A stretch of 64,000 bases of DNA, taken from the NCBI RefSeq assembly GCF_033473495.1, contig NC_088935.1:1302001-1366000 (forward strand), written 5' to 3'. The DNA is from Cercospora beticola (lineage: Eukaryota > Ascomycota > Dothideomycetes > Mycosphaerellales > Mycosphaerellaceae). The translations under genes were made by a program, and so were the position numbers. A model generated the notes under the pieces. That model saw nothing but the letters and a program-made list of their open reading frames with translations. It had not been told where the DNA came from and ran no database searches. Of this stretch, positions 1 to 64,000 are shown one piece after another (the stretch's first letter is position 1; every line of letters begins with the position of its first letter).

Positions 1-963
1 AAACACTTCTATGACCGATGTGTCGCCTGCTTGGATGTCGCCTCTGGTTTTGTAGACTTTACCGGTCATCTTGCTCAGTTCCTGTGCGCGAGCACGGAGC
101 AGGACAGGTGGGTAGGTTTCTGGCACAAGGATCGTGCCAAGAATCCAAAGTGAAGCAGCGAAAAGTGCCATGACGCCTTGGTTCCATCTCCATCCCGCGT
201 ACTGGCTGGTGAAGCCGCCCACGATGGGTCCGAGGACCTGTACCAGAGTCAGTACTTGTCTTCACGCAATGATCGAGGTAAACACATACCGGGCCCATGA
301 ATGGCGCTGCTGCGAACAAAGCCATAGCCAGCCCTCGTTGCCTCGCTGGGAAAATATCTGCGATTACACCTCCTGCATTCGTGAGAGGACTTGAGCCGAT
401 AGCACCAGCGAAGAAACGTAGAATGACCAGCGTCCAGATATTTTGTGATCCAGCTGCACCTGCAGTGAATGCGGTCAAACCGGCGTAGGTAACTGTGAAC
501 CAGATCTGTCGTCCATACATCTCTGAAAGCGGCGCCCATCTGAAAGCACGTTAGTAGTGCTCCGCAGTGCAAAATCGTCGAGAATGTGCTGAAAGGCTCA
601 CAATAATGGTCCGACCGCAAATCCCAGCACATATAGCGACACTCCCAAAGTCGCTACAATCTGACTGCACTGAAATTCGCGGATGATGTCCTGAATGCCT
701 CCCGAGTACGCACTGGAGATAAAGGCCACTGCAAGGGTGACGAGCGCGACCACGAAGGTTAGACCCCATTTTTTGCTTTCTGCGTACAACATGGGATTTC
801 GCGGGTCATTCTCGATCCACTCGACGACATAGGGATCTTCTGCAGTTCCTGATCCATCATATTGCCAGTCTCGAACTTCTGATGTTGTGCCAGACTTGGA
901 GAGTACTTGTCGGAAATGTGGTATCTGCTGAGGGGTCCCTGCTTCCACGTCCTTGTCGGCCAT
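1..963 (-). CDS. MFS drug/polyamine-type transporter (DHA1-like), N-terminal part, runs off left edge
   Basis: This is the N-terminal part of a major facilitator superfamily H+ antiporter of the plasma membrane, of the kind that exports drugs or polyamines. The start is the ATG at 963. Exons are 602-963, 290-539 and 1-237. The introns at 540-601 and 238-289 both have GT-AG ends and keep the frame, and the last exon is still open at base 1. A hydrophilic N-terminus carries the NDPRNP signature found just before the first membrane helix in this family. The loop after TM2 has PLSEMYGR (motif A), and RFFAGAIGSSPLTNAGG followed by VIADIF is typical of the fungal DHA1 cycloheximide/polyamine branch. 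About 320 residues are visible, so roughly the C-terminal half is missing. The family is certain; the substrate cannot be told. Confidence 0.93.
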
Positions 964-3051
964 GGTTCCGCCCTGTCAGATCTCGCGGAGATCTCAGTCC
1001 CCTGCGTGATCGCGCAATTGCAGCAGGGTGTTGCGATTAGCCGACAGTGAAGGTGAATGTCGTCAATGTCGTTCGTCCTTCTCAGAAGATTTGCGCGCCG
1101 GTGGAAGAAATCCTTATTATTGTTACAGGATGGAGATGCTCTCGGATGTCGGCACCTGGCGCTCGACCCTGGTTCGAAGTGAGGAGTTGACGACGTGTGC
1201 TGGATTTCTGTACGGTCGCAGGAGATGAAACGAAGTGTATTGCCAAACAAGTTTTCGATGACGGGTGGCTGTTTGCTTTTGGGTGACTAGGCGGCCAAGT
1301 CCAGGAAGAGAAGTCTTATCGAGAAGTGCCTCGGGTGTAGTGGTATTAGTAGATCGACAGCACAGAATTGAAGATAGAATTGGAATGCTCGAGGCAAGGG
1401 ATGCGAGTGGGTTTTCTTTAGATTGAAAAAAAGCCTTGTCGGCGAACCGGCAAGAGGCATTGTTAACGCCGCGCATGTCGCCACCAAAAATCCGAGTTTC
1501 GATGGTATCAGATGGACTTCATGCTCGTCTGTGGCGGCTCTAGTGCTGGAAGAAGCACCCAAGCCGTGGGTCGCCAGGTATGGGCCGTAGCCGGGCGCGT
1601 GCATAACCAAGCTCATCGTTGAGCTTAGCCAGGGAAAGGTTTGCTTACCGAGGAATCGGCCCTTGCAAACAGCGACCCCCGACCATGTTGAATCTATCGT
1701 CAGATCATGAACTTCGAGCCGACAATGGTCAATGCACTCTGTCCGCGTGGCAGCGGGGTCCAGAAATATACTCCTGCTTATGAAGAATGCGAACAGCTCG
1801 AGAATCGCAGCTGTCTCATGCTCGTGTCAGTTTTGAATGTGGTGTACATGTTTGCATAAATGCACAGCGGTCGGCATCGGCCCATTCCTGCGGTTGTTCG
1901 GCTCACAAGGTTTCTCCCACAATGACGTGTTATCGAGCTGCGCAACATCATCGCTTGGCAACGTGAAGGAGCCCACGTGCCGTGGTGTGCTTGAAGTAAG
2001 ACACTGATGAGCATAGACCAATCGACCACACCTAGACTTTGCGTGCGGTGTAGGTACGGACTGGCCCTATCAACCGAGGATCACCGAACTTTCGACGCTC
2101 AACATACTGTAGTCCTAGTCCAGGTTGCAAGGAAACTGACGGAGTTTCAAGCAGCTCAGTAGTACTGCACGCCGACACCGAAGGACACCCGGACATCAGC
2201 AATGGACAGTCCAGCAGCGTCTCATGCTGGCAAGATGCCCTGGGTCGCACGCGGTATTAGCCTTGACGATTCGTGATCAGTGTCAGCCACGAGTCCCGGA
2301 GATATCAAAGTCCAGGCATGGATGAGATGAATCGTATTGTGTGGCACGTTGGCGGTACGCAAAGCAAGAACGACCTCGCTACACGCACATTGGTTAGGGC
2401 CTCAGTTCTCAGAATGGTCTCGGAGCTCGTGATGGAGACAAGCCCTGTCCGCAAATGCTGCAACGCGGATCGCAGCTCCTCAATTAGTGCCATGGAGGGT
2501 TTCATCTTTGAGCATTGTCAGCGATTGGAACATTGAGCTGCTGCTCTGTTACGGGAGAGGTGGAAGAGGCAATACCGCGAGCACTGCCACTTCGAAGATA
2601 AGGACTTACTGTATACGGCAGACAGAAAATCTGGAGACACTACAAGGCTCCCCAGCTCTGCGAGGCTGGCGGAAGTGGTTACTGATCTCACATCAGAGCC
2701 AAGCGAGTAGTTCGATCAAGGTGAGAATGTGTTCGCCGAGCCTGGTGAGGTGCTGGGTGGATCATTGCGTATGTTCTGCATCGCGGATAGCGAGTCAGGG
2801 CTTGGGTGAAGCAAGGAAAACTAAGATCCTCTGGATGTCATCGTCTAGGTGCCAAGAGCGCAAGAAGCCACTGGGGCGTGGTGAAGTGAATGTATCGTGC
2901 AAGAACTTGGAGTTGGAGCGAAGGCACGGAGTTGATGAGTCATCATGACAACCCGATCTTCCGGGTTGACTCTTTCAACTTCAACGTTCCTGCCACCACG
3001 TTGACGCGACTTCACCAGAACAGAACCTACCGTCGATCCTCGTCGAACAAG
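964..3051. other. Intergenic stretch without recognised gene
   Basis: About 2.1 kb between the MFS start and the acetyltransferase. Only short overlapping open frames without family resemblance are present. It presumably contains the promoters of both flanking genes. I see no repeat, tRNA or transposon remnant. Confidence 0.6.
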
Positions 3052-3555
3052 ATGCATGGCAAGCAAATCTTTTGCCATAAGCTCGGCCCACAAGACGCAG
3101 CACATGAGGCATTGACGCACGTGTTCGCACTCTCGAAAAGAACTTTCGCGGCAAAAGAGGACGAACACAGGCCGTCCAATCAGCTCTCCGAGTGGCAGAA
3201 ACATCTGTGTCGAGATGGATCGGCTGTGCTGTACGTCACAGATTCGGAGAATCAAGATGTTCCACTAGGTTTCGTGTTTGTCCTCTTGCGGACCGCGCCT
3301 GAGTTGGGCATTGAGCTGCCACACATATGGCTTGCAGCTGTTGATCCAGCTAGCCGTGGTTCCGGTGTCTTTGCACTCTTAATGCGACAGGCGACACAGC
3401 ATGCTCAGAATGCTGATGCTCAGTCAATCACTGTATGCACTTACCCAAAAAGGTTCGAGAGAATGTACGCAGTGCTTCAACAGCATGGCTGGCAAGAAAT
3501 GGCAAGAAGAGAGAATGGCGAAAAAGTGCTTATGAAGCTTGATCTGGCAGGTTAA
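3052..3555 (+). CDS. GNAT-family N-acetyltransferase
   Basis: A single-exon protein of about 167 residues. It is likely a small-molecule or protein N-acetyltransferase using acetyl-CoA. The central acetyl-CoA-binding motif A is visible as VDPASRGSGVFALLMRQA, preceded by the beta strands LGFVFVLL and IWLAAV. It is followed by a C-terminal part (YPKRFERMYAVLQQHGW) typical of GNAT motif B. The frame stays open upstream to an ATG at 2935 and another at 2890. I chose 3052 because it has a better start context (A at -3) and the GNAT fold begins right after it; a longer N-terminus is possible. It ends 15 bp from the stop of the opposite-strand sulfotransferase-like gene, so the two 3' ends must overlap in transcripts. 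The substrate is unknown. Confidence 0.8.
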   Translation: MHGKQIFCHKLGPQDAAHEALTHVFALSKRTFAAKEDEHRPSNQLSEWQKHLCRDGSAVLYVTDSENQDVPLGFVFVLLRTAPELGIELPHIWLAAVDPASRGSGVFALLMRQATQHAQNADAQSITVCTYPKRFERMYAVLQQHGWQEMARRENGEKVLMKLDLAG

Positions 3556-3570
3556 TATTGCTACAAGCTA

Positions 3571-4473
3571 TCACAACTTTTGCCAGCGCTCTGGCTTCCA
3601 CCGTGTCAAGGCGCCGATGGCTAGTACAGGGGCGGCAAAAACCGATATCTTGAGCACGAATTTGGAAAGCGCTATAACATACATGGCTCGGTGCGCCATG
3701 ATGAACTGCGTGGCGTCGTTCATGCGTGGAAAATTCTCCTGCGGTACATCGTGACCTAGGAATCCGCAAAGTGGCACCCAACCATCCGAGACCTGGTAGT
3801 GGTCGAGCGTTCGCTCAGGAGGCGAAAGTCGGCGAACGAGCTCGTAATGCTCAATGAAGCGCTTGTGGGCAGGACCATTGACTGACCAGTCCGTCATCGT
3901 ACCGAAGAAATTAGGCATCAAGGCGTTCGCGTGGCGCCAGAAAGGTTCGCTCAGAGCTTTGTCCCATGGAGCCAACCATTCCCATGATCTCCAGCTGAGG
4001 ACTCTCCCTGCGGTGGTCTGCATGCTGTGCAACCACTTTTCTGCATCGCGCGTAGTGATTACGATCTTTGCTTCCGGATACGCCTGGATGAGCTCCTCCG
4101 CGAACGCGATGCATGGAACATCGCAGCAAGCATCGAAGTTGCCGAGAATTTTGTCAAACTCCGCTCGCCCAAAGGGCTTGCCTTTGCCTTGATACTTGGC
4201 CTCAAGGCCCTCCGCCCAGACATTGAGATTCGACTTTGGTGCCTGGACGGCTTTTGCCATGTGGTATGGGGTGTATCCCAGCGTTTCGAGGGCCGAGTAC
4301 ATGGACATGGTTCCTGTGCGGGAAGCGCCTAGGACGAGCACTCTCATCGGTTTGGTCCTCGTACCTGGGTGATTGTCGATCATGCGGCCTGTTTCCGGAT
4401 GAGGAGTCAGGTTGTACGTCTCCTTCAACTCGTGGGGCTTGATCAAATCCGACAATTGTTTTGTGCGTGCCAT
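3571..4473 (-). CDS. Sulfotransferase-like P-loop protein
   Basis: An intronless 300-residue protein of the fungal sulfotransferase-fold family, often mislabelled NAD-dependent epimerase in fungal genomes. After about 42 residues a P-loop-like nucleotide/PAPS-binding segment follows strand MRVLVLG: GASRTGTMSMYSAL. Further on, PEAKIVITTRDAEKWLHSM matches the second strand and helix that contact the 3'-phosphate of PAPS in sulfotransferases. The C-terminal 35 residues are hydrophobic (FVLKISVFAAPVLAIGAL), suggesting a membrane tail. Members of this group often sit near secondary-metabolism genes, but no cluster is evident here. Its 3' end abuts the GNAT gene tail to tail. True sulfotransferase activity is not established from sequence. 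Confidence 0.85.
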   Translation of the reverse strand: MARTKQLSDLIKPHELKETYNLTPHPETGRMIDNHPGTRTKPMRVLVLGASRTGTMSMYSALETLGYTPYHMAKAVQAPKSNLNVWAEGLEAKYQGKGKPFGRAEFDKILGNFDACCDVPCIAFAEELIQAYPEAKIVITTRDAEKWLHSMQTTAGRVLSWRSWEWLAPWDKALSEPFWRHANALMPNFFGTMTDWSVNGPAHKRFIEHYELVRRLSPPERTLDHYQVSDGWVPLCGFLGHDVPQENFPRMNDATQFIMAHRAMYVIALSKFVLKISVFAAPVLAIGALTRWKPERWQKL

Positions 4474-5405
4474 TGCGACGGTGGTCCCAAGGATCCCTTC
4501 CAGAAGACGAAACTCAGATATGACTTGAAAATTGCGCGTGCGACTGCATTGCTTGTCAGCCGTGAGATCTCATATCTATATGCTGAACTCCTTTCGCAGG
4601 ATGAATCATGCACTGAGGGCTGAATCAGAGCCACAAATCCTTCCACGTGCAGCTGGAGGCTTCACACAATGCGATAAGGTATTTTTGGTACGCTCTTTTC
4701 AAGAGACTTATGTGCGACGTTGATGTCCATTTTGGACCAAGTAGTGGGCCTCATGGATGTGCGTTTCATTGACAATCTCGCATTCTTCTGAACAACACCA
4801 GACATATTTGAAGAGCTGGTTGATTCAGTCGCAAGAAAGCAATGATACAGCCCTATATGGGGTCTGCCAAGGTGCCGGCCCAGATTGGCCCAAGTGGATG
4901 CTTGATAGATGAGCTGAAGAATTACAAGGTCCTCTACCCCTGCTCTTCGCGAAGTCAACAGTCCATCTTTCGAAAGCGCCAGACTCTGGCCTATCGAACA
5001 AGCTTGCCTGACCCTATGTGACATTGGCGTGATCTGAAAGGTCGTGGTAGCCGCGGTTCTCAGTTGGCGACACAGCGAATCCTTCGATACGTACGCCAAG
5101 AAACATAGCCACTGCATACACTGCCGTGCCGCAGGAAGATCAAGTACATTAGCCACAAAGATCTTCAGGCATACATCCATTTACGAATACGAAAGTTCAT
5201 TCAGCCTCAGGATTCGCTTTGGAGGATCGTGGTCAGGCCTGTCCTGCGCCGCAGCATCATTGCCGACCACTTTACATAAGAATGAACTGTGAATCGCATC
5301 GAGGTATCGTGGTACCATTCTACTGCAACACACGACATTCAAACATATCCAAATTGTTTCGTGACTACGACATCTTTCACCTTCAAAGACCAACAACAAC
5401 ATACG
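4474..5405. other. Intergenic stretch without recognised gene
   Basis: About 0.9 kb between the divergently oriented sulfotransferase-like gene and the small basic protein gene. It likely holds both promoters; only short frames without family resemblance are seen. Confidence 0.55.
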
Positions 5406-5692
5406 ATGTCCGACGCAGCAAGCCTCTCACAGTGCTCCACCAAAGTTGGCAGCGAGAAACCGGCCTCGATCGCACCCAGCACTGCAAAGCCATCAGAGCC
5501 TAAAGAGAGCAGGAATCCTTTCTCAAGACTCAAGAAGAAGGAAGAGCCGCTTCCACAATGGAAGATCGATCAGCAGAAGAGATTCAAGGACTGGGAAAAA
5601 GCTCGGTAAGCGGCCACGCATCATGTTTGGCCAGTAAGTGTCCTTACTGACTGTATCGTAGAAATAAACAGACGAGCTCTGTCGGTGCCTAG
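5406..5692 (+). CDS. Small basic hydrophilic protein, unrecognised
   Basis: A predicted 76-residue protein from two exons, 5406-5605 and 5663-5692 plus base 5662. The 56-nt intron 5606-5661 has donor GTAAGC, a TACTGAC branch site and acceptor CGTAG. Without splicing the frame stops at once (67 residues), so both forms are possible. The start ATG follows a CAACATACG leader with A at -3. The sequence is Ser/Lys/Pro-rich, with a charged core NPFSRLKKKEEPLPQWKID and a C-terminal amphipathic stretch. It has no signal peptide or membrane segment. I do not recognise a domain. Small proteins of this look occur widely in filamentous fungi as unannotated hypotheticals. Confidence 0.6.
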
Positions 5693-5877
5693 ACAGACTT
5701 TTACAAGCCCAGTAAACAGAACAAGGCATTTTGGATTTGGTGGCTCTAGCCGAATGTTCATTCGGTGCTTCTGCATACTAGGTCACGGAGACCGCTTCTC
5801 ATATATCTAGAGATACCCAAATACGCATTCATGATTTAATGACCTCAAAATCTGTCCAGCTTTTCTTTGATCGATTC

Positions 5878-7114
5878 CTATCCAGCAAACTCAATCTCTC
5901 CACAATTACTGTTTGACACAACGAAGCCAACAGTCGCGCTACCACTCCCCTTCGCGAACGTCCCGACCTCTTCAGTCGCAGAGCAGGTACCGCTGGTGCC
6001 GAATGGGAAGAAGTAGCAGACTCCAGCAGCAGGGTGCCAAGTCGAAGCTCCGCATGTGCCGCTCAATAGACACTGAACACAGCACTCATAGGCACTTGTC
6101 GCACCTGAACCGAAAGAGAAGCCGTTGTCTGGGTTGGTGGCAGCGATGTTGGCGATGCGAGTGTTGTCGACGTAGGAGACGGTGTTGCTTGGGCCACAGG
6201 CTGCGTAGTATGTTGGTTGAGGTTGGTAGATGGTGGACACAGAAGTTATGGATGTGGTTGTGGTTGATGACTCTGTGAAAGTCGTGCTTAGAGTGCTTGT
6301 GGTTGAAATTGTGATGGTAGTGGAAGCTACTGGAGGGCGGGTGATCGTGGTGCTGGTCTTTGTTGATGTGGAAGTCTAGTTGATGTTAGATTGATTTTTA
6401 ATAGGAGGGAAACGGAGAATTCACCTGTGTTACAGTGCCACGAGGCGCCTGAATTGTCTTTGTGGTCTTCGCGGTCGTGGTGACAGTCTTGGTGGTTACG
6501 ATTTGAACGCGTCTGTTGCAAGTGACGGAGCCTTTGTATTGTGGTGGGTCGTAGTTGATCGTGCCGTCATTACCACAGATGATCTTCTGCTGAGTCGCAC
6601 GCTCTTGAATCTCGCCAGATACGGGTTCGCTGGACGCTACTTCGGCGCCTCGTCTGGCCCGCTTGGCAGCAGCGTGACCATCGGCAGCCAATGCAGACGA
6701 AATAGCAACAAAACCTGGGGAGGGCTGAATGGTGGTGGTTGTAAATGTGCTTGTGGTAGTCGAGCTCACGGAAGACGTGAGAGTACTGATCAAGGTGGTA
6801 TAGGCACTGCTGGTAATCGTGAAACTAAGAGTGGTTGAGAAGGTGCTTGTGCTCTGCGGCAACGTCTGCGTGGACCACTTTGTGGTGGTGGTTTTCTTTG
6901 TGAGCGTGGTGCTGGTGGGAGTGATAGTCGCTGTTGGAGTGATCGTCTGTGTGACGGTCTTGGTCAAGTATTGGGTGGTCGATTGTGTTGTTGTCCCGCC
7001 CGAACCTTGCAAGGGCTTTAAGGCGGTCCTGCACACTTGTTGCGAATATGTGTTCACGCTGTCAGCAACAACTGAAGCTGCAAACAGCGCAGGGGCAATA
7101 AGTGGCAACAGCAT
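5878..7114 (-). CDS. Secreted Thr/Ser-rich cell-wall protein with C-terminal Cys-rich (PAN/apple-like) region
   Basis: A predicted 395-residue secreted protein. Exons are 6425-7114 and 5878-6375. The 49-nt intron 6376-6424 (GTGAAT...ACTAG) joins them in frame. The first 17 residues (MLLPLIAPALFAASVVA) form a clear signal peptide. Residues about 40-130 and 215-290 are dominated by Thr and Ser with repeated TTT/TST patterns, which suggests a heavily O-glycosylated stalk. The last 110 residues hold paired cysteines (YECCVQCLLSGTCGAS and further Cys), the spacing of a PAN/apple-type fold common in fungal wall proteins. The C-terminus EIEFAG is not a GPI signal. Function is not known; a role in the cell wall or adhesion is an inference from composition. 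Confidence 0.82.
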
Positions 7115-8903
7115 CTTGACTTGCTTCAGCTTGCTCGAGGGAATGCAAAGGAATTATGTGAGGAGCAGATAGCAGTGTCGCCATTCTTATATGTTCTCTG
7201 CAGCAAGGCACCTACTTTCTTCCGGGCAATCTTCCATCCAGCAAGCGATACATAGTTCACGAAACAGGTATTGGAAACGCCTCCGGAATCTGTGAGTTCG
7301 CATTGCAGCGAGAATGATGAACGGTGGCGTTGTCTTTTCTCGAGCCGGCCACAGTCTAGATGCGAATACGGGATAGATTCGCTGGCGACATGCAGACACG
7401 AGAACGTGTCAACAGGGTAGACTATGTGGTTCCGTTCACGATAGTGCCAATCGTCTTGCCGAAAATATGTCAGCCCTTGCATCGGCTAAACATGTTCCGT
7501 AAGTCGAGATCCGTTCTGTCGCGAGGCGGAGGGCAACCCTTGCGGTATCTTGTGAAGACAGTCGAAGTCGGAGGGTTCCATCGCGTGGCTTGTGGTTTGA
7601 ATGCCTCAAGAGCAGGCATCGTTTTGGTAGAGATCTTGGAATGTGCTAAGCATAAAAGCCTCCACAGAAGAAGAGTGTCAAGCACAGTCAAGCACTTCCG
7701 GAACGTCTATAATTAGTATTTGTATGCAGTGGATTCGACATCCATCGCGAAGTGCCAAGATATATGCCGCTCAAGGCTGAATTTAGTGTCCATGCAATCC
7801 TGTGAGGGAGCAAGCAGGCCGAGGGGAGCTGAATGGTTTGAGCCAGGCGACTCTCGCTTCAAGAAGTCCGAAGGATTCGTCGAAGTCCGGACCGCTTCCA
7901 TGATTGCGAAAATGCACTTGATGCGTGGACTCGTGTAGACGCCGGATCGGGGATGCGAGGTTCGCCAGAAGGAGTTGGTCGTGCTCCAATCGCGTGGAAA
8001 GAATGGAGAAGGCATGATGTCTCGTCGAAACGAGATACGGCAGCGGCACACGCTGATATGCGCAAAGATCTCTCCCGTCGCGAGCAAGGCTGCTTCGGGT
8101 ATATAGGAACACTGTGTCAACTTATTCTTGTGCTTGATCTATACTCAAGTACACAGCTGCACCAGGTCGCTGTCGCGCAAAGGATCATCTATCATGTGAG
8201 CCGATGCCGAGTTGGCGGACTGGACGCAGTAAAGGTATGAGCTGCACGACTCAAATGCGTGGCTGGGTATTATGGTCGTCTTGATGTCGTGAGGTGTATG
8301 ATTGAGAGAGGAAGAGGAAGAGTGCTCGTCCAGCCAGGTAGGTTCGGTTGGCAGGAAACGGCTGAGTCAGCACGCGTGGTGGTCGAACGCCCGCTGCTTC
8401 CAGCTTTCTCCGCGTGTTCACAACACCACCACCACCACCACCATCACGGCGATGAACCCATCACTAGTGCTCGACCTCGCGATGCAAGGATTCTGCAGCA
8501 CCACCCACCTCGTCAGCATGGAGAGACGGGCACCTATCGCCGCTCCTCCCGCCAGCAGGAGTGAAAAGGTGGAAGACGAGCAGTGATAGGACGCAGCTGC
8601 ATGCAGATACCCCACCACAGCGCTTAATAGCCTCTCAGCCCTGGACCCGCGTGCGACTACAACGCCCGCGGCGAGTGGCAGCTCGACGTGGCGGGCGCCT
8701 ACAATCTGACTGTATGGCACAACCTGCTCGAGAATAGCTGGAATGACGAGTCCTCTCCCACGCGGCGCGCCTACAGTTGAACTTTGTAGCGGCACATCCG
8801 TTGCTGGCACATCCCAACTCCCAACTTTCTTTCCTCGTCCCTGCGCCTCCAGGCTGATCACTCTGCGGGTGGCGTGCCGCAGGCCTCTTCGACGACCGCG
8901 AAC
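7115..8903. other. Intergenic stretch with a CAC microsatellite
   Basis: About 1.8 kb between two divergent genes. I see only overlapping short frames and a short CAC/ACC repeat near 8424-8447. No gene is supported. Confidence 0.55.
8424..8447. repeat. (CAC)n microsatellite
   Basis: About seven CAC triplets followed by an imperfect ATCAC unit, located in the upstream region of the DOMON-b561 gene. Confidence 0.8.
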
Positions 8904-10473
8904 ATGAACAGCATCCTCTTGATTTTCCTGGTAGCCCTCCAGCTGGTCTGGGCCGGCAACAAGGACGAGATCAAATCTGCGGGAATCGACGACCATGCAA
9001 AGGCCGCTTACTTCGTCCTGGCGAGTTCGGGTTACGTCTTCGCTCTGAACGTGGCCGAGAATGGAGACGTCTATTTCCACATGAATGCGCCTGCTTCGCA
9101 CTCATGGATGGGCGTCGGGTTCGGGAGTAGCATGAAAGACACCAGGATGATCATCTCTTACATCGGCGACGATGGCCACACGCTGATTAACAGTCCGCGC
9201 ATGTCTAAAGGGCACTCCGAGCCAGAGTGGGAAAAGGACATCCGAATCGACAACGTGCGCAACGATACCTACGCACCATTCTCCAACACGTTGAGCCCAG
9301 ATGGCATTATGATTTCGCACGCTGTTTGCAGGAACTGCTCGTCGTGGGCGACTGGAAGTATCGATACGACCAGCAAGACTCAGCCGTTTATCTTCGCTCT
9401 CGGCCCGAATGTTACTCTCCACTCGGACGACCTAAATGCACCTCTGCATATTCACGAGTTTCATGGTGTTTTCCAGCTTGATATGACTGTCGCAACTAAC
9501 AGCACTGGATGGTATGGAAGAGTTCCTGCGCCACAAGACCCCGGCCTCCAGGTCGGCGACTCATACTGGGCTTTTGCGAATTACTTCAGCTCGAATGTCT
9601 ACAACACTGGTCGCGACTCGGAGTGGGCACAAATTGTGCATGCGGTTTTCATGTCTTTGGCTTTCCTTCTGGTCTTCCCCCTCGGAGCCATCAGTCTGAG
9701 GCTCTTGAGAAGAGCCCCGCTTCATGCAGGATTTCAGGTGGTCGGCCTTGGTCTAGTTGTCATTGGCTTAGGGCTCGGCGTATATGCGTCGCAACTGTAC
9801 AACAAGGTTCGTTGAGCGTTTGAATTCCCAATAGAAGCTCGCTAACAATTCGCAGTCGAAGCACTTCAAGTCTGCGCATCAAATTCTCGGGTTGTTCATT
9901 TTCGCTGGAATCCTGCTGCAGATCGGCCTAGGACTCAGTCATCATATCATCTTCCTGCGCTCTGGCACACCGACTGTACTAGGCAAGATTCACCGCTTCC
10001 TCGGCATATCAATCATGATACTAGGTGTCATCAACGGTGGCCTCGGCCTCGATTTTGCTGGAAGCTCGATCGTGGGCTACAGTGTGGCAGTGGCCGTCAT
10101 GGCCGTTATTTATGGAGGACTATCAGCCGCCATCTACTTCTACAACAAAAAGCATATGTACAAACCGGAAGGTGAAGACTTCGGGCGGAAAGAGTTCGGA
10201 GTTGAACCTCCGGATGAATACGAAATGCACCAGACTCCGTTTGCGGCAATGGGTCAGACTGGCTATGTGCAGACTCCAAGGACTCCACATGTGAAGAGAG
10301 CCAACTGGGACGATGACCCGAACGACTACAGAACATATCTGCAACGAGGAGGGGACCGAGGCACTGAAGCGAAGCCAACTCTCTACCGTCAAGAGAGCCT
10401 GTATACTGATACTCCTGCATCGGACAGGGAGAACCCATTCAAGGCGAAATGGGAGGCAGTGCCTATACGGTGA
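8904..10473 (+). CDS. DOMON domain-cytochrome b561 membrane protein
   Basis: A predicted 506-residue transmembrane redox protein. Exons are 8904-9806 and 9856-10473, with a 49-nt intron 9807-9855 (GCTAAC branch, CGCAG acceptor) joining frames. The start ATG at 8904 gives a signal peptide (MNSILLIFLVALQLVWA). Residues about 25-220 form a DOMON/cellobiose-dehydrogenase-type cytochrome domain (ENGDVYFHMNAPASHSWMGVGFG, with FIFALG later) exposed outside the membrane. Residues about 245-400 contain five membrane helices with histidines placed as b561 haem ligands (QIVHAVF, SAHQILG, GLSHHI, KIHRFLG). The cytosolic tail of about 110 residues is hydrophilic. Such proteins shuttle electrons across membranes and have been linked to extracellular metal or polysaccharide-oxidase reduction; that role here is inferred. 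The donor GTTCGT is weak but is the only one that keeps continuity. Confidence 0.9.
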
Positions 10474-11513
10474 CCAGCGCCCAGCTTTCGTAATCATAAT
10501 TAGACGCGCCTGCATAGCGAGCATTTAGACAGCATTGTCAGGCGTGTACAGACATTTCACATTCGCGGTCACAACTCTTAGCATTGCAGCCCTGATCCCC
10601 GCCGGGTCGCACCAACAAACGTGATCTTCATTCCTGCATGGTAATTCATCACGAAGCCCAAGAAGAGCGCATCTGTCTCGCCCTCAACAAGTCACGAAGA
10701 ACTTCTGATCGACTGACGCAATAGAGTCCCGTTCGCTCGAGCGAGCAGGACCCGAAAGTTATTTGCAAATAGAAACCTGGTTCCGGCGGCCGCTCTGGTC
10801 TTCCGTTAGCTTGTTCATACTTCCGGCCAATGAACATCGTCTCTCACAAAGAGTGTCGTGGTTGGCTCTGGACCCCCCACACCAAAGTGACAGACATTGG
10901 CTCTTGTGTACAGGACGCTAGTGGAAGTACTGAACCGCCCACCCAGGCTCATGACTCTTGTGCTGTCAACTTGCTTCCTTACCTTCCACTAGCACACGAG
11001 GAGGTATATGTGATGGGCTTATTGCAGCTTCGTGCTGCTGCAGAGCATCGATGAGTGGGATGTTCACTAATCCTCACAGCCTTTCCTTCGGACTAGAACA
11101 TCTCGAACTGTATGTCTGGAGCACAACTTAAGCGCTTCTCGCGTTCTCAGCGTTGCGATGTGCCCAAACTATTGTGAGAAGAGCTTCTACACCCACATAT
11201 CCGAAATGTACCACGCATTCTCCCGGATGAACGGAATCATGTATTACTGCCGGAGAAGGCGGACTGTCGTTCATCTGAATTCCGCACAAAGGAGATTGGG
11301 GCCGGGAAACAAAGCACAAGCGAAATTAATGACCTTTCAAGCGACGAAGGATAGCCCACGTTCCGTCACTCTTTGACCGAGAGGTAAAGTACAAGCTTCT
11401 GAAAGTACTGTAGGAAAATGAGCAATGGCAACGCATCACTCATACGCTACTGAAAGATCTCAATTTCTGGGTGCTGGATAAAAATTCGCGGTCCTAACCA
11501 CATCACCACATCT
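10474..11513. other. Intergenic stretch without recognised gene
   Basis: About 1.0 kb between convergent genes. No family-like frame, tRNA or repeat was seen. Confidence 0.55.
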
Positions 11514-12449
11514 CTACCGTTGAAGCAGGCTCTCAAAGCGCTGCATCACCTCCTGCGTCGTAATCTCCCTTATAATCCTCCCAGCCAGTCCCTCACAACT
11601 CGTAACCGGAAAGCTGATATTCCTCGCAGTATGGCAACTGACCAGCGCAGCCAGATCCAAATCTTTCAGAGTCAAAATAACATCGCGCGAATTCCTTTTT
11701 TCCAATTCCAAAATGCCGCCAAGCACAGCTTCCTCCCAAGAAAAACCGTTCTCGACATATGTATTATCGCAAAAGAATCGCTCACCATATTTCGCGCCAT
11801 CGGACGCGAAAGCGATGGCGTGCATTAATTCGTGTAGTAGGATTTGGACCAGTTCGAGGTAGCATAGTAGTAAAGAGTCTAGACTTTTGGATTGGGGGTT
11901 GACATCGTTTACTCGTTCCAGTGAGAATTGAATCTCGCTCTGAACGCCGGGTCCGCATCCAGCTATTGCTTTCTTCGGTTCTGTCACGGCGCAGATGTTG
12001 CGTGGCCATTTCACAGGCGCTAAACGAACATGAGGAACTAGCCTCTCCAGCGCTTCTTCATATCTCCTCTGCGCGGCAGGTCGAAGTGGTTGTTCGATAT
12101 CTTCGCAAAGCCATTTGAAAGCTTTTCGCGGTTTTCCTAGGTTGTCGAATTTTATGCTTGTGGGGCAGTAGATCAACGCATTGATGAAATTGGATGTCAA
12201 GGGCTCGGTGAGCATGTGCGATGCTAGTGCTAATGCAGGCAAGATGGAAAGATATTGCTCTTTGGTAATATTCTTCCATTGTTTCCAGGCGAGGAGAGGA
12301 TGGATAGAATTGTTGGTGGACTCGTTGGTGTAGACGCGGCGGAGAAAATGGACGACGTGCGGGTCTGTGGTGCTCGAAGTCACTAGCGCCAGCGCTGTCT
12401 CGACTTCGGTCTGCACGCGGCGGGTTTCCTCCAGGGAAGTAGAAGACAT
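11514..12449 (-). CDS. Uncharacterised zincin-like protein with HExxH motif
   Basis: A single-exon 311-residue protein starting at the ATG at 12449. Residues 206-210 are HELMH within the hydrophobic helix LLHELMHAIAF, the zinc-binding helix of metallopeptidases. About 23 residues later ENGFSWEE supplies candidate third ligands (Glu). No signal peptide is present, so it is probably cytosolic or nuclear. The layout, with a helical N-terminal 120 residues and then the HExxH region and a short C-terminal domain, resembles fungal SprT-like orphan proteins, but the rest of an SprT domain is not obvious. Peptidase activity is an inference from the motif alone. Confidence 0.8.
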   Translation of the reverse strand: MSSTSLEETRRVQTEVETALALVTSSTTDPHVVHFLRRVYTNESTNNSIHPLLAWKQWKNITKEQYLSILPALALASHMLTEPLTSNFINALIYCPTSIKFDNLGKPRKAFKWLCEDIEQPLRPAAQRRYEEALERLVPHVRLAPVKWPRNICAVTEPKKAIAGCGPGVQSEIQFSLERVNDVNPQSKSLDSLLLCYLELVQILLHELMHAIAFASDGAKYGERFFCDNTYVENGFSWEEAVLGGILELEKRNSRDVILTLKDLDLAALVSCHTARNISFPVTSCEGLAGRIIREITTQEVMQRFESLLQR

Positions 12450-12731
12450 AGGGAATGGAAAATTAAAATGACAGGAAAGGAGAAGGAAAATATTGTGAGG
12501 AAGGACGCGAAAGCAGAAGCGAGCGGTTTCTGAGGCGGCGTAGCCGATATGGTTATATTGCGCGCCCCAAGTTCATTGTGTGAGTGTGCAGACAAAGCCG
12601 ATTATTAGTGGCGTGTCGTTCCAATTTTGGTACAAAGAAAGTACGCCATTCTGTTGATGGCGTTCGCTACTGCTGAGTAGGTGCACACAGTAAGTCATCG
12701 TCGGTTGTCGTTCCTTGGACGTCGTCGCAAG

Positions 12732-14150
12732 CTACAACTTCGCCTTGGTCTTGATGATGCCGTAGCATGGCCCACCCTTGCCGAACATGGCAATGAGATC
12801 CTTCACGATCTCCTCTGGAATCTCGTGAGCTGCAAAGTGTCCGCCCTTCTTCTTGAAGTCCTCGTAGACGACAGGGCCAAGAGTCCTCGCCCACGTGCTC
12901 GGGACAAGCGTTATTTCTCGAGGGCTATGGCACAAGCCTAGCTTCACATTCGGGATCCAGTCATGAGTTCTGTCTCGATGAACATTGTTGAGGCCGGACA
13001 AATGTGTCGCTTCGTAATATATGCGGAGTGAAGCAGCAGGCCCAGCAGTGGAGAAGTAGTAGATCGAGACCCAGGTCAGTATCTCGTCGTCGGTCCAGGG
13101 GTAGTTGTCGGTCCAATCATGTAGCTTCTCGTAGATCCAGGCAAGTAAAGCTATTGGAGAGTCATGCAGGCCATAGCCAGGAGTCTGCGGCTTGGTGGCT
13201 TGTATCGATCGATAGCCGGACCCTTCGTTGAGGAACCACTGTGAGCGTGCGAAGCCGTCCTTCGTGGTTTGACTGTATGGCGTGAGGTTATGTCGTAGAG
13301 TCAAAATAGGGTTCTTGAGCCAAGTCGGAGGATTGGCGCGGATCATGTTGATGTGGGAAGCTAGGCAGCGTTGTGGATAGCGAAGTCCAATCACCCGGGT
13401 GATCATGAAGCCCCCTTGATTCGTCAGTATGCTTACTCTTCTGATAATATGGTTTATGTCCCCTTACAGTCGCCGCCCTGAGTCACGTATTGGTTGTAGC
13501 CTAGTGACTGCATGAGTTGATCGCATGTCTCAGCGTACTGCGCAGGTCCGAATCCTGTTCGTGAAATGCCTTGGGACCAGCCGAAGTTTGGTAGGGATGG
13601 CGCTACAACGTGGAATGCGACTCCATTGCTACCATTTCGCAGAGCAGGCAACATTTTGACCACTTCAAGGTAGCTGCCCGGCCTGTAGGAGATCAGCTCA
13701 GGCTTCCAATTCTCAATGCTCTACTTACCATCCGTGGACGAAGAGGAGTGGAATAGCATTGGGATTCTCCGAAGGCTGATGAAGGTAGTGAATGTCGATA
13801 TCGCCAAAGCCTTCAACTTTCACGCTTCGCTGGTAGTTGGGCAACTCATTGAGCTTTGCTTCTTGCAGTCTCCTTCAGGTGAGCACGCTGGGTTAGTAGG
13901 AGGACATTGCATGACATTCTGGGGTCTGTACCAATCGAACTTCTTCTGCCAGTGCTTTGCAAGACGCTTCACGTCCGCCAGTGGAGCTCCATAGTCCCAC
14001 TCTGCACCTTCAAGCTGATCCTTGAGTCAGTTGCCGAGCAGTGTGTGGCTGAGAGAGGATGCTCGCCTCGTCCGGAAATTCTGCCTGAGCAAGCTTGATC
14101 TTGAGAGTGATCAGCTTCTCCTCCGGTACAGCGACCCTGTAGCTCGACAT
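12732..14150 (-). CDS. Epoxide hydrolase (alpha/beta hydrolase with EHN domain), five exons, one GC-AG intron
   Basis: A predicted 402-residue microsomal-type epoxide hydrolase, which hydrates epoxides to diols. Exons: 14067-14150, 13932-14014, 13729-13872, 13468-13682 and 12732-13414. The summed length (1209) is a multiple of three. Residues about 1-100 are the EHN domain ([46 protein letters not shown]). The oxyanion segment is [13 protein letters not shown]. The nucleophile elbow is GGDWGGFM with Asp175, whose neighbouring Trp codon is split by intron 4. His368 in [10 protein letters not shown] is the catalytic base. Length matches the Aspergillus-type enzymes of about 400 residues. Intron 1 (14015-14066) contains no GT dinucleotide and must use a GC donor. 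It likely serves detoxification or secondary metabolism; the substrate is unknown. Confidence 0.93.
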
Positions 14151-15344
14151 GGCGATGCTGATGCTGGGCTTCACCAGATCAGCTCGAAGCAATGAAGCAG
14201 AGCCCGTGAGATGTTCGTGTCAAATGGTAGGGCGTGGGTAGTATTCCTTGCAAGTGGAGAACCGGTAGTCTTTCGAACTCGGAAACGTCCCTCCTACCTT
14301 CGCGTTGTCTTCCTATGCGAGATTGGTTCTCGTTATCATCGCGTCGAGCTGAGATGGTCTGTAGAGCTGGGCATGTTGGTGGTACCCGAGGAAGGGATGT
14401 CGTCACTGCGAGATCCGAGCGCTGGCTTACTCAGCAGCACTTTCCTGGTCGCTCATCTCCGCAACGCCCTTCTCCCCTAACTTCACTTCTTTTCAAATAT
14501 TGTCTGTCAACACAAACGCGCCTTGGGTGAAGTGAGCGAGCGAGATGGAACGTCCGGCGCAGCAGCAGTCACGTCGAGCATTCCCGTATCCGTGCACACG
14601 CCCGACCGTGTCAAGCACGCGTAGACGGTACCAGACAAGATCTTGATCGGCAGCATCGTGTCAAGCCGTGAATCTTAAACAGCGGGCCTGCCTCCGATCC
14701 GACTGAGCTTTCTTGCGGCTCTTTGGAAGGAATATAATCAAGCACCTCGTAAGCGGCTTCGCGCACCGCGTGCTAGTCTGACGATGACAGTGTCATCAGC
14801 AAGCAGACTGCCTTTTCGAGACAATACACTCCGGCAATCTTGCTGATGAGCGCTACGCATCGCGAGTCAGCTCTCAATGCTCAGGAAATTTGTGCTGGAA
14901 CGTGGCACGACACAGAGTGCTGCGGCAGTCCACGTACATGCTTCCGGACTACCTCCCTCTGCGACAGCGGCAGCGTCCACGAGGTCACCAACTGATGTGA
15001 TACCTGATGCCACGCAGCCAACCCTCGGGGAGACCAGTTCACACCAGTTCACACCAGCACACCCAGTGGAGTTCACATTGCTGGATTGATTGCGACGCGG
15101 GCGTATCTCCAGAGCGTGAGCGATGCATCATAGTCATAGGGTTGCGGCTCAGCTTCAGACGCCGTCGGGTGCACTGCCGGTGCTAGTGTGGACGATCTGT
15201 GTCAACAACTCATAGCAGTCTTGGACAGGTAAGGTTAAATTTACGGCAATGCTATTTGGTGCATCTCATCCTTGCATCCTCAGCATATTTTCTTCCGGCT
15301 CATGTTGTCAAACGGTGGTTCACACGCTTCACACTGTTGCAAAA
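14151..15344. other. Intergenic region upstream of lipase, with short tandem repeat
   Basis: About 1.2 kb between divergent genes. No coding frame is supported. At 15033-15057 a 10-bp unit (ACCAGTTCAC) is repeated about two and a half times, roughly 290 bp upstream of the lipase start. Confidence 0.55.
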
Positions 15345-16868
15345 ATGCGTTCGACTGTGCTACTCGGGCTTGCTGCCTCTCTGCTTCCTCAAATACAGGC
15401 CGTGCCAACGCCGACAGCGCAGGACGGAGACCTCAATCCTTTCCCGGAAAATCCAGTCGAGCTGGCGGTCAAGAATTTGAACAATTTGGTCAACGAGACG
15501 CTACGAAATCCTCCAACGAACGGGCTCTTCGACAGACTTATTGAGGACTTTCAATTGGTCACCGCTACTGCAGTGCCAGTGAGCATTCCAGCTGCCGCGG
15601 ATGCTTTAAAAGAGATTCTCGTTTCAGCACCAGAGCCATCGAACCTCTTTGGCTATGCTGGAAGCCTTGCGGCAGCCGGTCTGAGTAAAGACAACGTTCC
15701 TGACTTGCTCAATTTCGCGAAGGGTGCCATTGGTCCAGAGAACAGCTTCAGAAATGTCAACCTGCGGAGATCATCGATCAAAGTCTTTCCCAAAGCCGAC
15801 CCGAAGGACGCACCCTTCTCTCTGTCAGAGGCCGACCTTCGTGCTGCGATCCATATTCCGTCAAGCTTCAAGTACGGCGCGAGAGGAGCGCCGAACCCAA
15901 TTATCCTCGTGCCAGGTACTGGTGCAACAGGTAAGCGTCGCCCGAAACTTTCAGTCAGTATATGGTCTAACTCAGGGACAGGATACACAACATTCGTTGG
16001 CAACTACATTCCTCTACTGCAAGGATCGAACATCGCAGATCCAGTATGGCTGAACATTCCCGGCTTCCTCCTGGGTGACGCACAAGTACATGCAGAATAT
16101 GTTGCATACGCAGTCAACTACATTCACGGCATCAGCAACAAGCGAAAGGTCTCAGTCGCTGCGTGGTCACAGGGCAGCATCGATGGACAGTGGGCATTCA
16201 AATACTGGCCTTCGGCACGAGCTAAAGTCACAGACTTCATCACATTCTCTGGCGACTATGCGGGGACGATCAATGCCAACTTTCTCGCCACACCAGGCAT
16301 TCCTCTGCCACCAGCAGTGCTCCAGCAAGAAGCCGGTTCGAACTTCATCAAGACTCTCCGCGCCAATGGAGGAGACTCCGCTTACGTCCCAACAACGAGT
16401 GTCTACTCAAGCTTCTTCGACGAAATCGTCCAACCGCAAGCCGGCACTGCAGCATCGGCATTCATCAAAGATGCTCGACGAGTCGGTGTCTCAAATAATG
16501 AAGTCCAACAAATCTGCCCCGGAGCACCAGCAGGTAGCTTCTTCACTCATGAAGGAGTACTATACAACGCAATCGGATTCGCTTTGTTGAAAGATGCTCT
16601 TTCGCACGAAGGTCCTGGCAAAGTCTCCCGGATCCCGGGCCTCGATTCGCTATGCACGAATTTTCTGAGTCCTGGCCTTGACCTCTCAGACTTCTTGTTG
16701 ACGGAGAATGCGATTCTGATAGCGGCGTTGACGATTGTGACATATCCGGAGAAAGTCACGACTGAGCCGGCGATTAAAGGTGAGATTGACATCATGATGC
16801 GGAGAGGAGAATGTGCTTATACTGACCGACTCGCAGCATATGCTTCCAGACACCAAGGATACTATTGA
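15345..16868 (+). CDS. Secreted lipase, Candida antarctica lipase B (CALB)-like
   Basis: A predicted 492-residue secreted alpha/beta-hydrolase. Exons are 15345-15930 and 15976-16868. The intron 15931-15975 (GTAAGC...CTAACTCAG) is 45 nt with no in-frame stop, so an unspliced message would add 15 residues. The start ATG at 15345 gives a signal peptide ending near PQIQA. After a pro-region-like N-terminal 165 residues, ILVPGTGATG forms the oxyanion loop and splicing restores ATGTGYTTF as in CALB relatives. The nucleophile Ser260 is in AAWSQGS, an Ala-Trp-Ser-Gln-Gly elbow as in CALB-like lipases. THEGVLYN and the C-terminal region supply candidate Asp/His. It likely hydrolyses esters or lipids outside the cell. 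Confidence 0.92.
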   Translation: MRSTVLLGLAASLLPQIQAVPTPTAQDGDLNPFPENPVELAVKNLNNLVNETLRNPPTNGLFDRLIEDFQLVTATAVPVSIPAAADALKEILVSAPEPSNLFGYAGSLAAAGLSKDNVPDLLNFAKGAIGPENSFRNVNLRRSSIKVFPKADPKDAPFSLSEADLRAAIHIPSSFKYGARGAPNPIILVPGTGATGKRRPKLSVSIWSNSGTGYTTFVGNYIPLLQGSNIADPVWLNIPGFLLGDAQVHAEYVAYAVNYIHGISNKRKVSVAAWSQGSIDGQWAFKYWPSARAKVTDFITFSGDYAGTINANFLATPGIPLPPAVLQQEAGSNFIKTLRANGGDSAYVPTTSVYSSFFDEIVQPQAGTAASAFIKDARRVGVSNNEVQQICPGAPAGSFFTHEGVLYNAIGFALLKDALSHEGPGKVSRIPGLDSLCTNFLSPGLDLSDFLLTENAILIAALTIVTYPEKVTTEPAIKGEIDIMMRRGECAYTDRLAAYASRHQGYY

Positions 16869-16875
16869 GCGCTGA

Positions 16876-16933
16876 AAGATTACTGAACGCATGACGTGGA
16901 AATATATTAAAGATATTGAAGATTACTGAACGC
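16876..16933. repeat. 15-bp direct repeat in lipase 3' region
   Basis: AAGATTACTGAACGC occurs at 16876-16890 and again at 16919-16933, just downstream of the lipase stop. It looks like a local duplication in the 3' UTR. Confidence 0.8.
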
Positions 16934-17350
16934 TTTGATGCACGATAGATGAAAGACGCATGGGATGGGATGATGCATAAAAACTATACGAATAGTGAAA
17001 TTGTAATGTCATATGAAGTCAAGAAATGAAGCTAAGGCATGATGCTGCCGTGCATACATGTGCGCTAGGTAACTTGGCCCCCACATGTCTTGTTTCAATT
17101 GCGTCTGGGCCTTCGATGGTAGTTATGTGTCTTGCATAATTCGATACAATCTATGTCCTGTGAACGCCCAGCCCGGAGTAGCGAAAGATTCATTCCCGTG
17201 CAGACTCTGCCGGCTAATTCTGTCAGGTCATTGCTATTGCCCCTGGTGCGTGTCTTCGTACAGCAGCTGCGCCCTTCCCAATGCTTTCGCTTCGCTCAAT
17301 CAATCGCTCATCTCACACTCTCTGCTCTTCGTGAAACAATATTCTCAATC
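16934..17350. other. Intergenic stretch between convergent genes
   Basis: About 0.4 kb holding the 3' flanks of the lipase and the P450. No gene is seen. Confidence 0.5.
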
Positions 17351-19114
17351 TCAATCCTTCTTCGCAGGACTCAACTCCACCATAAGCGGCTTCTTCTCCC
17401 AAATAATATAAATCTTCTGCTCATTCCACCCTTCACTCTCCTCACAAAGCTTCAAATCAAACTGATACAACACCGTCGTCAAAATCAATCTCATCTCATG
17501 CCAAGCGAGATTCTTTCCTAGACAATTTCTAGGTCCGTAAGAAAATGGCTCAAGACTATTGAGATCATCGTCTTTGTAAACAGGATCTCCAAGCCATCGT
17601 TCTGGTCGGAACTCATAAGGGCTCTTGAAATTCGCTTCGTTGCGGTAAGTTGAGAGTTGATGGACGCCGATCTGGGTTCCTTCGGGGACGAATCCATCGC
17701 AGATGATGGCGCCGCCTTTGGGTGTTATGCGGGGCAGACGGGCGGGGACGGGAGGGTAGATTCGGAGGGATTCTTGGAGGACGGCGTGGAGGTATTTGAG
17801 ACGTTGGACGGATTCGATGTTGATTTCTTCGTAGCTGGAGAAGGCTTCGCGGATCTCCTTGGTGAGTTTGGAGAGATATTCTGGGTTGCGGAGGAGGTTG
17901 TAGGTGGCGCCGGAGAGTAGCGTGGCGGTGGTCTAGGTTAGAGTTAGTGGACGGGCTTGTCGCTACGTTCTTCGTGTGAGCATACCTCTGTTCCGGCTAT
18001 CATAAACAATGATGCGTTGCTTTCATGCTCTCCGTAAGTGAGACCTTTTCCGCCTTCGCCCTTTTCAATGATCTTCGTCCACAAGTCTGGTGTTTCGGGA
18101 GTCCTCTCAAGTCTTCGAGCAACCCTCTCGGCAGAATAGTTCCAGTGCTCTGCACGCGACTTGGCAACTTTTGGGTTCCTGGAGATAAATCTCTCGAAGA
18201 TCCAGTCTGTGACTGCATTCAATTCCCGGAAAGTGCGCAGTTTGGTACCGATTTTGATGCCGTTGAATATGGTCTTGACCCATGGCGAGTAGTCGCCATT
18301 GTCAAGCATGCCCAGACTTTCGCTGAATGTCAAATCACCCTAGATGTTGTTAAAATTGTTGTACATCGCTCGAAGATTTTCGCAGACATACCATGATATC
18401 GAAAGTCGTGCCTAAAATGCTGATCAGTAGCTGTTTCGTGGATAGCTGTAGCGTTGGATGTGATTCACTCACAGTTGTAGTACTTGAGAAGATCGACCTT
18501 CTCTCCGCTCTGCGCGTAACCGTCCAGTCTGTCCTTCATCTTCGTGACCCAGCGCATGAGCAATGGCTCGAGATCCTTCAGTGTTCGATCCGCGAATGAA
18601 TGCGAGACCACTCTGCGTTGTCGAGTGTGGTCGGCATCATCAGCAGTAATCAAATGATCGACACCGTTGAAATTTTGACCATAAAATGGTCGGTACTTGT
18701 CATTGCTGGCTTGGCCTTGCTTGCGGTGTCCGTAGATGTCCTTCCACGCCTGAGCTCCTCTGAAGACACAATCAGATCAGGTAAGCGTGCGCCCAGCAGC
18801 CTGAGGAAATTTTGTGTGACAACTTACCCAGCATAAGATAGCTGCTTTGGCGCGACTCTGACCACCGGCCCGTATTTCTTGTGAAGTTCCACGTTGATAA
18901 GATCCTCATCGCCTCGTGCAGTCGCGCGCAGCAGTGGAATGTTCGTTAGAGCGCGGAGTGGCGGACCTGGATATTTGCGAAGCGGTCCCAGATAGGCCGT
19001 GTAGAATGCTGCTGCCACATGGTAGAGGAGGTAGAGTAGGACACAAGAACCAGATATTTTGGCGATTTCATTTGGAGACAGACTCCCAATTACGGGAAGA
19101 TCGTGGACCAACAT
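17351..19114 (-). CDS. Cytochrome P450 monooxygenase with 20-nt micro-exon
   Basis: A predicted 509-residue ER-anchored P450. Exons: 18828-19114, 18473-18759, 18392-18411, 17986-18339 and 17351-17932 (total 1530 nt). Residues about 20-42 form the membrane anchor, followed by the proline-rich hinge RKYPGPPLRAL. The I-helix oxygen-binding motif AGTETT is at about 313-318. The K-helix ExxR is E370-S-L-R373. PERW lies before the haem loop, and FSYGPRNCLGK places the haem-ligand Cys at about 453. The third exon is only 20 nt and encodes most of CTTFDIM, joining YYN to GDLTFSESLGML, a segment strongly conserved in fungal class II P450s. It resembles the isotrichodermin/benzoate-type fungal P450s by eye. 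The substrate is not known and no biosynthetic cluster surrounds it. Confidence 0.95.
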
Positions 19115-20878
19115 TGTGCGGCTGTCACTTCAAAAATGCTTATTCTGGCAGGATCGAGCATAGGAGGAGCTGGCCATCCTTTATATGACTTTTTTCTTTC
19201 CAGACACACGCACCATTCCATGATGCTTTCAGGGCGGGCACTACGTTGCCGATTTTATGCAGAGCATAATTTGGCTCGAAGTCAAACTTCCCTGGCCAAC
19301 GAGCACGGCGTAGCCTGCTTTAGAGTGTTTGATGGGGTGCCTGATCGGCGGGCGTACGTGTGTCTTGGCGAATCGGAACGAAACATTGTCTGCTTAGGCA
19401 GATGGAGCTGTTGGGGTTCCCCACCACCGCATGTCGATTCATCTGTGATCCTGGCAGTTGAGACGCGTGCGAGCATGCGCCATCGTCACGGCATGTGGTC
19501 GCACGTGAAGGTGACATGTCGACTAGTCGTAGGTCAGCGTCACACACCACATCCTCTGCACTCCTGCGAAGGCCTCTGTGTGAGTCTTCTCGAGCATCGC
19601 CAGCTGACGAAGGAGTCTGACGCAAATCGTTGCTTTGGCAGCCCTAAGCTAACTCAACGAAGGGCAGATCATCCCTGGAGCAATACGGCCAGTGCAGCAG
19701 CGCGAGGTAGTGGCAAGAGTACAGCGTAGGGTTACCTCATATCCGCAGGCTGAAGTGTGCTCTGGTGCGACACAGGACAAGCAGTCGACGTAACGTTGCG
19801 GCGATGATCTTTGCCAAGACCGGCATGTCGGTCTCTGCCGCCTCCGTCTCCGTCTCCACACCCTTTCGCAGCATGAATTGGAAGGTACAGACTGGTAGAT
19901 TGACATTCTCACAACAGGCAGTGCCAGGCTTCCATCATCAATTTGACCTGCATACACGTCGTCCTCCGATCCACCAGCCACTCGCCGCGTTCTTGCCGTG
20001 GCGGACAGCTACAACGGCGTGCAACGAGCGGAAAACGGCGACCGAACGGCAAACGGGAGGTATTTCTGCTGCCGATTCCGTTTCTCATACGTCCCGCGTG
20101 GGTAAAAGAGCAAGAGCCTAGTCTGGATATGCGCTGTGCATTCGGGAAGAAACGCGCAAAGCATGATCATCGAACCTTGCTTGCCACGATTTGTGCAGGA
20201 GGCCGTGCAGACATTTACCCGATGGCTGTGCGGCTTCCATTCAGCAGCGCTGTCGAAGTGCGTGGTGGAGGTCTCGCTGGGATAGCCTGACGCGCCTCTC
20301 GACAGTACCCAAGTATGTTGGCACGCCGATGCGTCAAGGCAATCTATACTCTGGGGCGCGACACGTCAACTGCTCGGCCGTCGCTGCCGCCGCGAGATGT
20401 GCAAGTGCTCTGAGCGATGATGCGTGGTCAGGCGTGCATGTACATTACCCTCACAGCTGTGACAGCTTCGCCAAAGCTCGAGACAAGCGACAGGTTTGAG
20501 CATTATTGATCCTACTGACAATCCTACTGACGAGGCTAATGCGAGATCCGGACCAGGCCGCTTTCGGCTCCTCCAGCCTTTGGTTCTTGATTGCTGCAAC
20601 ATGCTGTCATTGCAGGTCTAACCAGGCGTCCAGGCCAGAATTCAGAGTACTTGGAAGACCGAGAGCCGACCATCAGGAAGCGTGTCTTGATCAGTTGTCC
20701 ATCTGCTAACATCCGAGCCACTCTGCAGGCTTGTCACCATTCGTTGAGTGGGCATGATCGAGAGAAAATGCAGGCTGCCATCGACACCACTGACTGCAGA
20801 CCAGGTCCCTTTGCAGCGCCAGGAGAGTCTCCGCCTACTGCCTCTCATTCGCCAAGAGCACTCTGTCGAGCCGAGTTC
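19115..20878. other. Intergenic stretch without recognised gene
   Basis: About 1.8 kb. A 208-codon frame on the + strand (19103-19729) overlaps the P450 start but has biased, Cys/His/Arg-scattered composition and no domain, so I do not call it. A 12-bp unit (ATCCTACTGACA) is tandemly repeated near 20508-20531. Confidence 0.5.
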
Positions 20879-21460
20879 TCATGTGGGATATGCGACCTCA
20901 TACTGCAGCAGCTCGTCAGGCAACTCATCATAACTTGCACCCTCTTTCGTCCACCAAGCCTCGAGCATCGCAGTATGCTCCTCTGGAACATCCGAATTGA
21001 TCTTGAACCATCGGATGCCGTCGATGGTAATGATATTTGCCTTTCTGGGGGCCGCATGTGAGGGCGGCCACCAAGCGAGACCATCAGCATACATAACTTT
21101 CTGGTTTGCCTCTCCATCCTCCTTTTCTTTCGCTGCGACAGGCCTATTTCAAACGCCCGGCTCGAGCTTGAAATGCGCTGTGAGCTGATTGCTATCGCAT
21201 TCGGTACACTTGTCCTGAGGCTCTCCCTGCGCACCGTCGCAACAGGACAGCTGAGGCATGTCGAAGCAGACGCGGTCGCGACTCTGAAATCTGGCCTGTT
21301 GCCATTGGTCCGAAGGCTTGATGTTGATCGCCTGTTGAGGGCCGAGACCTCCAGAGTCGTCTTCAGGAAGCAGTACTGATCCAACAAGGACGATGTTGAG
21401 ACTGCTTACCGCGGCGAAAACCGTAATGAAGTGAAGCGTGTTCGAGGGGAAAAGCAGCAT
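20879..21460 (-). CDS. Small Cys-containing secreted or single-pass membrane protein, unrecognised
   Basis: A predicted 175-residue protein. Exons are 21155-21460 and 20879-21100; the 54-nt intron 21101-21154 keeps phase 0 but uses a weak donor (GTTTGA). The start ATG at 21460 is followed by a hydrophobic segment (FITVFAAVSSLNIVLVGSVLL) that could be a signal anchor. The middle holds a Cys cluster (CFDMPQLSCCDGAQG then CTEC). The C-terminal exon is Trp-rich (DGLAWWPPSH, AWWTKEGASYDELPDELL). I do not recognise the family. Small secreted Cys proteins are common in fungal secretomes, but nothing here proves an effector role. The exon boundary is moderately supported because the downstream frame is open and continuous with it. 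Confidence 0.6.
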
Positions 21461-22133
21461 GGTCGAGGAGCTTGTTTGATTGCGAAAATTACAACTTGTC
21501 ACCAGCTGGCGGTTCTTATTATCCTGTCTCGCTTCCAAAGCCTTTCGTTGGTCGAACACGGAGCTCCAGTTCGCGGCACAGCAAAGTAACTTTTGAGAGT
21601 TGACTTGGCAAGTGGCATACCAAAGTTAGTTTACTGTGCCGCGTACTCTCCTCCACGGAGCACGCTGCGTGCGAGCGTGCAACGCTCGATCTTCTGCAGA
21701 TGCACGTCGTAATATGCAGGTTTTCGGTTATTAGCCTGGCGTGTAGGCCAACTGCCGGAGACAACTTGTTGGCGAGCATTGCAATGCCCAAAGACGTTGT
21801 GCTATTGATTGTGCTGGACCACCATGCGAGGTTGGTCAACGAGAAGCAAGCTTCCCCACTCATGCAGTGTGGCTACAGCAACAAGAAGGGTATCCTTCAA
21901 TGGAATATGCGAAACATCTTTGCGTGAATGAGGGGAAGGTCATTCGCGTTCCTGAGACGCTGCTCCTCTGAGACACAGTTGGACTGACTAGCGCGGCCGA
22001 CCACGTCAATGGCGCCGGTTTGGACCGGGTACTGGAGAAGACGCGACAAGTTCGCCTCTCTTGTCAAGACAGCGCCTCTCTTTGCCGCCTCGCTGTCTAT
22101 CCTGATCATACTGGATCTATCCTGACTTTCACA
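21461..22133. other. Intergenic region between divergent genes
   Basis: About 0.7 kb, probably promoter sequence for both neighbours. No coding frame is supported. Confidence 0.5.
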
Positions 22134-23235
22134 ATGCTGAAGATGGGCGAGACCGGGCAAGCGCCGATCCAAACATATCGAGGCAACTGCCATTGTACAG
22201 CGTTCATCTTCGAGATCGATCTGCCACGGATTCAAACAGTCACGGAGTGCAACTGTAGCATTTGCTTTCAAAAGGGCTATCTGTGGGTCCCTTCAAGTCG
22301 CAAGGATCTGAAAGTTGAAAAGGGTGATATGAAATCTCTCAGCAGCTATACCTTTGGTCCAGAGAAGCTGGCACACAAAGTCGGTGCCATATTCATATCC
22401 CAAGCTCTGCTTGCAGCGATAGTGACAACGATTAGTTCTGTTCGACTTGTGCTTCGATTGTCATGGCAGAAGAAACCGCAGGGGATGCCCTTTATCTCAA
22501 TGTAAGAAAACTGGATCGAGCGGCGCAGGTCTATTCTAATTCAAATTGCTAGGTTCGTGTTCTCCAAGATCTTGACATCTGGGCGCTGAAGAGGCAGCAG
22601 TGAGTATTTCTCGCCCAAATTGCTTGCCAATCGCAGTGTTGACACACCCCACAAGACATGATGGGGCTGCCGAAGGAGGTGACTACGCACCGCCAGAATA
22701 TGAAGGCAAAGTCCCAACTGCAGCCAAAGGACAGCAATTATACACTGGCTCCTGCCATTGTGGTGGGTTCGGTCTAGCTCTTATGAGCAAAACTCTTGAT
22801 GATACTTACAGCAGCCGCATCGCAGAGTGCACATGCAGCGTCTGCGTCCGGGTACAGCACACATCACCTATTCGATCAGCTCTTGCTGACCACTTTGAAT
22901 AGAATGCTTATATCTGGATATACCCTCAAGCCAAACAAGTCGTGCTCTCCGCAGCCGAGTCCGGAAACATCGGCCGCTACAGCTTCAGTCACCACGTGCT
23001 CAACAAAACATTCTGCACAATCTGCGGCGTGTGCATGACGAATGAATACGCCCACCGATCGAAAGAGGAGCTCAAGTATCTGGGTGCAGTACCAACACGA
23101 GGTTTTGCACAGTCGATGAAGAACTCACATCCTTTGAATTTGCGAGTACTCAATGACATTGACCGGGACAAGCTACCGAAACCGATGCGAAATAATGGCG
23201 CGCGGAAGATCTCGCCCAGGTACAAGAACCCGTGA
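22134..23235 (+). CDS. Tandem GFA (glutathione-dependent formaldehyde-activating / CENP-V) domain protein
   Basis: A predicted 295-residue protein with two zinc-binding GFA domains in a row. Exons: 22134-22379, 22436-22501, 22553-22599, 22656-22851 and 22903-23235 (888 nt). Domain 1 carries RGNCHC, ECNCSIC and, after the first splice, FCSTC. Domain 2 carries TGSCHCGG, ECTCSVC and FCTICGV. Each set reproduces the CxC...CxxC...CxxC zinc ligands of the family. The fourth exon uses acceptor CACAAG at 22655, because the earlier CGCAG acceptor puts a stop in frame. The protein is probably cytosolic. GFA proteins bind glutathione or act as S-hydroxymethylglutathione synthases in a few bacteria; for fungal members the reaction is not established. 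Confidence 0.88.
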
Positions 23236-23680
23236 GGTTGTTCGAAGTGTAACATGAAAGCTGCTATCAGCGATTTCTTCGCATTTCCCGGCGTATGATC
23301 ATGTTCAGCTGCCTCTGCATGCTCAGCAACTTGCGGAGAATCGAGACTGTTGAGACATGCACTTGCACAACAACTGTGTCTGTTCACCGCCGCACCGAGC
23401 TCGGCTAACGGACAGCATGCAGTTGTGCAACACTAAGCCAAATACAAAAGTGAATCTTGTAGGAGGTAACGCGAAGCTGATCGAAGCGTTCGATGGCGTG
23501 CCGTCACCTCGTGAAAGAAACTTCCTGAAGGGGAAATAATTGTTTAGGCTATGCTTGGCTCATGCCTCAGGCACTGTGCACTCCACAGACTACGAATCTG
23601 AGCATGAACCCAGCCTCGACAGCTGCGACAGCTTTATGCCATCAGTGCCTTCAGGTGGAGCCGTGCCTACGCTCAAAAGC
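23236..23680. other. Intergenic stretch between convergent genes
   Basis: About 0.45 kb with no supported gene; it holds the 3' flanks of the GFA and amidase genes. Confidence 0.5.
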
Positions 23681-25339
23681 TCACAAAGTCCCCAAAGGAT
23701 ACGCTTCCCGACCCACATCATCCACATTCGGTTCAACAATCGGCACACGCTCATAGTCCTTGCTCTCAACCACCTCCAACGCCCATATCGGGCTCCTCCT
23801 CACTCTTCCCAGCTTATTCTCGATCTGCCACGCAATCTTCAACAACTCTTTATCTGTCCACGGCAGTCCCAGAATTTCCATTCCAATCGGCACACCCTCG
23901 GGCGCCGTTTCCGTTGCGGGACTGAATCCTACAGGAACCGTGACCACGGGAGTCCCTGTCAGAGCTGCCAAAATTCCATTTCTGCCGCTTTGAGAAGGAG
24001 AGCCGATTTTGACAACGAGATTCTTCTGCTCGGGGTAGATGATTGCATCGAGATTATGCTGTTTGACGGTGCTTTTGAGTGCGAGTGTCAGGTTCTGGAC
24101 CCCGGTCAGGATGGTGTCGTATGATGGTTTTGTGAGGTTCCCGGAGGAATATGTTGCATTGGCCGTCGAGCTAACAAGTGCTGTGTTGACATACTCGTAC
24201 TGCGCCGGGATAACGACGAAATCACCGCTCTGGTAGAGTTCTGAAGTCGTGTTCGGATGAGAGCCTTCCAGTGTAGGTCGCTGTAGGTAGGCGTCCAATA
24301 GTTCGCGAAATTCGTAGCGCTGTGTGTCGAGGTTTGCGAGCGTAGAAGTATCGTACATGTCATCAGCGATTGAGACGATTGCTGCGCCTGCAGCTTGTAA
24401 TTTCTCTGTGGTGTTCGCCATCGCTTCATTGACAGGATCCGTCTCGGCAGATGGGGTACGATTAAAGAAACCCTCAAGGAGCCCCAGTCGCAACCCTTGA
24501 AGTGATCCAGTTGCGAGTCCTTCGACAAAATTAGTGCCCTTAATCCCAGCTGGAGCAAGAGCTGTGGCATTATCTGCTGCATCATAGGGCGTCCCGGCCA
24601 TCACAGTCAACGCAGTCGCTACGTCTTCCACGCATCGGCCAATTGGTCCTAACACGTCCTGTGTGTAACTGATAGGTATCACTCCACTCCGAGATATCAG
24701 TCCTCGCGTCGGTCTGCAGCTGAACAAGCTATTGGCACTGGCCGGCGATCGTAGGCTGTTGACGGTGTCTGTCCCGGTACCCCAGACTGCAAAACTGGCT
24801 GCTACAGCTGCCCCAGTTCCACCTGAGCTACCACCAGGCGTTCGAGTGCTGTCATAGGGATTGATAGTCTGTCCGCCCAGAGAAGAGACGCTGAGGCCCT
24901 CAAGAGCTAGTTCGTGAAGGTTAGCTTTTCCGAGGATAAGTGCATCAGCCTTCTTCAAGGCCTTAACGACAGGTGCATCCTCAGTCGGCCGGGAGTCTCG
25001 GAGAGCCTGGCTGCCACCTGTAGTTGGCATTTCTGACGTGTCATAATTATCCTTGAGGAGTGTGGCAATGCAGAACAAGGCGCCATACGAGCCATTATTG
25101 GCTTTTAAGCGTTCATCGAAGGCATCCGCGATAGCCAGAGCCCTCGGGTTAAGAGATAATATAGCGTTCGTCTTGTTGTTGAAAGATTCTATGCGAGTGA
25201 TGAATGACGACACGACTTCTCTGCATGTTGACAGGCCCGTGAACAACGCGTGATGAGTCGATGAAATGGTGGCTTCTCTTGCATCAAAAACGGCCGATGC
25301 GGCTGGGAGGGCGGCGACGAGTAGCAGTTCGGGGCGCAT
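23681..25339 (-). CDS. Secreted amidase-signature hydrolase
   Basis: An intronless 552-residue amidase-signature family enzyme with an N-terminal signal peptide (MRPELLLVAALPAASA). Catalytic Lys96 is in TLLKDNYDT. The signature loop TPGGSSGGTGAAVAAS (about 168-182) holds the cis-Ser. The nucleophile candidate is Ser195 in GTDTVNSLRSPAS. The usual GGS before the nucleophile reads VNS here, which changes the backbone around the oxyanion hole; this variant looks like a coherent subfamily rather than damage because the rest is intact. SYTQDVLGPIGRCVEDVA and VTVPVGF near the C-terminus also match the fold. It probably cleaves amide bonds of an extracellular or vacuolar substrate; the substrate is unknown. 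Confidence 0.93.
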   Translation of the reverse strand: MRPELLLVAALPAASAVFDAREATISSTHHALFTGLSTCREVVSSFITRIESFNNKTNAILSLNPRALAIADAFDERLKANNGSYGALFCIATLLKDNYDTSEMPTTGGSQALRDSRPTEDAPVVKALKKADALILGKANLHELALEGLSVSSLGGQTINPYDSTRTPGGSSGGTGAAVAASFAVWGTGTDTVNSLRSPASANSLFSCRPTRGLISRSGVIPISYTQDVLGPIGRCVEDVATALTVMAGTPYDAADNATALAPAGIKGTNFVEGLATGSLQGLRLGLLEGFFNRTPSAETDPVNEAMANTTEKLQAAGAAIVSIADDMYDTSTLANLDTQRYEFRELLDAYLQRPTLEGSHPNTTSELYQSGDFVVIPAQYEYVNTALVSSTANATYSSGNLTKPSYDTILTGVQNLTLALKSTVKQHNLDAIIYPEQKNLVVKIGSPSQSGRNGILAALTGTPVVTVPVGFSPATETAPEGVPIGMEILGLPWTDKELLKIAWQIENKLGRVRRSPIWALEVVESKDYERVPIVEPNVDDVGREAYPLGTL

Positions 25340-25836
25340 CGTGAACTTTCATACAGCATGTTCGCGGAGAACACGTTTAGAGTCTTTCGCAAAGAGAATA
25401 GGAAGAAACAAGATAGCATGGGCCCACTCGGCCATGAAGTTGGCCGAAGCGGCGGATAAGCATGCGGGCAATGTCTGGGCATTCAAATCGATCAAAATGG
25501 GAATTCCTGCGAGATGGCTCAGTATTTCACGACGTGATATTTGAAGCGACGTATGAGATGTGACCTCTGGTGTCCGTCTCAAAGAGCAGTTGTAGTCGCA
25601 GGCACCTTGCACTGGCTGTGCCGCAGACTGTCCGTCTCAATCTTCCCGTGGCTCTCACATTCATCTCTTACTGTGTTGTCGGTGCAAAACAGGACCTTAC
25701 ACTGAAATATGAGGCGCTTTGTGGATGCTGGAATCGTGCCGCAAAGGTAGCTTCCATATCCGCGATTGCCAAGGCAGATCTCATCACGAAGTCTTTTCCA
25801 TATCTCCAGCAGAGTCGATATGGTGGTGCCGTTTGC
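25340..25836. other. Intergenic stretch
   Basis: About 0.5 kb with the amidase promoter and the 3' flank of the Pcc1 gene. No gene is seen. Confidence 0.5.
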
Positions 25837-26373
25837 TCAACCAGTGCTTCCGGTCAAGCCTTGCTCAACACCTTGAGCGCCTTCTAGGCTCTCCAGTCCC
25901 TTCGCGTGCACCACGTCCAGATCAAGCTCTTCCATGGTCTGCATGACAGTGCCTAGCGACTCGAAGAAGCCATTGACCGACACTCGCAACATGCGATTTG
26001 TGGTAGCCTTATACTCAGTCTTCAACACCGTCTTTCTTTCATCATCCTGACTACTGGCACTCTTCACGATGCTCGACGGTGCTTCTGTGGACTGTGCGGG
26101 CGGCGTGTCCCATAGTGAAGCCTCGAATGGAGTCTTTGAGGGATCGCGCTGAATGTTGGAGACTGGTTCGACCAGACTGAAATGTCGTTTGACGAGCGGT
26201 GATAGTTCCTGGTCGACGGAGAGTGTCCGCAGAGCGGCCAGAGCCAAGCGATTTGTAGGGAATGGAATGTGTACCGTCCTGTCCGCCTCTCAGCCAAATG
26301 CGGTGCGCTCGTGCTGGAGAAGGAAGGCGTACAATGAGCATGGGAACTCGGGGTCTTCGACTGCGGCCGCCAT
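25837..26373 (-). CDS. PCC1: KEOPS/EKC complex subunit Pcc1
   Basis: A predicted 160-residue Pcc1, the dimerising subunit of the KEOPS complex that makes the universal t6A tRNA modification and affects telomeres and transcription. Exons are 26333-26373 and 25837-26278. The 54-nt intron 26279-26332 has donor GTACGC and a CTGAG branch, and removes an in-frame stop. The resulting start MAAAVEDPEFPCSLTVHIPF leads straight into the Pcc1 fold (PTNRLALAALRTL). The second half, YKATTNRMLRVSVNGFFESLGTVMQTMEEL, is the conserved Pcc1 helix. The segment of about 45 residues between the two halves (TPPAQSTEAPSS...) is an insertion compared with the yeast protein of about 88 residues, and the C-terminus is extended. 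The identification comes from pattern recognition. Confidence 0.87.
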
Positions 26374-26696
26374 GGTGTCTCGCGCAGGCTGTCGTCTGGT
26401 CGTGAGAGTGATGTTTGCAGATGAGTTGGCGCGAGCGAGATTTGAGCCTCACTTGCATCTGGCGCTAGTCAAAAGCCAATCGGCATTTGGATGACGAGCC
26501 GTTGCACATGTGCGCAGTGTGCGGCACCCGCAGTCATGATTTCATCACCACGCGCCTAGCAACCACATGTTCAGCGTAACCGAGCCCATCACGATGGCCT
26601 TTGTGTAACTGGTAAGCTGCTGTACAGTCTTTCACGTCTGCACGCACGTCTGTCCTTTCACCACTTCACGCCGTGTTCTGCGATCACAAAACAGCC
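26374..26696. other. Divergent promoter region
   Basis: About 0.3 kb between the Pcc1 start and the small mitochondrial-type protein start; probably a shared promoter. Confidence 0.5.
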
Positions 26697-27142
26697 ATGT
26701 CTTCACCATCCGAGTTCCTCACCTTCTACCGCACTGCCACTCGCGCAAGTGCCCTACGTGCTAGCACGGTCTCAAGAACGGTAGCCCGAACGCGACCTTT
26801 CAGCTCTACGGTATCATCGTTGGCAGGCTCGACTGGAGAGAAGGGCGACTTGCACAAATCTGATGTAGGAGGGCCGAGAGAGAACAAGAAGCATATCTTG
26901 GAGAAAGACCACGAACCAAATGTGCAAGCATATGAGAGCAAGGCAGGGAGGAGGTGAGTTCTATATCACGCTCAGAATCTCGACCACTACTGATGTAAGA
27001 TGGCAGTGCTCGAGCAAATGACACTGGCGGCGTTGCCACTGAGCAGAAAGATGAGGGATCCAAAGCGAAGGCCAAGAAGGAGTTCCCAGAGTCACCGGTG
27101 CAGATTGGATTCGAGGACGAGCGAGGCGGAAAAGGGCGCTAA
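26697..27142 (+). CDS. Small protein with mitochondrial presequence-like N-terminus
   Basis: A predicted 130-residue protein. Exons are 26697-26953 and 27007-27142; the intron 26954-27006 (GTGAGT...GGCAG) keeps the frame. The first 40 residues are rich in Arg, Ser, Thr and Ala and lack acids (RTATRASALRASTVSRTVAR), as expected of a mitochondrial targeting sequence, with a likely cleavage region near RPFSSTV. The remainder is short, charged and probably disordered (HILEKDHEPNVQAYESKAGR; ESPVQIGFEDERGGKGR). Proteins of this pattern are common unnamed mitochondrial proteins in ascomycetes. I give no function. Confidence 0.8.
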
Positions 27143-27723
27143 ATTCGCTTGAAGTAAAGTAATGGAATCGTCGAGCGCCATGTGTATAGTAGCCAGCGAT
27201 CACATGTAATACCATGTCGGCCTGAGCTCCAGCTCTCGGGCATTGTTCAAGTCAGGATGGATCAATCACAAGGCGGAGCAGTAAATCTGCTTTGATGCTC
27301 TTCGCTTTCTTCGAACGAATGTCCAGCGGCTCAGCAGCGTGGATAGCTGATGGACAGGAAATATTCCACCTCCAAAGACTGCGATCACATAGTAGTGTAG
27401 CCTGGTGCATTTTGTGTAGTGCACGGGGATCCCTTCAATGTTTCACAGAGGATGCACATCTGCCAAGACCCCAAGCTGCTCGACTGATAAGGTACCTTAC
27501 CTTTCGCAGATCACCTTGTCTTCCAACCCTTCGCATCTAAGCCTCCCAGAGCGTTGCTACCTTCAATGGCCAGTAGACCTGTATGTTCCAGATGACACGC
27601 TCCGAGCCACGTACACCCGTCGACCGAGCTCTCTCCAAAGCAAAGCCCGACGGCCATCACCCGCTCAGCATAAGTATTCTTAATTTTCCCTTATCTTCCA
27701 ACTCACCTACAGTTCCCATCACA
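27143..27723. other. Intergenic stretch
   Basis: About 0.6 kb. The frame of the Rieske protein stays open upstream to 27583, but the ATG at 27724 after a CACA leader is the better start. No other gene is seen. Confidence 0.5.
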
Positions 27724-28290
27724 ATGCAACCCTACCGAGCACCCCCTCAAGCAACACCCAATCCCTGGATCTACGTCGGACACGCCTCTGCAATCGAAGA
27801 CATAACCCCAACAGAAGGCAAACACAACACCAAACTCTCCTCGACAAAACCTCCCGCCGATCCCGAAGACATCTTCGCCTCCCCCACCATCACAACACCC
27901 TGCAAGATCCTTCAACTCGCCGGTCCAGGCTCTTCCTCCGCAGAAGAGCTGACTCCCGACGTCGCCCAAACGACCCTCGGCATTCAGCCCCAGATCCTCG
28001 TATTCCGATATCGAGACAAGATCCACGCGATAGATCACTCGTGTCCGCATCAGAACTACCCACTATCGCGAGCTAGTCTATACGATATTGAAGATTTTGG
28101 AATTGTGCTTAGTGCGGGGATTGAGTGTCCGAAACATGGCTGGAGTTTTGATGTGAATACTGGACAGAGTGACCGGGGAAACTACAAGTTGGGAGTGTGG
28201 GACGTAGAGATTAGGAGTGGGGAGAATGGATTTGGGGAAACGGAAGAGGAAGTTTGGGTTAGGAGGAAGGAGAAGAAGAGGATTGGGTGA
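27724..28290 (+). CDS. Rieske [2Fe-2S] domain protein
   Basis: A single-exon 188-residue soluble protein with one Rieske iron-sulfur domain. The ligands are Cys107 and His109 in SCPHQNYPLS, and Cys135 and His138 in ECPKHGWSFD. These two loops bind the [2Fe-2S] cluster through two Cys and two His. There is no membrane anchor or signal peptide, so it is unlike the bc1 complex subunit. The size and a single domain fit a ferredoxin-like electron carrier or a small Rieske oxygenase-related protein of fungi. An acidic and lysine-rich C-terminus (ETEEEVWVRRKEKKRIG) follows. The redox partner is unknown. An upstream in-frame extension to 27583 is possible but less likely. Confidence 0.9.
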   Translation: MQPYRAPPQATPNPWIYVGHASAIEDITPTEGKHNTKLSSTKPPADPEDIFASPTITTPCKILQLAGPGSSSAEELTPDVAQTTLGIQPQILVFRYRDKIHAIDHSCPHQNYPLSRASLYDIEDFGIVLSAGIECPKHGWSFDVNTGQSDRGNYKLGVWDVEIRSGENGFGETEEEVWVRRKEKKRIG

Positions 28291-28844
28291 CGCAGCATAG
28301 GCGAACACTTGCACGAGCTGTCGCTCGAGGAGTAACTCAGCCACGATTGTTGAAGAGCTCGTGGAAAGTGGACTATATCCGTTTACTGGAAGCTGCGCCA
28401 GCCAGCTATAGGCATGAGAAACCGGTCGGGACATCTGCTGGAGTACAGGTTACTAACTGCCTGACCCGGTACTGCCGCCATGAGGAAACAGAGTTATCTT
28501 TTGGCTTGGACTTGAGATCCAGTTCTGTGGCACTGCCGTTCCTGCCAAGTCACTGTCTAGACGCGACAGATATGTGAGGTTCAAGCAGCCCGCAGCAGAC
28601 TAGCTTGTGAGGAGAGTATCTCAAGGTCGACGCTCAGAGCTCCGCCTTTCCCGCATCGACCATGAGCTGAGCTGAGCAGACCAGAGCCTGTAGACTTCCA
28701 ATCCATAGAGGCAGCATATGATTTATACACTAGCCTACAGTCGTATTCATTTCATGAAAGCATAAACATCATATACAGCTAAATAGCACTCGTGTTCCAT
28801 ATCCATTTTCCACCTCATAGCCCATTTCCTTCCCTCACATGACT
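28291..28844. other. Intergenic stretch between convergent genes
   Basis: About 0.55 kb; no gene is supported. Confidence 0.5.
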
Positions 28845-29457
28845 CTAGATCTCAACACCCTCGCCTCTGCTATAATAAGTCTTTCCCTCTCCGCTCTGCC
28901 CCTTGGGCACACCCTCGCTGTTGCTCTGACGCCTCTGAGCACTTGCAGCACCTTCCTGCTGCATACCCTCGCATCCAACGGCTTTACCCGCAAGCTCTTC
29001 GACTTTACCCATACCTTGCGCGTTGGGATCGCGTTCCGCGGAAGCAGCCTTCATAGCTGCGACACCGGCGGATTTGTCGTGGTCGGCGGATCGTTGCCAG
29101 GCAGAGTTGCCGGTTACGGCGGCGACACCGGCCTAGAAGTGCGGAGGCACGAGTTAGCTAGGTTTCGTCTTGTATGATGACTGATGACGAGGACTGCTGT
29201 AAAGAGTGACTGCAGTGCTGAGCGACAGAGTCACCAAGACCTCGTTTGTGTGTTCGCTTCAGCATAGCTGGCGATCAGACGAAGAAGAGTCATGGCGAGG
29301 TTGTTCGCTCGTGCATCGTCTTCTTCAGGCCGGCTTGTCGTGGCTGTTGCATGGATGTCGAAGAACGTACCTCTCCCAAACCCTTGACATACTGTGCGTG
29401 GCCTCCAACCAACGAAGGGTGGTTTCCCTTGTGGGCGTTCTCGTTCTGCTGAGACAT
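28845..29457 (-). CDS. CsbD-like / cruciform-DNA-recognition-type small stress protein
   Basis: A predicted 124-residue hydrophilic protein. Exons are 29371-29457 and 28845-29132. The intron 29133-29370 is 238 nt, long for this genome, with GTACGT donor and TTCTAG acceptor. The N-terminus MSQQNENAHKGNHPSLVGG leads to HAQYVKGLGE, then AGVAAVTGNSAWQRSADHDK and AAMKAASAERDPNAQGMGKVEELAGKAVG. This pattern of repeated short helices (KG..E..G..TG...W) is that of CsbD-like proteins and the fungal Hmp1 type annotated as recognising mismatched or cruciform DNA. It is probably a stress-induced cytosolic or nuclear protein. The family call is reasonable; DNA binding is not shown. Confidence 0.75.
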
Positions 29458-30104
29458 TGTGATGGTTCGATTTCTCGGAGGTCTAGCAAGCTTGCGTTCT
29501 GCTCAATGTGATCGTTGCAGCAAAGTGCGTCCGATCTCGTGCGTGAAAGAGAATTCCTGATTTCTCTGTAGGATGAGGGGGCGAACAAGGGAAGTGAGGT
29601 GTCAGAGAGCTTCACGAAAAGTATGCTAAGAGTGTGGAAAGTGCTTTTGCCAGGACAGCTAAGAAGTCGCCTCGTGCTGTGGTTCAGGTTGAGGCGGTAA
29701 GCTCATGCTCGATGACTTCATCGGCAGATCCGTTTTCAGGGCGCTGCGGCAGTTTCGTGGTGGCGTGGTGTGCGCGTAACCATGGCGAGACTTGCGCGAC
29801 GGTGTGCTGCGCGTCAGACGTTCAAGCGTTTTGTACTTGTTCACATGATGCATCGACGTGCTGTGAATGGGGAAGACGTGTGTTTCAGCGAGGTAATGCC
29901 GACGGTCAGCTTGGCGGGCAGCTGAGCAGGTGAAGTTAGATTCCCAACATGAACGGGCACCAGCGAACACGGTTTAGATGTTCTTAATGCTGCCATCTCA
30001 CTTGAGAGACATAGAGTGCAGCTTCAGACATACAATTCGACGGAAACCGCAGACCATCGTGGTCATGCTATTACTGCATTGCATTTGGGGTATCATTACT
30101 TTCG
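29458..30104. other. Intergenic stretch
   Basis: About 0.65 kb with the CsbD-like promoter and the NOG2 3' flank. No gene is seen. Confidence 0.5.
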
Positions 30105-32207
30105 TCATGAATCGGGAGAATCTTCATCTTCATGTTCCTCGCTGTCACTGTCTCCAGCATGGATTGTTGCACCACCTTCATCGGCGCTCTCCTCACCTTC
30201 ATCCTCTTCCCCATTCTCATCGAATCCCTCAAAATCTTCACCGTCCTCGTCTTCATCCTCATCATCCTCCTGCTCCGCCTGCATCTCACCCAGCTTCCTC
30301 TTGTGCGTGATGCCCAGCTTCTCGTCCCTGCTCCCTTCCTTCTTGCTCTCCAAAGCCTCCTCACCTTCTGCTTTGGGCGGCGCACTGAACCAAGGGATCT
30401 TGCCTCTCAAGAAGTCGTTCAACACCATCTTTGCCACACCATCCATATCAGCCTCACCTCCTTTCAATAATCGCCCGCCTTTTCGCGCGAGCATTTCCAG
30501 GAACTCAATCGATTCAGTCACTCGCTCCTTCTCGGATTTCTCTTCAAAGGGCCGGGAGTCTTCGGTCCAGTTCTTGATCTGGTATGTTCGTTCGAGATGA
30601 TGTCGTTTGCAGCGGCCGAGGACGGCAGGAATATATTGTGCTGGATTTTCAACGTTTTCCACGCGAACAACGCCTCGGAGGAGGATGTCTTCGGGTGTGT
30701 CGGTAATGCTGGGTGGCACGATTCCGGGACAATCGATAAGGTAGATACGCTTCATAAGAGTGATGTATTGCCAGACCTTGGTCTCTCCGGGGATAGGCGC
30801 TGTGGTGCAGACCTTCTTCTTGCGAAGTGTGTTGATGATGGAGGATTTCCCTGTGTTGGGATAGCCGATGAAACCCACGGATATTTGTTTGCGGGAGCTG
30901 TGGAGCGAAGAAAATTGCCGGAGTAGAGAAATCAAGGAGCCTTTGCCAAATGAGTTTGTCATGCTGGCGTGGAAAGCAAGAGTTGGGTATTCGCGGGAAA
31001 GGATCTTTACCCATTTGGCCTAGCAATGCTATGTCAGTACTTTTGATCCGACTTTTCGATCGCCCAGAATTCCGCAGATGAGGTGAGTTAATGTACGTCC
31101 CGTTACTAAGCTGTCCATCACGGGAATGAAGCATGAAGCTATCCGGATCGCTACTCAAACAAGACACAAATGCTCCGAGGTGATCATGCCAAAACGGCAG
31201 AGGATCGGGTGGAGCTGGGGTTCAATCTGCCATCGCTGTAACAGGTCTGCTTCATCGAACTGCCTGGAGTGGCGGAAGCAAACCTTGACTTGAGCAATGG
31301 CGGACACGTGTAGAATGGGATACGAAGAAATGATCAGACTTACCGCGACTGTGGTTGGCACCAGATCGCACTTGTTGAGAAGGAACACCAAGTGCTTGTG
31401 AGGTGCCTCTTCTCTCATGTACTTTTCCACACTGCGACACCGAGTGCCTTCTGGATCTCGACAGTCGATCACATGGATGATCACGTCTGAGCTGTCGATG
31501 ACCTTGTACAGTTCGTTCCATATTCGTTTGCTCTGGCCTTTTGAAAAGACGGGTTCTTTTGCTGTTGTGAGCTCGCCGTTCTTGTAGTCTTCGCCACCAG
31601 TAAACCCGGTATCGGCTTCCACATCTCCTGCGCCTGACAACAAGCGGGCCTCTTCTAACCGTTGTTCGTAGGTATCAAAGTCTTTACCAGATGCATTTGC
31701 GAGATCTTCGATATTCGAGACCGCCAGTCGAGGTCGTTTTCGCTGCGCCTTGGGCCCAAATGTGTCGCCGAACTTTTCGCTCTCTATCCGAATCTTGGCC
31801 TTGTGTTGTATGAGACCGTCTTTTCGTTCTTTGTCCTTGTTGTCGTTGATCAAGCTCATTGGAAGCTTGTTCTGTTTCAGCAAGTAGCTGTATGGGTCTT
31901 TACTCTGTGCCTCTACCGCCCCACGGAATTTGTCAAGCGCATCTTGAGAGATCACTCGAGTGTTGGTAAACCATTTCCTGTTCGGCTCGACTCGCGCGCT
32001 GGGCTTTTCTTTGCTCTGATACGAAGCAGCCTGCACAATGTCTCCTTTGGCGTTGCGCACAGCCTTGCCCTCCTTGTACATGTTCAGCGTCTTGACCCGC
32101 TTCGCGCTACGGTAGAAGTTCTCGCCCTTCGTCTTGACGTTGGCCATGCCATCGCCGGTCTTGCCCTGCCGCTCCTTGCGGGCGGCTTCCTTCTTTCCCG
32201 AACCCAT
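30105..32207 (-). CDS. NOG2: Nucleolar GTP-binding protein 2 (NOG2/NUG2)
   Basis: A predicted 592-residue circularly permuted GTPase needed for late maturation and export of the 60S ribosomal subunit. Exons are 31344-32207 and 30105-31019, joined in phase 0 across a 324-nt intron that hosts an snR191-like snoRNA. The N-terminal NGP1 domain starts [16 protein letters not shown] and includes [19 protein letters not shown] motifs appear in permuted order: G4 NKCDLVP near residue 280, just before the intron, then G1 [10 protein letters not shown]2 PGETK and G3 DCPGI in exon 2. The C-terminus is highly acidic ([19 protein letters not shown]), as in other NOG2 proteins. It is divergent from the mS26 gene 209 bp away, suggesting a shared promoter. 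Confidence 0.97.
31089..31305 (-). ncRNA. snR191: H/ACA snoRNA in NOG2 intron, snR191 homologue (guide for two helix 69 pseudouridines)
   Basis: Reading the minus strand, a 5' hairpin has an 8-bp lower stem (31294-31301 with 31229-31236) and an 11-bp upper stem (31275-31285 with 31243-31253). Its pocket strands are TCAAGTCA and GTTACA. AGUCA and GUUAC lie directly against the upper stem and pair with UGACU and GUAAC of the rRNA, leaving U-A unpaired: the yeast Psi2258 site in helix 69. A box H-like AGATTG (31223-31228) starts 14 nt after the pocket base. The 3' hairpin presents GAGU (31153-31156) and UAGU (31105-31108), pairing with ACUC and ACUA around the Psi2260 site. A 10-bp lower stem with one bulge follows, and ACA sits at 31092-31094, exactly 14 nt from the pocket. 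An extra hairpin (31162-31218) separates the two. Yeast snR191 is also in the NOG2 intron. Ends are approximate; box H deviates at its last base. Confidence 0.9.
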
Positions 32208-32416
32208 GGCGACTGTTTACTCAAAGCGTCGCGGGCAAGGCGGTGGTGTAAGTTATTGTGTGAGAGGCGGTGGAAGGAAAGAGTGGCTGGACTTTGCAGC
32301 AGCGAAACTTTTTGAGGGTCGCGTTGCCAAGATTTCAGTTGAGCCTCAAGCCCGCTCGGGGGTCCGCAGAGACACATCGAGCAGCCATCTCACATTGCGC
32401 TGTACAATCATCCACA
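32208..32416. promoter_or_regulatory. Bidirectional promoter between NOG2 and mS26
   Basis: Only 209 bp separate the two divergent start codons, so both promoters and 5' UTRs must share this segment. No specific factor site was identified. Confidence 0.7.
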
Positions 32417-33352
32417 ATGCCGCCCCGGGCCTCATTATCGACGCTATCAGCGTGGAAGTGCCCGCAATGTACCGCTCGACCATTCTCAACCACCACTCGA
32501 CAGCTGGCCGTCGGCCCTGAACATCCTCGCTTCGTGGAGATTCCTGAGCCACCACAGCAAACCGTGCCATACAACCCACCAGTGAAAGGAGTCCTGCCAG
32601 TCCCTCGCAATGTCTTCGCCGGAACACCGAAAGATCTTTCATCAGACGAGCAGATCGCTCTTGCTACGAAGCCGCCAGCGCGAGAAAAGAAAGTTGCTCC
32701 TCGCAGCAGAGAAGAATGGAAAGTCAAGATGAGCGAGCTCCGACGACAAAATCTGCGCGAAGGTCTGAAGAGCTTGAAGGCGCGCCAGCAAAGCGAGGAG
32801 CAGCGCGTCGCTGCCCGATCGCGAGCCAAGCAAGCAGAACGAATGAAACAATTGAACATGCCCGAACGCGAAGACGAACGCTTGACAGCACCAAGCAACA
32901 ACCTCGATCTGGACGCTCTTTTCAACAAACCAATCCCTGACCCTACCCGCGAAGAACGACTCGAGAGGAAGCGTCTAAATCTCGAAGCAGATCTCCTTCG
33001 GAGACAGGAAGAACGCATGGATGCCCTACATTCGCTCTACATGAATGCGCGTGACTTCATCGTCACTCCGCAACAGCTGGACAAGGCAGTCGATGCGGCA
33101 TTTGGTACACCCGAGAAGCCCGTCGGATTTGGTGCCAGCATGGGCGCGTGGGATAGTGTAGGAACAGGGAAGTCCATTTGGGCAGAAGGGAGGCCAGCTC
33201 GTGTACAGGATATGCTCAGGAGGGCGAAGAATGCCCCATCGGATAGAGCAATGGACGATGCGGCTGGATATAGCGGTATCAACAAGGACAGAATCAGGAG
33301 AATTGCTGAGTCGCTCACGGGGGGCAAGATGGACAAGGAAGCGAGACAGTAA
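32417..33352 (+). CDS. PET123: Mitochondrial small-subunit ribosomal protein mS26 (PET123 family)
   Basis: A single-exon 311-residue protein starting at the ATG at 32417. The N-terminus (MPPRASLSTLSAWKCPQCTARPFSTTTR) has a mitochondrial targeting character with an RPFSTTTRQ processing-like site. The centre is a long, highly charged helical region. KMSELRRQNLREGLKSLKARQ is the recognisable PET123/mS26 block, followed by AARSRAKQAERMKQLNMPERE. RLNLEADLLRRQEERMDALHSLYMNARDFIVT continues the conserved helix and leads into a C-terminal part (TPQQLDKAVDAAF). It is a fungal-specific subunit of the mitochondrial ribosome small subunit. It shares a divergent promoter with NOG2. Assignment is by pattern recognition; the reading frame and length fit the family. 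Confidence 0.85.
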   Translation: MPPRASLSTLSAWKCPQCTARPFSTTTRQLAVGPEHPRFVEIPEPPQQTVPYNPPVKGVLPVPRNVFAGTPKDLSSDEQIALATKPPAREKKVAPRSREEWKVKMSELRRQNLREGLKSLKARQQSEEQRVAARSRAKQAERMKQLNMPEREDERLTAPSNNLDLDALFNKPIPDPTREERLERKRLNLEADLLRRQEERMDALHSLYMNARDFIVTPQQLDKAVDAAFGTPEKPVGFGASMGAWDSVGTGKSIWAEGRPARVQDMLRRAKNAPSDRAMDDAAGYSGINKDRIRRIAESLTGGKMDKEARQ

Positions 33353-33820
33353 GAGACTCGCCATTTCTGCAAATGTACATATATGCTGTATGATTGTCAC
33401 CGAGAGCCTTTCAGTGCGAGCCGAAGGAGCTTATTGGAACACCAGAAATGGTGCGGCAGATGGCTTGCATGGGTCTCCTGCCACTGCGATGCCTTACGCA
33501 CGAGTCGAAGCCGCGAGGCGTGAATTCAATGGCCTTGCGGCCTGTGGCACTCTGTTCCAGAGGTTGAATCCAATTACATGTACTTCTTTCTACTGATTAC
33601 TGATCAGCGAAGCCAACCGCGACCCAGGGTTCAAACCACAGCTACCTCGGACCTCTGCTTCGCAACATGATTACTCTACAGCTCACAGACACATATACGT
33701 GCTTGCGACAGTAGTTCAGTACACTCTCTCTTTCAGCATTCAGTAGGTCTGCATACTCTTCATTGCTCAAACTCTCGTCAGCGTCACAGACACAGATCCT
33801 AGCAGAGAAGCTCCAAAGGC
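33353..33820. other. Intergenic stretch
   Basis: About 0.47 kb between co-oriented genes, presumably the mS26 3' UTR and the SDR promoter. No gene is seen. Confidence 0.5.
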
Positions 33821-34907
33821 ATGGCCCCAAACCAACCCGTCGCTCTCGTGATTGGCGCCTCAAGAGGTATAGGACGACAAGTCGCAATAGACCTCGCAAA
33901 GAATGGATATGCTGGTAAGAGAAGAATGAAGAGTACTATCGACTGCGCGGCTAAATCTTCCACCATAGTAATCGTCTCCGCCAAATCGACCTCTTCTCCC
34001 TCCTCCAATGCTCCCTTCCCACCCGACCCCAACTCCTCCGACTCCACAATCACCACAGTCGCCCGCGAGATCTCCAATCTAGGCCACGAATCCCTCGCAA
34101 TCGCCTGCGACAACCGCTTCCCAGATCAAATCCAAACCCTCATCACCAAATCCTTTGCATGGAAGCAACGTCTCGATGTCGTGGTCTACAACTCCGGTGC
34201 AATCTGGTGGAGTTCAGTCGACAAAACCGACCTGAAGCGTTTCCAATTAATGCAAAAGATCAACCCCGAAGGTTTATACGCCGTAGTTCAAGAAGTTCTC
34301 AAAGTCTGGAATGATGGGAAAGACAATGCACACAGAAGGATCGTGGTCGTGAGTCCACCGATCTATTCAAGATTCGTGAAAGGAAAGACGGCATATGCGA
34401 GTGAGTATCTTCCTCCCTCTTCCTTCAGTAGACAGGACAAAACGAAGCAAAAGACAGAAGCCAGCTGACTTCACAATCACAGTGGGCAAATTCGGCATGT
34501 CAACCCTCACAATGGGTCTAGCAGTCGACTTCGAACGACAAGGGAAATCCAACATGGCCATAACCAGTATCTGGCCAGCCGCAGCAATCGACTCCGCCGC
34601 AACCCAAGCGAACCGCACACGCGAAGCCCGTAGCGCCCTTCGCAAACCCGAGATCTTTTCCGATGCGATTCTCGCTATAATTCGCTCGCCTGCGAAAGAT
34701 GTCAATGGGAAACTCGTTCTTGATGAGGATTTCCTTCGCGATCACGAGGGAGTTACAAATTTTGATAAATATGCGTTGGTGCAAGGCACGGAGCCTAGAC
34801 GAATCATGCCGAGGAAGATGCCAGATTTGAGTGTCGAGGAGCAGGACGATGAGGGCGTGAGAGTGGATAGTACGGAGATCAGGAAGGATAGAGGTGCGAA
34901 GTTGTAG
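33821..34907 (+). CDS. Short-chain dehydrogenase/reductase, HSDL2-like
   Basis: A predicted 316-residue NAD(P)-dependent oxidoreductase. Exons are 33821-33914, 33969-34400 and 34483-34907. Intron 1 (54 nt, 33915-33968) has no in-frame stop, yet its removal restores NGYAVIVSAKS, the usual second strand. Intron 2 (34401-34482) restores KTAYAMGKFGMS. The cofactor motif is VIGASRGIGRQVA, with YNSGAIWW as the NAG-like motif. The active site is Ser in VVVSPP and Tyr/Lys in YAMGK. The pattern SPP...FKGKTAYAMGK...MTxG is shared with HSDL2, a peroxisomal or mitochondrial SDR. The C-terminus (EIRKDRGAKL) ends in AKL, resembling the peroxisomal PTS1 consensus SKL, so a peroxisomal location is likely. 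Confidence 0.9.
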
Positions 34908-35219
34908 CATAGACGATATCATCAGCACATACAGAGCGTTGAATGATCACGATAACGTTATAAGAACAGGAAAAGTGGAGGCAAAGCAGAAGATTAACAA
35001 GTCTCTGATTTCAGAACTGCTAATACTGTTGATACAGAAAAAGTCGTCACTCAAATTCCCCATGATGCATGCCAAATGCCTCTTTTTGTGCATCACCCAA
35101 AAGAGGACACAGAAAAAAACGCCGTTTTGCCTGATCTTTGTCTCTAAGCCGTTATGCCTTCTTCAATTCGCGCGTGAACCCATGACACATTACAATTGAC
35201 TATACACACATCTATGCAT
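34908..35219. other. 3' flanks of convergent SDR and HSP90 genes
   Basis: About 0.3 kb. No gene; it contains the 3' UTRs of both neighbours. Confidence 0.5.
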
Positions 35220-37322
35220 CTAGTCAACCTCCTCCATGGCGCTCTCGGTGGCGCCCTCGGTAGGAGCTGGTGCGGCAGCCTCTGCCTCGGTCTCGACGTC
35301 CTCATCGACGTTGAGGCCGAGCGACACGAGCTTGTGGATGCGCTCGGCGAAGTCGGCTGGCTCATCGATAGTGAAGCCAGAGACAAGCAGCGAGGTCTCG
35401 TAGAGAAGAGTGGTGATGCTCTTGACAGTGCGGTCGCTCTCGCCATCTGTCTCAACCTTCTTCTTCAACTCCTTGATGATTGGGTTGGCAGGCGAGATCT
35501 CGAAGGTCTTCTTGGAGCTCATGTAGCTGGACATGGAGGTGTCACGGAGGGCCTGGGCCTTCATGATACGCTCCATGTTGGCAGACCAACCGAATTGGCC
35601 GGTACGGATGGCGCAAGGAGCACCGACGAGCTTGTGGCTGACAACAACCTTCTCGACCTTGTCACCAAGGACGTTCTTGAGTGACTTGGCAAGAGATTCA
35701 AACTCCTTCTCCTCCTCCTCGCGCTTCTTCTTCTCGTCCTCAGTCTCCTCGAGCTCGAAGTCCTTGGTGATGTCCACGAGCTTCTTTCCTTCGAACTCCT
35801 TGAGCTGAGTGAAGGCGTACTCGTCAATAGGGTCAACGAGGAAGAGCACTTCGAAGTTCTTGGCCTTGAGGGCGTCGAGGAATGGCGACTTCTCAACAGC
35901 CTTGATGGACTCGCCGGTGATGTAGTACATCTGCTTCTGGTGCTCTGGCATGCGGGTGACGTAGTCCTGGAGAGAGGTGGTCTCCTCGCCAGACTTGGTG
36001 GACTGGTAGCGGAGGAGCTTGGCAAGAGCAGAGCGGTTCTGGCTGTCCTCGTGAATACCGAGCTTGATGTTCTTGCTGAAGGCAGTGTAGAACTTGTCGA
36101 AGTTCTCCTTGTCCTCGGCAATCTCCTGGAACAGCTCAAGAGTCTTCTTGACGATGTTCTTCTTGATGACCTTCATGATCTTGTTCTGCTGGAGAGTCTC
36201 ACGGGACAGGTTGAGTGGGAGATCCTCAGAATCGACGACACCCTTGACGAAAGAGAGCCACTCTGGAATGAGGTCGGTGGCATCGTCGGTGATGAAGACA
36301 CGGCGGACGTAGAGCTTGATGTTGTTCTTGGTCTTCTTGGTCTCGAAGAGGTCGAATGGTGCACGCTTTGGCACGAAGAGGATGGCGCGGAATTCGAGCT
36401 GACCCTCGACAGAGAAGTGCTTGACGGCAAGGTGGTCTTCCCAGTCGTTGGAGAGCGACTTGTAGAAGGCACCGTACTCCTCTTGTGAGATGTCTTGTGG
36501 GTTGCGAGTCCAGATTGGCTTGGTCTTGTTGAGCTCCTCTTCCTCGATCTTGCTCTCCTTGACCTTCTTGGTCTTCTTCTCTTTCTTCTCTTCCTCCTCG
36601 TCGTCGACCTCCTCGACTTTTGGCTTGTTGTCGGAGTCTTCCTCCTTCGTCTCTTCGGCGTCCTCGTCTGGGACCTCCTTCTCGGTCTCCTTCAGCACGT
36701 GAAGGTAGATGGGGTAGGAAATGAACTCGGAGTGCTTCTTGACAACCTCCTTGATCTTGCTCTCGCCAAGGTAGTCAGTCTGCTCATCCTTGAGGTGGAG
36801 AACAATCTGGGTACCACGGCCGAGCTGCTCGCCCTCGGTGTCTTGCGAGATGGTGAAAGTGCCACCGGCGCTCGACTCCCAGGTGTACTGCTCGTCGTCG
36901 TTGTGCTTCGATGTAACAGTCACGCGGTCGGCAACGAGATATGCCGAGTAGAAACCAACACCGAACTGGCCAATCATGGACACGTCGGCACCTGCTGAGA
37001 GGGCCTCCATGAACTGCTTGGTGCCAGAGCGCGCGATGGTACCAAGGTTGTTGACGAGGTCAGCCTTGGTCATGCCGATACCGGTGTCGCGGATGGTCAG
37101 CGTCTTGTTCTCCTTGTCGGGGATGATGTCAATGCGCAGGTCTTTCGCTGAGTCGAGCTTTGAGGGATCTGAGAGAGCCTCGTAGCGGATCTTGTCGAGG
37201 GCATCGGAAGCGTTGGAGATGAGTTCTCGCAGGAAGATCTCCTTGTTGCTGTAGACGGTGTTGATGATGAGCGACAGGAGCTGCGAGATCTCCGCCTGGA
37301 ACTCGAACGTCTCGCCCGACAT
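35220..37322 (-). CDS. HSP90: Heat shock protein HSP90
   Basis: An intronless 700-residue cytosolic HSP90 chaperone with all landmarks. The N-terminal ATPase domain starts [22 protein letters not shown] and contains [18 protein letters not shown], the phosphate loop [16 protein letters not shown] and [15 protein letters not shown]. The charged linker about 215-265 is rich in Glu, Asp and Lys. The middle domain includes [19 protein letters not shown] with the catalytic-loop Arg. The C-terminal dimerisation domain ends in the TPR-binding MEEVD. The start codon is followed by SGE rather than the short leader of the yeast protein. Codon use is strongly biased to C-ending codons, as expected for an abundant protein. 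The long 5' flank holds a possible heat-shock element. Confidence 0.99.
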
Positions 37323-38571
37323 GATCGCGGTGGTGTGATGTGACTGATGGAGGTGCGCTGGATGTCTTTGTGTGGTGGTCAGTGGATGTTCGTGGGAGCA
37401 AACAGCAAGAGCTGCGAGCGCGGGCTTAGATCGCCTATAGCAACGGTGGCGTCGAGAGACTCACAGTCTAGTCAAAGTGTGTGTGTCGTGTGGAGGGTGA
37501 TTTGATCAAAGAGCGCGGGAAATGTGAAGCGCAATGGGGTATCTCAGTTGCAGAGAAGAAGGTGAGGTGCGTGTAGCTGTGAAGAAATAGTTTGGAGCTC
37601 GGCCATGCGCACCTGCCTCCACTGAAACTCCAGCGATTTCTCGTACCTTCCATAACACTTTCCAGCTGCACTAGTTAGCGCCGGCTACTGCCGCTCTCGA
37701 ACTGAGCAGAGCAGAGCGGACAGCAGCTTTTTACATCGCCGAGCAGTAGTCAGAGCGGTGCACAGTTCCATCGAAACGTCTACGGGAATCTGGTCGATGA
37801 TGAGTTTCGATGGTCTGGTGGGACACCGGCGCTGGCAGAGGACATGGCGGTGATCAAAGTCTCGGCGGTTGAGCGCGGAACCACTCTTGCATCTCTTTCC
37901 ATCCACCTCTCGTCCTCCCCTCATTGCACTCTTCGACCTACCATTCTGCCGACAAGAAGAACATTCGCAGCGTCAGGCAGCATTGTGTCCCTGACTGTTC
38001 AATGGAGCCACATCACAGTCAGGATTGACCGGCGTCCCGCAGTGGGCGGCCCTTCGGTTCAGCCGACGCGCAGCAGCTCAGAAGGCGCAGGCAGGCAGCG
38101 ATGCCAGCTGAACATCACCGCACGCCGCTGCATGTGTACACCGTTTATTTCTGACTCACTGCAGCACCACGCCGCAATGCTCACTCGCTCGCCTGCCTGC
38201 GGTCCTGCATAAGGCTCGTATGCCAGACTTCGCCTCAGGTAACCTATTTTCAACCATCTGCCATATTCTCCTACATCCCTTCTTCTCCTTCCTCAGCATG
38301 CTCCATAGCAATACAACTGAAGGCAAACATCTGCCTTTGCTTGACCCGGACCCACATTCAACGACTACGATTATTACTCCTGCCTTTCACAAGCTTCCCG
38401 AGGCCGCGTGCTTGCCTGGCACATCTTGTGCATTTCGAAAATACCTTATCACAAGCCTCTCCACACTCGATCGTAACCACCACTCCACTCTAAATTACCA
38501 TTTCCACGGCCATCCTCTGGCATAAGTGATCAAGCACCCAGTCGAACGGCATCGGCAGCACCGTCGCAACC
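37323..38571. other. Divergent intergenic region between HSP90 and BCS1-like gene
   Basis: About 1.25 kb of promoter and 5' UTR sequence. An ATG-initiated frame of 101 codons (38220-38525) lies 46 nt upstream of the BCS1-like start and could act as an upstream ORF if transcribed. No conserved domain is seen in it. Confidence 0.5.
37637..37663 (-). promoter_or_regulatory. Possible step-type heat-shock element upstream of HSP90
   Basis: On the + strand TTC units start at 37638, 37648 and 37660, about 320-340 bp upstream of the HSP90 start. The first two have the 10-bp spacing of step-type HSEs; the third is two bases off. Suggestive only. Confidence 0.3.
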
Positions 38572-40233
38572 ATGCCTGCCCCGTCGACGCCGATGCCGAT
38601 CCACCTGTCCCTCTCCTTGTTCGAAGTGGCCACAGGCCTTCGCTCCGGGACTGCAGAGATCTTCGACCTCAATGCTGAGAAGGTTTGCAAAAATGCCTTG
38701 CGCATAGTTCAACGGCGGTCGCCGTTCCTCGCAAAGGCCATTTCCACGCTGGTACCAATCGCCTTCCTCGGATATGGATCCTACCTCTATCTCTGGAAAC
38801 CTCTGCGTCTGCAAACCGCGATCAACTACGTCACGTCGTTCTTCTTCGCTGAGGTTGTGGTTGAGGGCAGCGATACCGTCCGTCAACACGTCAAGGACTG
38901 GATCGCTGATCAAACTTCCTCGCTTCAAGGCCGCTCCGTCACATTGGTCCGGGAGGGCACATACGGACGCTCCTCAGAAACGCCATACAAGTACATTTCA
39001 AGTGCTCAGACCTCCTGGTTCAAATACGATGGCCGATGGCTTCGCTTCGAAGATCAAGAAGTGGCCGAGAAGCCCGCCGAATCGGATGACTATGGCCGGA
39101 GAGGTCGCTCTTTGCCCGCGAAACCAGATCTGAAAATCTCTTGCCTGTCGCTTACTGGAAACAACGGACCCCTGCGAGACTTTCTTGAGCACATCCAAGA
39201 CGATAACAAGGACGAGTCGTACACCTATATCTATCGTGTGTCGCGCTATTCCTGCGACAACGATGTCTGGGATCAACCAATCTCTCGCCCTGTACGGACT
39301 CTCGATACTGTCGCAATGGAGGTGGACACTAGGAAAGCCATCATTGCGAGCGTGGAGAAGTACTTGGCACCGGAGACAAGCAATTGGTATGCACAACGCG
39401 GTCTCCCTTTGCGCAAAGGTATCTTACTGCACGGGCCGCCTGGCACGGGCAAGACCTCGTTCAGCACAGCGCTCGCCGGCCATTTCGGTCTTGACCTCTA
39501 TATTCTCTCCTTCACGAGCACCGAGATGGATGACGGTAAACTCGCTACTCTATTCGCGGAGCTCCCAACACAGTGTGTTGTCCTCATGGAAGATGTCGAT
39601 TCTGCTGGTGTTGAACGCGAAAACATTGTGAAGCCCAGCAGTGACCTTTTAACCCCGAAGAAACGCGTGACTCTTTCCGGCCTCTTGAACGTTATTGACG
39701 GCGCCGGCGCTGCAGAAGGTCGCCTGCTGATCATGACCTCTAATTCAGCCAACAGCCTAGACCCTGCTCTCGTCCGCCCCGGCCGCATCGATCACAAAAT
39801 CTTCATGGGAAATGCCAGTCAAGAAGTTGCCAACATCCTCTTCACTCAGATCTACACGGACCTCGATGAAGAATTTGACGACAGCGAGACGGTGCTCGAT
39901 TCGCAGCCAGATATTGACGTGCTGGCCAAGGCATTCGCAGCAAAGGTCGAAGCCAACTTGTTCACACCCGCTGAGATCCAGGCATTCCTCCTCTCGCACC
40001 GAGAGTCTCCAGAAGAGGCACTTGACTGCGTGGACGAATGGGCGGAGAAACTCAAAGACATCAAAGTTGCGGGCCACAATGTGAAGGAGTCGTACTCTGC
40101 CGCTGCCAGTCAAGCCTCAACGATAGCCGCAAACGATTTCGAGGAGCGCAAAGAACAGCTGCAACACGGGCGGCCCATCTCAAGGCGACACAGCTGGTCG
40201 CACGTGGACGCCACTTCGGAGGCGTATGACTGA
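38572..40233 (+). CDS. BCS1-type mitochondrial AAA ATPase
   Basis: A single-exon 553-residue protein of the BCS1 family, which in yeast translocates and inserts the Rieske subunit into complex III at the inner mitochondrial membrane. A single membrane span (IAFLGYGSYLYLW, about 62-78) precedes the BCS1 N-terminal domain (EVVVEGSDTVRQHVKDWIADQ, later YIYRVSRY). The AAA module has VEKYLAPETSNWYAQRGLPLRKGILL, Walker A GPPGTGKTS near 287, Walker B VVLMEDVDS near 336, and the sensor and arginine region TSNSANSLDPALVRPGRID near 390. The C-terminus is variable. Many fungi carry several paralogues with diverged N-termini. This one is longer than canonical Bcs1 (about 450), so it may be a paralogue rather than the true orthologue. 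Confidence 0.93.
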   Translation: MPAPSTPMPIHLSLSLFEVATGLRSGTAEIFDLNAEKVCKNALRIVQRRSPFLAKAISTLVPIAFLGYGSYLYLWKPLRLQTAINYVTSFFFAEVVVEGSDTVRQHVKDWIADQTSSLQGRSVTLVREGTYGRSSETPYKYISSAQTSWFKYDGRWLRFEDQEVAEKPAESDDYGRRGRSLPAKPDLKISCLSLTGNNGPLRDFLEHIQDDNKDESYTYIYRVSRYSCDNDVWDQPISRPVRTLDTVAMEVDTRKAIIASVEKYLAPETSNWYAQRGLPLRKGILLHGPPGTGKTSFSTALAGHFGLDLYILSFTSTEMDDGKLATLFAELPTQCVVLMEDVDSAGVERENIVKPSSDLLTPKKRVTLSGLLNVIDGAGAAEGRLLIMTSNSANSLDPALVRPGRIDHKIFMGNASQEVANILFTQIYTDLDEEFDDSETVLDSQPDIDVLAKAFAAKVEANLFTPAEIQAFLLSHRESPEEALDCVDEWAEKLKDIKVAGHNVKESYSAAASQASTIAANDFEERKEQLQHGRPISRRHSWSHVDATSEAYD

Positions 40234-40576
40234 ACGTGGTTGATGGCTTGATGACTCAATGATGCGGGAGACTTGACTACCTAAAAATTGCGAGGATGGA
40301 TTTACGATTAGCATCTGAAGGTGCGATTCATGACACTACAGCGGATGACTCTACAGTATAGAAACGGCATATGCCGCCACATGGTCGAACGCCATGTTTA
40401 CGAGTGCGAGCAAAAGATTACGAGGAAGAGCATATATCAGAGTATGCATCCAGTAGGTAGTCATGGGTGAGAAACGCCTGCTCCTCGTGACGGTGAATTG
40501 CATCGGCTCGAATAGACTCTCAAACACGAGATCAACAATTAAAAGTATATTCTGCCACTACATCCAACAGAAACAC
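40234..40576. other. 3' flanks of convergent genes
   Basis: About 0.34 kb without a gene. Confidence 0.5.
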
Positions 40577-43500
40577 CTACTGTCCACTTTTCTTCTCATC
40601 CGCACCACTATCAATCGACGTCTCGTCCCCTTCCGGCTCCCGATCCTTAACATGGAAGCTAAAATCAATGACTCCAACCAAAGTCTTGACATGCCTGTGA
40701 GAAAGCACAAAAGTCAGCAAACCATCACGACTACCAAAAGATCGTTCTAGCACAAGAAAGAAAAGAAGCTCACCTCGTAATTTTCACCACATCATCATTA
40801 ATACACTGCGCACAAATCTGAATCACCGCAAAAGCGGAATATTCTGGCTCATCAATATGTCTCACACTCAAAATCTCTTTATCAATTTTTTCCATACGTT
40901 GCACATATTTCGCGTGTTGCGGGATTTCCAAATATGGAGGCAAAGCTCTGGCGTCGGTGATGCTGGAAGATAGCAGAGACAGCAGAGAGGTGAGCTTGTG
41001 TGAGGTGGCGTTGACGGACGTGAGTAATTTCCGGAAATCCTGCGACCAGGCGGTATGTCGTGAGGAGGATTCGTTGTCTTCCGGGTGGGAGAAAGTTCGC
41101 GACGCGTAGGATATGAGAGTAATGTATTGCATCACGCGTTGAACGCTGGATATTAGGCCAGTGTATTCTTCATGAGGAAAGCGGCCGCCGACGCGGATTT
41201 GGAATTTGGAAAAGGCGGAGTTTTGTTCGAGGGTGGTGAGGAGGGTCAGAGTTTTGGTGAACACCAAATTACGCGCTTTTTCGAGGTGGAAGGCGCGGGT
41301 GCCTTTGGTGGCTTCGTCGCCGGCGATATTCTGGAGTCGGGCGCGGACGAGTTCGTTCACGACGGAGTTGAGGTTTGCGAGCATGTAGAGGGCGGCGCCG
41401 ACGTCTTTGCGGAGTTCAGTCGATTCGCTGACGGGGTAGGGGAAGATGGTCCAGATGTAGGCTACGGCGAGACCACCACAGACAGTAGCGAGACGGTAAG
41501 GGGCGAGGAGGTAAGTTTCGTAGTAAGGTTGGCCGTTGGATTCGCTCGCTTCGATGCCCACGACGCGGGTCTGGAGTTCGTAACCGATGATGAGGATAGC
41601 GGTAACAGCCTATCCGATTGTTAGCAAGTCTCTCTGGCGCATGGGTGACGACGGAGCTCACAGAGATGATGCCCGCAATGAGCAGTGTTTTCTGCTTCAG
41701 CAGAATATAAAAGGCCAAGAACAGCCAGAACCACAAGAAAACGATCACACCAGCTGTTTTGCCGTCCACGATGTACCAGATGATGTACGCCGCAATCATC
41801 GCGATTGCGGTCCCCATAATTCTCAGCGCAAAAGACCATGTCGACTGTCCGGCTGTCCTTGTCATACTGATTGGCACCATGATCATCGCCCACAGGATCC
41901 GGTGCCTCAGAAACCATGCTTGTGAATCGTGCAGGAAGCAGATAATGGCCACTGTCATCGTGGCACACGCGACACGGAATCCAAAAGCCGAGGCATCACT
42001 TCTGAGCGCTCGCGGAATTAATCTGATCGTCTCTCCAATCTTCTCCCAAGCGTTTCGGGGCGGCAGATGTTCTGGATCCTTCGATTTGCCAAAGGATTCT
42101 CCTAGATCTAGAGCACGGCCAGTGGAGACATCAGCTGTCAGGAGATTTTCATCGTGAAGGTCGTCTTTGCCGAAGCAAGAGAAAAGCCATTTCTTGAACG
42201 TCTTGAGCCCAGGGACAATAAGGCGGGATCTCTGCAATGTGCCAGACGCTTTGCGCTCGTCTGCAAAGAGAACCAACTCGAGGGCAGCTTCGCCGGCTTT
42301 GTGGAGAAGATGGTGAACATAGAGAGCGAAGAAGAGATGTCGTTGGTCTCGTTCGCGTGCATGCTCAGAACGATCATCGGTCCATTCTTCTGGTCGCTCA
42401 AAGGTAGGTTCGAAGAAGTCGTCCGGAATGTCGAATCCATGCTGATGGCACCATTCTTCGACGGAATGCTTCTTAGAGTGGTAGAATTCGTCCAGTTGTT
42501 TTCGAAATCCTTCCGCATATGTGGCTGTTCCGGGTATTGGTCCAGTGTCGGCACTCTCTTCATCACCGGACTTCTTCTTGGGTGGCTTCGCGAGCTCCAA
42601 TGTATGGAGAACATGCTGGAAGGCGGAATCGAGATGCGCACCCTGAGTGACTAACGGCTCGTGCAAAGACTTCATAAGCTCGTGTAGATCGTCAATTTGT
42701 CTTCTCTTTGAGCGCTCGTCTGCCTCGTTGTTGTTCGACTTCTCCCAACCCGCTTCCTCAGCTCGTCGCTGCAAGATATCCAGCACTGAGTTCAACCCAA
42801 TGACGGGCACCAGTATGAACCTCATCCGCTTCCATGTCTCGGTAATATCCTTTGGCGAAAGTTTTCCGATCGCAATTTCCTTCTTCGCGAAGGAGATGTC
42901 CGTGGGCAGCTTCGTATGTAGCTCGAGTATTTTCTGCATAGCTGCCTTCGTTTTTCTACCAGGTTCAGTCATTAGTAATGGTGCTGGCCCCTTCTGCTTC
43001 CTGTCGTTGTATTTATCCATTCCTGGTTTCTCGCTGTCATTCTCTGGTTCCCAGGTTTCCAAGCTTGCAAGGTAGGCGCCTTGAAGTTTCAATAGACCAC
43101 TCATGCCTTTGAGATATCCTTCCATCTCTTTAAACACAACCTTTCTCGAGCTCATAGGAAAGACGAAGAATGAGACTCCCACTGCCAGAGCGAAGCCTGT
43201 TAAGAAAGTTTGAATGAGCCGTTGCATGAAACTAAGGGCGTAGTCCATTGTAGGGAACTGTGTGCCTGTAGAGCATTAGATGATTCGTCGTTTAAGGAGG
43301 CATATCTCCTACCGTATGTCATTGACACCGAAATGAATATTGAGAAAATGATGACAGGGAACTGCATCTGAGGTAGAGCAGCTCGCAGAACGTTGGCAAG
43401 ATAGACAAAGAAGAAGAGCCACACTGCCAACACAGCAGAAGCGCTCGAATTGTACCCAGTCGGGGGAGCACCCGCTGGTGTTGTGTGTAATCGTGCTTGG

Positions 43501-44046
43501 ATGGCAGAGTACAATGCGAGAAGACACATTGCACCACCAATGCATACACCCAGAACATTCAGAGTGCTAATGACATGTTAGTAGTCGGTACAGGACGAGC
43601 TGAGATTGATAAAAGTTCTGCTCCTTTCAATTGGACGTAGTAACGTGTTGACCATGCGAAAAGACAGCAAAGAAAGAGTTCGGCGTCACTCACATCGTTT
43701 GCACAAACATAGCCCTTGGCATGATGCACATGCCCAGAACTGAAGTGATAGCGATCAGGTAACCCAGCGTGGTATATTCTCTCGCGACTGCGGGGCTCTG
43801 ATACATTGCGACCGCAATTGTAGGCGGCAAAGATGCCTTGAACATCAGCATGACGGTCGGCACGTCGAGATCAAGCTTTTGCCAAAGCTTCTTGAACATG
43901 TTTGGCTTCTTTGTCGATTCCGAGTTTGGAGGCGAAGAAGCAGCAGAACGCTGCTCCTGGTCCGCTGCTTTCATCGTCGCGTCGTTGTCTGTTGAGACGT
44001 CCGCAGACGGATCGTCAGGACGAACATCGTGTTGCTGAGCCGCCAT
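40577..44046 (-). CDS. Large FUSC/aromatic-acid-exporter-like membrane protein (Brefeldin A-sensitivity type)
   Basis: A predicted 1054-residue plasma-membrane protein. Exons: 43694-44046, 43313-43566, 41662-43265, 40774-41609 and 40577-40694 (3165 nt). Two hydrophobic blocks are present. The first is about 65-230 (VMLMFKASLPPTIAVAM; LNVLGVCIGGAMCLLAL; FIFISVSMTYG). The second is about 640-770 (FGFRVACATMTVAIICFL; HRILWAMIMVPISMT; WFWLFLAFYILLKQKTLL; ATVCGGLAVAYIWTIF). A large charged cytosolic domain separates them and another follows, the layout of fungal ArAE_2/FUSC family exporters related to yeast Bre4. Intron 1 is 127 nt; the others are about 47-80 nt. The function is probably efflux of organic acids or drugs; substrates are unknown. 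The last exon codes for only about 39 residues. Confidence 0.9.
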
Positions 44047-44628
44047 GACGCGGGAAGAGTGGACGTGCTGAAGCAGCCAAAATCGCTCTGGAAGCGCGAC
44101 CAGAGGAGGCGTCCGGTCAAGTACTGTATCAATGTGTAGTGCTAGGGATTAAGAACCCAATGATACGGATCCGAGAGGATCAATCGCCCAAATGTCGGTG
44201 GCAGCAAGGGTGCGTGAACTGGAGGTGGAGACATAGCTGTCAATGCGGTAAACCTACAACGATGGTGGCGCTGAAACTGGATCACCATAGGTCCGAAAGT
44301 CCACAGCTCGGGTAACTTTGGAAAGAACGCCCGGCCCGGCACACGCAAACTCACGAATATCCGATGTCCGTATGGCAGTCGCAGTGGTCTTGGCTATGGA
44401 TATACATTTCTTCTCTCCGATGTTTACTCCACTGTCGACTGTCCACTGTCTGTTGTCGTACACGTGAGGCTTTGAAGGCGTATTGCGAGCCGATCTTGGT
44501 GCAATTACTAGCTGATCTCGCAGCTGCACGCAGGCCCCGAATATTGCACAAATGAGGAAGAACAGCCCATTCTCTGCACTTGGCCTTCAGCACTTATTGA
44601 ACCTTTGTCGGCAGTTTCCCCTTCATCA
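44047..44628. other. Intergenic stretch
   Basis: About 0.58 kb with the promoter of the exporter gene and the 3' flank of the DHH gene. No gene is supported. Confidence 0.5.
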
Positions 44629-46208
44629 TTAGCCCTTCTTGAAATACGTCAACAGCGTGTTCTTTTGCTTCGCAGGACTTTCCTTCGTCTTGTTTTTGCT
44701 CGGACTGCTGTCATTGGCCTTTTTCACGCCGACCTCCATGCGTCTCATCAGCTCTTCAAAGTCCTCAGTTGCGACGATACCACCACTGGCCTGCACGTGC
44801 CCACGCGCAAAGTTCTCCCCCATTCTTTCCAACAAAGTTGGATTCGTCGTTACCGCCGAAGGCGGCTCTTCCGTGGTAGCACCCCCTTCTACAGGAACAA
44901 TCTCTGGCAGATTGGCATACGCCTTCAGAATTTCGATGATGTTCACTGGGCTCTCTCTGCCTCGTGCACATCGAGCTATGCGGCAGCTGAAATTCACTTT
45001 GCCTTCCAGATATCCTTCGTTCGCAACCATCACAATTTCAAGCTTGTTTGATTGGAGATGACCTGCCCATCGAGTGGCGATAACTGGATGGACCTGTGCT
45101 TCGCTCTTGATTCGAAAAACGGCAACCTTGCCATCAGACGAGAATTTGGGTGCAGCATGGGTGCAGCGCTCTACTTCGGCATTGACTTCAGCTCGAGCAT
45201 CGAGGAGGCGGGGGTTCTTCAGAACGCTGGCAGGATCATCAGTCCCACTGAGCGCTTCCCAAGCTGATCTGACATCATCTGTGAAGGACATCAGTCAATG
45301 TCACTTGTTGACTCATGCTATCGCTGTGACTTACACGTTGCTGTCCTTCGTGGGGCGTTTACCAAGCTCACCACGTCGTTCAGCACCTTCTTTTTATATT
45401 TCTTGAAGGCACTGTTCATGTCTGGAAAGGGGTGCGACCACTTCAATGTGGTTCCCAGATCGCCATGCGTGCCTACTACGCAAAGCCAGTCACATTTCGA
45501 AGCGACTTCAGGATGTAGCGTTTCGCAGATGTGGTACGTTAACAGCGCAGATGTAGCAACTGGCGGGGAGTGACACGCGGTCACGTAGTTAGAGCCTTCT
45601 GGAAAGTCGGAGGGAGTAGCGAAATGGTGGTCAATCACTAGGCCCGTGTGAGGAGAATCCACAATTGGAGGCCCAGGTCGAGAGCCTTGATCTATGACAA
45701 AGACATATTCAGGATTGAAGGAGGCGAGGCGCTGCCTTTCAACATCACTGTGCACTGTATTTCCTTTGGTCAACAAATGAGTTTTGATTCTCTCTGGCGA
45801 CACTCCCAATAGTAACAAGGTGTGCTGCAGTATTGCTCCAGCGGATAAGCCATCAGCGTCCTTATCCGGCACGAGCACGATGTTGCTCTTCGCTTCGGCA
45901 GATTCTAAGATGATGCTGCGGGCCTTGTCGATTTGTGAACGCGGGGCGGGCCATTGAATGCTTCCGTCGTCCTCCTTGACACTAGGAGTCGTGTGATATT
46001 CTGGGATGTCGGGCTTTGGACGCTTCTTAGCGGGTGTGCTGCTTTGGTTTGGAGGCGCTTTCCGCTTGGAGGAGATCATCTGCCGCGCACAACCGGTCCC
46101 TAGGGCCAGTGGGAGAATGGGGCTGTGTCGCGAGGGCAAGTCGAGCTTGGGAGCAGTCCGAATGAGGAATGTGCAACTCGGCAGCCAGAGACGCCTTCTC
46201 AGCAGCAT
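44629..46208 (-). CDS. DHH-superfamily phosphoesterase (RecJ-like)
   Basis: A predicted 507-residue protein. Exons are 45335-46208 and 44629-45278; the intron 45279-45334 uses donor GTAAGT and splices to give RRTATYDVRSAW. DHH motifs are in order: VPDKDADGLSAG (motif I, Asp-Ala-Asp), FVIDQGSRPG (II), VIDHHFAT (III, Asp-His-His) and GTHGDLG (IV). These form a manganese-dependent phosphoesterase or nuclease site. The second exon contains a DHHA1-like domain (FSCRIAR...VNIIEILK..., then ASGGIVATEDFEELM). The first 43 residues (MLLRRRLWLPSCTFLIRTAP...) look like a mitochondrial presequence. A second ATG (MISSKRKAPP) would give a shorter form with a basic KKRPK stretch, so dual targeting is possible. 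The exact substrate is not known. Confidence 0.88.
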
Positions 46209-47712
46209 CAGTGGGGTATGCGTATGCTAGACGGGCAGCAGCAAACAAAGGAGATGTTCTCGAATGCGCATCGTGGCTGGACCGCCGTCCCTGTGCTCGT
46301 CATCGATCATCATCTGCATCAGCCCTACGCGTGGTTGGACGTATCTGTGCATGGCGGCTGTGGAGGCTCATGTCGCATTCAAAACATACCACACGCACCG
46401 CACTGCAACTTGTCTCGCACAGGTTGCCTGGAGCAGTCTAGCAGACGTGTGCATGGCTGCCGTGACGATGGAGGGAACCCTGCTTCCGCACCGCAGAGCG
46501 TGCTGTCCGCAAAATGGCGAACGCGGAAAGCGGCTTAGCTCCAGCCTCGCACGCCCGGCACCTTCCACGCTCTCACTCGCTCGAGGACAGTACAACACAT
46601 CGTATTCTCCAGTCACCACCGTCAGCTTACACGCTCCGCGACGCGGCGCAAACAACCACAGCGGTATCGCGCTCACCTGGCCGCCGGGCGGACGACCGCC
46701 AGCAGCGCTGCTTCGTGCTCGATCGCCGCGCGCGAGAACGTGAGGCTCCCATCGAGCGCCCCCACAGCTTGCTTGCTGTTCCCTTTTATGCTCGGACGAC
46801 GTCTGCGTGGCTGGAGGTGCGGGTGGTGATCGGACGTTCTAGGCCCACACCACGACATCTCTGCCGAGCTGCTGGTCTTTTGGCAGCTACGAGGCTTCAT
46901 TATTTGGCGAGACATATCGCACGCGCAACACGCTGCAAGCACACCTATTCTTCTGCGACGGATCCGCCTGCTCTGCCGCGCACTCGCCAAACTGGGACAA
47001 CGCAACGTCATCGCGGCTGAGAGGCATGGTGCCTAGGTACGTCGACCAGCCCCGGTATCCATGCGCCGTACATGTTCTCGACAACTCGACTTCGCAGAAC
47101 CTGCTCAGCCGCCGGGTCATATCGCGGCCCATCCGACATCTCCCAGCACGCTTCCCTTAATGCATTCGCAGCTTGCTCTCGTGGTTGCCGCCAGAGCTTG
47201 AGCCGCATCACCCAACTTCATTGCTTGCGCCGGCCTGTGCGACCAGCATGTTCAGCCGGCAAACCGTACTGACTCGTTCACAGGAAGCCCCAAGCTGACC
47301 TACGGACGATTGCAGCGCACTGGATGGACTCGAACTCGGCCTCCGAACGTTGACAGTCATATTGTATGACCACGAACGGTATTCCTAGCCTACTGCTTAC
47401 GAAGATACCATTTCTTCTGATTTGAGCCCGGTTGCCCACACGACCGCGAGTGCCTCGACGCGGCACACATCCTGGGATTGAGTTCGCTGCCCATTCGAAA
47501 GTCAGTCGCGTATCATTTGTCACTGCACAGCACCGGACGTGACAGCACGAGAAATCCAAGGCCATCGGGAAGCACCGGTCTCAATTCATCCTGCATTCAC
47601 TCACATCCGTGAAGTCTGCAGCAGTATAGATCTGCGAGCCTCACCTACGGCAGAGTGGGCCATCTCCGGCACCAACCCTGGCCGCTCTCTTCCATTCTCC
47701 ACGCGGAACACA
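46209..47712. other. Intergenic stretch without recognised gene
   Basis: About 1.5 kb between divergent genes, GC-rich with many long but family-less frames. The zinc-finger protein's frame is open upstream to 47539, but without a better start. Nothing else is supported. Confidence 0.5.
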
Positions 47713-49225
47713 ATGTCCGACAAGTCGTCATCTAATGCGGCCGCCGGGAGACCTTATATTGTGAAAGCTGGACCCGACTTGCCTGAGCAACTGAGCTCGC
47801 ACAATGATGCTGGCGAAAAGCACAGCAACAGCACCAGTGATGCCTTGAAGGCCACTGCTGCTGCCGCGATGCAGGAGAGCGACCGGGCGTCGCAACCTCA
47901 GCAAGAAATGAAAAGTCTCGTGGAGCGGACTAGAATCGATTCAGCACAGAACAGTGCCGATAGCGTACCCCAATTGCCATCGCAAAAGTCCCAGGATAGC
48001 GATGTGCTCGTTCCTCTCGAGCTCAGGACCTCTCCTGCACTGGACCAAGTGCCAAATCGAGCTTCTCGAGATTCAATTGCCAACTCTCCCACATTGCGCA
48101 AACATGCCATACCAGTCGAGGAGGGCACTGCGAACACTCTGCCTATTGTGCAGCCTTCGTCTCCCAGCAGGGAAACTACTGCAGCATCGCCGACCGGTCA
48201 GAGCTTGCCTTCCTTCCGGCAGTTGACCGGACAGCTAGGCCAACTGACAGAGCTGGCCGAAGCAGCAACCCAACAAGACTCTCGGGTAGCACAAGCCGCT
48301 CATCATCACAGTCAATCTTTCAGCTCCGCCACATCAAAGTCTCCCATGATGCCCTTTTTCCCGCCGTACGCAAACAGTGCACAGACATCGCCAACCGCAT
48401 TTTATCCTCCCGGGCCACGGTCCCCGACAAGTGGTGCCGGTGAAAGCCATCATTACGGATCGCCAAAGCAATATGCCGTATCAGCTTATTACACAGATCG
48501 AAGGCGATCGTCAGTAGCCACTGAGGCAAACCCCAACTTCCCACCGCCGATACCTTCATTACCAACAATACCAACCAATTCCTCTTCAGGCGAAAGTCAT
48601 GGGCAGACTAGTTCAAGCACGGACGGATACAGCACCGCGCAGACGACGCCAACCGAAGGACCTATACCGACAGAAGGAGTTCAGAGACCGATTTTGCCGC
48701 CACCTCCGGGAATGACCATTGTCCCGATAGGTGGCTTCAAGTGCGATTATCCTGGATGTACGGCGATGCCCTTCCAGACACAATATCTTCTCAGGTGTGT
48801 CTAGATTCTAGTGTAGTTCTGGACGAAGGCTGACCCCATATAGCTCGCACAGAAATGTGCACTCGCAGAATCGACCGCACTACTGCCCCGTGAAAGACTG
48901 CCCACGCAGTGAGGGTGGCAAAGGCTTCAAACGCAAAAATGAAATGATTCGGCATGGACTTGTGCATAACAGTCCTGGCTACATTTGCCCTTTCTGTCCC
49001 GACCGCGAGCACAGATATCCCAGGCCTGACAACTTACAAAGGTGAGGCAGGGCTCGCGCGGCTTTCAAGATCACAATTCTAACAAGTCTTAGACATGTCC
49101 GTGTCCATCACGTTGACAGGGATCGCGATGATCCGGCGCTTCGGGAGGTGCTTGCGCAGCGGCAAGAGGGGGTTGGCAAGCAACGAAGAAGACGAACACA
49201 GTCTTCGGTGCCTGAGCCATCGTAG
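47713..49225 (+). CDS. C2H2 zinc-finger protein (putative transcription factor)
   Basis: A predicted 470-residue protein. Exons: 47713-48794, 48844-49041 and 49093-49225, with short GT-AG introns. Residues 1-345 are low-complexity and Ser/Pro/Gln/Thr-rich (for example ILPPPPGMTIVPIGG) and presumably form a regulatory region. The C-terminus has three C2H2-type units: FKCDYPGCTAMPFQTQYLLS with SHRNVH; YCPVKDCPRSEGGKGFKRKN with MIRHGLVH; and ICPFCPDREHRYPRPDNLQR with HVRVHH. Finger spacing is irregular, as in several fungal regulators with degenerate first fingers. It ends in a basic tail (KQRRRRTQ) that could be a nuclear signal. Targets are unknown. Confidence 0.88.
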
Positions 49226-51156
49226 TGCGATATACCACGACCTACTGTAAATGTAATGCTTATACTGAAAGCGGAGGTGCTATAAGGCAACCTCAGGTAG
49301 CGCGGCGTTCTGGAACGGCGTCCATGAGCGTTTTGGGACGATGGAGCATACGAGTGCTCGGCGATGTCTTGTAAGAAATGAGGAGAGAGCGACACGATCG
49401 CGTCTTGATCACTTGGTTGTGTCCTAATCCCAATGGGAAGGAATTCAGCAATCACCCATGCCGCTGCATGCCATGGACGAGATTAAAATGTTAAAATCGA
49501 GTATGCACGCGCATTGTGCGTGGCGCAGAATGAGCCTCTGCTTCATATTGCATTTACATCACTGTCGCGTGATGCCGACCAGGGTATCGCGTGAACCACA
49601 TGCCAACTCCACAATGACAGCAGAGATGGCTGGTTTCCTCGACAGCGAAGATGCTGTCTTCGTCAACCGTGTGATTGTGAGTCGCGATGGTGCATCCCGG
49701 TCACGATTGGTTTGTGCGTTGTCTCAGAGCGGCCGTTACTTACCGCTGCGATGTTGAGAGACAAGACAGGAGTAGCGAGCGACAAGAGGTCAAAGGTGCC
49801 AACGGTAAGCTTGTTGGTGCAAGCTGAATACTGGCGCTGCGGAGGGCCTTGCGATCACGGTTGCGTAAGCGCAAGAAGTTGGTGCAACATGTGCAACGAT
49901 AGCATGCACGCGAGTGAGATGCTAAAAAGAATCCACGCGGAGGACTAGTTAGCCGCATGCATACATCGCAGCGAATCCAAGGCATGCATGCAGGCAGGTA
50001 GGCAGGCCAGCTTCTTCTTTCAGCCGCGCGCGCGCTGGGCCGATAAGGTGAGATGTGTGTGAAGAGGATGGCATGTCAGCGCATCAGCTCACCACTGCAG
50101 CTGCAGCTCTCTGCCCATGTGTCGCTGCTGCTGCGGTGAGTGAGTCCGGCCGAACTCTCGAGCGTTGGAAGGTTCTGTTAGGCGAGCGTGCGCGCGCGAA
50201 CAGGAAAGCGAGGTAGCTGGTTCGGCAAGTCTCTGGGCGTGCATGAGACAGGACTGGGTTGCAGCCGGACGGGCTCCAGAACCGCTCCAGATGGTGAGAT
50301 GCTTGGTGGCTTTGTACTCTACCAATGTATCTCGCGGATTAGTATGCATTGCGTTGCTCAGCGTGGGCGGACTTGCGCGATGGAAGCAAGCAGGCGAGGA
50401 AGGATTGGATTGGATTGGGTGCGATGAGGAATGCGTCGCTGACCGAGGAGACGAAGATGTGCGCAAACGTGAGAGGCAGAATCCGCGGCCCTGCAGAATG
50501 CTGCTTCGCGAGACCTGCAGGGTCCAGTGTTCTTGTGATTGACGGTGCGTGGTGGCAGTTAGCTTGCGATTGGCGCCAAGTTGAGTCGTTACGGACCCGG
50601 TCTTCAGCAGGCTTTGCCCGTGGCGTTTCTAGATCATCGCCTGTCCACGAGTGCACATGCGCACGCGGGACGGCGGAGAGGGGACGGTAGCGTCTTTGTG
50701 CTGCTCGTACATGTCTCTCTGCACCTCCTCCTTCTCACCATCCAACCTACCAATATTCACCAACAAATCTGCGACCCGTTCACTAACGCACGCGGCACTG
50801 TGTTAAGACCACCAGACCTGGATCTGCTCCTACCGATTTTAGCCCGGCGGGACACGGTCTATACACACTGACACCCATCTCCGACGACTGCCTTCTTCTC
50901 TCAAAACGCACGCATCTGGCGCCCAAAAGCAGAGTCAAGAGCGACGACATCATTGTGATCGCAAACCGGGAACACCGCCGACATTACTCGATGCGGATCC
51001 AGCTCGGGCAGCTCTAGCGTCGGAAGCCGATGACATACCGACGACTGAAGATCCTCATGATTTGGGCTTGAGAGGCATTGGCTTGGGTATTAGAAGCTGC
51101 GAACTTCACCACTGCGCTTGCCTTTCTTGTGTGAGAGCGCAAAAAAACAGGAAATC
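49226..51156. other. Long intergenic stretch, probable promoter and 5' UTR of PH-domain gene
   Basis: About 1.9 kb. No supported gene. It contains an imperfect GCAT/GCAG tetranucleotide run at about 49981-50008 and a CG-alternating segment near 50027. The leader before 51157 includes a run of seven A. Confidence 0.5.
49981..50008. repeat. Imperfect GCAT/GCAG/GTAG tetranucleotide repeat
   Basis: A run of GCAT, GCAG and GTAG units with period four, in intergenic DNA. Confidence 0.6.
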
Positions 51157-52788
51157 ATGGCCATGGCGTCGACACTGGGGGAGCTGCGGAGGAGAGTTAC
51201 ATCGGACGGTGCCGAGCTTGCCAGACCAGCTACCACCCAGGATCACCAGCATCAGCCTGCTGAACAAGCTCGGCCAGGAAGACCGCGGCGAGCGACAAGC
51301 TATTACAACACCTTCCAAACAAAATGCGACGTCTCGAACGACACACCACCAACCTACGCCGCCGCTGCACGAACTCCTGCGCGACCGTTACGAACGTCGC
51401 AGGATGGCAGAGAACAGCTGCCCAGCTACACTTGCACGGTGGGCGGAGAGGCCAAAGTTTTATTGAACCTGGAGTCGATGAACCCACTGCATGGGTGTTG
51501 CGAGGGCGAGTGGAGCGAAGTTTACGTGGTGGTACGTGGGACCATGATCAATTTCCACAGAGTCAAGGACGGAAAGGCTGGGAAGCTGCTCAAATCCTAC
51601 ACATTGCAACACGCTGAAGTCGGACTGGCGACTGATACCGAACACATGATTTTGGTCCCGCAGTCGAGATTTGCGCATTTGATTCCTTCTTCAGCGAGAA
51701 GGAGGGCGTGGCAAAAAGACCCGGACCTGTACAAGCCCGTGCCCCAGATAATTATGCGTTTGCGGCTGGAGACGGATCAAATTCTACTGGCTGACAGTTG
51801 CGAGGAGCTCATTTTCCAGCTGGTCCACATCATCAGCGCAGGAATTGACATTTCGTATGCTATCGACGAGCGAAGTATACCGAGGCAATGCACTGTACCA
51901 CGGAGGAGAAGACGCAATCGGCCGCATTACAACGGCAACATGGCGGATCCCGGCTTTCTGGCCGAACAGGAGCGTCTCTTCCGGCAAATGTACCCAGCTT
52001 TCGCCGCGATGAATCCCACACGGCCTGAACTTCCACGAATGGACACACAGACCACGATGCCGCCTACGCCTGGGCGCGAAGAAGACGAAGTGGATTTGTC
52101 GATGATTCGCGAAGACTTTGCTGCTCCCGCGCCTGCCAGCGGACGTACTGCGGATGCTGCAACGCGTCCACCAAACGTGAGGCAGACAACGAGCACCACT
52201 ATCAATTCACTGCTAGGCACGGATATGATGTATGCGACGCCCAGCACCAATTTCAACGAAGACGGGAAATGGCAGCCTCCGCATTTGCGCACGCCGCAGC
52301 AAACGCTGAGGTATATTCGAAGATGCATGCCCATCCTCAACGCTGATGCTCCACGCGCAAGCGATGTCATGGTCGTCGACGGCCGACGCATGAAACTGAA
52401 CTGGCGAATGGAGCTCCTTGAGCAGTGGGAACTACAGCCACCAACCTACAAAGCCCACAACTTCAGCAATGGTACAACGAACGAGCTACAACGAGCAACT
52501 TCTCAACGCTCGTCTTCAGCCTCCGCAGGCCAGAGTGCAGAACCGCAATGTTCTAGCTCCATGCTCGAGGGTTGTGATCAAATTCTCCCTCTGGAGACTT
52601 CAATGGATGCGCTGCAACTCACAAAGCTGGTTTCCAACATGACGCACGCCGGAGACAAAGGTACCGCACACACGGCACAATCTCCTACTACCATTAATGA
52701 AGAAGAATCAAAATCGCATCGCATGCAACAGACAACGTCAGCGGGCACCAGTCCAACAGACGTGCATGGCGTGGTGTTTTGTTTTTGA
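51157..52788 (+). CDS. PH-domain protein
   Basis: A single-exon 543-residue protein starting at the ATG at 51157 (a second in-frame Met is two codons on). After a disordered N-terminus, residues about 95-245 form a pleckstrin-homology domain. This begins CTVGGEAKVLLNLES and runs through EWSEVYVVVRGTMINFHRVK, SYTLQHAEVGLATD, and the C-terminal helix ILLADSCEELIFQLVHIIS. A basic stretch (VPRRRRRNRP) follows and may bind phospholipid or act as a nuclear signal. The C-terminal half is Pro/Thr/Ser-rich and disordered but contains a conserved-looking block (WQPPHLRTPQQTLRYIRRCM; VVDGRRMKLNWRMELLEQW). Proteins with this PH architecture are found across Pezizomycotina without an assigned function. 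Membrane recruitment is inferred. Confidence 0.85.
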   Translation: MAMASTLGELRRRVTSDGAELARPATTQDHQHQPAEQARPGRPRRATSYYNTFQTKCDVSNDTPPTYAAAARTPARPLRTSQDGREQLPSYTCTVGGEAKVLLNLESMNPLHGCCEGEWSEVYVVVRGTMINFHRVKDGKAGKLLKSYTLQHAEVGLATDTEHMILVPQSRFAHLIPSSARRRAWQKDPDLYKPVPQIIMRLRLETDQILLADSCEELIFQLVHIISAGIDISYAIDERSIPRQCTVPRRRRRNRPHYNGNMADPGFLAEQERLFRQMYPAFAAMNPTRPELPRMDTQTTMPPTPGREEDEVDLSMIREDFAAPAPASGRTADAATRPPNVRQTTSTTINSLLGTDMMYATPSTNFNEDGKWQPPHLRTPQQTLRYIRRCMPILNADAPRASDVMVVDGRRMKLNWRMELLEQWELQPPTYKAHNFSNGTTNELQRATSQRSSSASAGQSAEPQCSSSMLEGCDQILPLETSMDALQLTKLVSNMTHAGDKGTAHTAQSPTTINEEESKSHRMQQTTSAGTSPTDVHGVVFCF

Positions 52789-54296
52789 GCATCGAGCCTG
52801 GGAAATGAGACTACAGATCTCACGCATCAGCAACCCGCTGAAACCCTTACGAAGTGCCCTCACACGAGCACCACAACTACGACTTTAATGAGACCCACGA
52901 TGCATCACAGCAAAAAGGCATCTGAGCATTAGCATTCGCTCTTTTCTTTTTATCTTTTTCTTCATCTCTCATCAAAAACGGCGCATTCAGGGGCCCTACC
53001 ACGACGACGATGACAATCGCTGGACGCGAAAGGAGAGTGGCATGCATCACCCATCTGCATTTTCTTGATAGCTGTTTCTTATCCATTACATCATTACCGC
53101 GATCCCAACGGAGCAGGAGAAAACGAGATTCTCAGTAACCCTGATTCTGACTGCATTTCCAATCTCTGAGATACCACTTCTAGCTCTCATGTGCATACTG
53201 TCGGAGGAGAAATGGCGAAAAAGGGAAGGTGCGGAAGTTTCGAGATGGAAGTTTTGTATATATATCGAGGAAAGAATGAAAGACTTCATCAAATCTCATA
53301 TCATCAACTACTCGATCCAATCTTGGTTCGTTGCGTTTTTCTATCTCTCCAAAACTGATGAGCTTTCTTGCCTCCAGATACGGAGAATTAAGCTCCTGAT
53401 GTGAGTTTATCTGGACATCGAAATATAGCAAGAGTTGGTCAAATTTAGGTATCGGATTATACTTCGTAGTTGCAGCCGCGGAGCTTTTGTTCGAGCGCGT
53501 GTGCCATGTGAGTTGGCGAGGCTTTGAACGATGCGGTGCAGTTCGGTGCCGGGATGAAGTGGATAATTTCTAGCACAGAGCTTACAATAGTGTTTCGATG
53601 GGGCGTGCAGTAGGTCAGTAGTAGACTTCGATAGGTGTGAGCTTTGCGACAGTACCATGTCGCGCGTGCACTCTCGTTGTGCTCCGAGCAGGTAGGCAGC
53701 TAGGGCTTTCCACTGGCACCTACGGCAGATGCGGTCGTCACTAAAGACAGAGTTTGTGACGAAGATGACGCCTGTGATGTGAGGGATGTGATGTCGAAGG
53801 GAAAAAGGTACATCGAGAGCTTCGTTATCAATAGATAGTAATACTTATTATTAATACTTCATATGATCTATATGAAAGTAGTCATGCCGTTGCTAGAATG
53901 ATGTGAACAAGTAAGCACACATATGCAAAAATTTGGAAACAGCAGTGTTCCGTTGTCATCCACACAAATCCTCTGCTGCCTTCGTCTCTCTCTCTCTCTC
54001 TCTCGTTTTCCTATCTGTCTCGGTGCGCTGTCGCTTTTTACACTAGATGCAATAAATATGATTGAAAGTATCGGTTCCGCCGAAGAAGAGTCTTTCTGAT
54101 CCAGTACGCCGCGCTAAATATCAAAATCCAATTTTTCGGTGGTCGAAATGGAAAGTAGAAGAGTCGTCTGTCGTTGCCATGTACCATACCATGCAAATGC
54201 ATCTCGATTCTCACTCCCCCTTGTCAGTGGAAGATCAGCGCTTGATCTTCTCCGCTCAACTTTGTTTCGTCTCCGCTCGATCCGCCGCTTTGCTTT
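52789..54296. other. AT-richer intergenic stretch with CT microsatellite
   Basis: About 1.5 kb between convergent genes. It is visibly more AT-rich than the rest, with no supported gene. A (TC)n run lies at 53986-54004. Confidence 0.55.
53986..54004. repeat. (TC)n microsatellite
   Basis: About nine uninterrupted TC dinucleotides. Confidence 0.85.
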
Positions 54297-55537
54297 TTAT
54301 CCAACAAAGCTCAACAACAAAGTCAAAATAGTGACGAGGAATGCCAGAGGCTGCAGTGTGGACTGCATTGATCCGGAGCCAGAATTCTGTACCGTGGCTT
54401 GAACAAAAGTAGGTCCACAGTTCATCTGAATCTGTGACGCAGCAGAATGGTAATCCCCGTTGAGAGGTTGAGTATGGTTGCTCGCTGTCTGAGCGAAAAT
54501 GGCCATGGTGTTCTGGAGACACGTTGTGCAAGCGGGCCGTGAACCTCCGGGTAGTTGAACGCCAAGGGGAAGGTAGTAAATGTAGCTGCTCGTCGGGGAT
54601 GATGAATTGGTGACGGCGTTGGCGTAACAGTAACGTCCACTGTCATCGTTGAGGCATCCGGCGTGGTACAAGGTGTCGTAAGCTAGGAAGCCATTGTATG
54701 CTTGCACGACACTCGGGTTGCCCATGGCGAGGTCAGAGCCGCAATTGGCGGTCTGCTTGACTTGTTGGGCATAGCTGGCCATCAAGGCCGAGCATGTTGG
54801 AAAATCGACGTTACATGTGCTGTCGAGAATGGTCGTGAGTCGTACGAGAGATCGTGAAGCTGTGAAGAAGCCACTGGATGTCTGGCGCATGTTGTTAGTG
54901 ATGCTCTTTCTCTGAGAAATACTTTCTCACATACCTGGAGAAGTAATGATAGAGGTAAACAAGATGCGAAAGCTTGGTCGTTTAGAAAACGCTCAAAGAA
55001 AGTGGGGCAGGTGCTTGTTGTGAAGTTGTTGCCCAAGTTCGAATCGAATGGTCTGGGCAATGTCGTTGCAGTCTCCGTCGCCACTTGTATATCGCCAGTA
55101 GCCGTAGCAGAGCCACTGGGTCGGATGGTGGTCGATGCTAGCACGGATGCCTCATCTCTCACCTCGAGATGCATCCGAGGTGGCGGTGGCGGTGCTCTTC
55201 GGTCGTAGAGCAGCTCCTTTGGAAGAATGTCGTCCTGGCCCAGTAGTTGATGGGCATGAGATGCGCGACATAGCAAGAGTAAACAGAAAAGTAACGAGAC
55301 GGTAAATTTCTGTACGAGATTTGCTTTTCCTGGTATTCGATAAGGGCTTCGTGATTGCTGCCGTCTTTGTCGGATCGTTGAAGCTCGTTGTGTGTTACAA
55401 TGTGCCAGATTGAATCCATTCCTGACCGGTTCCTGATGCCGACCGCGCCATGTTGGCTGCACAGCAGCGAGTGGAGAAGTAGTTGAGCTGCGGGACGAGA
55501 AGGCACATGTGGCCGTTGTCATCGCACTGGATTCCAT
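54297..55537 (-). CDS. Secreted, probably GPI-anchored Cys-rich protein
   Basis: A predicted 395-residue protein. Exons are 54935-55537 and 54297-54881; intron 54882-54934 (GTATGT...GCCAG) is in phase 0. An internal hydrophobic segment (FTVSLLFCLLLLCRASHA) follows a basic N-terminus of about 80 residues, so it may be an uncleaved anchor, or translation may start lower. The lumenal part has paired cysteines (CPTFFERFLNDQAFASC; CNVDFPTC; CGSDLA; YCYANA; ACTTC; MNCGPTFVQATV). The C-terminus GSGSMQSTLQPL followed by AFLVTILTLLLSFVG is a classic GPI-anchor signal. The Cys pattern is that of a fungal family of GPI proteins of unknown function (I think DUF7729). Start choice is 55537 or 55522. Confidence 0.82.
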
Positions 55538-57194
55538 ACGCCGTGCTGCCGTCGCATGTCCAGTCTGCAGGTCCAGTCCTGCGAAAAGAGAAATGGAGCA
55601 GACCAAGATCAATTGTTGTGGTCTGAACGCAAAAAAAGGTCAAGCGTCTTGGAATAGGTGTAACACGTGCGCGAGTCGGAAAAGGCCTAGAACGGCGTTT
55701 AATGGGATCCCTTGCAGCCTCGTGTGTCGGTCGACGGTCCGGATGTTTCGTTCGGGCAGATCCCTGGAGGGTGTGCCCGCGTCCACAGGTGTTGTCGAAG
55801 AAGCTGACCAGAAGAAACGACGATCAGAAAGAGATGATGATTGTCGCGAAGTGCCGTTGTTATGAAAGTGCGCGGAGGGCTCGCCTTGGGCGCATGAACC
55901 ATCTTCGGTTACTGTAAATGGTCGGAGCAATAACACTATCACCAGCTAATGCAGCCTACGGGCGCCTGAAAATCAATACCACGCGGCTGTGGTGCACGCC
56001 AGCGGCAGGGATCGAGCCAGGCTCTTTGTGTGAAGAGCAAAAGGCATCGCGGACTGTGCGCCATTCTGCTGATTGGGGCTCTCATTCGTTGGAAGTGCAT
56101 TCACGGCCATCGCGAAATGCCAGGAGACAGTCGTCAGGGCTGCGCGTTTCCCATTGCGGTCCGCATAGTATCGCGCTGGCAAGAACCCTGTCGGCCCATG
56201 TCCTCCCCCAACGACGTGCCCTATCGAGCCTCTCTGCGGGCGAGTTCCTCAGCTGGCGCGCTCCAGCTGCACTCCAGCTCCTACACTATCGAATGATCTC
56301 GGGCTGCTGGATCTGATCATGCAAGGGCGCATCGCGGTGGATTTGGATGCACGCTGTCTTCGACAGACGCCACTTCGCGTGATTGGTTGAGCAGCAGATC
56401 CACTCATCTCGCAGCCAATATTTCCGCCACAATGCAGCCTCCCGCCCGCAGCGCGGAGCCACGCAGATGTGTGGTGTGAAGGGGCCGCTTTGCAGCATGT
56501 TCTTGCAGCAGTGGTAGTGAGAGAAGCCGTATGTCCAGACTCAGGTTGCGAAAGAAACAGAGCGACTGGCCGACAAGCCATGGAGCTTTTCTCGAGGAAC
56601 ATGGATGACGGGGCAAGTCGTCGCACGCACGGGCTGGCCGAAAAGCAGTCTCCCAATCTCCCAGCAGGCGCGAGCTGAGCCCACCGGGTCTGGTCGCGTG
56701 GAGTGGGCGGCAGCCACCAAATCAGCCCTCAGATATAGTGACAATCAAATCAATGACCACTCGGTGTAATGCTGTCTTCCTTCTCCCTTTTACGCCGGTC
56801 AGCCATGCATCGTTCATCTTGCTGGACCCGAGCAGTGCAGTATGAGGGCGAGAGAATTGTCCGGGTGAAGCTGTGAAAGCACGACGGGGAGAAGGCCGGT
56901 GTGATAGAATCTCAGCCTGATGAGCTTGGCTGATGCCTCAGGGCACGTCCCTGTCAGAGCTCTTGCTCTAGCTTCCGTTGCCGATCGCCGCTGGAGGCAG
57001 AGCTTCCAGAAAGCGTCATGAACACCACTTCGACACATCCTCTTGACTACGCGAGGAAGCCCGTCAACTGATATTAACCCGACAAAGCACATTGACAGCA
57101 CCTCCGCCAGCATGTCCGCTCCGCAGCAGAAGCAAGTCCACACCACAAAGCCGCAGCCTAACGACCACCAGCTAACATCACCGTCTCCTACAGC
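55538..57194. other. Intergenic stretch and unresolved 5' end of the poly-Asn gene
   Basis: About 1.7 kb. An ATG at 57111 opens a plausible first exon (MSAPQQKQ...) but in a different frame from the poly-Asn body. No other gene is supported. Confidence 0.5.
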
Positions 57195-57224
57195 GTGTGG
57201 CAGACCCGAAGCGCCAACTTCCGC

Positions 57225-57293
<69 letters not shown>

Positions 57294-57725
57294 CAGAATC
57301 CTGCCTCGCGCAATGCACCTCAAAGCAATAGCAACCGCTCCAGCGCCGTAGCCTCACCGACCCAGACCTCCAATCCTACACAACCCCCAGCACAACAACC
57401 AAAGCCCCAAGAAACGAGCAACCCACCACCACGTAACATCTGGCTCTCCAAACAGCAAGAACGCGCTGCTTCGAACGGCCCATCCCCCGTTAACAGCACA
57501 TCACCTACAGTGCCGCAGCCCGCGCAGCAACAGACCAGCAATTTCAACATCGAAGACGCCAAAGCCTTACTGATCAACAGAAAGCCTGCTGCGGCGCCAT
57601 ACAAACCAGCCTCGGGCTCCCCATCCTCAGGAGGCGGGAAAGCTGCAGGAGACAAGATGGCCAACGGACAGCCCTTCTTTGCAACGCTGGCGAAGCAGGT
57701 TGCGAATTTGGAGGCGGGCGGTTGA
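57195..57725 (+). CDS. Poly-asparagine protein, 3' exon (5' exon unresolved)
   Basis: An open frame of about 176 codons whose conserved-looking parts are VWQTRSANFRN at the start, NIWLSKQQERAAS, a central NFNIEDAKALLINRKP, and FFATLAKQVANLEAGG at the end. A run of 23 asparagines (57225-57293) lies near the N-terminus. The frame has no ATG of its own before 57195. It opens after a TAA upstream, and an acceptor (CTCCTACAG at 57193) lies just before it, so a 5' exon is expected. The nearest ATG exon (57111) offers no donor in matching phase, so I leave the start open. It is likely a mostly disordered cytosolic or nuclear protein of unknown role. Confidence 0.65.
57225..57293 (+). repeat. (AAC)n coding microsatellite (23 Asn codons)
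   Basis: Twenty-two AAC triplets and one AAT in frame inside the poly-Asn gene. In the other two frames the same run reads as poly-Thr or poly-Gln, but those frames stop soon after. Confidence 0.95.
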
Positions 57726-58333
57726 GTGATCGAAGATAGACTAGGTTCTATTTCCACGGAGAAGAGGACATGATGGGGGAAGAAAGACGCTAGGCACGAA
57801 GATCGAATCGAACATCAGGATACGCGCTTATTGGGTGTACATCCACCATGAAGCGACGCGTGAGGTGGGGAGGAGGAGTAAGAACGAGGATTTCAGCAGC
57901 ATGTCCGCCGCTTGCAATACTCCAGAAGTGTTTACAAGGAAGAACGAGGTGCAAGCTACAAGTATCAGATGGGAACAGCTGGGTAAGAGTCTCTGAGGAG
58001 ACATACGCCGATGAAGGAGCAAGAATGAGGCTATGAGGGGCATACCGCCTTGCAGACAGATAATCGGGTGCTGTGTGACCCCCATCTACCGCAGAACTAT
58101 CTGCCTCAGCAACCTTGTATACTCATACAGAATCCTGTGCCAAAACATGTTCTCGCTCCTGAGCAAGTCAGCATCTCACACTCTGAGGTCCGCGCAAATA
58201 AATCATCAGAAGGTCCCTCCAACTCCAGCGCTAGTATCATCTGCTTGCAATCCTGGTCTATCATATACAAATACGTGTGTGCTGGCTCCCGCTATGCCTT
58301 CGTCCTTCGTTCATCTTCCGCGTCGCATTCACT
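57726..58333. other. Intergenic stretch between convergent genes
   Basis: About 0.6 kb of 3' flanks. No gene is supported. Confidence 0.5.
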
Positions 58334-61300
58334 TCAACGAGACCAATGCGAACGCTTCGGCCTCTTCTTCCTATTGCTATTAGCTCGAGCCCTCGTACCA
58401 GAACCCGAAACAGATGAAGACGCTGCATGAGAGCCACCATTGACCTTCTCATTCGGCGTAGCATCCGTGCTCATGCCTGCGAGTTCCCCTAGAGTATCCT
58501 CATCCATGTCCGAGAGTTCTTCGGACATGGCACGTAAGACGGCTCGGCCTGTATATCGCTCCTCGTGAATCGTGGTGCCGATGGGATCAAATGGCTCGAG
58601 GTACCACGGAACACCGCCTTGAGCGAAGACATCGTGATTCTCGCCATTCGCATTGCTAGACTCGCCGCTCGCAGAAGCGGGTGCGCCTGACGGGCGTGAG
58701 GAGGACCGCGAGATGGGCGGAGACAAAGGTTCGGTCGTCGGCTTGTCGCTGCGAGTCTTACTCGACATATTGAGGTTGGAAGATGCATGGCTGGCAGCTT
58801 TCGAAGCTGGTGTGTGGGTATCGTTGGCGAATGGAAGCATACTGTCCTTGGCGATGGCCGGCTCGACCTCTTGTTCCACAGCTCCAGCATCTGGCATATC
58901 GGTGTCGACATTGTCTTGCTCTTCAGCACCTGCCACAACCGAAATATCAGAACCTGTCCTACGATGTGTCTGTGGTGTTTGAAATTCGTCCTCACCATCT
59001 GCGTCGCCGGATTTGGATGTCGCTGAAGCAAAGATCCCCATCGAGTCCAGCTTCCTGAGCTGTTCTTCCAGTTCGAGGCCTCTCAATTCGGCTTCCTTCT
59101 TCATGGCCGCTTCCAAAGGCTCCTTGACCGCCTTGACGATTCGTTTGGCGAGGCGTTTCAGGTCCTTTTGTTCTTGTGTCAGAGCCATATGTGCAGCACT
59201 GCCGACCTTGACTTCATTCAGCTGGTTGTGAATAGCCTCAATGTCAGCCTCACTTGGCTCTCCAGAAGTGCCGACGGCTGCCAGAGCTTCTGCAAAGATT
59301 TTTGACAGGTCACGGGAGAAGTCAGATACAGAAGTGTAGTAACGCTCTCGCAGCCTTTGCGCAAGCATGTCGAAGCCTGTTCGGAAAGACCGCGTCTTCT
59401 CGTCCAACCTGTGTTCTAGTCAGTAAACAGCTTTTGTAGTTTTGTCATCGCTCGACTCACTTCTGTGCTCGTAGTAGTATTGGCCGCAGCAGAGGAGGGA
59501 TGGGAAAGTATACAGTGTCGACCAGTTCTCGCAAAAGCTCGACCTCCCTCAGGCGAAGTTCTTCTCGTTGCTTGACCTGAGCGGTGAGATCTTTCAGGAA
59601 GCTCATGTCTTTCTGCAACATCTCAGCAAAATCGATACGCCTCTGAAGCCTGGGACCACCAGCAGCACCCATGCCGGCAAAGCTGCGACGTGTGACTTCC
59701 ATACTAGAGAAGCCTTCCAGTTGCAGCTGTAACCGTTTCAGCAGAGCTGCACCACGCCTTGCCTCTCGCTTCAGTGTCCAGTACCGGCACACTTTCTCAA
59801 CGAATTCCTTCTTCTTGCGAATCGTGAAGCGCGTAAGACTCGCTTCGACTGTGGTGTAGACTACCTGAGGCACAACCGGCGCGCCCGAAGCAAGACGCCA
59901 ACTGCATTTCTGGTCCTTCTTGTTGCGTCGCTTGGAGACAGCAATAGTGTCTTCGGTGCCGTGCGCATCACCCCCTAAACCGCCGTCTGGTGTGGGAGGG
60001 GCTCCAAGTTCAAGAGCAGCCGTCTGGCTATCTGCCCACTTTCGGTCCTTGAAAGCGTGCTTGTACCACCGCTTGGCCTCAATAGTAGCATTGTCAGTGT
60101 CGTTGTTGCGCCGCCATTCCTGCGGGACATGCTTGTCGCAAAAGGCTTTAAGTGCACTAGTGTCAATCCCGCCCTGAGTCTGCGATTTCATCTTCAGGAA
60201 TAATCTCGCCCGACGAGCGCAAGTAACATGAAATGCCTGATAGCAATTCTTGTTCCCGCACTGAATGCAAGCGCCCATCTTCTGGTTGCAAATATAGCAG
60301 CTCAATTTCCATCGTCCTTTCGGCACTTTGTCGACATCCTGGATCGGCTCCATAAAAGTCATGTTAGCAATGTTTACTTCAGGGATCCAGATGGCGCACA
60401 ACAGATGGCTCCAGCGTAACGTGCTCGTCTGTTTGAAGGCACCGTCCACATTCGGGCAGAAGATGCAGGTAGGAGTGCCGCGACCTATCTCCTTGCACTT
60501 CCGACAGAACCACTGCCCCTCCGGGATGAAAGGCACGCCATAACATTCCTGATGAACTGCCAGGTCACAGCCGTCACAGAATATTATCGCATTGGCGTTC
60601 TCGCAGTCCCCATCGTCACAGATCGAGCATTTGCTATCCGGCTCATCTCCCGGGGGATTAGGATCTCCGTTCACTGCAGCTTGCGAACTGGATCGTGGTC
60701 GATGCGTCTGCGCGTGCCGGGGCTGAGGCTTAGGTATGCGCTTCTCGAGCGCATGGTATTCCTTCTCGATCTGAGTCATGGTGATTTCGAAGATTGCTGG
60801 CTTGATCGCTGGCAGCTCCTCGGCTTTGCGGTGTTCGTTGAGCTCTTCCAGCCAAGCCACATCCTGCTCGTCCATGTCATATTCCACCTTGCCAACAACT
60901 GGATGTCCCAAACCGACTTCCGCAGGTCCATCGCTCGCTAACCTCAAGCTGACATCTGCTTCATCTTCCACATGTTGATTCTCGGCCAAGCGTATCAGCA
61001 CGTTCGGAGGCAGCTCGAACCGATCACTTTCTTGATATCCCACACCAGCCATCGTGCGGTCCACGTAGTTGACCTTGTTTTGTAATTGGTCTTCCTCGTA
61101 TTGCAGAAAGTGGTTGTAGTGTCTGTAGGACGGCTTCGGAAGATTAAGACGTTCCTTGGGATTGTGTGTCGCCAGTGGCTGTATGCGTGGTGCTGGCGGA
61201 GAACCTAGGCCGCTCAACATGGACTCTGGCCTCCTCGGTGGCCGTCCAGGTCTGCGTCTGTTGGGTGTGCCATTTCGACCGGACCTCTCATCGTCTGAGG

Positions 61301-61919
61301 CGTCTTGCATATCTACGTCTCCATTGACCTCCAGTCCGTTCAATTTCAAGTTCTGTAGCTTCGGATCATGTTTGCTTGTCCTCCCATCTACCTCGTCTGC
61401 GGAGAAGACCATAAGCCCTGCTGCCAGATCAAGCTCTGGGTGGAATTCATCCCAACTCCTCTCTTCTCGCGGCTTGTATCCATCGCTAGCCTGGCTGGCA
61501 GCTGCCGCAGCTGCAGCATTGCTATATCGGGGGCGTGGTGTGGTCGGAGGTGGGGCATATCGTTCCGGTCGTTCGCGGCGCGGTCTCGTGGTCATGGACG
61601 GGCGCGTTACCGAAGGGGTGTGGCCATCTGTAGCAGCCGAAGTGCGATGCTTGGGCGCTTTGGCGACTATGTTAGGCCTCGCACCTACTGGCCTCCTCGA
61701 GCGACTTCTTGGCGCGCTGGAGATGAGGCCGCGCTCGACGGCTTCGGCGCGTGTCATCTCGTTGCCCTGCTCATCGATGTAACGTCCTCCTCCGCCTGGT
61801 CCTCCTGGCTCGAAGCGCAATCGCTGCTTCTTCTGCGCGGGCTCCGTGGTGGGCTCGATTGACGCTAGGGCGCGTGGAGTGCGAACAGCGCGTCGCGGAG
61901 AGGTGTCGGAGCCCGCCAT
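58334..61919 (-). CDS. NTO1: NTO1/BRPF-type PHD-finger protein (NuA3 histone acetyltransferase scaffold)
   Basis: A predicted 1177-residue nuclear protein. Exons are 59461-61919 and 58334-59408; the 52-nt intron 59409-59460 splits a Lys codon (AQK-LDEK). The start is the ATG at 61919. After a basic, disordered N-terminus comes an EPL1-like segment (SYRHYNHFLQYEEDQLQNKV; DEQDVAWLEELNEHRKAE; ITMTQIEKEYHALEKRIP). The PHD1-knuckle-PHD2 module begins CSICDDGDCENANAIIFCDGC (about 428-480), continues CIFCPNVDGAFKQTSTLRW and ends with the extended PHD (CYICNQKMGACIQCGNKNC...FHVTCARRA), finishing near 593. A bromodomain-like remnant follows (LDEKTRSFRTGFDMLAQRL; YYTSVSDFSRDLSKIF). These domains match scaffolds that bring MYST acetyltransferases to histone H3. 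The C-terminal 300 residues are disordered. Confidence 0.93.
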
Positions 61920-62405
61920 TTTGGCCGTCGTTGGTGCTGTCACTAAAGCGCGGGTGAACGTGCTTCTGCCGCTTGTTGGCTGCTCCACTGCTGCGCATGC
62001 GCTGGCGCTACAGGTCCGACTATCAAGTCGAAAGCGATCATCGAGGCATCGACGCGTAGGAGAGTGTTCGAATGGCGAGTTCGTGAAATTGGCGATAGCC
62101 TTCCCCCATGGGCGAGCGAGATACGCGTAGATGCGATGAAGTGGAGAGTCACTTTCAGGCGGCCCGAGCTAAGGCCAGGCACGACTGAGCAAGGATCCGA
62201 CCGTCTCCACATCGGGGTCACGGGATTCTTGCTCACAGAACGCGTGCTGGTTCTTCTCAACACATGGGCGATGACGGAATGCGTTAGTCTGCAGGCGTGA
62301 GATATGGCGTTTCCTCCTCTTCACCAGGCGATAGCGAGCTCTCCGTAGACAGTCTCGCACGCACTCTCACAGTCGTCGGCGGCGCGAGGACAGCATTACG
62401 ACGAG
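61920..62405. promoter_or_regulatory. Divergent promoter region, NTO1 and cystinosin-like gene
   Basis: About 0.5 kb between the two start codons. No specific sites identified. Confidence 0.5.
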
Positions 62406-63324
62406 ATGGCATCTGGCGAGCTTACTCACTTCGCGCATATCATTTCTTGGTACACGAAAGTATAAATCGCGCCTCTGATCTGTTCTAACGGCGACTAGGA
62501 TTTTCGGCTGGGTCTACTTCACAGCCTGGACGATCTCGTTCTTCCCACAAGCTGTTCTGAACTGGCGCCGACAAACGACCCATGGATTGATGCCAGATTT
62601 CCCTCTGCTCAACTGCTTTGGATTCTCGTGCTACACTATCAGCACCATCCTTTTCCTGTACTCGCCCACGATCCGCCACCAGTATGCCGCACGACATCCT
62701 GCGTCTCCGGAGCCAACAGTCCGCTTCAACGACCTCGCCTTTGGGTTGCTTGCTCTGGTAATGAGCTTTGTGACATATTCACAATTCTGGCCTCGACTCT
62801 GGGGTTGGAACCCAAAAGCTACAATTCACCGACATGTCACGAAGGTCACTCTTGGCCTGATATATGGCGGCTTCCTAGCTTTGACCATTCTATTTCTCAT
62901 CGTTGTGAGTAAAGGTGGCGACCAGGGTGGCCGCGGATGGGCATGGATCGATGTGGTATACGGTTTGGAGTACATCAAGCTCATGTACACCATTTTCAAA
63001 TACGTCCCGCAAGTTGTGTCAAACTTCCGCAGAAGGTCAACATTAGGATGGTCTATCGAACAGCAGTTACTGGATTTCACTGGTGGCACCCTCAGCCTTG
63101 CACAACTGGTCATCGACAGTAGCCTTCAATCGGATTGGAGTGGTTTGACGGGGAACCCTCTCAAATTCGGCCTGGCGAATATTTCACTCGTCTTTGACAT
63201 CATCTTCATATTGCAACACTTTGTGCTCTTCGGACCTGTCGAAGAAACTCCAATACCCGATGATTCAGCGAGGGAGCGGTCTGAAGCTGAAGCGGAAGCC
63301 TTGTTGCCCGACGGACGCAGATGA
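62406..63324 (+). CDS. ERS1: Cystinosin-family PQ-loop lysosomal/vacuolar transporter
   Basis: A predicted 289-residue membrane protein of the cystinosin (yeast Ers1) family, which exports cystine with protons from vacuoles. Exons are 62406-62449 and 62499-63324; the 49-nt intron has a TTCTAACGG branch region. Joining them gives [21 protein letters not shown]. The first PQ-loop is [21 protein letters not shown], followed by [16 protein letters not shown]. The second is [20 protein letters not shown] with [19 protein letters not shown]. Seven hydrophobic segments are visible, including [18 protein letters not shown] and [19 protein letters not shown]. The C-terminus ([13 protein letters not shown]) contains an acidic dileucine-like sorting motif (EALLP) suitable for vacuolar targeting. 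Confidence 0.93.
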
Positions 63325-64000
63325 CACGGCACAACTGTGATAGACCTGGTTAGACATGTAGTTGAGGAAGCAAGATACCGACACCGAAACGATAGCCAGC
63401 TTCGAGACTAGATATCATGGCGGCCATAAAGTTTCGGCATGTTTCACGTTGTGCTCGCCGCACGGCGTGCTTACAAAGTCATTTTTCCAGTGACACCGTG
63501 CGTCAGGATGGCAGACGATTAGACAGTGCGCCAATAGCAGTAAAATGATTGAATGCCGCGGGTGAACCGGTTTTTTGTACGCCTGGAAATTGGAAGGTTC
63601 GAAAAAGGTTCAATGGAGATTTCCTTTCATGCGGATGATATGCATACAGAGGGTGTCTTGCCTCGTCGCGAGCCTGCCTCCGATGTACCTCTCTGTATAT
63701 GCGGAGTAGGGAGGGTCCGACTGTCCAAGCATGTGAAGCCCGAGGACAAGCATAGCGTATGAGGCGGCCAATTGTAGTGTGCTCTCAGTGACCCAGGCCC
63801 CCTTATGCTGTCCTCTGTTGCACGGACTGCAGCATGCAGAGCAGTCGCCCAGCTCCCACGATTCAGACAACCATGTACCAGGATAAGCTGCGCGGCAGAT
63901 GGCTGGAAGCTGTTGTCCACGTTTTCTGTGACAGATGCCCGCGAGCACGCGCCAGGCAGTTTCGAACGTGCTGCACAAAGCACAACGAAGTCGAACGCAC
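63325..64000. other. Right-edge stretch without recognised gene
   Basis: About 0.7 kb. Overlapping frames of about 120 codons occur on the minus strand (63610-63983) but show no family features. A gene may begin beyond the window edge. Confidence 0.5.

Follow-up and report, generated by a model that had tools for sequence, protein, structure and literature searches.

A predicted snR191-type H/ACA snoRNA in the NOG2 intron of Cercospora beticola

A 64,000-nt stretch of Cercospora beticola DNA (hereafter the window) carries on its minus strand, at 31089-31302, a 214-nt region inside the intron of NOG2 which, judging from its sequence, almost certainly encodes an H/ACA snoRNA orthologous to yeast snR191 and predicted to guide both of the sites served by the yeast RNA. 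The region aligned with the full Rfam model RF01263 at 37.5 bits, its ends being those given by the model. A snoRNA gene is thus now placed in the Cercospora beticola genome. As far as our searches show, it is a new instance in the species and not a new kind of RNA; the biology of snR191 and NOG2 has previously been published for other fungi, and the Cercospora case is an ordinary though sound example of it. Among the results of literature searches pairing the words snoRNA and Cercospora, no article had either word in its title or abstract.

Results

The NOG2 gene (30105-32207, minus strand) has a single intron, and its removal gives a protein of 592 aa. According to the translation, exon 1 (31344-32207, minus strand, 864 nt) runs from the start codon to ...DLVPTTVA and exon 2 (30105-31019, minus strand) from AKWVK... 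to the stop codon. The intron between DLVPTTVA and AKWVK (31020-31343, minus strand) is 324 nt long and in phase 0, starts with GTAAGT and ends with CTAG, and its sequence contains a branch-site-like TACTGAC at 31033-31039 on the same strand. The spliced protein was 100% identical to the Cercospora beticola nucleolar GTP-binding protein 2 record and shared its exon junction, a record which is possibly itself a gene prediction and which represents a 90% identity cluster. NGP1NT and MMR_HSR1 domains were identified in the protein, and the solved structures that it matched best were Nog2 chains (8pv1, 3jct). Both the host gene and the orientation are those of yeast, with the putative snoRNA on the sense strand of the NOG2 intron, as the preliminary description of this DNA had stated.

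The covariance-model comparison proposed there aligned the snR191 model from end to end (model positions 1-273 of 273) with 31089-31302, with E values from 4.8e-7 to 5.6e-5 depending on the search space. The scan of the window at Rfam gathering scores was empty, the 37.5 bits of this match lying under the gathering score of 46 for the family, which is a curation threshold of Rfam and no biological feature. At E <= 1 against 4227 Rfam families, snR191 was the sole match listed in the window (5.6e-5), one overlapping, lower-scoring match of the same clan having been set aside. In the assembly of 36.07 Mb and 10 contigs, the match at 31089-31302 was also the only snR191 match listed at E <= 10 (E 7.2e-6; 28 of the 770 first-look candidates were scored); the model gave matches at this threshold in 7 of 14 control genomes, none of them above the cut-off. 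A chance resemblance to the family, in an intron whose length has some other cause, would draw on the score below the gathering score and on the freedom of intron sequence to drift; it is opposed by the genome-wide E value of 7.2e-6 and by the position of the sole listed match, which falls in the expected host gene and on the sense strand.

Both helix 69 (H69) guide pockets that had been claimed were found. The 5' pocket is formed by AGUCA (31286-31290) and GUUAC (31238-31242) and the 3' pocket by GAGU (31153-31156) and UAGU (31105-31108), all on the minus strand. These arms complement 5'-GUAAC-U-A-UGACU and 5'-ACUA-U-G-ACUC, which together form the expected H69 segment GUAACUAUGACUC of the rRNA, with U2258 and U2260 (yeast numbering) left free. 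On this expected target AGUCA pairs with UGACU and GUUAC with GUAAC, so that U2258 is the predicted target of the 5' pocket, and GAGU pairs with ACUC and UAGU with ACUA, with U2260 as the predicted target of the 3' pocket, which has just 4+4 base pairs. Sites 2258 and 2260 of yeast 25S rRNA are guided by snR191 (PMC8307265). A pattern made from this H69 sequence was looked for in the assembly, with up to two mismatches allowed, and gave nothing, which may mean that the Cercospora beticola assembly lacks the rDNA; viral contigs did not contain the pattern either.

An expression describing the two-pocket layout, which was loose and devised after the candidate had been seen, matched once in the window and in none of 150 random 64-kb first-order Markov sequences (9.6 Mb). 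Taken singly, the halves have expectations per 64 kb of 0.52 matches (5' half) and 3.1 matches (3' half), and each matches the window once; thus it is the combination which carries the weight. The 5' pocket joined to AGATTG gave one match in the window, and none of 100 shuffles contained it.

The H/ACA rule places about 14-16 nt between pocket and box. Measured from the first base of the 3' arm to the first base of the box, the distance was 14 nt in each half, both to the box H-like AGATTG and to the ACA box, in agreement with the earlier account. The ACA box (31092-31094, minus strand) stands 3 nt ahead of the modelled 3' end. The variant box H that had been noted, AGAUUG at 31228-31223 on the minus strand, has AGAUUA as its Rfam counterpart in the consensus, and it recurs in a second fungal copy described below. 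The textbook box H is ANANNA, from which AGAUUG departs at the last base in both copies; this rule is loose in practice, so the hexamer was not counted as excluding H/ACA membership. Since it is common to 2 of the 2 copies examined, AGAUUG is likely, on comparison of the two sequences, to be a stable variant and not a sign of decay.

The order hairpin, box H, hairpin, ACA was found in the Cercospora copy, with a 3' hairpin that is thermodynamically weak and a 3' end that is derived from the model. The 5' hairpin (31229-31302, minus strand) had a minimum free energy (MFE) of -31.9 kcal/mol and a z score of -5.40, and none of 200 shuffles was as stable. In its MFE fold the pocket is open, AGUCA and GUUAC lying unpaired within an internal loop. 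The 3' hairpin (approximate ends 31097-31165, minus strand, folded with its flanks) gave a z score of -0.88, with 41 of 200 shuffles as stable; its MFE fold closes the GAGU arm, and the fold with the open pocket is 2.5 kcal/mol less stable. Of the two guide hairpins described beforehand, the 5' hairpin is borne out by folding and the 3' hairpin folds no better than shuffles. A further hairpin (31172-31215, minus strand), which follows box H and precedes the 3' hairpin, had a z score of -3.06, with 3 of 200 shuffles as stable. It had been singled out as extra and worthy of note, a view which we abandon because the structure line of the Rfam snR191 model already places helices in this interval and because yeast snR191 is the longer RNA; a hairpin in the middle adds nothing new to the family.

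As compared to the Rfam consensus, the 20 pairs of the 5' hairpin comprised 8 that were the same, 1 changed on one side, 10 changed on both sides and still pairing, and 1 broken, and among the 24 pairs of the 3' hairpin 4 were the same, 4 had changed on one side and 8 had changed on both sides but still paired, while 4 were broken and another 4 gapped; these counts cover the 5' and 3' hairpins and come from alignments fitted to the model, which biases them towards the structure. Decay of the snR191, leaving a working 5' half, a 3' hairpin without its fold and guidance of the 2258 equivalent only, would agree with the z score of -0.88, with the closing of the pocket in the MFE fold and with the 4 broken and 4 gapped pairs of the 3' hairpin. 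We regard such decay as very improbable, because Cercospora and the second fungus have both arms of the 3' pocket, the ACA box and a 14-nt spacing in common, the open-pocket 3' fold lies only 2.5 kcal/mol above the MFE, and the 8 doubly changed pairs among the 24 have kept their pairing. An RNA predicted to guide both sites remains the preferred reading.

The second copy came from a scan of prokaryote genomes, in which 20 pattern matches included a sole NOG2 locus, NYXK01000235.1, 66080-74217 (L002; coordinates below are those of this segment). The contig is filed under a Deltaproteobacteria MAG (isolate CPC1), yet it is fungal: the NOG2 gene on it contains introns, and the encoded protein and a record from Cadophora malorum disagree at 1 of 626 residues.

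The NOG2 gene of this Cadophora-like contig has introns of 87 nt and 329 nt. The snoRNA lies in the second, 329-nt intron, whose insertion point (DLVPTGVA / AAWVR) is the same as in Cercospora, and a 243-nt snR191 match at 3979-4221 reached 43.0 bits, again under the gathering score of 46. The pocket arms, the box H AGAUUG, the ACA box and both 14-nt spacings are identical to those of Cercospora. Between the two fungi, 6 of the 20 pairs of the 5' hairpin are unchanged, 2 carry a change on one side, 7 carry changes on both sides that preserve pairing, 1 is broken in one of the species and 4 are gapped; 6 of the 7 doubly changed pairs form one run of adjacent pairs, and the comparison is one of two species, counted on the 5' hairpin in alignments fitted to the model. 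The intron of a related fungus, which the preliminary description had named as a check, thus keeps both pockets and shows compensatory changes in the 5' hairpin. Given that a second fungus has the same RNA in an intron inserted at the identical position, and given these compensatory changes, a chance resemblance in the Cercospora intron is scarcely credible, and we return to the reading of an snR191 orthologue.

Folded alone, the 5' hairpin of the Cadophora-like copy had a z score of 0.37, with 124 of 200 shuffles as stable, and the MFE structure of the whole RNA does not hold the 5' hairpin in H/ACA form; the 3' hairpin had a z score of -2.97 with an open pocket. The weak halves are opposite in the two copies, the 3' hairpin in Cercospora and the 5' hairpin in the Cadophora-like contig, so folding energies by themselves would have been too little to establish the case for snR191. 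Single-sequence folding often gives weak halves for real H/ACA RNAs.

A protein-based NOG2 scan of viral contigs gave no further relatives. A DNA pattern for the stretch from GUUAC to box H picked out one other locus (L003), which lies inside a 1045-aa reading frame on the opposite strand and had no Rfam match at E <= 1, and it was rejected as a chance match.

The two snR191 copies from filamentous ascomycetes, at 31089-31302 of the window (37.5 bits) and at 3979-4221 of the Cadophora-like segment (43.0 bits), both score under 46 bits, so annotation at the gathering score would miss them. They would be useful seed sequences for the Rfam snR191 family.

A gene for an mS26-like protein lies head-to-head with NOG2 in both fungi, at 32417-33352 (plus strand) in the window and at 1873-2769 (minus strand) in the Cadophora-like segment. 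The two mS26-like proteins are 39% identical; that of the window matches an mS26 chain, a mitochondrial ribosomal protein (E 1.3e-29), and neither had a Pfam match at E <= 0.001. A gene of the cytosolic ribosome and one of the mitochondrial ribosome are kept as a divergent pair in 2 of the 2 fungi examined.

Discussion

By analogy with yeast, the NOG2 pre-mRNA of Cercospora would be spliced and the excised intron trimmed to a snoRNA of about 214 nt, which would then be bound by the H/ACA core proteins Cbf5, Nop10, Nhp2 and Gar1. The two pockets would place U2258 and U2260 (yeast numbering) of helix 69 of the 25S rRNA for pseudouridylation by Cbf5. Yeast without the NOG2 intron was reported to have a growth defect that is cured by intron-bearing NOG2, and the levels of NOG2 mRNA and protein were equal with or without the intron (PMC10667330). 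A growth defect at unchanged mRNA and protein levels points to a role of the intron RNA rather than of Nog2 abundance. The same paper describes the yeast NOG2 intron as a stable intron that accumulates under stress (PMC10667330), so that the growth defect may not be due entirely to the snoRNA.

One possible reason why a guide for helix 69 should stay in this host gene is that the pairing is kept by selection because Nog2 and snR191 act on the same piece of the ribosome; a single transcript would then supply Nog2 and the RNA that modifies H69 in step. Helix 69 undergoes remodelling in the pre-60S particle, with Nog2 beside it. Nog2, the tail of Rpf2 and H69-H71 were described as close together (PMC7385084), and coordinated expression of NOG2 and its intronic snoRNA has been proposed (PMC8476143); the specific link between Nog2 and snR191 through H69 is one that we infer ourselves. 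We consider selection of this kind doubtful. The unchanged NOG2 mRNA and protein levels in yeast without the intron (PMC10667330) argue against it. So does the location of the snoRNA outside NOG2 in some Candida and Kazachstania species.

Eight intron-poor fungi, which we take to include yeasts, filamentous ascomycetes and basidiomycetes, have been studied for this arrangement. All eight were reported to have a NOG2 intron with an H/ACA snoRNA at a conserved position, the prediction in one of the eight being partly of low confidence, and the intron position is given as retained in 72% of fungi species (PMC8476143). An snR191 cDNA derived from an intron was described from Trichophyton rubrum, with the host gene unnamed in the portion of that report dealing with it (PMC3890542). 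On the other hand, snR191 lies outside NOG2 in Candida parapsilosis and C. orthopsilosis (PMC5033589), it has been lost from Naumovozyma dairenensis, and Kazachstania africana is a further exception in which the snoRNA is outside NOG2 (PMC4202332). The preliminary description had proposed that NOG2 and its guide shared one transcript across ascomycete evolution; the pairing is indeed published and extends beyond the ascomycetes (PMC8476143), but it is not unbroken, as the Candida and Naumovozyma exceptions show. The relevant part of another study names snR191 orthologues for the Saccharomycotina, gives the NOG2/snR191 arrangement as one of Saccharomycetaceae and Candida, and names the Pezizomycotina for snR44 (PMC4937481). 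The copies of Cercospora and the Cadophora-like contig, the T. rubrum cDNA and the fungi of PMC8476143 extend beyond that range. The main text of a Neurospora crassa survey mentions none of snR191, NOG2 and 2258 (PMC2780460).

Like the Cercospora copy, yeast snR191 (RF01263) lies in the NOG2 intron, has pockets for 25S positions 2258 and 2260 and, according to the model, forms helices after box H and before the 3' hairpin. The Cercospora copy differs from it in length, being 214 nt as compared to 274 nt in yeast (PMC12389098). Its box H AGAUUG differs from AGAUUA, the comparison here being with the consensus of the Rfam model and not with the yeast sequence. Compared by description, Cyphellophora europaea and Sporothrix schenckii share with Cercospora an H/ACA snoRNA in the NOG2 intron at the conserved position (PMC8476143), and Trichophyton rubrum shares an intronic snR191 (PMC3890542). 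The closest counterpart in detail is the Cadophora malorum-like NYXK01000235.1, which has the insertion point, pockets, spacing and AGAUUG of Cercospora and differs from it in length (243 against 214 nt), in score (43.0 against 37.5 bits) and in combining a weak 5' hairpin with a stable 3' hairpin.
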